DNA from: Parcubacteria group bacterium
GTDB taxonomy: Bacteria; Patescibacteriota; Minisyncoccia; Phycocordibacterales; 21-14-all-47-15
Direction of reading: 5' to 3'
Length of the DNA stretch: 33,132 nucleotides
NCBI GenBank assembly: GCA_016181845.1
Contig: JACOYO010000001.1
Coordinates: 1 to 33,132 of the forward strand
Shown: in pieces, positions 1 to 33,132 of the stretch
Numbering within the stretch: position 1 is the first letter of the stretch
Layout: the number at the start of each line of letters is the position of its first letter
Position numbers and translations under genes: made by a program
The notes under the pieces: generated by a model
What the model was told of the DNA's origin: nothing
Databases searched by the model: none
Seen by the model: only the letters and a program-made list of their open reading frames with translations

Positions 1-419
1 GCTTTCGCACCTGCTCGGCATGTACGCCTCGCAGTCAAGCCAGCTTGTGCCATTACACTATCGGCACGGTTTCCATTCGCGCCTAGCTGACCTTAATAGG
101 CTCCTCCGTTACTCTTTAGGAGGAAAGCGCCCCACTTAAACTACCCACCAGATACTGTCTCCATCCGCTTTGAGCGGACAGGTTAGAATATGCCCTTGTA
201 CAGAGTGGTATTGCACTGACGACTCCACGGCACCCAAGAGCGCCGCTTCAAAGTCTCCCACCTATTCTACGCAGTAAAAAAACATACTCAATATCAAGTT
301 ATAGTAAAGCTTCCGGGGTCTTTTCGTCTAACTGCAGGTAACCGGCATCTTCACCGGTATTGTATTTTCACCGAGCTGTCTCCCGAGACAGTCCCCCAGT
401 CGTTGCGCCATTCGTGCAC

Positions 420-484
<65 letters not shown>

Positions 485-506
485 CAGGGCTTATATCAAT
501 CAGCAT

Positions 507-531
507 CCCGACAGCGCTTGCGCGCGTCGGG
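507..531 (-). repeat. GC-rich hairpin in 23S, copy 1 (about helix 68)
   Basis: A 25-base hairpin with outer stem CCCGAC/GTCGGG occupies the tip of what aligns with E. coli helix 68. The identical 25-mer recurs at 650-674 in another helix of the same rRNA. Confidence 0.8.
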
Positions 532-649
532 ACACGGTCGATATTTGACCTTCTGGCATTGGTCAGGCGTCACCCCCTATACATCCTCTTGCGAGTTAGC
601 AGGGAGCTGTGTTTTTGATAAACAGTCGCCAGGGGTACTTTCGCTGCGC

Positions 650-674
650 CCCGACAGCGCTTGCGCGCGTCGGG
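650..674 (-). repeat. GC-rich hairpin in 23S, copy 2 (about helix 63)
   Basis: Exact copy of the 25-mer at 507-531, here with one extra flanking C-G pair (649-675). It caps the region aligning with E. coli helix 63. Two expansion segments carrying one sequence suggests insertion or gene conversion of a hairpin module. Confidence 0.8.
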
Positions 675-1212
675 GAAGCCTTATCCCGAAGTTACGGCTG
701 CTTTTTTGCCGAGTTCCTTGGGAGACACTCACTCGTTCGCCTTGGTCTTCTCGACCTGATCACCTGTGTTGGTTTGCGGTACGGTTTCCCTCTATTTATG
801 CTTAGAGAGTTTTCTTGGAAGCTTGCTTTGCCGGATTCTTCGGGTAAACCCGAATTCTTCGCGCCACTTGGTTTTCTGTCCGAAGACAGCGGCTTCCGGA
901 TTTTCCTGGAAGCCAACCTCATGACGAAAACGCAAATCCAATAATGCGCCCGACATACTAAACTCCGTCATCTCATCGCAATAGAGAGAAGTCACGGAAT
1001 ATTAACCGTGTGTCCATCGCGTCCGAGTTTCCTCATTCGCTTAGGACCGACTAACCCTTCGCTGATTGACATTGCGAAGGAAACCTTGATCTTTCGGCGT
1101 GCGGGGATTTTACCCGCATTGCGGTTACTTGTGCCAACATTCTTACTTCTTGCCGCTCCAGCATGGGTCACCCCTTTGCCTTCAGTGCAGACAAGAATAC
1201 TCTCCTACCACT

Positions 1213-1286
1213 CTAGAAACTGGAAACCAGAAGCTAGAATCTGGAACGTACGTTCCAGTATCTAGTATCCAGTGTCCAGTTTCTAG
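1213..1286 (-). repeat. Palindromic insertion in 23S helix 45 (IVS-like)
   Basis: A 74-bp palindrome with 37-bp arms (30 of 37 matching) meeting at AACGTACGTT with no loop. It interrupts the 23S sequence between GTACCGAAGGTGAGGATT and GGTAGGAGAG, which corresponds to helix 45, a classical site of intervening sequences in Salmonella and other bacteria. By analogy the RNA would form a long stem cut by RNase III, leaving a fragmented but working 23S. It is almost identical to the palindrome at 2972-3045. Confidence 0.85.
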
Positions 1287-1800
1287 AATCCTCACCTTCG
1301 GTACAACACTTAGCCCCGATTATCTTCGGCGCAAGATCTCTTGATGAGTGAGCTGTTACGCTTTCTTTAAAGGATGGCTGCTTCTAAGCCAACCTCCTCA
1401 TTGTCAGAGAAATTTCACCTCCTTAAGTGCACTTAGTGTTGATTTAGGGACCTTAGATAGAGATCTGGGCTGTTTCCCTTTTGACCAATGGAGCTTCGCC
1501 CCCATAGTCTAACTGCCTATAACATCACGCGTGGTATTCGGAGTTTGGTAGGACTGACGAGATTTCTCCCTATTCAGTCCTTCCAGTGCTCTACCCCCAC
1601 GCGCTTTTATAGACGCTAACCCAAAAGCTATTTCGGAGAGAACCAGCTATTACCAGGTTCGATTAGCTTTTCACTCCTTACCACAGGTCGTCCGATGGCG
1701 TTACACGACCAACCGGTTCGGGCCTCCATAACTGTTTCCAATTACTTCACCCTGCCCATGGCAAGCTCACCTGGCTTCGGGTCTTTAGCATACAACTTTA

Positions 1801-1949
1801 CCGCGCGCAGCGCGGAATTTCTAATTATTCTAATTTCTAATTTCTAAAAAAATTCCAAATCTTAAATTCCAAATCCAAAAAATTAATTTTGAAATTGGTC
1901 ATTGGATGTAATTAGGAATTAGACATTCTGTGCTGCGCACAGTAGGCGC
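1801..1949 (-). repeat. AT-rich insertion in 23S (about helix 35)
   Basis: About 150 nt of low-complexity sequence made of reiterated TTCTAATT and AAATTCCAAATC words sits between the segments flanking E. coli 650. Each end carries a small GC-rich hairpin (1801-1815 and 1929-1943). The arms pair imperfectly. It has no coding potential and differs sharply in base composition from the flanking rRNA. Confidence 0.75.
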
Positions 1950-2047
1950 GCTATTCACACTCGCTTTCGCTGTGCCTCCATCCGATAAGGACTTAGGCGA
2001 GCTATATGCTAAAACTCGTTGGCTCATTCTTCAATAGGCACGCCATA

Positions 2048-2131
2048 CTGGATAGCTAGAAGCCGGAAACTAGAAACCGGAAACTGGAAAAATCATTCCA
2101 GCAATCTAGCGTCTAGCGTCTAGCTATCCAG
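2048..2131 (-). repeat. Palindromic insertion in 23S helix 25 (IVS-like)
   Basis: An 84-bp imperfect palindrome whose outer 13 bp are perfect (CTGGATAGCTAGA / TCTAGCTATCCAG). It lies just after the GAAACC...TACAAGGAGT segment, at the position of helix 25, the other classical bacterial IVS site. Its arms are built from CTAGAAAC and GGAAACTGG words like the helix-45 element, so it is probably a diverged member of that family. Confidence 0.82.
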
Positions 2132-2181
2132 ATTGACTCCTTGTAAATATGTGGTTTCAGGTCTATTTCACTCCCCTCTCC

Positions 2182-2224
<43 letters not shown>

Positions 2225-2437
2225 ATCTCCAAAAGTATTTAGCCTTGGCAGTTAGTTCTGCCGGATTCCCACAGGCTTTTCATGTCCTGAAGTACTCAAG
2301 AACAGTGACAAAAGAGAAAATATGTTTTCGCTTACAGGGCTATTACCTTCTGTTGCTTTGCTTTCCAGCAAATTCAGCTAACATATTTTTTTGTAACTCT
2401 TTTCGTAATAAAACGACGTCACAGTCTTACAACCCCC

Positions 2438-2567
2438 GCGCATCACGCTACGCGCGATGCTCTAGCTTATTAGCTTCTTAGATTTTTAGCTTTTTAGAAA
2501 CACGTTTTTCCTAACAAGCTAAAAAGCTAAAACCTAACAAGCTGACATCACATGCAATGTGATGCGC
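2438..2567 (-). repeat. Palindromic insertion in 23S (about helix 15-16)
   Basis: About 130 nt bounded by perfect 9-bp arms (GCGCATCAC 2438-2446, GTGATGCGC 2559-2567). Next come small GC hairpins, then a long inverted repeat made of AGCTTATTAGC, TTAGCTTTTTAG and CTAAAACCTAACAAGCT words. The inner words recur in the palindrome upstream of rplJ (6121-6206), marking a second dispersed family. Confidence 0.8.
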
Positions 2568-2631
2568 AGGTTTGGGCTTATCCCGTTTCGCTCGCCGCTA
2601 CTAAGGGAATCGCAAGCCTTGCCTTTTATCT

Positions 2632-2740
2632 GGGGCGAGAATTTTTTTCTCCCCTATCGCCCGCCTCGCTTACGCTTGGCATTGGCGATTTTTTGTCTTT
2701 GACAAAAACCGGATAAAAAGCAAAGCAGTTTGCTTTTTAT
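2632..2740 (-). repeat. Multi-hairpin expansion in 23S (about helix 14)
   Basis: Between the conserved GTAGCGGCGAGCGAA block and the GAAACATCTCAGTAAGCGGAGGA block there are about 110 extra nt. They fold as successive hairpins: 2632-2654 (GGGGCGAGA/TCTCCCC), 2657-2690 (ATCGCC/GGCGAT), one around 2690-2708, and a 12-bp stem at 2713-2740 (ATAAAAAGCAAA/TTTGCTTTTTAT). E. coli has only a short linker here. Confidence 0.7.
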
Positions 2741-2971
2741 TCCTCCGCTTACTGAGATGTTTCACTTCAGCGGGTAAGCATCCCGACGCAAGGTCGAGAC
2801 GATTGAGGTTTGCTCAATCAGGTTTCCCCATTCGGAAATCTTCGGGTCAAAGGTTGCTAGGCACCTCACCGAAGCTTATCGCAGCCAAGCTACGTCCTTC
2901 ATCGCCTTTTGGAGTCAAGGCATCCACCACATACTCTTAACCGCTTCCTATTAGGAAATATAGAAACCACT

Positions 2972-3045
2972 CTGGAAACTGGAAACCAGAAGCTAGAATC
3001 TGGAACGTACGTTCCAGTATCTAGTATCCAGTGTCCAGTTTCCAG
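2972..3045 (-). repeat. Palindrome just upstream of the 23S 5' end
   Basis: A 74-bp palindrome in the 23S leader, about 30 nt upstream of the mature 5' end. It matches the helix-45 insertion (1213-1286) at 72 of 74 positions. The two differences (2974 and 3044) are paired to each other, an A-T pair there and a G-C pair here, so pairing is conserved. In the transcript it would form a long stem suited to RNase III. Confidence 0.88.
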
Positions 3046-3110
3046 ATGCTATACCTCCATGTACATTTTTAATTCAAAAATGTGAAAACTTTGGTTACCT
3101 TTATTCTTTA

Positions 3111-3129
3111 CCCCGACGTTAGGTCGGGG
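3111..3129 (-). repeat. CCCCGAC hairpin in the 23S leader
   Basis: Perfect 7-bp stem CCCCGAC-GTTAG-GTCGGGG. The same stem recurs at 3314-3330 and 5512-5531 and inside 23S helices. It is not followed by a U-tract on the minus strand, so it is more likely a processing or structural hairpin than a terminator of the rRNA transcript. Confidence 0.6.
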
Positions 3130-3145
3130 TTTACTTTACTTTTTT

Positions 3146-3160
3146 AATTTTCAAACAGCG
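3146..3160 (-). promoter_or_regulatory. Possible boxA-like antitermination site
   Basis: On the minus strand CGCTGTTTGAAAATT resembles the boxA element (TGYTCTTTGAAAA type) found in many rRNA leaders. It lies between the proposed promoter and the 23S gene, as expected. The match is partial, so this is tentative. Confidence 0.35.
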
Positions 3161-3284
3161 CTCCGTGCTAGCTTTGGCAAATAAAAAACCGCTTGTGGGC
3201 GGCGAGGACATTAGAAAACCGTAAAAGGATTTAGCCCCTCCGCTTGTATTTGGTTTGTATTGTCATATTCATACTGTAGAAAGA

Positions 3285-3312
3285 AGTATATACAACCCAT
3301 AAAAGAAGTCAA
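3285..3312 (-). promoter_or_regulatory. Sigma70-type promoter for the 23S rRNA unit
   Basis: Minus-strand TTGACT (3312-3307), a 16-nt spacer, then TATACT (3290-3285). Initiation would fall near 3278, about 335 nt upstream of the mature 23S. The -35 hexamer lies inside the 3' arm of the terminator of the preceding gene. It is the best promoter match in the gap and implies that the 23S is transcribed without a 16S. Confidence 0.65.
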
Positions 3313-3336
3313 CCCCGACATACTGTCGGGGTTGAC
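3308..3336 (-). terminator. Terminator of the channel-like gene
   Basis: Perfect 13-bp stem GTCAACCCCGACA / TGTCGGGGTTGAC with a 3-nt loop, 30 nt after the stop codon of the minus-strand gene ending at 3367. The following bases TTCTTTTATG are moderately U-rich. Its 3' arm contains the -35 box of the 23S promoter. Confidence 0.75.
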
Positions 3337-3342
3337 TGTTCT

Positions 3343-3351
3343 TGTGGATAA
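3343..3351 (-). other. DnaA-box-like 9-mer (TTATCCACA)
   Basis: Exact match to the DnaA box consensus on the minus strand, in the gap after the channel-like gene. One of three identical sites, all intergenic and in the same orientation. Confidence 0.3.
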
Positions 3352-3366
3352 CGTGGTGAGAAGGTA

Positions 3367-4053
3367 TTATTTGCCTGAAATTTCACTGCGAAGCCGTTCA
3401 ATATATTTCGCCGCCGCGTCTTTTCCTCCCAAGCCAAACGATAAACCAACGGCAAGCGAGAGTGCCACTACCACACCGGTAAATAGCGTTTGCGCAAACA
3501 CACCGGCAATTCCAAGTTGGCTAATCGCCGCAAGAATGGCAAAAATCCAAATTGCCCAACGGCTAACCCCTCCAAGAAAATGCGCGGTTGAAATGCCTGC
3601 CGCTTTTGCAGAGCCGGTCACCACCCGCTCGATAAATTGAGCGATAAGCGCCGCCGTGAGTAATATCAATGCCGCGACAAACACGTTTGGCAAGTAAAGC
3701 AGTACAACGTCTTTCAAGAAAATCGTTACTTGCGCGAGACCAAGAACGTCAAAAGATGCCAACAAGAAAACGATAATGACAAACCATTTGACCAGCTCGC
3801 CGACAAAATATCCTGAATTCAGATTGAACCCGGCACGATTCACCAATTCTTCAAAACCGGCGCTTGCCAGCGCTGTATCAACTTTAATCGCTTTTATAAT
3901 CTGTGCAACGACCCGCCCCAAAACTGCCGCAACCACCCAACCGATGATAAAGATGATAAGCGCAACAACCAGATTTGGCACAAATCCGACAACCCCCAGC
4001 CATAGATTTTGGAATGATTGAGTTAAAAGGTCACTCCATGTTTGTAATATCAT
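3367..4053 (-). CDS. Small mechanosensitive-channel-like membrane protein (conserved TM helix family)
   Basis: A 228-residue, very hydrophobic protein with about five membrane segments (roughly 22-48, 84-105, 117-140, 164-184, 188-208). Segments such as LVVALIIFIIGWVVAAVLGR (28-47) and the Gly/Ala-rich C-terminal helix ending VGLSFGLGGKDAAAKYIERL resemble the conserved TM-helix repeats (PF05552 type) and the pore-lining TM3 of MscS. The cytoplasmic beta-domain of a full MscS is absent, so it is a CmpX-like short relative. Such proteins sit in the cytoplasmic membrane and are thought to respond to tension or ions; no function is proven. It is followed by a strong terminator. It starts at ATG 4053 with no clear ribosome binding site. 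Confidence 0.75.
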   Translation of the reverse strand: MILQTWSDLLTQSFQNLWLGVVGFVPNLVVALIIFIIGWVVAAVLGRVVAQIIKAIKVDTALASAGFEELVNRAGFNLNSGYFVGELVKWFVIIVFLLASFDVLGLAQVTIFLKDVVLLYLPNVFVAALILLTAALIAQFIERVVTGSAKAAGISTAHFLGGVSRWAIWIFAILAAISQLGIAGVFAQTLFTGVVVALSLAVGLSFGLGGKDAAAKYIERLRSEISGK

Positions 4054-4201
4054 ACGTTTTAAAAAATTAAATTAATATTAACTATTTTATATGGTAACCA
4101 TTATGCCCGCCGTGCGGACGCTTTTATATGTTATAGCTTCGACCACTAGTAACATAGATTACTCTCATTATACTACGAAAAAGAGATTTTTTGATGGTTT
4201 C

Positions 4202-4210
4202 TGTGGATAA
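4202..4210 (-). other. DnaA-box-like 9-mer (TTATCCACA)
   Basis: Second exact TTATCCACA on the minus strand, in the 205-nt gap between the regulator and the channel-like gene. No other feature is evident there apart from AT-rich sequence. Confidence 0.3.
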
Positions 4211-4258
4211 CCTAATTGCCAGAAAGACCTTCCGGAAAAAGCGCGTTGTGTTAAAAAC

Positions 4259-4873
4259 TTAAAAAATGCCCAGTTTATCAACGATTTTTTCGTGCGGATA
4301 GTCAAAAATGTCGCGCACAAACTTATCATAAATGCCGAAACGATATAAAAATTCCTTTGTATCTATGACTGCGTACGATAGCTCTTTGCCGATTTCCGCC
4401 TCAATGACGCGCATAACGTGTTCAATGACCCGCTTGCGCAATGCATCGCCTACAATAAGCATATCAACACGGCTGTCCATTTCTTGAATGAACACGCCGG
4501 ACAAAACCACCAGTTTCAGCCTGCCGCAGTGCGCAAACCGATGCATTATTTCTTCTTTTTTGAGAGGGTCAACGTGAATCAGAAGATTTTGAAGCGGAAC
4601 GAGAAGCCGGAATGTTTCATTGAGCACATATCCCGAAACCTTTTTTCTTGAAACTTTTTTGCCGGAAGCGGCGGGACGCGATTTTATAAACACCTTTTTT
4701 TTGATAAAACCGACCGCCTGCAAAAGGGAGGATTCCCGACGCACCTGTTCCGGAGTCACTTTGCTTCTGGCGGCAATATCTTTATTTTCAAACGCCATAT
4801 CCGGATTAAAGAGAAACAGCCGCATAATTTTGATGCGTCCGGTACTGCCGAAAAGTTTGGAGAGAATATCCAT
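4259..4873 (-). CDS. Winged-helix regulator with nucleotidyltransferase-like C-terminal domain
   Basis: About 204 residues from the chosen start (MDILSKLFGSTGRIKIMRLF). Residues 1-80 read as a winged helix-turn-helix: a helical start, then a recognition region with NKDIAARSKVTPEQVRRESS and a basic wing. After a Lys/Arg-rich linker the remainder, with VVLSGVFIQEMDSRVDMLIVGD, resembles the strand-turn-Asp-x-Asp core of small nucleotidyltransferase-fold proteins. This architecture recurs in Parcubacteria genomes as a predicted transcriptional regulator; its target is unknown. The frame stays open to an ATG at 4975, but the extra residues overlap the rplL terminator (4964-5001) and lack conservation-like features, so ATG 4873 (or 4885) is preferred. 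It follows rplJ-rplL on the same strand but behind a terminator. Confidence 0.7.
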   Translation of the reverse strand: MDILSKLFGSTGRIKIMRLFLFNPDMAFENKDIAARSKVTPEQVRRESSLLQAVGFIKKKVFIKSRPAASGKKVSRKKVSGYVLNETFRLLVPLQNLLIHVDPLKKEEIMHRFAHCGRLKLVVLSGVFIQEMDSRVDMLIVGDALRKRVIEHVMRVIEAEIGKELSYAVIDTKEFLYRFGIYDKFVRDIFDYPHEKIVDKLGIF

Positions 4874-4963
4874 GATGTGTACCATACACCACTGGCGTAC
4901 GCTGATGCAATATTGAAAAATAGCTGAAATATGGCGAGATTTTAAGAAACGAAAAATGAAAAG

Positions 4964-5001
4964 CGAAAAACGCAAAACAAACGGTTGTTTTGCGTTTTTC
5001 G
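4964..5001 (-). terminator. Terminator after rplL
   Basis: 17-bp perfect stem (arms 4964-4980 and 4985-5001) with a 4-nt ACGG loop. T-rich sequence follows on both sides, and the 5' arm begins 30 nt after the rplL stop. A strong intrinsic terminator for the rplJ-rplL transcript. Confidence 0.88.
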
Positions 5002-5030
5002 TTTTAAGTTTTACAATTTGCGTTTGGTAG

Positions 5031-5441
5031 TTATTTCAGCGTCACCTTTCCGCCTGCCGTTTCAATCGCTTTTTTGAGCGCTTCGGCATCTTCCTTCTTC
5101 ATACCCTCTTTCAGCATTGACGGTACTCCGTCTACCAAGTCTTTCGCCTCTTTCAATCCGAGCGCCAAGGCTTCTTTCACAGCCTTAATCACCTGGATTT
5201 TCTGCGCGCCGGCATCGGTCAATTCAACGTTAAATATTGATTTTTCTTCCGCCGCAGGGCCAGCTCCAGCACCCGGTGCCGCAACCGCCATCGCGGCTGC
5301 CGATACACCAAATTTTTTCTCAAGCAATTTTACCAATTCGTGGAGCTCAAGCACGCTCATCGATTCGATTTTCTCAACCAAATCTTTGAATTTCGCTGGA
5401 ATCACCACCGCTTCGTTTTCTGTTTTATTTTCTTCTGACAT
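5031..5441 (-). CDS. rplL: 50S ribosomal protein L7/L12
   Basis: 136 residues. The N-terminal part (about 15-50, [20 protein letters not shown]) is the dimerising and L10-binding helical domain. An Ala/Gly-rich hinge follows (about 51-66). The C-terminal domain (67-136) holds the signature [25 protein letters not shown] and the conserved [13 protein letters not shown] helix that contacts translation factors. Length is slightly above the usual 120-130 because of an acidic N-terminal extension. It is the second gene of the rplJ-rplL unit, 182 nt after rplJ; that gap holds a large palindrome. A strong terminator follows. L7/L12 forms the ribosomal stalk that recruits GTPase factors. Confidence 0.98.
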
Positions 5442-5463
5442 GTTTTTATTTTAAATGATTTGA

Positions 5464-5605
5464 GAATTACAAAACTCAAGCGAAGGCGGTTATTTTGAGG
5501 AGCCTTGCGGACCCCGACGATACTGTCGGGGGAGCAGAGCAAAAATTCCAGAGAATTTTATGCGTGCTCATCAAAATAACTGCCGAGTGAAGAGTTTTGT
5601 AATTC
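5464..5605 (-). repeat. 142-bp nested palindrome between rplJ and rplL
   Basis: Imperfect 40-nt arms (5464-5503 and 5566-5605, 31 of 40 matching; the outer 14 bp GAATTACAAAACTC are perfect). Inside are two further hairpins: CCCCGAC-GATACT-GTCGGGG at 5512-5531 and AAAATTC-CAGA-GAATTTT at about 5541-5558. In the mRNA this would fold into one large branched structure separating the L10 and L12 reading frames. It could be a non-autonomous element or an mRNA structure that tunes the L12:L10 ratio. Confidence 0.8.
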
Positions 5606-5623
5606 GTTGTTATTAATCGCTGA

Positions 5624-6112
5624 TTATTCTTTCGATTTTGCTATTTGTCCAAGTGCCATGACAAACTGCTGAATTGGCGAGTTTATCAAATTGACCACTT
5701 GCCCGTACAGCACTTGGAGCGTCGGAATGGCGGCAATGTCTGTCATTTCTTCTTTGTTCATATATCGCTTTTCAAAAATCCCACCGATAATCTGTATAAG
5801 GTTGGGATATTTTTTTTGGAAAGCGTACACTTCACGCGCCGGAGCAATCAGGTCTTTGCCATACGCAAGCGCAAGCTCCCCTTCCATAACCGGCAAGGCC
5901 CCTTCAATCTTTGCCTCGCTCAATGCTCGTTTCGCAAGTGTCTTTTTTGATACCAAATATCCGATACCCTGCCCTTTCAAGGTTTTTCGCAGTATCGTCG
6001 TGTCAGCAACAGGCAACCCGTGAAAATTAACAAACACCACCGAATCGGCGTCTTTCACAACCTCGGACACTTCGCTCACTATTTTTTTCTTTTTTTCTTT
6101 GTTGATTGCCAT
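5624..6112 (-). CDS. rplJ: 50S ribosomal protein L10
   Basis: 162 residues, the usual length. It begins MAINKEKKKKIVSEVSEVVK and carries the L10 hallmarks: the VVFVNFHGLPVADTTILRK strand-helix region (about 25-45), GIGYLVSKKTLAKRAL (about 50-65), and a C-terminal helix (IQQFVMALGQIA) that binds L7/L12 dimers. L10 anchors the stalk to 23S rRNA. It is the first gene of the rplJ-rplL unit, preceded by a leader resembling the L10-binding autoregulatory RNA and by a palindrome. It starts at ATG 6112; the upstream sequence is an A/T-rich repeat with no strong ribosome binding site. Confidence 0.98.
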   Translation of the reverse strand: MAINKEKKKKIVSEVSEVVKDADSVVFVNFHGLPVADTTILRKTLKGQGIGYLVSKKTLAKRALSEAKIEGALPVMEGELALAYGKDLIAPAREVYAFQKKYPNLIQIIGGIFEKRYMNKEEMTDIAAIPTLQVLYGQVVNLINSPIQQFVMALGQIAKSKE

Positions 6113-6120
6113 AGTTTAGT

Positions 6121-6206
6121 TTATTAGCTTGTTAGGCTTTAGCTTTTTAGATGTTGTTAGAAAAACAAAACTAAAAAGCTAATAAGCTAAAAACCTAACA
6201 AGTTAA
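6121..6206 (-). repeat. Palindrome in the rplJ 5' UTR (second family)
   Basis: Arms of about 30-36 nt (6121-6150 and 6171-6206) built from TTATTAGCTTGTTAGG, TTAGCTTTTTAG and their complements. The same words make up the 23S insertion at 2438-2567. The right arm ends only 8 nt before the rplJ start codon, so the hairpin would occupy the ribosome landing zone. Confidence 0.8.
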
Positions 6207-6208
6207 AA

Positions 6209-6358
6209 TAAAAACGGCCTATTAAGCCGCTGTAATAAAAGCACTGCGTCTTTTGTTTCGTCTTCGATTTGACGAAATAACGCTTTCGCTTTATTAAGAC
6301 TCTCGACCTCGATAGGACTTCTGTGCTTTTTTGGCACCGCCTATTGTCTTGGGCTTAT
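6209..6358 (-). promoter_or_regulatory. L10 leader-type regulatory RNA with terminator-like hairpin
   Basis: On the minus strand the transcript carries AAGACAATAGGCGGTGCC (6350-6333) and CCTATCGAGG (6316-6307). These resemble the two conserved, mutually pairing segments of the bacterial L10 leader, to which the L10-L12 complex binds for feedback control. Downstream is a small hairpin CGGC/GCCG (6229-6215) followed by TTTTTATTTT, an attenuator-like intrinsic terminator. It sits immediately upstream of rplJ, the expected place. A covariance-model search (Rfam L10_leader) would confirm it. Confidence 0.7.
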
Positions 6359-6365
6359 AAGATAT

Positions 6366-6394
6366 AAGTTAGCAATTACCGTCCAGCATGTCAA
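6366..6394 (-). promoter_or_regulatory. Promoter of the rplJ-rplL unit
   Basis: Minus-strand TTGACA (6394-6389), a 17-nt spacer, and TAACTT (6371-6366) preceded by TGC, giving an extended -10. Transcription would begin near 6359, right at the start of the L10 leader. Confidence 0.65.
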
Positions 6395-6397
6395 CAT

Positions 6398-6439
6398 ACA
6401 ATTCGGCTATGTACAATTCGGCTATGCGATAGCCGAATT
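6398..6439. repeat. Short direct repeat and hairpin upstream of the rplJ promoter
   Basis: ACAATTCGGCTATG occurs twice in tandem (6398-6411, 6413-6426). The second copy is the left arm of a perfect 11-bp hairpin, AATTCGGCTAT-GCG-ATAGCCGAATT (6415-6439). It lies just upstream of the -35 box, so an operator role is possible but unproven. Confidence 0.6.
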
Positions 6440-6450
6440 TTCCGAATTAC

Positions 6451-6481
6451 AAAAACACCCCGTCACAAGCGGAGTGTTTTT
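6451..6481 (-). terminator. Terminator after the peptidoglycan-binding-domain gene
   Basis: Stem AAAAACACTCC / GGGGTGTTTTT (one wobble pair) with T-runs on both sides, 32 nt after the stop of the gene ending at 6513. Symmetric T-tracts make it potentially bidirectional. Confidence 0.8.
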
Positions 6482-6512
6482 GTTTTTAAGATTTTATTGC
6501 TTTTCTGCTTTT

Positions 6513-7793
6513 CTATTGCGCTGTCTTCAGTTGCTCTTGAAGAAGTTTGATTTGTTCAAGCGCGGCGTTTATTTGTGTTTGAATAGCCTCTGCTTGAGCA
6601 TCCGTTGCGCCTGTAGAAGCTGGAGTTGCGGGCGTCGCTGGAGAAACAGTCGGTGTGGCCGGAGTGGCTGGAGTCGCGCTAAATACTTCATTTATTTTTG
6701 CGCGTGTCTTAGGACCGACATAACCGTAGCCTGCATCTCCTTTTTTAGCAATCCCATACTTTTCCTGGAATTTTTCTATCGCTTTTTCGGTAAGCGAGCC
6801 GAATAATTCTGTTTCACTGCCAGGTGAACCAGCGCCAGCGCTTGCGATACGCGTATCGGGGTCACTATTGAGAAGCACTTGCAAGCGTTTGATGTCCGCG
6901 CTTGACTGACCTTTTGCCATTCCTCCTGAAAAGACGGGGGATACTGAAACCGCTTGCGCTGATGGTTGCGCGACAACCGCCGCCGGAGTAGTGGCTACTT
7001 GGGCAAAGACTTCAGCAATTTTTGCGCGTGTCTTGGGGCCAAGCAGACCATAGCCGGTTGTTTCTGGAGTGCCGCTTGAAACAATATCGTATTTCTTCTG
7101 GAATTTCTGCACCGCTTGAATGGTCAGATTGCCATAGTAATCTGTTTCATTACCAGGGGAACCCGCGCCCGTGCTTGAAATGCGCGTATCCGGGTCGCTG
7201 TTCAAGAGGATTTGAAGCCGTTTGATATCAGAATTACTCGCGCCTTTTTTGAATGTGCCGCTAAAGACCGGCGACACACTTACCGCAACTGCTGATGGAG
7301 ACGCGACTGTGCTTGCGGGCGTAGTTACGCTGGTGCCAGGTATTACAGTATAAACTGGTGTTGGCACTCCACCGCCACCCCCTCCACCGCCACTACTTGA
7401 TGAACCACTGCTACCAGAAACACCGCCACCAACAGAACAAGTCGTTGTATCGGGAGTAATGGTGATTGTAACTGCCGTATCCCAAATGTTGTTAGAGACA
7501 GTCAATTCAGACTGGCTAGTGTTACAAACGAAACTGCTTTCATATTGAGATGGAGAAACAGTAAAAGTGCGTTTATCTGCAGATGTGACTATCAACTGGG
7601 CGCCTTTTGACATAATCACACTCAAATTGCTCCCACTTACGGTAATTGAATCCAAATGCGCCGTCCCAGAGACAGTTAGATTTATCCCACCAACTGTGAT
7701 GGTATTGCCTGACAAAGAAACATCAGTGATGGCGGCAAATGACACCATAGGCAATATCAGCAAAGATATAAGTATTGACCAATATTTTTTCAT
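6513..7793 (-). CDS. Exported protein with two peptidoglycan-binding (PGB_1-like) domains
   Basis: 426 residues from ATG 7793, chosen because it places a clean signal peptide (MKKYWSILISLLILPMVSFA) at the N-terminus; the frame is open 18 codons further up. A beta-rich, Thr/Ser-rich N-terminal region (about 22-125) with two Cys comes first, then a Ser/Gly linker with eight Gly in a row (135-142). Two tandem PGB_1-like repeats (about 180-262 and 290-371) follow, each with IKRLQ-LLNSDPDTRI, FG/YG-LT, A-(E/Q)KFQ-KY and GPKTRAKI motifs. After a Pro/Ala/Thr linker there is a C-terminal coiled coil (TQINAALEQIKLLQEQLKTA). There is no hydrolase domain, so it probably tethers the cell surface to peptidoglycan. 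Repeat 2 closely copies repeat 1. It lies 71 nt downstream of another exported protein and ends before a strong terminator. Confidence 0.85.
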   Translation of the reverse strand: MKKYWSILISLLILPMVSFAAITDVSLSGNTITVGGINLTVSGTAHLDSITVSGSNLSVIMSKGAQLIVTSADKRTFTVSPSQYESSFVCNTSQSELTVSNNIWDTAVTITITPDTTTCSVGGGVSGSSGSSSSGGGGGGGGVPTPVYTVIPGTSVTTPASTVASPSAVAVSVSPVFSGTFKKGASNSDIKRLQILLNSDPDTRISSTGAGSPGNETDYYGNLTIQAVQKFQKKYDIVSSGTPETTGYGLLGPKTRAKIAEVFAQVATTPAAVVAQPSAQAVSVSPVFSGGMAKGQSSADIKRLQVLLNSDPDTRIASAGAGSPGSETELFGSLTEKAIEKFQEKYGIAKKGDAGYGYVGPKTRAKINEVFSATPATPATPTVSPATPATPASTGATDAQAEAIQTQINAALEQIKLLQEQLKTAQ

Positions 7794-7864
7794 AATAGAA
7801 TTAACTTGCACGATTACAAAGCCTCTTGTGAGATTAAGCAAAAGCAACCGGACAAATTTTAAAA

Positions 7865-9088
7865 TTATCTAACTGCCCAGAAATTAAGCGTGCCGTAAGT
7901 TGAAGTGGCTTCTCCTATCTGATTAAATATCTGAACACCAATAGTGTCTATCGCCGTAGATGATGCGCCAATAATAACAAACTCACTGGTAGTATTCGCC
8001 GGACTCACATGCGCCGCGAGTGAACTTGTTGCCTGAACAAACACCTTGTAGCTAGTGGTAATACCGGTAGCAGAAGTACATGCAACGCCCGCGGTGCTGG
8101 TAGCGGCGATTGATTTGGTGACAATGTTACATGTGCCAAATATCATCCCTGCAAGCGTTCCATTTGTACTATCACCGCCGACAATCAAACTGGTTGAACT
8201 TGCCGTGCCGACGACTTCAAATGTTGTATTCGGCGAGAGTGTGTTAATACCGATTCGCGCGTTTGCATCATCTGTATTCGTATTAATTGTAAATGATGGT
8301 GTAATGCTGGTAGATGTTGCGATGCTCCATGAATTTACTTTGTTGTCTTGAATGGTGGTCGTGGCTGTATTCCCCATTGCCATAACCCCGGAATTAACAG
8401 TGAGCGTGTCACCGATTGCATCTCCAAAAATATCAGAGCCATAAGTAGTGATCGCGCCAGTAAATTGCGCCGTGCTTGAACCAAAAATGCCACCGGCTGA
8501 ATTAATGAAGAGGACATTATCAGAAGCAAGAGAAGTGGTCTTTGCTTGAAACAAATTTGCACTCTGGCTCTCATACCCAACTAAAGTCAGAGGAATAGCT
8601 AATGTTGACGTTGCTTCAAGTGTCATCACCGAAGCTCCTTGCGGGGTTGTCGTTCCAAAAGTTATAAAATTCGTGGTAAGGTCGCTAAATTGAATACGAC
8701 TGCCGCTTAACACCGCACCACCCGTACTGGTAGCAACAGTAAACCAGCTCGTCCCATCATATAGTTTTATGATTTTGTTTGTTGAATCATAAAAAATAGT
8801 ACCTTCCGTTTGACCATTTGGTGAGGTGGCCATCATGCCAAGCACTAATGGCTGTGCCATGATAGTCGTTGTTCCATAAAGCGTTGACGCCCCAGTTACG
8901 ACCATGGTCGTAGAAGCGTGCAAGGCGCCATTTGCGGTTGTGATTCCAGAGACAGACAATGTGCCGTCTGTGCTAATATTTGTACTAATCGTACTTGACG
9001 CAAATACTGACGCCGCGACAAATGCAAACGAGAGCACAACTGACAAAACAACCGAATATACGTTCTTGTTTGTAATAAACTTTTTCAT
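7865..9088 (-). CDS. Secreted Ser/Thr-rich surface protein
   Basis: 407 residues from ATG 9088, the start that yields a signal peptide (VVLSVVLSFAFVAASVFA). The mature protein is almost entirely Ser, Thr, Ala, Gly and Val, with recurrent ATSTS / TSSL / VVG-type words and short beta-strand periods. One segment reads TEGTIFYDSTNKIIKLYDGT, followed by W; this resembles repeats in phage tail-fibre-like and long surface proteins. Such proteins are common in Candidate Phyla Radiation genomes. No enzymatic motif or anchor domain is visible. It is probably a surface or attachment protein. It lies directly upstream of the PGB-domain gene with no terminator between them, so the two may be co-expressed. 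Confidence 0.75.
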   Translation of the reverse strand: MKKFITNKNVYSVVLSVVLSFAFVAASVFASSTISTNISTDGTLSVSGITTANGALHASTTMVVTGASTLYGTTTIMAQPLVLGMMATSPNGQTEGTIFYDSTNKIIKLYDGTSWFTVATSTGGAVLSGSRIQFSDLTTNFITFGTTTPQGASVMTLEATSTLAIPLTLVGYESQSANLFQAKTTSLASDNVLFINSAGGIFGSSTAQFTGAITTYGSDIFGDAIGDTLTVNSGVMAMGNTATTTIQDNKVNSWSIATSTSITPSFTINTNTDDANARIGINTLSPNTTFEVVGTASSTSLIVGGDSTNGTLAGMIFGTCNIVTKSIAATSTAGVACTSATGITTSYKVFVQATSSLAAHVSPANTTSEFVIIGASSTAIDTIGVQIFNQIGEATSTYGTLNFWAVR

Positions 9089-9406
9089 ACTATTACTATG
9101 TTTGGTTGCATCAAACAATGATGCAACCTTTTTTAACTATTAATAATTATATTAAATAACTAAACTAATTTTCGACACTTTTAATAAATAATCCTCAATT
9201 GCACAATTAACGCGCCGCTATAAGCGGTTCGTATTTTTGTCTTCTTTAAAAATACTAATCTTAATTATACGATAGAAAATTTTAAAAGAGAAAAATAAAT
9301 ATGTGGATAACTAAATATATTTACATCACCTCACATGTAAAAACTAAATTTTCGAAGAAATTTTCAGAAACAATAAATCCACCTTTCCACATTTTTTGAA
9401 ACATAT
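9089..9406 (-). promoter_or_regulatory. Gene-free gap with probable promoter for the surface-protein unit
   Basis: About 320 nt of AT-rich sequence with no convincing gene. On the minus strand a perfect -10 TATAAT lies at 9269-9264 with only a weak -35 about 17 nt upstream. The resulting 5' UTR would be about 170 nt and contains two hairpins: GTATTTTT/AAAAATAC (about 9231-9255) and CCGCT-ATA-AGCGG (about 9214-9226). Confidence 0.45.
9302..9310 (-). other. DnaA-box-like 9-mer (TTATCCACA)
   Basis: Third exact TTATCCACA on the minus strand, in the AT-rich gap between the surface-protein gene and the DUF4956 unit. Confidence 0.3.
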
Positions 9407-9442
9407 AAAAACGCGTCAAGGACATGTCCTTGACGCGTTTTT
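9407..9442 (-). terminator. Terminator after the DUF4956 gene
   Basis: Perfect 28-bp palindrome ACGCGTCAAGGACA / TGTCCTTGACGCGT flanked by AAAA and TTTT, 25 nt after the stop at 9468. Strong and symmetric. Confidence 0.9.
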
Positions 9443-9467
9443 CTTGTCAAATAATTACAAAATCGCT

Positions 9468-10142
9468 TTAATATTCAACACTTTGTTCCCCGGTAATCAA
9501 TTCGATATTTGATATAGAGCGATTGTCCTTTAGAGTTTTCATCAATTTTATTGAATCAATGGCGTCCTTTAGTCGAATGGAAAATGTGTAATTATTAATA
9601 TCATTGCCGTAATTTTTTGCCCGCAAAAAGATATGGGAGGTTGTGTTTGAAGAAAGCAATGATCGTATTTCATCAGTATTCAAGTCATTGCTTGCATTAA
9701 AAGAGAGAACGAGCCCGATGTTGCTTGTCATGTTTCCGATATTATAGTGATATAGCGCAATAATAATAATCGAGATGAAAAATGTTGAAATCAATGCTAT
9801 TGAATAGTGGTCAGTGCCTACAGCAATGCCTATCACAAGAGCAAAAAACACAAAAGCTATATCGCGCGTTTCTTTCAGAATAGTTCTGAAACGAATGAGC
9901 GAAAACGCGCCGAGAAGAGCGAACGCTCCGATAAGATTATTCTGAACAATCATCATCACAACAGTGCCCAATACACCAACAAGAACTAGTGTAAAAATAA
10001 ATGATGGTGAGTATGATAAACCCTTGTGTGTGCGCTTGTATATATAAACAATCGCGAGTTGCAATACAAAAGAAAGGAATAAATTGAATAGAATGACCGC
10101 GGCGCTTATTTCAGTTGAGGTTAGGTTGTAGAAATTATCCAT
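9468..10142 (-). CDS. DUF4956 family membrane protein
   Basis: 224 residues with four or five predicted membrane helices in the first 135 residues (about 15-35, 46-66, 70-88, 93-109, 114-132). The signature GAFALLGAFSLIRFRTILKE, followed by TRDIAFVFFALVIGIAVG (about 73-109), is the conserved core of DUF4956. A soluble alpha/beta domain of about 80 residues follows (FSIRLKDAIDSIKLMKTLKD), ACT- or ferredoxin-like in appearance. In other bacteria this family sits beside VTC-domain and CotH proteins, as it does here (34 nt from the VTC gene). The biochemical role is unknown; a membrane partner for those proteins is the likely job. It is the last gene of the three-gene unit and is followed by a terminator. 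Confidence 0.88.
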   Translation of the reverse strand: MDNFYNLTSTEISAAVILFNLFLSFVLQLAIVYIYKRTHKGLSYSPSFIFTLVLVGVLGTVVMMIVQNNLIGAFALLGAFSLIRFRTILKETRDIAFVFFALVIGIAVGTDHYSIALISTFFISIIIIALYHYNIGNMTSNIGLVLSFNASNDLNTDEIRSLLSSNTTSHIFLRAKNYGNDINNYTFSIRLKDAIDSIKLMKTLKDNRSISNIELITGEQSVEY

Positions 10143-10176
10143 GATGTTTTGTGAATATTAATCCAGTTAATACTTG

Positions 10177-10896
10177 CTATCTCGCGATACTATTATGCTT
10201 GTTGAGCACATCTACTGCATGCGTATACTTTGAGAATGCTTGGCGTGAAAGCTGAAATCGTTTCACCATATCTCCAAACCACCACGGCATGGCTTTGGAA
10301 AACTTTACTTCCAAAACAACTTTGCCAGGATACATGGCGTCCATCGCTTCATTATCCATAAAAACTTCCCAAGCGCAAGTTTCCAAATTACTGTCAAGTG
10401 TAACACGAATTCCTGATAAAAAATTATCAATGAAAGCTTTTCTAGAATATCTTACAATCGCATGGGGCCTATAATTTTTCCGATGAAAAAGATATAGAAA
10501 TTTTTGTATCGTCTTGTTTCCTCTGTGCTTGTTTCCAATATCAAAGGTACTGCCTGTTTGCACAAGACGCATCCAATCGTCATATGATATACTCTCTCTC
10601 ATTTTATTTATATTCATATCGTGTTTTTCCTTTATCTCAAGCCAAACTTTCTTATCGGCGACAAAATTATTGTGATGCACTCGTCCGCGTAACTTTTTGC
10701 GATATTTGATTCCACTTAATTTATCATAATAGTCTTCAAGCGTCGGTGTATCAAAATATAGACTGGTAACTACGTACAAACCATTTTCCGCGGCATCATC
10801 TTTTTTAAGTCCAATCTTTTCAAGATACGCCTCTATAGCAGCCGCTACCCCGCTATCAAGCACATATTTAAATTCGTATCTAAAATTTTTGTACAT
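10177..10896 (-). CDS. VTC-domain (polyphosphate polymerase-like) protein
   Basis: 239 residues matching the VTC domain (PF09359 type) that forms the polyphosphate-synthesising tunnel in yeast Vtc4. Visible elements are RYEFKY (6-11), SLYFDTP (45-51), the basic strand KYRKKLRGR (64-72), WLEIKEK (85-91), VRYSRKAF (148-155) and LEVKF (195-199). The alternating Lys/Arg and Glu pattern is the expected nucleotide- and metal-binding lining. It is cytosolic, with no membrane segment. Neighbours are a CotH-like kinase gene 7 nt upstream and a DUF4956 membrane gene downstream, a trio seen across bacteria. Activity of bacterial members is not firmly established, so polyphosphate synthesis is inferred from the fold. 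Confidence 0.88.
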   Translation of the reverse strand: MYKNFRYEFKYVLDSGVAAAIEAYLEKIGLKKDDAAENGLYVVTSLYFDTPTLEDYYDKLSGIKYRKKLRGRVHHNNFVADKKVWLEIKEKHDMNINKMRESISYDDWMRLVQTGSTFDIGNKHRGNKTIQKFLYLFHRKNYRPHAIVRYSRKAFIDNFLSGIRVTLDSNLETCAWEVFMDNEAMDAMYPGKVVLEVKFSKAMPWWFGDMVKRFQLSRQAFSKYTHAVDVLNKHNSIAR

Positions 10897-10903
10897 GGCA
10901 TTT

Positions 10904-13294
10904 TTATTGAAGATATTTCTCTTGTTCTACCAGATAAATATTCGAAAACGAATCTCTTGCGTATTCTTTCCCGACATTTTTAAACGTATTGCCAAAAACG
11001 CGAACCGTCCCACCATCAATAAATTCAGATTTTTTTCGATATGTGTCCACACCTATGTTTGTATTGCTAAAATCATTATTTGAAACGGCGGCAACCGAAG
11101 TATCTTTGACCGCAACGCCAATATTGCATCCATCAATATGATTGCGCTCCACCAGCGGTCTTGAGCCTTCGCCGACGCTAACTCCTTTGTCAGTACATCC
11201 GCGCACGGTATTATTTTCTATCAAAATATCGCTCCAGCTTATATCTATCGCGTCGCCACCGGTGTCTTTGTCATAGCCGATATCAGAAAAAGTATTGTTA
11301 CGTATGATTGTTGCTTTGTTGGCGGCATCGGTATCAATAGCATCAGAAAAAGTATGCCGAAAGAAAGAATCGGTAACCGACGCCTTACCGTATTTTATAT
11401 TGAGTGCATCATCTCCGCCGACACCGGCCTCGCTTGAATTTTGAAATGTTGTATAAGAAATATCAACATCCGCATTATGAAAGGCGACCATGCCGGTAAA
11501 TACGATGCCGTTTATCGCAGTACCGGAACCGCCGCTAAACTCCACATGATCAATGATACTTTTTTCTCTTTCTGTATTTACGACACCAAATGTCCCCCAC
11601 GCTTTATCAGAAGCGCGGAGAACACGGATTGGCAATTGAACATTCCCACGCGCAATAACCGGACTGTATGATATGAACGAGGCTTTTGCCCCAAGATATA
11701 TCGTTACCCCAGGGTCAACCACTAATGTTAAGCCGGCTGGAACAATAACATCTTTCTCAAAATAGTAAGCACCCTCTGACAAAGCAACCGTAGATGCATC
11801 ACGCTTCACAAACGAAGGATTCAAAGCGACAAACTCGTCTACAGAATACGCGGCTTCAAGCAATCGGCTGAAAACCCCGTCAAGAACAAGTGGCGCTCTT
11901 TTTTCAGCCGCCGGAAAATCATCTTTGTAATATTCAGCACCGTAACCAAGCACGACTTTTGCGGCGCTGAAATTATCAGCAAATGTTTGTCTAAACAAAC
12001 GAACTTGTTCTAAAAACTGAAAATTGTTGTACAGTTTTGCGTTATCTGTAAAAAAATCATATTTGGTTTGCGCGTATAAATCATCATAGAATTTCAAATC
12101 GTCTAGAAGATTGGCGGGATTTTCAATGTATGACTTGAGTAATTTGTTTCGCTCATTGCGAAACTCCGGGACGCTCAAGATACGGTCGGTGAGCTCTATG
12201 CGGTGGTCACCCGCGACGCTATCAATAAGCTTCACACCCAAATCCCAGGGGCTGATTTCAAATTTTCCTTTCTCTGGGTTAAAGATTAAATAGATATTGC
12301 CGAAACCGCCATCATAATGCCTCGTTCCAGAAAGCACGCTCACTACGCTGAAAGCATAAAATTTGTGGAGGTCTATAATCACCGGGGCAAGACGTTTGAA
12401 AGTCGCGTCATCGGCATTTTCAAGAATGCGATAAAAAACACTTACCATGTTTTTGTCTGATGGAGCGCCGGTGTTTTGAGCAAAATAATATTTACCATTT
12501 CTACTATCGGCCAATATCGAAGTGGCATAAGCGTCAGGGCCGCTCGCATTCACACTGTCGTCGGCGTTGAACACGTCAAGCGTGTCTGGATCAGATCTCC
12601 GTGAAAGTAATTTTTCGTTCCAACGCTCCACCTCAAGATACACCCCCATATCTAACCCGTTTAAATTCATTCTAGAAAACGACACGTCCAAAGCAGTTAG
12701 TCCTAATTTTTTAGTACGATAAAAATTAAGCGCCTCTGCAAAATACTCTCTATCGTATGGAATAATTAGGTCAAAACTCTTTTTCCCATTAAACAAATGC
12801 TCTGATGGAAATTTGATACGCCATGATTTCTGAAAACTGTTCCAATGATTAGCATTCGTCCCCCTGTATTTTACTTTTACATTCTCTTTGTAATCATCAG
12901 CAATAAAAATAGCATCAACCCATATTCTATTTTCATCATATAGATAACCGTTTATCGGATTGTCCGGAAGATTACTGTTTAAAAGGGCGACATTATCCGG
13001 GGTAATATAGATGGTGTATCCAGGCAATTTTGACGGAACGAAATGAAACGGAGCAAACAAGATATCTGGCAATTTCCGGAATGAGTGATACGTATGTAAA
13101 AAATGAACAACCATGCTATTTTGCAAGAAGGCTGACCGCACCTGTTGCAGGGCGACCCCCTCTTCGCTCAACGGGTTATGAAAAACGAAAAGACCAAACA
13201 CCAATACAACAAAAAGACCGCCGCCCAACAGAGCGGTATGGAATATCTTTTTATTTGCCGTCATACGGTCAAGTAATGTTCTCCCCTCCTGCAT
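10904..13294 (-). CDS. Membrane-anchored CotH kinase-like protein with C-terminal beta-helix
   Basis: 796 residues from ATG 13294; an upstream TTG at 13339 and an ATG at 13264 are alternatives, and no start has a well-placed ribosome binding site. One membrane helix lies at about 19-39 (ALLGGGLFVVLVFGLFVFH), so the rest is probably extracytoplasmic. Residues about 95-455 form a CotH domain, with KSWRIKF, the MGVYLEVE motif and GNIYLIFNPEKGKFEISPWD (about 332-351), typical of this atypical protein-kinase family. Residues about 515-785 form a right-handed parallel beta-helix with repeating NNTF / VRGC / IDGC-type turns, like NosD or pectate-lyase folds. CotH phosphorylates spore-coat proteins in Bacillus; here the substrate is unknown, with surface protein or glycan as candidates. 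It is the first gene of the CotH-VTC-DUF4956 unit. Confidence 0.85.
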   Translation of the reverse strand: MQEGRTLLDRMTANKKIFHTALLGGGLFVVLVFGLFVFHNPLSEEGVALQQVRSAFLQNSMVVHFLHTYHSFRKLPDILFAPFHFVPSKLPGYTIYITPDNVALLNSNLPDNPINGYLYDENRIWVDAIFIADDYKENVKVKYRGTNANHWNSFQKSWRIKFPSEHLFNGKKSFDLIIPYDREYFAEALNFYRTKKLGLTALDVSFSRMNLNGLDMGVYLEVERWNEKLLSRRSDPDTLDVFNADDSVNASGPDAYATSILADSRNGKYYFAQNTGAPSDKNMVSVFYRILENADDATFKRLAPVIIDLHKFYAFSVVSVLSGTRHYDGGFGNIYLIFNPEKGKFEISPWDLGVKLIDSVAGDHRIELTDRILSVPEFRNERNKLLKSYIENPANLLDDLKFYDDLYAQTKYDFFTDNAKLYNNFQFLEQVRLFRQTFADNFSAAKVVLGYGAEYYKDDFPAAEKRAPLVLDGVFSRLLEAAYSVDEFVALNPSFVKRDASTVALSEGAYYFEKDVIVPAGLTLVVDPGVTIYLGAKASFISYSPVIARGNVQLPIRVLRASDKAWGTFGVVNTEREKSIIDHVEFSGGSGTAINGIVFTGMVAFHNADVDISYTTFQNSSEAGVGGDDALNIKYGKASVTDSFFRHTFSDAIDTDAANKATIIRNNTFSDIGYDKDTGGDAIDISWSDILIENNTVRGCTDKGVSVGEGSRPLVERNHIDGCNIGVAVKDTSVAAVSNNDFSNTNIGVDTYRKKSEFIDGGTVRVFGNTFKNVGKEYARDSFSNIYLVEQEKYLQ

Positions 13295-13386
13295 GATATG
13301 CTGTTTTTTATGCTTTTCTATAACCGATAGATTCTTCAAAAAGTAGCACAGAAAGAGGACCGAAACAAGCGTCGATTACGAGATTC

Positions 13387-13415
13387 GTGACAAAACAACA
13401 TCAACCTGGTATACA
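13387..13415 (+). promoter_or_regulatory. Promoter for the GNAT gene
   Basis: GTGACA (13387-13392), a 17-nt spacer, then TATACA (13410-13415) followed by AT. It is divergent from the CotH unit and about 40 nt upstream of the GNAT start codon. Confidence 0.5.
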
Positions 13416-13457
13416 ATACAAACAAGAGTTCTTAACAAAGCTTGAGGAGCAAACGCC

Positions 13458-13907
13458 ATGCTGAGAAAATGCGATATTAAAGATATGGAATTTTTATTAG
13501 CCGTTCGTAATCAACCGCACGTAGTGGCAATTTCAGACCGTAACCGAATGCTTACGTTTGATGAATTGCCACAGCATGATGATACGCATAATTGGATTTG
13601 GATAGTATGTGAGAAAATCGGCGATTGTGGATATGTATTAGCTAAACGTATTGGAGAGAACCATGCAGTCATCAGCATTGCTCTTTTGGCAGGGTGTTCA
13701 AATCGCGGTTTAGGTACCAATTCTATCAAAGAAGCGTGCCGTATGCTGGTCGGAGAATACGGCATATTGGAAGTTATTGCCGAAATATACCACAACAACA
13801 TTCCCTCACAAAAAGCATTCACAAAAGCTGGGTTTAAAATCAAAAACACTATTGTTGTTTCTGACGGCAGGACCAAGATTATCTACACATATAAGGCGTC
13901 TCGCTAA
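13458..13907 (+). CDS. GNAT family N-acetyltransferase (candidate PseH)
   Basis: 149 residues. The N-terminus (MLRKCDIKDMEFLLAVRNQP) fits the RimJ/PseH-like GNAT pattern of a helix followed by an Arg-Asn pair. The acetyl-CoA-binding segment is CSNRGLGTNSIKEAC (about 75-90), and the C-terminal HNNIPSQKAFTKAGFKI is the usual last helix and strand. A good ribosome binding site (GAGGAG, 8-nt spacing) supports ATG 13458. Length and layout resemble PseH, which acetylates N4 of the UDP-amino-sugar made by PseC. The gene lies at the edge of the nonulosonate locus but on the opposite strand and behind its own promoter and terminator, so this assignment is a hypothesis. A different amine substrate is possible. 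Confidence 0.72.
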   Translation: MLRKCDIKDMEFLLAVRNQPHVVAISDRNRMLTFDELPQHDDTHNWIWIVCEKIGDCGYVLAKRIGENHAVISIALLAGCSNRGLGTNSIKEACRMLVGEYGILEVIAEIYHNNIPSQKAFTKAGFKIKNTIVVSDGRTKIIYTYKASR

Positions 13908-13924
13908 GCAGGCGCCTTTTTTAT
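13893..13924 (+). terminator. Terminator after the GNAT gene
   Basis: Stem AAGGCG / CGCCTT followed by TTTTTATAT. The stem starts within the last codons of the GNAT gene. Confidence 0.75.
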
Positions 13925-14116
13925 ATTTCCTAGCCAGCCCGCAGGAAAGTTTTGCTTTCATGACGAACGAACGACGAAAATTCAAGAAATATTTTTGTAT
14001 TTCTTATACTTATATAAGGTTTCTTATTATTTACACTTTTGCTTACTTAAATACCATTTGAAAAATAGTTTGGCAAACTTCCATTTCGTTACATTTTTCT
14101 GTACCCTTAAAATAAT

Positions 14117-14770
14117 ATGGAGAAGAAGTTTCAGTGGATATTTTTTGACCTTGATGGCACGCTGGTGGACAGCGTCCCCGCCATGTACCGAATCTATCTT
14201 AATTTTCTTGAAACATTCGGCAAAATTGGGACAAAAGAAGAATTTTTGGAGTTGAACGGTCCGGCACTTCCGGAAATTATCTCTTTATTGAAGAAACGAT
14301 ACCATCTGAAAGACAGCGAGCAGTCGCTCATGACTCTGTATAAAGAAGCAATCGCGCGCGATTATGGACCTTCCCTTGAACCGGTAGACGGAGCAGAAGA
14401 AACGCTCAAGGCATTACAAGACAACGGATACGCGTTGGCGCTGGTCACTTCAGCATTTCGGAGCATGGCAACACCATTTATGAAGGAGCGGCATTGGGAG
14501 CGTTATTTTAAGCATTGTATCTTTGGAGATGAAGTTGCCCAATCAAAACCAAATCCGGACATTTACCTTCTCGCTCTCAAAAAAACAAACGCCGCACGCG
14601 AAACAGCCGCGGCGGTAGAGGATTCACCGAACGGCATCCTGTCGGCAAAAGGGGCGGGTATTTTTACGTTAGGATTTACCCATAGTTATCCCAAAAAGTG
14701 GCTGCTCGCCGCCGGCGCCGATGGTATTATCGACAATCTTAAAGAAATTGAAACAATAGTAAAGCATTGA
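14117..14770 (+). CDS. HAD-superfamily phosphatase (phosphoglycolate phosphatase-like)
   Basis: 217 residues with all four HAD motifs: FDLDGTLVDS (nucleophile D11, acid D13), LVTSA (T111 or S112), SKPNPDIY (K144) and AVEDSPNG (E168, D169). The helical cap between motifs I and II (about 20-85) marks subfamily IA, as in phosphoglycolate phosphatase and beta-phosphoglucomutase. The substrate is not predictable, but a small phosphorylated sugar or metabolite is typical. Its stop codon lies 2 nt before the ATG of the Nudix-like gene, so the two are translationally coupled. The ORF begins at ATG 14117 without a clear ribosome binding site. It could be a sugar-phosphatase for the neighbouring locus, but nothing in the sequence proves this. 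Confidence 0.88.
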   Translation: MEKKFQWIFFDLDGTLVDSVPAMYRIYLNFLETFGKIGTKEEFLELNGPALPEIISLLKKRYHLKDSEQSLMTLYKEAIARDYGPSLEPVDGAEETLKALQDNGYALALVTSAFRSMATPFMKERHWERYFKHCIFGDEVAQSKPNPDIYLLALKKTNAARETAAAVEDSPNGILSAKGAGIFTLGFTHSYPKKWLLAAGADGIIDNLKEIETIVKH

Positions 14771-14772
14771 GT

Positions 14773-15528
14773 ATGCAGAACTTCAAAACATATAAAGAAA
14801 ATTGCAAAATTATTGCCATTGGCGACGTGCACTTGTTTGAGTCGCCCAAAGACAAAAAGACAGAGCGCGTCTTGGCAAAAAATAAAAACCTAATAGAGGA
14901 GATATGGGAAAAAGCTTCGCGTGAAGAAGGACTCTTTAACGAAGACATCTTCAGTTGCTTGGATATAAAGGAGACCCGAGGACGTATAGAAGTCCGCGGA
15001 AATTTTGTCGGATATAAAAATTTTCTCGCGCAGCGAAAACGGCTTGATTTGGATTTTGGCATTCGTCCAATCGGGGTAAGCGGCATTACTATTGTAAAAG
15101 ACGGCAATACTGATTATGTGATTTTTGCCAAACGCACACCGAGTGTCAACGAATACCAAGAATCTCTTGAGCTTATTCCGTCAGGAAGCATCGACAGAGC
15201 ATGCGCTCGTAAAGACAAAATGATAGATTATAAAACAAAAGTGCTGTCTGAATTTTCTGAAGAAACCGGACTCCCCGCAGAATATGTAGAAAACATAGAC
15301 GGGTTTGCAGTGGTGTTCGACGCAAATCATAAGGTATATGATGTATGCTGTACTCTTTCCATTACCTGTAAGAGAGAGTTAATCGCCGAAAAATTTAAAA
15401 ATTCAAAAGAATATCAATCACCGATATTCGTGCCGCTGGATACACTGGATGCTTTTCTTAAGACTAACGCCAAGATAATTATCCCAACCTCAATGGCGCT
15501 TGCCTGCGCCTTCCTGCAAAAAAAGTAA
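14773..15528 (+). CDS. Nudix-like hydrolase with degenerate Nudix box
   Basis: 251 residues from ATG 14773; a TTG two codons earlier overlaps the HAD stop but is less likely. A recognisable Nudix core lies at about 170: SEFSEETGL fits RExxEExGU except that Arg is Ser, and the upstream Glu of the box is replaced (Ile). A Nudix-like sheet surrounds it (IRPIGVSGITIVKDGNTDYVIF, then FAVVFDANHKVYDV). The first 95 residues form an extra domain not recognised. Losing the Arg but keeping the Glu pair suggests either altered chemistry or loss of hydrolysis. The gene is coupled to the HAD gene, so a linked nucleotide-sugar or metabolite role is plausible. A bidirectional terminator follows. Confidence 0.65.
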   Translation: MQNFKTYKENCKIIAIGDVHLFESPKDKKTERVLAKNKNLIEEIWEKASREEGLFNEDIFSCLDIKETRGRIEVRGNFVGYKNFLAQRKRLDLDFGIRPIGVSGITIVKDGNTDYVIFAKRTPSVNEYQESLELIPSGSIDRACARKDKMIDYKTKVLSEFSEETGLPAEYVENIDGFAVVFDANHKVYDVCCTLSITCKRELIAEKFKNSKEYQSPIFVPLDTLDAFLKTNAKIIIPTSMALACAFLQKK

Positions 15529-15557
15529 AACCTGCCAACAAAATTTGTTGGCAGGTT
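15529..15557. terminator. Bidirectional terminator between the Nudix-like and WbqC-like genes
   Basis: Perfect 14-bp stem AACCTGCCAACAAA / TTTGTTGGCAGGTT with one central base. It overlaps the last two bases of the minus-strand gene ending at 15556 and directly follows the plus-strand stop. It serves both convergent genes. Confidence 0.88.
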
Positions 15558-16290
15558 ATATAGTTTTTGTGAAAGGAGGAGTTTCGTATCCTCGCTTAAT
15601 AATACCGAGGCTCTTTGGCCCCTCATTGAAAAGCAGGTCAATGGCCGCGAGATGCGAGACAAATTCTCCGAATTTTTGGCTATATATCGGATGAAGAAAC
15701 TCGTTATAGTGAACGGAAATTCCGACTTCTGAAAATTTATGAAGCGAACCGCTCAAATACTCTTTTGACCCAACTGGCGAATAGTATTCAGTCGCTTGCA
15801 ATGCGTTGCAAATGCCGACTAAATAATCTACTTTATTGCTTGCTGTTTCCGCCAATATTTCGCTCAATATTTCGCTTGCCAACATCGTCTTAGTTTGTAT
15901 TCCCAAAGCATTCTTCAAGCAGAGAATTAATTCCATGTTCAGCCGCGAGAGATGCGTGTGTGTTTGTTCGAGAATGCCAAACAACGCCGGGGCATACATA
16001 TTGAAATACCGAGCTTGTTTGTAACTTTGTTCAATACTGCACCGATGCTTCCTCTGAAACCCGCGCAAATCAACGGCGACCTCAGAAATGAGCTGACCGC
16101 TCTTCCCTTTTGAAAGCACCGGCACCGTGAGCCACATCGTCCCATTGGACGTCTTGATACGATTGCGCTGCTGCCATGATTGCTTTGAAAATTGAACCGA
16201 ATCAAGAAACACAAAAATATCGACGGACTGCATGAGTCCGAAATATCCAATCCACGGCAAATAGGTCGGTTGCATGATAGCTACTTTCAT
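15556..16290 (-). CDS. WbqC-like family protein
   Basis: 244 residues. MKVAIMQPTYLPWIGYFGLM, followed by QSVDIFVFLDSVQFSKQSWQ and then NRIKT, is the conserved opening of the WbqC family (PF08889 type), and the later GSKEYLSG and YSQKFGEFVSHLAAIDLLFN blocks match its C-terminal half. WbqC-like proteins recur in O-antigen and sialic-acid-type sugar loci and are proposed to act in amino-sugar modification, but no reaction is established. A good ribosome binding site (AAAGGA, 9-nt spacing) supports ATG 16290. It forms one unit with the NeuD-like gene 37 nt upstream and ends at the shared terminator, the last gene of the nonulosonate locus. Confidence 0.9.
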   Translation of the reverse strand: MKVAIMQPTYLPWIGYFGLMQSVDIFVFLDSVQFSKQSWQQRNRIKTSNGTMWLTVPVLSKGKSGQLISEVAVDLRGFQRKHRCSIEQSYKQARYFNMYAPALFGILEQTHTHLSRLNMELILCLKNALGIQTKTMLASEILSEILAETASNKVDYLVGICNALQATEYYSPVGSKEYLSGSLHKFSEVGISVHYNEFLHPIYSQKFGEFVSHLAAIDLLFNEGPKSLGIIKRGYETPPFTKTI

Positions 16291-16327
16291 ATAGAAGAGT
16301 CCTTTCTCCCATTACTTCTTTGCATTA

Positions 16328-17068
16328 TTACGCATTGAAGTATCTGGTTTTCAATTTTAGCGCAACGGGCGATTCGACTGGAAGTATGGTACTTTTTGCA
16401 CCAATGACTACAGAGCCGTTTTCAATCTTTTTAGTCGCGATAGATGCATCCATTGTAACAAAACAATCGCTCCCAATGGTGCAAAAATCACGCACAGTGG
16501 CTCCTACGCCAATCCAAGTCCTTTCCCCTATGTTGCAATAGCCTGAAACACAGACATGCGAAGCCACATACACATGGTCTTCTATCACTGTCTCATGCCC
16601 GATGTGATTCCCTGACCAAAGCATGACGTTGTTGCCGATTTTCACAGTCGGTTGAATATTGTTCAATTCTAAAATAAAGCAATTTTCGCCAACTGTTAAA
16701 TCGGGCCAAGTAACCGCTTTTGAAGAAACATACGATGCGAGGTTGTAACCGGCATTTTTTGCTTGATGATATTTTGCCTCTCGAAGTGTCTGCAGTTTGC
16801 CGTCTTGAAACCCTTTGTACCCGACCGCGACATGCATATCATATAGAGACGGCGGATACTCGGTAACAATCTGACTAAACGGCACCAGCGGCAAACCATG
16901 CTTTTCATGCCTGCGGTCGGCAAAAGATTCCGAGTAAGAATCATCTACGGTAAACGCCACGACACGGTAGTCCGTGTCATGAGTAAAATAATACCACGCC
17001 AAAAGCGCCATTTCCGATGAACCAAAAATAACCAGATCTCTATATTTCTGAACGGAACCTGTCCCCAT
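16328..17068 (-). CDS. NeuD/PglD-like sugar O- or N-acyltransferase
   Basis: 246 residues in two domains. Residues 10-115 are a PglD/NeuD N-terminal Rossmann-like domain (DLVIFGSSEMALLAWYYF). Residues about 118-225 are a left-handed beta-helix of hexapeptide repeats (TVKIGNNVMLWSGNHIGHET, then VIEDHVYVASHVCVSG). H155 or H158 in the NHIGHE segment is the likely catalytic base. Family members acetylate sialic acids (NeuD) or UDP-4-amino sugars (PglD) with acetyl-CoA. Here it may acylate the nonulosonate or one of its precursors, and is an alternative source of the PseH step. A strong ribosome binding site (AAGGAG, 8-nt spacing) supports ATG 17068. It is the first gene of a two-gene unit with the WbqC-like gene. 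Confidence 0.88.
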   Translation of the reverse strand: MGTGSVQKYRDLVIFGSSEMALLAWYYFTHDTDYRVVAFTVDDSYSESFADRRHEKHGLPLVPFSQIVTEYPPSLYDMHVAVGYKGFQDGKLQTLREAKYHQAKNAGYNLASYVSSKAVTWPDLTVGENCFILELNNIQPTVKIGNNVMLWSGNHIGHETVIEDHVYVASHVCVSGYCNIGERTWIGVGATVRDFCTIGSDCFVTMDASIATKKIENGSVVIGAKSTILPVESPVALKLKTRYFNA

Positions 17069-17409
17069 TTGATTTTCTCCTTTTTCATTTTATCGATTTT
17101 TCAAAGGTCAATTTTTTAAAATACTACAATGGCGACGTCAAGTTGTCTATTTGACACGGATGGCGCTGTATGTGCTGAAATATCGCCCTCATATCTAAAT
17201 ATAAAGGTTCTTCGCAGCAGCGCTGCGAGGTATTTCAAGAAATTGCTTCGCTCATGCAATCCAGATGCAAGCATCTTAATATATAACCTATATTTCGTCT
17301 TCGCTCAGACGAAATGAGAATTGCGATTTTCATTTCGCTCCTCGCTAGCCGAAATAAAATCTCCCGCATTGCAAAAATGCGGGAGATTGGTTTAACCTCG
17401 TTATATAGA
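17069..17409. other. Gene-free gap between NeuD-like gene and pseI
   Basis: About 340 nt without a convincing gene. It holds the pseI terminator (17358-17388), a hairpin ATTTCGTCT / AGACGAAAT (about 17292-17315), and AT-rich sequence leading to the NeuD-like ribosome binding site. A TTGACC at about 17115-17110 on the minus strand could be a -35 box, but no good -10 follows. Confidence 0.6.
17358..17388 (-). terminator. Terminator after pseI
   Basis: Stem AATCTCCCGCATT / AATGCGGGAGATT with a 5-nt loop, followed on the minus strand by TTATTTCG. It ends transcription of the gene that stops at 17410. Confidence 0.82.
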
Positions 17410-18465
17410 CTACTTTTGAAGAATGTCGCCCCATTCGAGCGGTTTCCTTTTTTTTAAGTGGCGAGATGCTTTTGCCACCATCACCAAATCATAAAACATC
17501 GGGGACAATCCGAGCGCGGGCCGTAGGCTGGCGATATTTTTTTCGGTAAGTTTTTCACCTTTTTTTATATCACGGATCACCCACAACGACCGGCGAGCTT
17601 TCAGTTTTTCGTTTTTTTCAAGTACGGAGGGCGCTTTGCGCGATGAGCCTAAAGACTGCTCCGCCATCCTGATGGAAGAAACCATCTGTTTCAATTCGGA
17701 GGGATTCAGCGAAAACTTATCATCGACGGTGTGAACGCCGTCGTCAAGCATAAAATGCTTTTCAATGACTTTTGCTCCAAGAGCCACGGCAGTAATGGAA
17801 ATCGCAATCCCCAGCGTATGGTCTGAATATCCGATAACGTGTTCCGGAAAAACGCTTTGCATGGTTTGCATCGCCTTGAGATTGGTGTGTTCCGGCGGCG
17901 TCGGGTATACGCTTGAGCAGTGCAGGATGATAATGTCTTTTGCGCCCGCTTTCGTGAGCACATCAACCGCATATTCCACCTCGCTTAGAGTTGCCGCTCC
18001 AGTTGATACGATGACCGGCTTCCCTGTACTTGCAATCTTTCGCAACAGCGGAACATCCAAGAGCTCATAACTTGCGACTTTGTGCGCGGGCGCGCCAACC
18101 GCTTCAAGCAAATCCACCGCTTCGTTGTCAAAGGGTGTCGCCATAAATAAAATTTTTTTCGCGCGCGCGTATAGCGCAAGCTCTTTCAACCATTCTCGTG
18201 GGAATTCATTTTCCCGATAGAGGTCAATTAGCTTGGTCGGCTTTTTGACGAATGTCGGGGTGCGAACGATAGTGCGCGGGTCATCGGTATCGGCAGAAAT
18301 TTTTTCCGCGGTGAACAGCTGAAATTTCACCGCATCAGCTCGGGCTTCCGCCGCCACATCAATCATCTTTTTCGCCCGCTTGATATCCTTGCCGTGATTG
18401 GAACTCGCTTCGGCGATAATAAAGACGCGATTCCCATCTCCAACATTTTTATTGCCAATTTTCAT
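17410..18465 (-). CDS. pseI: Pseudaminic acid synthase (NeuB family)
   Basis: 351 residues, the usual length. A TIM-barrel NeuB domain (about 1-280) is followed by a SAF (antifreeze-like) C-terminal domain (about 285-351). The motifs FIIAEASSNHGKDIKRAKKM (15-34), KFQLFT (47-52), GYSDHTLG (212-219), VIEKHFML (233-240) and KFSLNPSEL (250-258) match PseI more closely than NeuB or LegI as I recall those sequences. It condenses phosphoenolpyruvate with a 2,4-diacetamido-trideoxyhexose to give the nine-carbon acid. The gene is its own transcription unit: terminators lie on both sides, and a promoter whose -10 sits 5 nt before ATG 18465 predicts a leaderless mRNA. Legionaminate or another nonulosonate is the main alternative product. 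Confidence 0.9.
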   Translation of the reverse strand: MKIGNKNVGDGNRVFIIAEASSNHGKDIKRAKKMIDVAAEARADAVKFQLFTAEKISADTDDPRTIVRTPTFVKKPTKLIDLYRENEFPREWLKELALYARAKKILFMATPFDNEAVDLLEAVGAPAHKVASYELLDVPLLRKIASTGKPVIVSTGAATLSEVEYAVDVLTKAGAKDIIILHCSSVYPTPPEHTNLKAMQTMQSVFPEHVIGYSDHTLGIAISITAVALGAKVIEKHFMLDDGVHTVDDKFSLNPSELKQMVSSIRMAEQSLGSSRKAPSVLEKNEKLKARRSLWVIRDIKKGEKLTEKNIASLRPALGLSPMFYDLVMVAKASRHLKKRKPLEWGDILQK

Positions 18466-18470
18466 ACCCC

Positions 18471-18499
18471 ATTATTGTTTTTTTCTATTTTTATGTCAA
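18471..18499 (-). promoter_or_regulatory. Promoter of pseI (leaderless)
   Basis: Minus-strand TTGACA (18499-18494), a 17-nt spacer, AATAAT (18476-18471), then GGGGT and the ATG. Transcription should begin at or within a base or two of the start codon. Confidence 0.6.
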
Positions 18500-18509
18500 C
18501 TACATACAA

Positions 18510-18542
18510 AAAAGGCAGTCCGTCAAAGACGTCCTGCCTTTT
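18510..18542 (-). terminator. Terminator after the beta-propeller gene
   Basis: Interrupted stem AAAAGGCAG..CGTC / GACG..CTGCCTTTT with a 3-nt loop and TTTTTTG after it on the minus strand, 6 nt after the stop at 18548. It separates the pseG unit from pseI. Confidence 0.82.
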
Positions 18543-18547
18543 AAAAA

Positions 18548-19462
18548 TCATTCCTCAAGCTGGGCCAGCCCAATACCGTCTCTCCCAAATCCGTTGCCGT
18601 TGTAGAGCATGTACCGCTCTCCCTCGTGGTCAAAGACACAGGGATAGTCAATCATTTCCGAATCAAAACCGGATTCTGAAACATCAATCCCCACCCGTTC
18701 GTCCATGCGCTCCCACCGGATACCGTCCAAAGATTCGGCATATCCGATGCGATAACTTCCGTAATTCTGGCGATAGGAATACCACATCTTATAGACCACA
18801 TGTTCTTTAAGCACGTACGGCCGCGCCACTGCTTCTTCTTTGTCGGAACCCAAGCAGGTAACATTGTCACTTTTCCAATGTATGCCGTCTTGAGATTGTG
18901 CCGAACGTATTTCATAATGCGGCCATGATTCATTTCCGCGCATCTCCCAGTATCGATAACTGGCATACCACATCCGAAAGATGCCTTTGTCATACATAAC
19001 GAACGGAGACGCTCTGCCGAACGGTTCATCATCGGTCCTCTCAAAGACAGGAGCGCGAGAATATTTTGTGAATGTTTCTCCGCCGTCAGTTGATGTAGCA
19101 AGTCCGATGGATGGCAAATAACGTATGTCTGCCGTGCCCTGCCATCCGACATAATAGATAAATTTGCTTCCCTGATACTCCGCAAACGAGCAAGCGATGG
19201 CCAATCTTTCATCAAACGCGCCAAGCGGTCCCAATTCTATGATTGGTTTTTCAGACACTTCGAGTGTATGCGCAGGATTTTTTATATTGAAGACAAAAAA
19301 TCCCGTTTGAGAGCGCTTTTTTGCATTGAGCCCTCCAAAATACACTTTGAACAAATCTTCGCCCAAATATTCCACTGTCGGCACCCATGCCCTGCCCTCC
19401 ATCCACTCTAAATGCCGATAGTCCGCCGTCTTAAATATCAATCCTTTTTTTATCCAACGCAT
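18548..19462 (-). CDS. Glycosidase-like five-bladed beta-propeller protein
   Basis: 304 residues from ATG 19462, chosen over ATG 19471 because AAAGGA lies 8 nt before it. The sequence repeats blades of the type FRMWYASYRYWEMRG, HYEIRSAQSQDGIHWKSDN, YKMWYSYRQNYGSYRIGYAE and YMLYNGNGFGRDGIGLAQLE, each with a G/S-x-D-G-x-x-W/F turn. That is the pattern of the GH43/GH32/GH62/GH68 superfamily and related uncharacterised proteins. Conserved acidic residues (for example in DDEPFGRASPF and SEMIDYPCV) could be catalytic. There is no signal peptide, so it acts in the cytoplasm. It directly follows pseG (15-nt gap to the ATG 19471 alternative). It may act on a nucleotide-sugar or glycan intermediate; that is inferred from position only. 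Confidence 0.72.
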   Translation of the reverse strand: MRWIKKGLIFKTADYRHLEWMEGRAWVPTVEYLGEDLFKVYFGGLNAKKRSQTGFFVFNIKNPAHTLEVSEKPIIELGPLGAFDERLAIACSFAEYQGSKFIYYVGWQGTADIRYLPSIGLATSTDGGETFTKYSRAPVFERTDDEPFGRASPFVMYDKGIFRMWYASYRYWEMRGNESWPHYEIRSAQSQDGIHWKSDNVTCLGSDKEEAVARPYVLKEHVVYKMWYSYRQNYGSYRIGYAESLDGIRWERMDERVGIDVSESGFDSEMIDYPCVFDHEGERYMLYNGNGFGRDGIGLAQLEE

Positions 19463-19492
19463 GAGAAACATCCTTTCTTCAAAAAAGAAATT

Positions 19493-20578
19493 TTACGTGA
19501 GAACATTTTTTAACACTTCATGGTAAATACGCTCTGCCCCGCGTCCGTCCAGTGATTTTTTTCCTGCTTGCGACATAGAGAGCCGCGCATCATAGTCATT
19601 CAGTATGTTTTCTATTTCCAAAAAAATTTCTTTGGACGAGAGTTTAGTTCCTTGCCCTATGTAACGCACGCTTCCGAGAGACAAAAAATCTTTGATGACC
19701 GGTTCTGTACCGTCACAAAATTGCGTTATCATAAGTGTCGGCGTGCCGATAATAGCCGCCTCGAATTTAGTAAGTCCGTCTCCCAAAATAGCAACATCGG
19801 CCCACGAAAGAAGACGGTAAAATTCATCCGTAAATCCGACAACATCTATGTTTTTTTTGCTTTTGACAGCCCGCTTGATAAGATTACGGTCTGTTTCTTT
19901 CATGGCGGAGCCCGCAACTATTTTTGCCGAAACAGTATCGTCAGGAAACATCGTGAGCGCTCTCGCTACTTTTGAAGTAATCCCGAGCGGGTCGCTTCCG
20001 CTGATACTCACCGCGACACGTGATGCTTTTTTTCTTATGGTTTTCTTTTTGTTTCCCGCTTCGGCAATGCGCGGATGACAGATGAAATATTTCATGTCTT
20101 CAAGTATGGCGCACCCGTTCAAGGCTTCACGCTTGGCATCTTTTTTAGCAATAGAATTATAAATAAAAGCCGCATCGCTTGAAAATACGTTTGTCCGCGC
20201 ATCCTCTATACTTAACACAAAAGCGTCCCCGTGTTTTTTCAATGCGATATGATAACGCGAGAGGCCAAGCGGCTTCTGAAACGCGTCTTGAGTGCATAAG
20301 TCAGTAACAATAACCGGCGCATGTAGGGCGTATGCAAACCTCGCGGTATGCTTGGCATCATTCTCCCAAGTCATTTTCGGAGACAAGACATTGATGTCCC
20401 ATCTTTTAGAAACAAGAAAATCTGTCATTTGTTTTACATCAGCACTCTCTCTAATGACCAGATGCGGGATGATTGGTACCGGCAATCCTTCGGCGAAAGC
20501 CCAGCATCTCATGATATGCCCGAGGCCGACAGCGTTTGAGGCATCGGCGCGAAATACGATATGATGTTTTTGCAACAT
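19493..20578 (-). CDS. pseG: UDP-2,4-diacetamido-2,4,6-trideoxy-beta-L-altropyranose hydrolase (PseG)
   Basis: 361 residues with the two-domain GT-B fold of PseG. FRADASNAVGLGHIMRC (9-25) contains the GxGHxxRC signature with the catalytic His (H21). A second nucleotide-binding motif, SISGSDPLGITSKVARAL, begins at 191, and AILGDGLTKFEAAIIGTP (263-280) is the donor-site helix. The enzyme removes UDP to release the free hexose used by PseI. It opens a unit with the beta-propeller gene. Its promoter -10 (20594-20589) is about 10 nt before ATG 20578, and an 11-bp inverted repeat spans the -10 and the first transcribed bases. The family also includes LegG-like enzymes, so exact stereochemistry is uncertain. 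Confidence 0.9.
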   Translation of the reverse strand: MLQKHHIVFRADASNAVGLGHIMRCWAFAEGLPVPIIPHLVIRESADVKQMTDFLVSKRWDINVLSPKMTWENDAKHTARFAYALHAPVIVTDLCTQDAFQKPLGLSRYHIALKKHGDAFVLSIEDARTNVFSSDAAFIYNSIAKKDAKREALNGCAILEDMKYFICHPRIAEAGNKKKTIRKKASRVAVSISGSDPLGITSKVARALTMFPDDTVSAKIVAGSAMKETDRNLIKRAVKSKKNIDVVGFTDEFYRLLSWADVAILGDGLTKFEAAIIGTPTLMITQFCDGTEPVIKDFLSLGSVRYIGQGTKLSSKEIFLEIENILNDYDARLSMSQAGKKSLDGRGAERIYHEVLKNVLT

Positions 20579-20618
20579 GGTTGTTAAGATATTACTCTTA
20601 ACAACCTATCGTAGTCAA
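20579..20618 (-). promoter_or_regulatory. Promoter and operator-like inverted repeat of pseG
   Basis: Minus-strand TTGACT (20618-20613), an 18-nt spacer and TAATAT (20594-20589) predict initiation near 20582, about 4 nt before the ATG. Overlapping it is a perfect inverted repeat, GGTTGTTAAGA-N6-TCTTAACAACC (20579-20606), ending one base from the start codon. It could be an operator, or a hairpin if transcription starts further upstream. Confidence 0.55.
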
Positions 20619-20750
20619 CATTTATTCTCTATATAATTTTCAAAAAACACTATTTTCTTGTTTTTGACATTACCATTTTTATTTATTTTGTCTAGTGAGG
20701 AGCGAAGACGAGGTGCTTTTATTTTGTCTAGCTTCAATAATAAAAGACAA

Positions 20751-20790
20751 TAAAAAAAACAGCCCAACTAACTAAATAGTGTGGGCTGTT
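20751..20790 (-). terminator. Terminator after the methyltransferase gene
   Basis: Stem AACAGCCCA / TGGGCTGTT with a 15-nt loop and a long T-run on the minus strand, 13 nt after the stop at 20803. The rest of the 20619-20750 gap is AT-rich with a short direct repeat TTTATTTTGTCTAG (20682-20695, 20718-20731). Confidence 0.8.
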
Positions 20791-20802
20791 AAAGCAAAAC
20801 AA

Positions 20803-21576
20803 TCACTTCATTGTAAAGTAGGTTCTCCCCGGCATGAAATCCGATTTTTTCACCGAGAAAGAGGCGCCAGCAAAAACTTCTTTAAAGGCCATCGTCTCCC
20901 CGGGGAAATCTTTATGGTTACATTCGTCAAGCATGACGACGCTCCCCGGCAAAAGGTGCGGACGGATTGCTTCAAAGGCGGCTTTTGACGGTTCATAAAG
21001 AGCTAGGTCGGAATAGACCAGAGCCACCACCATGCCGTTATTTTCTGTAAAAAACTTTGGCACCGTTTCAGCGGCATTCCCCTTCACCAATTGAACTCGA
21101 TTGACCGTCGGGGAGACGCTATTTTTTTCATGATAATCGATGAGGTCTTCAAGATATTTTTTATACCCTTCAATGACCGCATATCCCCCTTCTTTGATAG
21201 TCTCGCTTCGTATGTCTTTGACGGAAATTGATTTATATCCTTCAAAGGTATCAAAGCCAACGATTCGACGCTGTTCCCACGGCTCATAAATCGCACGAAG
21301 ATTTTCAAAGACAATCAAATTCTGCCCCCACCATGAACCGAGCTCAACGATAATCCCAGGCTGATTTTTAATCATTCGATACGCTTCATTGAGAAACAAA
21401 ATCTTTGTCAGGGCCGAACTGCGCATGTAGAGACCGAGGTTGACCAAAAGCTGGTCTGTGTCCATGGGGCGCTCTTCAAACAACTTATAAAGATGCCGCC
21501 TGTCGGTAATTTGTTTTTCACTGGCAGTGGTTTCTCTTTTATAATTTTTGGTTCTGTCTTTTTTGGTCACTCTCAT
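20803..21576 (-). CDS. SAM-dependent methyltransferase, TylF/MycF-like
   Basis: 257 residues. The SAM-binding motif I is IIVELGSWWGQNLIVFENL (about 74-92). After RRIVGFDTFEGYKS comes LVYSDLALYEPSKAAFEAI and VVMLDECNHKDFPGETMAF, the Asp-rich metal site layout of TylF/macrocin O-methyltransferase-type enzymes, which methylate sugar hydroxyls. A basic N-terminal tail (about 1-35) precedes the fold. A strong ribosome binding site (AAGGAG, 9-nt spacing) supports ATG 21576. It is a single-gene unit: a terminator follows, and upstream lies a 186-bp MITE-like element, so its promoter must be in or beyond that element. Sugar O-methylation of the nonulosonate glycan is the likely role, inferred from context. 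Confidence 0.75.
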   Translation of the reverse strand: MRVTKKDRTKNYKRETTASEKQITDRRHLYKLFEERPMDTDQLLVNLGLYMRSSALTKILFLNEAYRMIKNQPGIIVELGSWWGQNLIVFENLRAIYEPWEQRRIVGFDTFEGYKSISVKDIRSETIKEGGYAVIEGYKKYLEDLIDYHEKNSVSPTVNRVQLVKGNAAETVPKFFTENNGMVVALVYSDLALYEPSKAAFEAIRPHLLPGSVVMLDECNHKDFPGETMAFKEVFAGASFSVKKSDFMPGRTYFTMK

Positions 21577-21611
21577 CGCTTGGCGCTCCTTACGTAAAAG
21601 GTTTTTGTTTA

Positions 21612-21797
21612 GAGCCTGTTCATAATCTAATGCCTAGGCGAAATATTCAAAATTCGTTGCGAAAATTGCAGATTTTGAGGAAGCATATCAAGATACGCTG
21701 ACGAAAAATATGCAATTTGCAGCAGAATTTTGAATATTTCGACAGGCAAGCGATTGTCTAGTCTTATACTGACTGCGTTTAGATTATGAACAGGCTC
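21612..21797. mobile_element. Palindromic MITE-like element, TTA target duplication
   Basis: 186 bp bounded by perfect 19-bp terminal inverted repeats beginning GAGCCTGTTCATAATCTAA (21612-21630; 21779-21797) and flanked on both sides by TTA (21609-21611, 21798-21800), a likely 3-bp target duplication. A second inner inverted repeat (21632-21655 and 21725-21747, GAAATATTCAAAATTC core) makes most of it palindromic; 31 bp (21748-21778) on the right has no partner. There is no coding capacity. Terminal sequence and a TNA-type target fit an IS5-family-mobilised miniature element. No transposase is in the window. Confidence 0.8.
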
Positions 21798-21893
21798 TTA
21801 GACTCTTTTATCTCTTTTTCAACGAACTCACATATCAAAATTTGCTTAACCTTAACTTTTTTTTGGTTTTTGTCAAGCAACTGTGTAAAAAAT

Positions 21894-22688
21894 TTATTCC
21901 TTTGGATTCTTTCGTACCACCCTATCGTTTTTAAGCGATTTTCCGAGTCCTTCATTTCTCGGAACGTCAATATTTTTCTGCGAAATTTCCGGATGGGTCT
22001 TCAGAAGTGCGATGTGTTTTTCATACCCGTCAGTGATATCGCTGTGTATGATGACAAACGACACCACTTCAAAATCTTCCGGATTATCCACCGTTAGCCG
22101 ATATTTTGCATTCACATTATTTTCAAGAGAAACAACTCCTTTCTTAAAAGAGGGGCTATTCCGCATATATAACGTCAGATGTTCTCTCTCTGAAGCAAGT
22201 CCTGCTTCTTCCGCAGACCGATTGAGTGCGTCTTTAGTAAAAATTTCTATTTCAGCCACTCCTTCCGGAAATGTTTCGTTGCCGAATTCTACCGACGGTC
22301 CGACATAGTCATAATCTCCTTTATTAAAATAATCAATGAAGCGGTCAATGAGTCCCGGGTCTACGAGCGGGCAATCGGCGGTCAATCTCATAATAGCGTC
22401 ATATTCCGGATATCTAAGCGCGCATTGATAAAATCGGTCTAACACGTCGTTTTCCGAACCGCGGAAACAAGAAACGCCAATCTTTTTGCATTCATGCTCT
22501 ATCGCGTCATTTTCTTTGCCGAGCGATGTGGCGAGAACAATCTGAATTTTATTTTTTGCCTGCCGGATTCTCCTCACCTGATACTCCAAAAGAGACATTC
22601 CATTTACTTCTTTCAGCACTTTTCCGGGAAGCCGTGTTGAGCCCATGCGTGCTTGTATAATGCAGAGAATAGCGTTTTCTTTTTTCAT
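21894..22688 (-). CDS. SpsF-type cytidylyltransferase, probable CMP-nonulosonate synthetase
   Basis: 264 residues from ATG 22688, chosen because the family signature CIIQARMGSTRLPGKVL then begins near residue 9; the frame is open 33 codons further up without conserved features. RLTADCPLVDPGLIDRFIDY and the following YVGPSVEFGNETFPEG block match the SpsF/NeuA-like nucleotidyltransferase fold. SpsF-family proteins in flagellin- or capsule-modification loci replace PseF/NeuA and use CTP to activate the nonulosonate. The C-terminus (about 225-264) is a short basic tail. It is the last gene of the large unit, after the class III aminotransferase. No classical NeuA/PseF is present in the window, so this gene is the best candidate for the activation step. 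Confidence 0.85.
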   Translation of the reverse strand: MKKENAILCIIQARMGSTRLPGKVLKEVNGMSLLEYQVRRIRQAKNKIQIVLATSLGKENDAIEHECKKIGVSCFRGSENDVLDRFYQCALRYPEYDAIMRLTADCPLVDPGLIDRFIDYFNKGDYDYVGPSVEFGNETFPEGVAEIEIFTKDALNRSAEEAGLASEREHLTLYMRNSPSFKKGVVSLENNVNAKYRLTVDNPEDFEVVSFVIIHSDITDGYEKHIALLKTHPEISQKNIDVPRNEGLGKSLKNDRVVRKNPKE

Positions 22689-22831
22689 GTTGGGATATAA
22701 ACTATGAAACTCTGTTGTGAGCAGAACATTGCGGAGCGTCGCAACGCGAGCATAGCATCCGCCATGGGCGGAATGCGTGTCTATCAAAAATTGATGATGA
22801 AGAAAGAGTTTCGCAATACATAGTAAATATA
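22689..22831 (-). other. Gap with GC-rich hairpin between aminotransferase and cytidylyltransferase genes
   Basis: 143 nt without a gene. It has a hairpin near its centre (GCATCCGCC / GGCGGAATGC, 22755-22776) and flanking GAAACTCT / AGAGTTTC arms. It lies inside the transcription unit, so the structure would be in the mRNA. Confidence 0.45.
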
Positions 22832-24169
22832 TTAATTAAGCCGCTGAAAACCGCTATGCGAAACCGGTCCTTTGAGCATCGCGCTCAATTTTTTTTCATC
22901 AATCGCCTTTTTTATCAGAGCAAATACTTCGTCAACCGCTTTCAGATATTTTTTAATATGAACAGCAGTATGGGCATACGAAAGCATAATGCTCGTTGAA
23001 GCAAGAAACCCGCGCGCAAGCATTTCTTGTGTGAAGAGCGTCTTGATAGTCTGACTGTCCACTCCGTGATTAAACGCAAGCGCAATGAGCGGGCTCGGAC
23101 CTAGAATAGTAAGCGCAATGCTATGCGCTTCTGCCCGCTCTTTTAATCCTTGTGCAAGCACCGCGGTTATCTTTTTTAAATATACGGGAACATTACATCG
23201 CTTCATTTTTTTTATTGCCGCGATTGCCGCAACGGGCCCCACGCGTTCCGACCAATAGGTGCTCGAGACGAATGTTTTTTGCGCCGTTTGCATGACTTCT
23301 TTTCTTCCGATGATGGCCGCCATCGGGAAACCGTTACTCATCGCCTTGGCAAACACCGCAATATCAGGATTGACTCCATAGGAAAGATGCGCTCCGCCGA
23401 CGTTTTTCCTCCAACCGATGCTAATTTCGTCAAAAACTAAAACAGCCCCGATTTTATCGGCAATCATGCGCACTTTTTTCAAAAAATCTTTTTCCTGTGG
23501 AGCATATTTCAAAGGCTCCATCGCGATGACGCCGATGTCTTTGTGTTTCGCCACAATTTTTTCCAATTCTTCAACGTGATTGTAATGAAACGGAAACATG
23601 GTCCCTTTGAGGCCGCGCGGAACACCTGCGGGCGCCAAGCCCGGCAACAAATGACCATCTAGATTTTTATCATTCGCGATATTGGCAGACAAATACCAAT
23701 CGGACCAGCCATGATAACCGCAAAAGGCAACTTTGTCTTTTCTGCTGTGAGCGCGGGCGACGCGTACTGCAATCGCCATCGCTTCCCCGCCGGTCCGCGC
23801 GTAGCGAACCATGCTTGCCCACGGATGAAGCGAGCAGAGAAGCTCCGCCAATTCCACTTCTTCCGGACAATTGAGCGTAGACATGGAGCCGTCCTGTATC
23901 GCTTTAATAACCGCCTTATTCACATCTGGGTCTGCATATCCCAAAATACAGCTCCCCACGCCCATAAGAGACATATCTATATATTTATTTCCGTCCAAGT
24001 CCCACACCTCCACTCCTTTTGCTTTTTTGTAATACGAAGGCCACTGGTCAGGCAAAAACATCTCAGAGCGTTTTGAGAGTAGCTGATTGCCTCCGGGAAT
24101 AATTTTTTTGGCGCGGTTCCACAAGGAAACCCCTTTTTTTGATGCTTTTATTTTTTTAGATTTTGCCAT
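22832..24169 (-). CDS. Class III aminotransferase, glutamate-1-semialdehyde aminomutase-like
   Basis: 445 residues. The PLP fold shows TGGEAM (126-131, phosphate loop), CGYHGWSDW (150-158), VFDEIS (245-250, D247 to the pyridine N) and FAKAMSNGFP (273-282, Schiff-base K275). It is related to HemL, but no other heme gene is nearby. HemL-like aminotransferases recur beside aldo/keto reductase and SpsF-type genes in nonulosonate loci, so an amino-sugar or amino-acid-like substituent is the likely product. Residues 1-12 are Lys-rich. Its start overlaps the 3' end of the aldo/keto reductase gene by 22 nt, showing tight coupling. ATG 24169 has no clear ribosome binding site. The substrate cannot be read from the sequence. 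Confidence 0.85.
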   Translation of the reverse strand: MAKSKKIKASKKGVSLWNRAKKIIPGGNQLLSKRSEMFLPDQWPSYYKKAKGVEVWDLDGNKYIDMSLMGVGSCILGYADPDVNKAVIKAIQDGSMSTLNCPEEVELAELLCSLHPWASMVRYARTGGEAMAIAVRVARAHSRKDKVAFCGYHGWSDWYLSANIANDKNLDGHLLPGLAPAGVPRGLKGTMFPFHYNHVEELEKIVAKHKDIGVIAMEPLKYAPQEKDFLKKVRMIADKIGAVLVFDEISIGWRKNVGGAHLSYGVNPDIAVFAKAMSNGFPMAAIIGRKEVMQTAQKTFVSSTYWSERVGPVAAIAAIKKMKRCNVPVYLKKITAVLAQGLKERAEAHSIALTILGPSPLIALAFNHGVDSQTIKTLFTQEMLARGFLASTSIMLSYAHTAVHIKKYLKAVDEVFALIKKAIDEKKLSAMLKGPVSHSGFQRLN

Positions 24170-25059
24170 ACGTGTGGGGAAATAATATTTTTATTTATAT
24201 CCATCGCGAGAAAAACATCTTTGATTTTTCTTAAGCACTCCTCATAATCTTTTAATTTCGTGACGGTATGAATGTGCTCTTCAAGCTGTTTTACGGTATC
24301 GACACCGATAACGACATAATCAATATTGCCATTGAAATAAGAAAACAGCAACGCCGCTTGTTGTCGCATAAAACCGTATTCTTTTAAAATTACATCAAGC
24401 TTTTGAATATAACTTGCGGCCCCTGCCAAATGTTTCGGAATCGCATCGATGTCCATAAGTAGCAGCCCCTGTAAAAACGCACTCCGCGCAAACACTTTGA
24501 TATGGTTTTTTTTTGTTAATGTAAAAAAATCCGTTTTATCCAGTCGCTGGTCAAAAATATTATACGGTATTTGTATGTAATCAATAGAACCGAGCGACGC
24601 GGCATACAGCGCGTCTTTTTCTTCATATATTGACACGCCGATATGTTTTACTATGCCGGTATCTTTCAGTATTTTTAAACCCATTATGATTTCCGGATTG
24701 TACATTCCCGAAGCATCGTGCAGTAAATACCCGTCAAGAATCGGTACGTGAAGCCGTCTCGCTGATTTTTCAGCTTCCTCTTGCATTACTGAAGCGACCC
24801 CTTGAACAAAATCTTCCGCGGTGAGCGGTCTCATTTTGGATACTACCGAGACACGTTTCTCCATCTGCCGCGATGCGATAAATTCACCAAGTACTTCTTC
24901 GGCATCGCCATAGAGCGATGCCGTATCAAACACGGTGATTCCGCTTTCAATCGCTTTATCCAAAATGGCAAACGCACTGTCTCGCGAAGGCTTTCCTGTT
25001 TTATTGTTGATTCCATACGGGAGCCCCAGCTGAACTGTTCCTAACGCTAATTTCATCAT
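24148..25059 (-). CDS. Aldo/keto reductase
   Basis: 303 residues, a single TIM-barrel domain. It opens KLALGTVQLGLPYGI, the form typical of reductases in sugar-modification loci. The catalytic tetrad is visible: D45 (VFDTAS), Y50 (LYGDAEE), K75 (VSKMRP) and H114 (LLHDAS). NAD(P)H-binding elements lie near the C-terminus (DYVVIGVDTVKQLEEHI). It starts at one of two consecutive ATGs (25059 or 25056) and overlaps the aminotransferase gene. As a pair, a reductase and a transaminase can interconvert keto, hydroxy and amino groups on a sugar or its substituent. A role in tailoring the nonulosonate is inferred from context. Confidence 0.88.
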   Translation of the reverse strand: MMKLALGTVQLGLPYGINNKTGKPSRDSAFAILDKAIESGITVFDTASLYGDAEEVLGEFIASRQMEKRVSVVSKMRPLTAEDFVQGVASVMQEEAEKSARRLHVPILDGYLLHDASGMYNPEIIMGLKILKDTGIVKHIGVSIYEEKDALYAASLGSIDYIQIPYNIFDQRLDKTDFFTLTKKNHIKVFARSAFLQGLLLMDIDAIPKHLAGAASYIQKLDVILKEYGFMRQQAALLFSYFNGNIDYVVIGVDTVKQLEEHIHTVTKLKDYEECLRKIKDVFLAMDINKNIISPHVWQNLKK

Positions 25060-25084
25060 GTTATTATTACATTACCATGGCAAA

Positions 25085-26149
25085 TCACGTTGCAATATGA
25101 TAACGCGTAACAAAAGTATTTATGTCTCTTTCAAACATATCGCGAGAAAAATATTTGATACCATGGAAACTTTGAACAAACTCTCCTGGGAAGCCTGTTT
25201 TAAAGAATGCGATATTTAATTCTTTTTTATCCGGGTAATAATTCATTTGCATTGAGGGGCTTGACGGTTGCCCAACGTTGATGCGCCGCACGCAAGCTTT
25301 TTTTAGGTATTCCATTTGCTTAAATAAAAGTGTGTGATAAAGAGGCAACGTATCATAATCCGGGTCATCCGCACTGGAAAAACCGAGTGCTTTATCAAAA
25401 GAATAATCAAAATAATAATAAGCTATATTTTTCTCTTTATGGGAAAGCCCTATGAGAACCGCATTTCCATTTTTGAGTTTTTCAAACTGGAGGTCAAAGG
25501 TTTCTTTAGGTCTCGTTACTCTGCCAGAGCACTTATGGTGCAACGCTCGATACTCTTCATGCAAATCGTATGATGGATTATCTTTATCAACGATAAATGT
25601 GCTGAAGTCTTTATCATCCAATATTTTTTTAATTTCACGCCTGATTCTCCTATGACAATTTTTTAATAAATCTTCAGAACTATTTGATGATTCTAAATTG
25701 ATTATGTGATTTATAAGTGAAGTATCTAAATAGTTATATTTAGTAAGGTAATTATATGTATATACTTCACTATCAAGTGGATCTATTGAGAACATAATTT
25801 TCTCAACATTTTCTTCTTTGGCTATTTTATCTATTATTGAAAAAATTTCTTTCTCTGTTGATTGATCGCAAAAAATCGGAGAAAAGACATAGTCTTTATT
25901 TGAGCTTGCTATGATGCTATTTTCTATTTTTTCAAGAGGAAAAAAAATGCATGCTTTTGGTTCATTATTTACCAGATATATAAAACTTTTATCACGATAT
26001 AATAATGAATTATTTCTAGATACAATGAGACTAAACTCAATGTTTTCTTTTAAGTATCGTGGTCCAACTTGTTTATGTTGTAAACAATACTTCCAATATT
26101 CCCAAAACATTTTCTCATTCTGGTCTTTAAATATAATTTGCACCGACAT
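25085..26149 (-). CDS. FemAB/BioF2-type GNAT acyltransferase
   Basis: 354 residues. Two GNAT-like halves are seen: an N-terminal half with SFIYLVNNEPKACIFF and IDKIAKEENVEKIMFSIDPL, and a C-terminal half with LLKNCHRRIRREIKKILDD, GNAVLIGLSHKEKNIAYYYF and VRRINVGQPSSPSMQM. This is the duplicated-GNAT pattern of FemAB and Acetyltransf_6 proteins, which transfer acyl or aminoacyl groups. It sits 8 nt after pseC, exactly where a PseH-type N-acetyltransferase would act, so it may supply that step or add a non-acetyl acyl group. It is visibly more AT-rich than its neighbours, especially 25600-26150, hinting at separate acquisition. The start at ATG 26149 is uncertain because no ribosome binding site is visible. 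Confidence 0.72.
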   Translation of the reverse strand: MSVQIIFKDQNEKMFWEYWKYCLQHKQVGPRYLKENIEFSLIVSRNNSLLYRDKSFIYLVNNEPKACIFFPLEKIENSIIASSNKDYVFSPIFCDQSTEKEIFSIIDKIAKEENVEKIMFSIDPLDSEVYTYNYLTKYNYLDTSLINHIINLESSNSSEDLLKNCHRRIRREIKKILDDKDFSTFIVDKDNPSYDLHEEYRALHHKCSGRVTRPKETFDLQFEKLKNGNAVLIGLSHKEKNIAYYYFDYSFDKALGFSSADDPDYDTLPLYHTLLFKQMEYLKKACVRRINVGQPSSPSMQMNYYPDKKELNIAFFKTGFPGEFVQSFHGIKYFSRDMFERDINTFVTRYHIAT

Positions 26150-26157
26150 AGAGCATG

Positions 26158-27261
26158 TTATTTATGGAAATATTGTTTAATCAGTCTTCCTATATATCCA
26201 ACTTCGAATTTAGTAAGCCTGGTATGGCACGGAAAGGTGATGCAGGAATCGTGGTAAACGTCCGTGTTATCTAATTGAATATTTTTATACCCATGCGCGC
26301 GATAATACGGATGCGAATATACCGCAGGATAATGAAAATTAACTCCGACGCCGTTTTTCAAAAGGTGCTTATAGAGCGGCAATTTCGTCTCTTGGTCTTT
26401 TACTCGTATCACGTAAATGTGCCATCCGTGGTAGTTCTTTGGCAATTCTTTTGGAAGAATAATATCATTCACCTCACCCAACATTTTTTCATACCAAGAA
26501 ACCACCTCGTGTCTTTTTTCAATAAAACGGTCAAGTTTTTTCAGCTGACTTTCCCCCAAAGCCGCCTGTATGTCGGTCATCCTATAATTGTGCCCCAAGC
26601 CGTGCATCACATTGAACCCATGCTCATCCTTGCGAATACCGTGGCTTCTAAAATGCAGGAGCTGTTCATAATATTTTTTATTATTGGTTAAGACTGCCCC
26701 ACCTTCGCCGGTTGTTATCGGTTTGACCGGGTGAAAACTAAAAACGGTCATGTCGCTTATGGAGCCGATTTTTTTGTTTTTGTATTTCGCACCGATAGCG
26801 TGGCACGCGTCTTCAATAACAACCAATTTGTGTTTTCGCGCGATTTTTAAAATAGAATCCATTTCACATGCATGACCCGCGAAATGGACCGGCACAATTG
26901 CTTTTGTTTTTGGTCGTATCAACGATTCGATTTTTGTTTCATCAATATTAAAAGTATCCAGTCGTATATCGCAAAAAACCGGTCGCGCGCCGACCGAAAG
27001 GAGCATGTTGCTTGTCGCGACAAACGTATTTGGTGTAGTAATAACTTCGTCTCCCTTTTTTAAACCCGCGGCAAGATACGCAAGATGCAATCCGGTCGTT
27101 CCGTTGGAAGTGACGACCGCATATTTAGCGCCGCAATAATCCGCAAGCGCTTGTTCAAACGACTTTACTGCCGGTCCCTGCGTAAGCCAATCGGAGCGTA
27201 AGACGTCCGCGACTGCTTTGATGTCATCTTTGTCTATGGATTGACGCCCATAAGGAATCAT
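26158..27261 (-). CDS. pseC: UDP-4-amino-4,6-dideoxy-N-acetyl-beta-L-altrosamine transaminase (PseC)
   Basis: 367 residues from ATG 27261, chosen because it makes an ATGA stop-start overlap with pseB; the ORF is open 17 codons further. It is a DegT/DnrJ/EryC1 aminotransferase with VTSNGTTGLHLAY (about 50-62), VVIEDACHAIGA (about 147-158, D151 to PLP) and FSFHPVKPITTGEGGAV (about 174-190, Schiff-base K180), the last near-identical to PseC. It transfers the amino group of glutamate to C4 of the PseB keto-sugar. Translational coupling to pseB and the gene order pseB-pseC are the classical arrangement. Specificity for the altro versus gluco series (PseC versus LegC or PglE) is inferred from partner genes. 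Confidence 0.93.
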   Translation of the reverse strand: MIPYGRQSIDKDDIKAVADVLRSDWLTQGPAVKSFEQALADYCGAKYAVVTSNGTTGLHLAYLAAGLKKGDEVITTPNTFVATSNMLLSVGARPVFCDIRLDTFNIDETKIESLIRPKTKAIVPVHFAGHACEMDSILKIARKHKLVVIEDACHAIGAKYKNKKIGSISDMTVFSFHPVKPITTGEGGAVLTNNKKYYEQLLHFRSHGIRKDEHGFNVMHGLGHNYRMTDIQAALGESQLKKLDRFIEKRHEVVSWYEKMLGEVNDIILPKELPKNYHGWHIYVIRVKDQETKLPLYKHLLKNGVGVNFHYPAVYSHPYYRAHGYKNIQLDNTDVYHDSCITFPCHTRLTKFEVGYIGRLIKQYFHK

Positions 27262-28295
27262 AAAGATTTTGATTCTTCGATAATTTTTAACAGCCCTTTC
27301 TTGGTAAGCCATTGGTCATTAGTATGACTGGCAAAAGAAAAACCGTGTTTGGTTTTTTTGCCCATATTCTGATATTTTTTGTAGACTCCTTTTTGAAAAT
27401 CCGGAAACTCGCTTAATATCACATAGTGGTTATCAAGCTCAACCGCGTGACGCGATTCGTCTTCCGTTAGCAATATCTCATGTAATTTTTCCCCAGGTCT
27501 GATACCGACAATTTCCTTCTCTATACCGGGAGTTAGCGCATCAAATAAATCGGAAACCTTCATGCTGTGTATTTTTGGTACAAAAATCTCTCCACCTTTC
27601 ATGTGAGATAGAGCAAATAAAACCAGCCCGAAACTATTTTCCAAACTTATCCAAAAACGTGTCATGTCCGGATGGGTTATTTGAACTTTTTTTATTTTAT
27701 TTTTCTCTTTATTGAGTATGTCCTCAACGACACTCCCCCTGCTACCGATGACATTGCCGTATCTGACGACAGATAGTGTGGTCGGCTGGTCAACGGTTCT
27801 GTCGGCAAAAAAATTGCCATTTACAAATAATTTTTCCGCGCAAAGTTTTGTGGCGCCGTAAAGATTGACCGGCTGGGCCGCTTTGTCGGTAGATATCAAG
27901 ACGACTTTCTCGACTCCTTGGTCAATGGCGGCATCAACAACATTTTGGCTCCCTAAGATATTGGTTTGTATCGCCTCAAACGGATTGTATTCCAATGTGG
28001 GGACTTGCTTTAACGCCGCGGCGTGTATCACGATATCAACAGTTCGAAACGCTTTCTGTAGACGCGATAAATCGCGTATATCGCCAAGAAAAAAAGAGAG
28101 CCGGTCATGGTCAAAATCTTCATGCATCGCCGCCAGCATTTGCGACTGTTTCAACTCGTCACGACTGAATACTATGACTTTCCTTGGTTTCGCATTTTGC
28201 AATAAGTGCTTCACAAAACCACGCCCAAAAGAACCGGTGCCGCCGGTAACCAAAATCGTCTTATTTTTTAAGAATGCTGTGGATGGAATAGGCAT
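27258..28295 (-). CDS. pseB: UDP-N-acetylglucosamine 4,6-dehydratase, inverting (PseB)
   Basis: 345 residues, an extended-type SDR. It has the NAD(P) motif ILVTGGTGSFGRGFVKHLL (14-32), SRDELKQSQM (43-52), GDIRDL (70-75), HAAALKQVP (90-98), the active site STDKAA (134-139, D136 and K137), YGATK (145-149) and the C-terminal GGEIFVPKIHSMKVSDL / IVGIRPGEKLHEIL blocks. These track H. pylori FlaA1/PseB closely along the whole length. The enzyme converts UDP-GlcNAc to the 4-keto-6-deoxy-L-arabino sugar, the committed step to pseudaminate. Its stop overlaps the pseC start by 4 nt. It starts at ATG 28295. Confidence 0.95.
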   Translation of the reverse strand: MPIPSTAFLKNKTILVTGGTGSFGRGFVKHLLQNAKPRKVIVFSRDELKQSQMLAAMHEDFDHDRLSFFLGDIRDLSRLQKAFRTVDIVIHAAALKQVPTLEYNPFEAIQTNILGSQNVVDAAIDQGVEKVVLISTDKAAQPVNLYGATKLCAEKLFVNGNFFADRTVDQPTTLSVVRYGNVIGSRGSVVEDILNKEKNKIKKVQITHPDMTRFWISLENSFGLVLFALSHMKGGEIFVPKIHSMKVSDLFDALTPGIEKEIVGIRPGEKLHEILLTEDESRHAVELDNHYVILSEFPDFQKGVYKKYQNMGKKTKHGFSFASHTNDQWLTKKGLLKIIEESKSL

Positions 28296-28330
28296 GCTGT
28301 AATTTTATAACTCATGACAGCGTATAACAC

Positions 28331-29782
28331 TTATGCGTATTTTTCAAGCTCCGAGAGAATTGCCTTTATACTATTGTCCATGCTTTTTCTTTCTTTGATA
28401 TTCAGCCTGCGGCACTGTATATCTTCGATAGTTTCATTCCCATGAAAAGACGCTTCATCAAGACTTTTTAGAAAATTGATTATGTCTTGTTCTTTTATTT
28501 GAATTCCCTTCTTAATCTCTTCAAGGACATTTTTGCATGATGAAACCCCATTTACTTTAAACACACCCGGGCAGTCCATATACCAGGGATAGCCAAAGAC
28601 GATTGTCGGCTTCCCGCGTATAAGCGCCTCAAACCCAGCGGTGCCGGTAACCGTAACAACCGCTTGAGCGTGGCGAATGAGGTCATAGTTATTGGTTTTA
28701 ATCGGTATTAAACGCACGTTGGTCAATCGCGCTATCCTCTTATAATACCCGCGGTAGCGTGAGCTAAAAAAATTCAAGCCGCGCGAAAACCATTGGGTCG
28801 GATGCTCTTTGACGTATAAAAGCCAATCTGGAGGCAAAGACGCAGATAAAATTTCAATCATCAAAATTTGGTCCGCAAATATATCACCAAGAGGATTTGT
28901 CGTACACTCCGGCTGATAATGAAGCGGGAGATAAACGAACTTTTGTTTCAAGTCCGCTTCTTTTTGCACGTGCTGATACTCTTGTTTGATATTCTCTTTA
29001 GAGATTTTTGTAATGGATGAGAGTATTTTTTCAAACAGCGTTCCGTCTTTGATGCTTCTCAAAATAATTTTTATTTTCAAAAGCACCACATTTGAAAAAG
29101 AATATAATTTTTTATCGTCTTTGATATATACCGGCGTGGGATCAAAAGATTCCTTCGTATGCAAACGATAATAATCTTGTAGGTCTTGACTCAAATGTTC
29201 CAAAGAAAAATGCTGTTCTTTGTTTTTTCTCCACGCCTTCTCAAGCGCCGCGCTCTTCTTCCATGAATCAACATACATAAGCATCCGGTCTCCGAGAGGC
29301 TCGCCAACGACCACACCGTCAAACATAATAACTTTGATGCCGAACAATTTTGCCAACGCGTATATAACATGGGTAAAAGCGGTATGCGGCAGAGAGGTTA
29401 AAAGGACGAGGTCCGGTTTATACTTTTGTATAACCCCATGCCAGTACGAAAGCATGTTGTAATAGAGATGCTTCCGTTCATCCACACACATCCAGTCGAG
29501 CTGCTTGTTCATCATGCCCAAAATCAAAGATTCCTCCTTGTGGAGCTTGCCTATGATGTCCTCGCCAACGGGTGGAAAATCAGACATGGAAAGCCCCGGG
29601 GCCGGTTGGCACAATCGCGCCGATTCGTAGGTTTGTACTATCATTCCTGGCATTTGTATATCTGGGTTCTTTTCAGTCCCGACCCAATACACCACCTGGT
29701 GCGATTTCTCTTCCATGGCGCTGATTAATTTTTTTGTTTTATAGTCGTCAAGAGTAGAACTCCATCCTAAAAGTATCTTCAT
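28331..29782 (-). CDS. Capsule polysaccharide synthesis (KpsS/LipB-like) glycosyltransferase
   Basis: 483 residues. The C-terminal half shows the capsule-synthesis pattern: YLPLHYQPE (284-292), YVKEHP (323-328), VRLIP (356-360), VVTVTGTAGFEALIRGKPTI (375-394) and FGYPWY. The N-terminal half has YKPDLVLLTSLPHTAFTHVIYALAKLFGIKV, a Rossmann-like acceptor domain. In E. coli KpsS and KpsC use CMP-Kdo; a transferase of this fold beside a CMP-nonulosonate pathway suggests a CMP-nonulosonate donor (inference). It lies 35 nt upstream of pseB and 11 nt after the ABC transporter. A divergent paralogue begins at 32034 on the plus strand. There is no membrane segment. ATG 29782 is the only reasonable start. 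Confidence 0.8.
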   Translation of the reverse strand: MKILLGWSSTLDDYKTKKLISAMEEKSHQVVYWVGTEKNPDIQMPGMIVQTYESARLCQPAPGLSMSDFPPVGEDIIGKLHKEESLILGMMNKQLDWMCVDERKHLYYNMLSYWHGVIQKYKPDLVLLTSLPHTAFTHVIYALAKLFGIKVIMFDGVVVGEPLGDRMLMYVDSWKKSAALEKAWRKNKEQHFSLEHLSQDLQDYYRLHTKESFDPTPVYIKDDKKLYSFSNVVLLKIKIILRSIKDGTLFEKILSSITKISKENIKQEYQHVQKEADLKQKFVYLPLHYQPECTTNPLGDIFADQILMIEILSASLPPDWLLYVKEHPTQWFSRGLNFFSSRYRGYYKRIARLTNVRLIPIKTNNYDLIRHAQAVVTVTGTAGFEALIRGKPTIVFGYPWYMDCPGVFKVNGVSSCKNVLEEIKKGIQIKEQDIINFLKSLDEASFHGNETIEDIQCRRLNIKERKSMDNSIKAILSELEKYA

Positions 29783-29793
29783 AAAAAAATAGG

Positions 29794-31584
29794 TTACGCT
29801 CTTACGTTATAGGTCTTGAAGAAATATGAATCTTTTTTCTTGAGTAGTTCTTTTGGTGAACCTTCTTCAATAACCCTGCCGTTTTCCAACACGACGAGTT
29901 TATCAGAAATCATCACCGTAGACAATCGATGCGCGATTACAATCACTGTTGTCTTCCCTTTTAATTTTTCTATTGCTTTTTGAATAAGCGCTTCCGATTC
30001 ATTATCAAGAGCAGATGTTGCTTCATCGAGAATGAGTATTCTAGGGTGGCGTGCTAACGCACGCGCTAAGACAATTCTCTGACGCTGCCCTCCAGACAAA
30101 CGCGTTCCGCGCTCGCCAACAACGGTATCATACCCATCCGGCAGTGTTTGTATGAATTCGTGAATGTTCGCCGTAATAGCCGCCAGCACAATATCTTCCT
30201 CTTTCATTGACTCATCATAAAACTTTATATTATTCGCAATAGTATCATTCATCAAAAAGATATCTTGCGAAACATATCCGATATTCTTTCGCCATTCTTC
30301 AAGATAAATTTTATCTATACTTTCTCCGTCAAGCAACACCGCACCTTCTTTCTGGCTGAGAAGTCGCAAAAGAATGTCAACAAGCGTTGTCTTTCCAGCG
30401 CCAGATGGGCCAATAAGACCTATCATCTCGCCCTTCTTTACAGAAAAACTAACTGAAGAAAGAGTTTGTTCGTTTTCATTGTAAAAAAAACTTACCTTTT
30501 GTAATTCTAATGCATCATTAAACACGAAATGCCGTGTTCCACCATCTTCCTCTTTATGCTTGATTGCATTTTCTTTAAAAGACAAAACGCTCATCATATG
30601 CGGGACTTGAGAACTCATTGTATGCATCTGCGCTTGAGCAATTTGTATATTGCCAAAAATTTTGTTGATTGCGTATATAATAACCGCAAAAGAAGCAAAG
30701 TTAATGGTATCAGTAGTTTCATAGAAAAATGCGAATATCCCCACAATAAAAATCATCCCGATTGGCTGTAAGCTTACATTTGTTAAAATCTTAAGAGACT
30801 CAACTTTAATATCAAGCTCTTTCATTCGTTCAAAGTAAGCACGTCCGCGTTCTAGCACATTATTTTCGACAAACATTGACTTAATTGCCTTAATACCGAT
30901 AATATTTTCATTCACATAATGCGCGAGCTTTTTGTATTTTTCTACTGTCTCCGCCGAAGCAATTCTATTTTTATAAAAAAGTGGCTTAAATAAGAAAAAC
31001 ACGCCGATGCCAAGACCTAGCGTAAGCATAGCTATCGGAAATGAAATATTAATTGCAATAATACTATAAACAACAAAATTACTCGCAACCAAAATAAACC
31101 CGCCAACATACGACAACAAAGCGGCGCTGTTGTTTACATTCGTCGTCAAAACTTGTTCCAAATAGCCCACTTTCTGTTTTGAAAGCGATGACCAATCACT
31201 CTGAAGCACCACCTTTAAAAGTTCGCTTCTGATATTTTTCGCATAATCAGCCGTTATTCTAGTCGTAGTATAATTTGCATAAAATAAAATAATCGCTTTT
31301 ATGATAAAAAGAATAACCGTAAAGCCAAGTAAATATTTCACCGTATAGGTAAGATGAAAAAATAAAAAAAACTTTACGATCGTTTGTGATATTGTGTCTG
31401 TCAAAGGATGCCCCGTAATAAGAGAAAACATCGGGATAATTGCATTAATACCGAATCCCTCCAATATTCCGCTCAAAAAACTCAAAATCGCGATTACAAA
31501 AATCTGCAATCGATATTGCCGAAATGCCGAATTGAATAATTGTATAAAACGAAATAATCGTTTGTCTTTGTTAAATAGAGCCAT
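29794..31584 (-). CDS. ABC transporter, fused permease-ATPase (MsbA/PglK-type flippase)
   Basis: 596 residues, a full half-transporter. Six membrane helices lie in residues about 25-310. The nucleotide-binding domain follows (about 358-596) with Walker A GPSGAGKT (392-399), the Q-loop region YVSQDIF, the ABC signature LSGGQRQR (496-503), Walker B ILILDEATSALD (516-527) and H-loop IAHRLSTV (H552). All catalytic residues are present. Homodimers of this type flip lipid-linked oligosaccharides (PglK, WlaB) or lipids (MsbA). As first gene of the nonulosonate unit it probably exports the lipid-linked glycan. A TATAAT -10 promoter lies about 25 nt upstream of ATG 31584. Confidence 0.92.
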   Translation of the reverse strand: MALFNKDKRLFRFIQLFNSAFRQYRLQIFVIAILSFLSGILEGFGINAIIPMFSLITGHPLTDTISQTIVKFFLFFHLTYTVKYLLGFTVILFIIKAIILFYANYTTTRITADYAKNIRSELLKVVLQSDWSSLSKQKVGYLEQVLTTNVNNSAALLSYVGGFILVASNFVVYSIIAINISFPIAMLTLGLGIGVFFLFKPLFYKNRIASAETVEKYKKLAHYVNENIIGIKAIKSMFVENNVLERGRAYFERMKELDIKVESLKILTNVSLQPIGMIFIVGIFAFFYETTDTINFASFAVIIYAINKIFGNIQIAQAQMHTMSSQVPHMMSVLSFKENAIKHKEEDGGTRHFVFNDALELQKVSFFYNENEQTLSSVSFSVKKGEMIGLIGPSGAGKTTLVDILLRLLSQKEGAVLLDGESIDKIYLEEWRKNIGYVSQDIFLMNDTIANNIKFYDESMKEEDIVLAAITANIHEFIQTLPDGYDTVVGERGTRLSGGQRQRIVLARALARHPRILILDEATSALDNESEALIQKAIEKLKGKTTVIVIAHRLSTVMISDKLVVLENGRVIEEGSPKELLKKKDSYFFKTYNVRA

Positions 31585-31611
31585 TGCAATTAAAAACCCG
31601 AGGTACTATTG

Positions 31612-31639
31612 ATTATATTAGAAAATCGCTTCTTTACAA
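31612..31639 (-). promoter_or_regulatory. Promoter of the large nonulosonate unit
   Basis: Minus-strand TTGTAA (31639-31634), a 16-nt spacer and a perfect TATAAT (31617-31612), about 25 nt upstream of the ABC transporter start. No terminator is seen between here and about 21894, so the genes from 31584 to 21894 probably form one transcript. Confidence 0.62.
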
Positions 31640-31700
31640 CACATACGGTAGAACAACAGAGCGTTCTGAAAAGTGTCCTGATACAAAAGAAAGCATAAAA

Positions 31701-31734
31701 AAGAACCCATCCGCGCAAACGTGGATGGGTTCTT
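31701..31734 (-). terminator. Terminator following a degraded gene
   Basis: Stem AAGAACCCATCC / GGATGGGTTCTT with a 10-nt loop and TTTTTATG after it on the minus strand. It lies 11 nt after the stop of the remnant at 31745-31894, so it belonged to that lost gene and now insulates the ABC transporter promoter. Confidence 0.82.
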
Positions 31735-31744
31735 CATCAAAAGT

Positions 31745-31894
31745 TTAAAAGATTATGTTTAGTATTCTTTTTACCGAATTGCCCTGCATATCACCAGAGG
31801 ATATTCTTTCTGCAAGACAAACTTCATAGAATTTTTTGCCAAATTCTTCCGGCGATGAGGCAACATCAATACCTCGGGCGAATTCTGATTCTTT
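31745..31894 (-). pseudogene. C-terminal remnant of a gene, perhaps a glycosyltransferase
   Basis: A 49-codon open stretch, KESEFARGIDVASSPEEF continuing to LNIIF and a TAA stop, with no start codon. It is cut off upstream by an in-frame stop at 31897-31895. The text GIDVASSPEEFGKKFYEVCL looks like the last helix of a GT-B glycosyltransferase (typically GI-VA-SPEEFA-KI--LL). A perfect terminator directly downstream supports a once-real gene end. From 31898 to 32033 there is no recognisable coding sequence, so the remainder was deleted or has decayed. Confidence 0.5.
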
Positions 31895-32033
31895 TTATCA
31901 CGCAAGATATATTAAGTCAATAGCGGCAAAAGCCGCCTCTTAGACAATTCTTATCTTGAAGAGCCCGCCAATTAATGTTTACATAATCGCTCTTTGTTGT
32001 ATCATTATCTAATACTTGTTTGAATAAATACCT

Positions 32034-33132
32034 ATGAAAATCTGCTTCCTATCATCACGGCGCTTCGCCTATATAAACCAGCATCTCGCCTATTGGCTGA
32101 AAAAAAAATACAACGTCAAAGATTTCAGCAGTTATGTCTATTTGCGCTGGAGCTATGATTTCCTAAAATCTCAAAAAGAGGTTCATTTCAATTCCCTATT
32201 GCTCGACGAAGAAGTGCATAAAGAGTTTGAGAAAGAAAAACTTGATTTGGCGTATATCGCCTCTTTGGAAAAAAAGTACGGCCTCCCAAACCTATGGACA
32301 TACGTCGTTCTCGACCGGATGATGATGTTTTCCCAGCCGATGCGGGAATATCCGTATAACACCCCCTTGTATTCCCACGAAGAGCTGATGCGGATTCTAC
32401 AGGTTAAAGCGCGTGTAATTATTTCTTTTTTGGAGAAAGAGAAGCCCGATGTTATGTTTTTTTCTGCAATCGGCGGCATAGGGAGTCTTCTTTTGTATCG
32501 TATTGCAAGAAAGATGGGTATAACCGTACTTAATATTTTGCCGACAACCACCGAGCAACGATACGTGTTGAGCGGCGAATACGACAGGTTCACCGGAGTG
32601 GAAGATTTGTGCACCAATCATAAAAATAAAATTTCACCGGCGGCATTTGAGCAGGCAAAAAAATTTTTGACAGAATTTCGAAACAAGCCGCAAAGTTATT
32701 TTTACAACGCCGTTACCGCGACGACAAAGATGGGCAGGGGGGGGCAGCTGCAGTTTCTTCTTAATCCAAAACAGCTCTGGCAATCCATCTCCTGGTACGT
32801 AAAACTTATCGCTCACTACCTTGAAGACCGTAAATACAATGATTACTCATCGAGCATGAACCCATGGTATTACATCGTGGACAGAGTAAAAAGAAAAGTG
32901 AGAAATCTTATCGGTAACGAAGATTTATACGACCCGTTTGACCCGAAAGAAGATTTTGCTTTTTTCCCGCTGCATTATGAACCGGAAATCGCCACACTGC
33001 TTTTGGCCCCTTTTTATACGGACCAAATAAACCTCGTGCGTCAGGCGGCGCGTTCCCTTCCTATGCATTTTAAATTGTATGTGAAAGAGCATCCGCTTAT
33101 GACCGCATATCGCCCAAGGTGGTTTTACAAAG
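32034..33132 (+). CDS. Capsule-synthesis (KpsS/LipB-like) glycosyltransferase, partial at right edge
   Basis: An open frame of 366 codons from ATG 32034 to the window end, with no stop. It starts MKICFLSSRRFAYINQHLAYWL. Residues 138-168 (PDVMFFSAIGGIGSLLLYRI, then MGITVLNI) form the N-terminal Rossmann-like part. FAFFPLHYEPE (308-318) and LYVKEHP (348-354) are the same landmarks as in the 28331-29782 protein, in the same order and spacing. It is therefore a divergent paralogue of that transferase, cut before the second substrate loop. It is transcribed divergently from the nonulosonate unit. The donor may again be a CMP-activated nonulosonate; this is inferred. No clear ribosome binding site precedes the ATG. 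Confidence 0.75.
   Translation, partial: MKICFLSSRRFAYINQHLAYWLKKKYNVKDFSSYVYLRWSYDFLKSQKEVHFNSLLLDEEVHKEFEKEKLDLAYIASLEKKYGLPNLWTYVVLDRMMMFSQPMREYPYNTPLYSHEELMRILQVKARVIISFLEKEKPDVMFFSAIGGIGSLLLYRIARKMGITVLNILPTTTEQRYVLSGEYDRFTGVEDLCTNHKNKISPAAFEQAKKFLTEFRNKPQSYFYNAVTATTKMGRGGQLQFLLNPKQLWQSISWYVKLIAHYLEDRKYNDYSSSMNPWYYIVDRVKRKVRNLIGNEDLYDPFDPKEDFAFFPLHYEPEIATLLLAPFYTDQINLVRQAARSLPMHFKLYVKEHPLMTAYRPRWFYK

Follow-up and report, generated by a model that had tools for sequence, protein, structure and literature searches.

Within the 33,132-nt stretch of DNA analysed here (the window), a perfect inverted repeat lies over a predicted promoter and touches the start codon of a pseG-like gene. The locus raises the question of where such a palindrome came from and whether it controls the gene; the first-pass annotation had read it as an operator through which pseG might be repressed. 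The features needed at the outset are the following.

20579..20606, no strand assigned: perfect 11-bp inverted repeat with a 6-nt loop, abutting the pseG ATG
19493..20578, minus strand: pseG-like gene, 361 aa (TIGR03590, E 3.5e-27)
17410..18465, minus strand: pseI, pseudaminic acid synthase (TIGR03586, 359.9 bits, cut-off 340.25)

The name pseG is the best one for what appears to be a PseG-like product, and it is taken from the best hit and the neighbourhood only: the score against TIGR03590, 95.7 bits, falls short of the curated cut-off (153.55), and the neighbouring PseB, PseC and PseI pass their profile cut-offs. Searches of the PDB gave weak matches to the C-termini of UDP-GlcNAc 2-epimerases alone, and the start of the pseG product was not covered by them.

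The arms of the repeat, GGTTGTTAAGA and TCTTAACAACC, are separated by 6 nt and are 100% complementary, as first described; the distance to the pseG ATG (20578-20576, minus strand), which had been given as one base, is 0 bases. The range originally assigned, 20579-20618, does contain the repeat, which stops at 20606, the remainder taking in the -35 hexamer. In a first-order Markov simulation, perfect 11-nt arms with a loop of 3–8 nt and an end 0–1 nt before the start arose at a rate of 4/400,000; the position of the palindrome next to the start is more than chance. This genome has many short palindromes: 164 perfect ones with arms of at least 9 nt were found in 289.5 kb (the window plus the 14 usable stretches of 15, L006-L020 without L012), and 40 of the 164 lay within 40 nt of the start of a called ORF. 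Among these 40, the pseG palindrome was the only one ending 0–2 nt before an ATG start, and two others in the sample overlapped an ATG start by 2–3 nt. When the whole genome was searched for the repeat, no second copy was recovered, either exactly or at up to 3 mismatches.

Several other palindromes were recorded in the window and the own-genome sample. A perfect palindrome at window positions 9104-9128, GGTTGCATCA-N5-TGATGCAACC, lies 15 nt before an ATG of ORF 7865-9118 (minus strand). Families of short perfect palindromes recur with the cores TTGGACATCGGATGTCCAA, ACTTGGACGTC...GACGTCCAAGT, CCTTTCGATATATCGAAAGG, TTCGGCTATGCGATAGCCGAA, and ACAAAGGTTCCTCCTTTGT, and one CCTTTCGATATATCGAAAGG copy stops just before an ATG triplet (L015 2938-2965). 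At L015 16336-16371, a TTGACA promoter is followed by a 12-bp palindrome that starts immediately past the -10 and extends over the opening codons of a 243-aa ORF, a layout that resembles the pseG site in unrelated sequence. An Rfam search of the window returned 23S rRNA at the left edge only, and no known RNA family at the palindrome; the 23S rRNA gene occupies positions 1-2950 on the minus strand and is truncated by the window edge, the match covering positions 1-2406 of 2925.

The origin of the palindrome was indicated by its occurrence elsewhere. An exact scan of 84,980 genomes with 10-bp arms and the 6-nt loop returned four stretches, against a chance expectation of 0.2–0.8 by our own estimate. 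Three are in Patescibacteria (two contigs of Parcubacteria bacterium GW2011_GWA2_40_143 and one in the Patescibacteria isolate KR13_S3.mb.32, hereafter KR13), and the fourth is in a Dysgonomonas MAG. The Dysgonomonas palindrome (L023) was set aside as unrelated, since it lacks the TTGACTACG terminus and has no match to the 22-mer described below. In KR13 (L024), a transposase gene cut off by the contig end has the palindrome immediately ahead of its ATG; the truncated product scores 197.9 bits with the IS481 model, below the cut-off of 224, and has a Pfam rve match.

A 22-mer overlapping the palindrome, TGACTACGATAGGTTGTTAAGA, is found at the left ends of insertion sequences (IS) in other genomes. 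With up to 3 mismatches allowed, its sole match in the own genome is the pseG site; KR13 has one match, at the transposase, and in GW2011_GWA2_40_143 the matches are two transposase starts, both sitting at contig ends, and two solo palindromes. These solo copies (L022 5310-5367 and L021 1456-1513) are 58-bp palindromes in which the IS left end is joined to its own inverted copy and no transposase is present; they may be miniature-element-like, or else IS copies that were collapsed during assembly. Across 379 genomes of the phylum, three were positive for the 22-mer: the own genome and those designated G327 and G630. The G630 match, at 3 mismatches, was treated as chance; its second arm is missing, and a reversed control pattern also gave one match (G454). 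No match was found in viral contigs.

The G327 locus is a complete element, reading from its left terminus TGTTTGACTACGATACGTTGTTAGGA through the inner arm TCTTAACAACC and the ATG into a 309-aa ORF and on to a right terminus. Its product scores 228.3 bits against the IS481 model (NCBIfam NF033577), passing the cut-off of 224, and the KR13 and G327 transposases are identical at 177/278 positions. The right and left termini both begin with TGT and match at 19/25 bases (6 mismatches); no target duplication was clear by eye. Its -10, TATAAT, lies 18 nt from TTGACT.

Alignment of the pseG upstream region with these elements gave the following features.

20561..20620, minus strand: IS481-family left-end relic, running from the TGT terminus at 20620 through the terminal repeat, promoter and inner palindrome to transposase codon 6, start codon included
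20561..20578, minus strand: pseG codons 1–6, encoding MLQKHH, the homologous counterpart of transposase MLQKLH
20613..20618, minus strand: predicted pseG -35, TTGACT, inside the IS terminal repeat; the same hexamer is present in all four aligned IS left ends
20589..20594, minus strand: predicted pseG -10, TAATAT, 18 nt from the -35

The alignable IS left ends number four and represent three distinct sequences. Window positions 20620-20561 are identical to KR13 in 56/61 columns, to the copy G297 in 52/61 and to G327 in 51/63, as counted on a hand-set alignment from which a five-row MAFFT alignment differs in the placement of a one-base gap. Similarity ends sharply: in the next 18 columns after codon 6, pseG agrees with KR13, G297, and G327 at only 5, 5, and 4 positions, whereas the KR13 and G327 transposase genes agree with each other at 16/18. 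Upstream of the TGT, the flanks differ between copies. At the protein level, PseG begins MLQKHH-IVFRADAS, and the KR13 and G327 transposases begin MLQKLHKNAK and MLQKLHQNAK, respectively. The TIGR03590 alignment opens at residue 6 of the pseG product, corresponding to profile position 2, and therefore the extra N-terminal residues are the transposase ones. When ATG, GTG, and TTG were searched, the start codons ahead of residue 6 were the ATG and a TTG only, both IS-derived.

These results point to the palindrome and promoter before pseG being the relic of an IS481-family left end that supplied the gene with a promoter, a start codon, and six codons, a reading to which we assign a probability of roughly 0.8. 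As judged from sequence, it draws on DNA homology, on the sharp end of that homology at codon 6, and on promoter hexamers found at the equivalent position in other IS copies. The segment has the TGT terminus, terminal repeat, and transposase promoter and start codon within ~60 bp that characterize the IS481-family (NCBIfam NF033577) left end; unlike a complete member of the family, the window copy keeps the left end and six codons only, the transposase gene and right end both being missing. A right end, a target duplication, and a transposase fragment were all looked for around pseG and in the own genome without success, and we infer the full insertion from one end for this reason. With a single terminal repeat in the window and no transposase match in the own genome, the IS is absent today as far as the searches reach. 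The search for a close pseG lacking the relic, from which the ancestral state could be read, gave none; besides the own genome, 3/197 genomes had a weak pseG match, at 22–29% identity.

An abundance of short palindromes in this genome could suggest that the resemblance arose by chance, or that the hairpin is an ordinary terminator. We consider this hardly credible, given that 22/22 bases are shared with elements in other genomes and that homology continues into the coding region. The terminator candidate was rejected because no U-run follows the hairpin on either strand.

Only about 60 bp are shared, and IS ends are known to break assemblies, as illustrated by the two IS copies that end contigs in GW2011_GWA2_40_143. 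A read or contig bearing an IS left end might thus have been wrongly joined to pseG, in which case the fusion would exist in no cell. Such a chimera is improbable: no other copy of the IS end was recovered from the own genome at up to 3 mismatches, and the join keeps the reading frame and falls 1–2 codons from the expected PseG start.

The operator proposed in the first-pass annotation, at which a dimeric repressor would bind over the -10 and block pseG transcription, has in its favor the perfect dyad symmetry of the site and the location of its center near the -10 of the predicted promoter, as in many repressor sites. A transposase may also bind its own terminal repeat in an intact IS. However, the arms and loop are accounted for by homology to the IS, the site has no second copy within 3 mismatches in the genome, no transposase that could bind it was matched in the own genome, and Pfam and NCBIfam named no DNA-binding regulator among the 22 distinct window ORFs scanned, of the 66 listed. 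Repression of pseG from what is a single-copy IS481 left end is accordingly not supported, and we regard an operator as very improbable.

Under the IS-relic interpretation, an IS481-family element would once have sat at the head of pseG. A deletion would then have removed the element after transposase codon 6, joining this codon in frame to native pseG codon 2 or 3. We infer this order of insertion and deletion, together with promoter activity and the site of the transcription start: the promoter and start codon of the transposase would now serve for the transcription and translation of pseG, with a predicted leader of about 4 nt. The surrounding transcription units are delimited by these features.

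18548..19471, minus strand: glycoside-hydrolase-130-like gene just downstream of pseG, gap 21 nt
18510..18543, minus strand: terminator hairpin after gene 18548-19471 (-19.9 kcal/mol, z -6.6), followed by a U-run
20750..20791, minus strand: terminator hairpin (-17.9 kcal/mol, z -4.0) with trailing U-run, belonging to the upstream neighbor of pseG (20803-21576)

The GH130-like gene is probably co-transcribed with pseG, and the IS promoter would also drive this gene, 21 nt downstream, up to the terminator at ~18510-18543; that hairpin separates the GH130-like gene from pseI. Between pseG and the upstream terminator, a 14-bp direct repeat, TTTATTTTGTCTAG, is present at window positions 20682-20695 and 20718-20731, 36 nt apart.

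Fold-back control acts on the read-through transcripts of IS10 and IS50. From the few copies available, we propose that the palindrome is an RNA fold-back hairpin of the IS that would form in read-through transcripts only. With the promoter situated within the stem, the stem at pseG could be formed by read-through RNA alone. RNA begun at the IS promoter would lack the 5' arm and so be free, and read-through RNA arriving from upstream would carry both arms, fold against the ATG, and escape translation. The read-through hairpin was computed at -14.1 kcal/mol. Most differences in the arms preserve pairing as G-U in the transposase-sense RNA, namely C to T at the last 1–2 bases of the 3' arm (KR13 and G297) and, within the 5' arm of G327, A to G, and these same differences weaken antisense pairing; one change at the outermost pair in G327 breaks pairing. 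The folding energies for all copies, sense/antisense, are -14.1/-13.2, -12.4/-10.9, -10.2/-7.8, and -12.0/-7.4, the sense strand being better in each. As far as three distinct variants besides the window can show, the arm changes are in line with selection on an RNA hairpin.

Computed AUG accessibility was low in both cases, at 0.16–0.30 for the predicted native pseG RNA and 0.01–0.27 for read-through RNA. The difference is modest, and therefore the idea of insulation rests on the 28 nt upstream of the start, for which the mean unpaired value was 0.22, the fifth lowest of 237 starts. The partial pairing of the pseG AUG even in the predicted native RNA counts against a simple fold-back picture. 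We tentatively suggest that the IS carries a leaderless fold-back control and that pseG, by taking the whole module, might be insulated from outside transcription and answer only to the transposon promoter, although we lean against this extension. Of 45 distant IS481-like loci, scored at 171 candidate starts, 16 had a stem of at least 9 bp (G-U allowed), and only that of G327 (L094) abuts its ATG likewise. Distant loci mostly lack such a hairpin, which also counts against a simple picture; the hairpin belongs to the present IS subgroup. The phrase fold-back control was absent from the papers listed in a literature search for such control of read-through transcripts. A stem-loop just upstream of the transposase start is also a feature of IS200, where the structured 5' region of tnpA limits translation of the transposase mRNA as reported in PMC12594629; the stem described there hides the ribosome-binding site, whereas here no Shine-Dalgarno sequence can be seen and the stem contains the promoter.

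The near-leaderless start predicted for pseG was evaluated together with that of pseI, which has the following promoter.

18471..18499, minus strand: predicted pseI promoter, TTGACA-17-AATAAT, ending 5 nt before the ATG at 18465

The hexamers were found as initially reported, TTGACT-18-TAATAT for pseG and a pseI -10 at 5 nt from the ATG, and they match consensus at 9/12 and 11/12 positions, respectively; predicted leaders are about 4 nt for pseG and about 0 nt for pseI. A promoter scan found 14 promoter-like sites as compared with 9.9 (sd 2.9) in shuffles, and hexamers alone are thus weak evidence. At the IS left ends, the 18-nt spacing is the same in the other copies, with TAATAT as the -10 in KR13 and G297 and TATAAT in G327.

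A genome-wide -10-like peak was present 12–13 nt ahead of first ATGs in the 289.5-kb own-genome sample. With the first ATG of each greedy ORF taken mechanically as the gene start, TANNNT peaked at -13, in 25/181 transcript-first starts, with single digits at most other positions; 63/181 starts had a TANNNT starting between -16 and -11, against 18–32 in seven control windows (p 3e-11). Shine-Dalgarno-like 4-mers preceded 32/181 starts as compared with 15 in a control window. A -35 matching at least 5/6 was found at 7/72 near-start -10s and 4/115 controls (p 0.076), a weak test. For codirectional genes with small gaps, near-start TANNNT occurred in 16/56 versus 3–8, and the sharp -13 peak was absent. 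The pseI -10 starts at -11 and fits the genome-wide pattern, and that of pseG is slightly off the peak. These data suggest that leaderless starts are common in this genome.

Conservation of the pseI promoter position was assessed at 29 orthologue loci, of which the 22 with an ATG near the expected start were retained and the 7 without were dropped. TANNNT starting between -16 and -11 was present in 5/22, near background at starts that are themselves uncertain, and thus gave no support for conservation among these 22 loci. The proposal that both genes are nearly leaderless is therefore upheld as a prediction, by the genome-wide -10 peak and the pseI promoter, and not by conservation of the pseI position. 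Leaderless genes with a -10 motif beside the ORF are described in many bacteria, especially Actinobacteria and Deinococcus-Thermus (PMC3160421; PMC12340547); the present sites share the TANNNT about 10–13 nt before the start and differ in belonging to a Patescibacteria genome. Among the papers listed in literature searches, none was on leaderless genes in Patescibacteria and none combined 'leaderless mRNA' with 'Parcubacteria'; one applied the term 'leaderless' to YchF, and another, PMC10434106, contains the word once.

Activation of neighboring genes by IS promoters is well described, as in the review PMC9330008. In Bordetella pertussis, the outward promoter Pout of IS481 is reported to drive katA and bteA (PMC11774165). 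In that case too an IS481-family promoter transcribes a neighboring host gene, but it points outward with the genes downstream, whereas the window has the inward transposase promoter together with the transposase start codon. Eleven chimeric coding sequences with a 5' end from mobile DNA are listed for Pseudomonas syringae pv. phaseolicola and were judged likely altered or non-functional (PMC3189936). Mobile DNA similarly gives the 5' end of the coding sequence at pseG; unlike those cases, pseG keeps its frame, and the added residues precede the conserved PseG domain.

IS-driven gene expression is thus known, and what would be new here is the route through the transposase start itself. The pseG locus would represent a base-resolution case in which a transposon end has come to serve a surface-sugar gene as its complete start module, promoter and start codon, in a lineage that is streamlined and uncultured and whose gene regulation is hardly known. 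Because leaderless genes have their promoter within a few bases of the start codon, the two can fit together on one short piece of DNA; if this interpretation is correct, takeovers of genes by IS ends would be unusually easy in leaderless systems. The genome-wide -10 signal, in turn, makes leaderless initiation in Patescibacteria a concrete claim.
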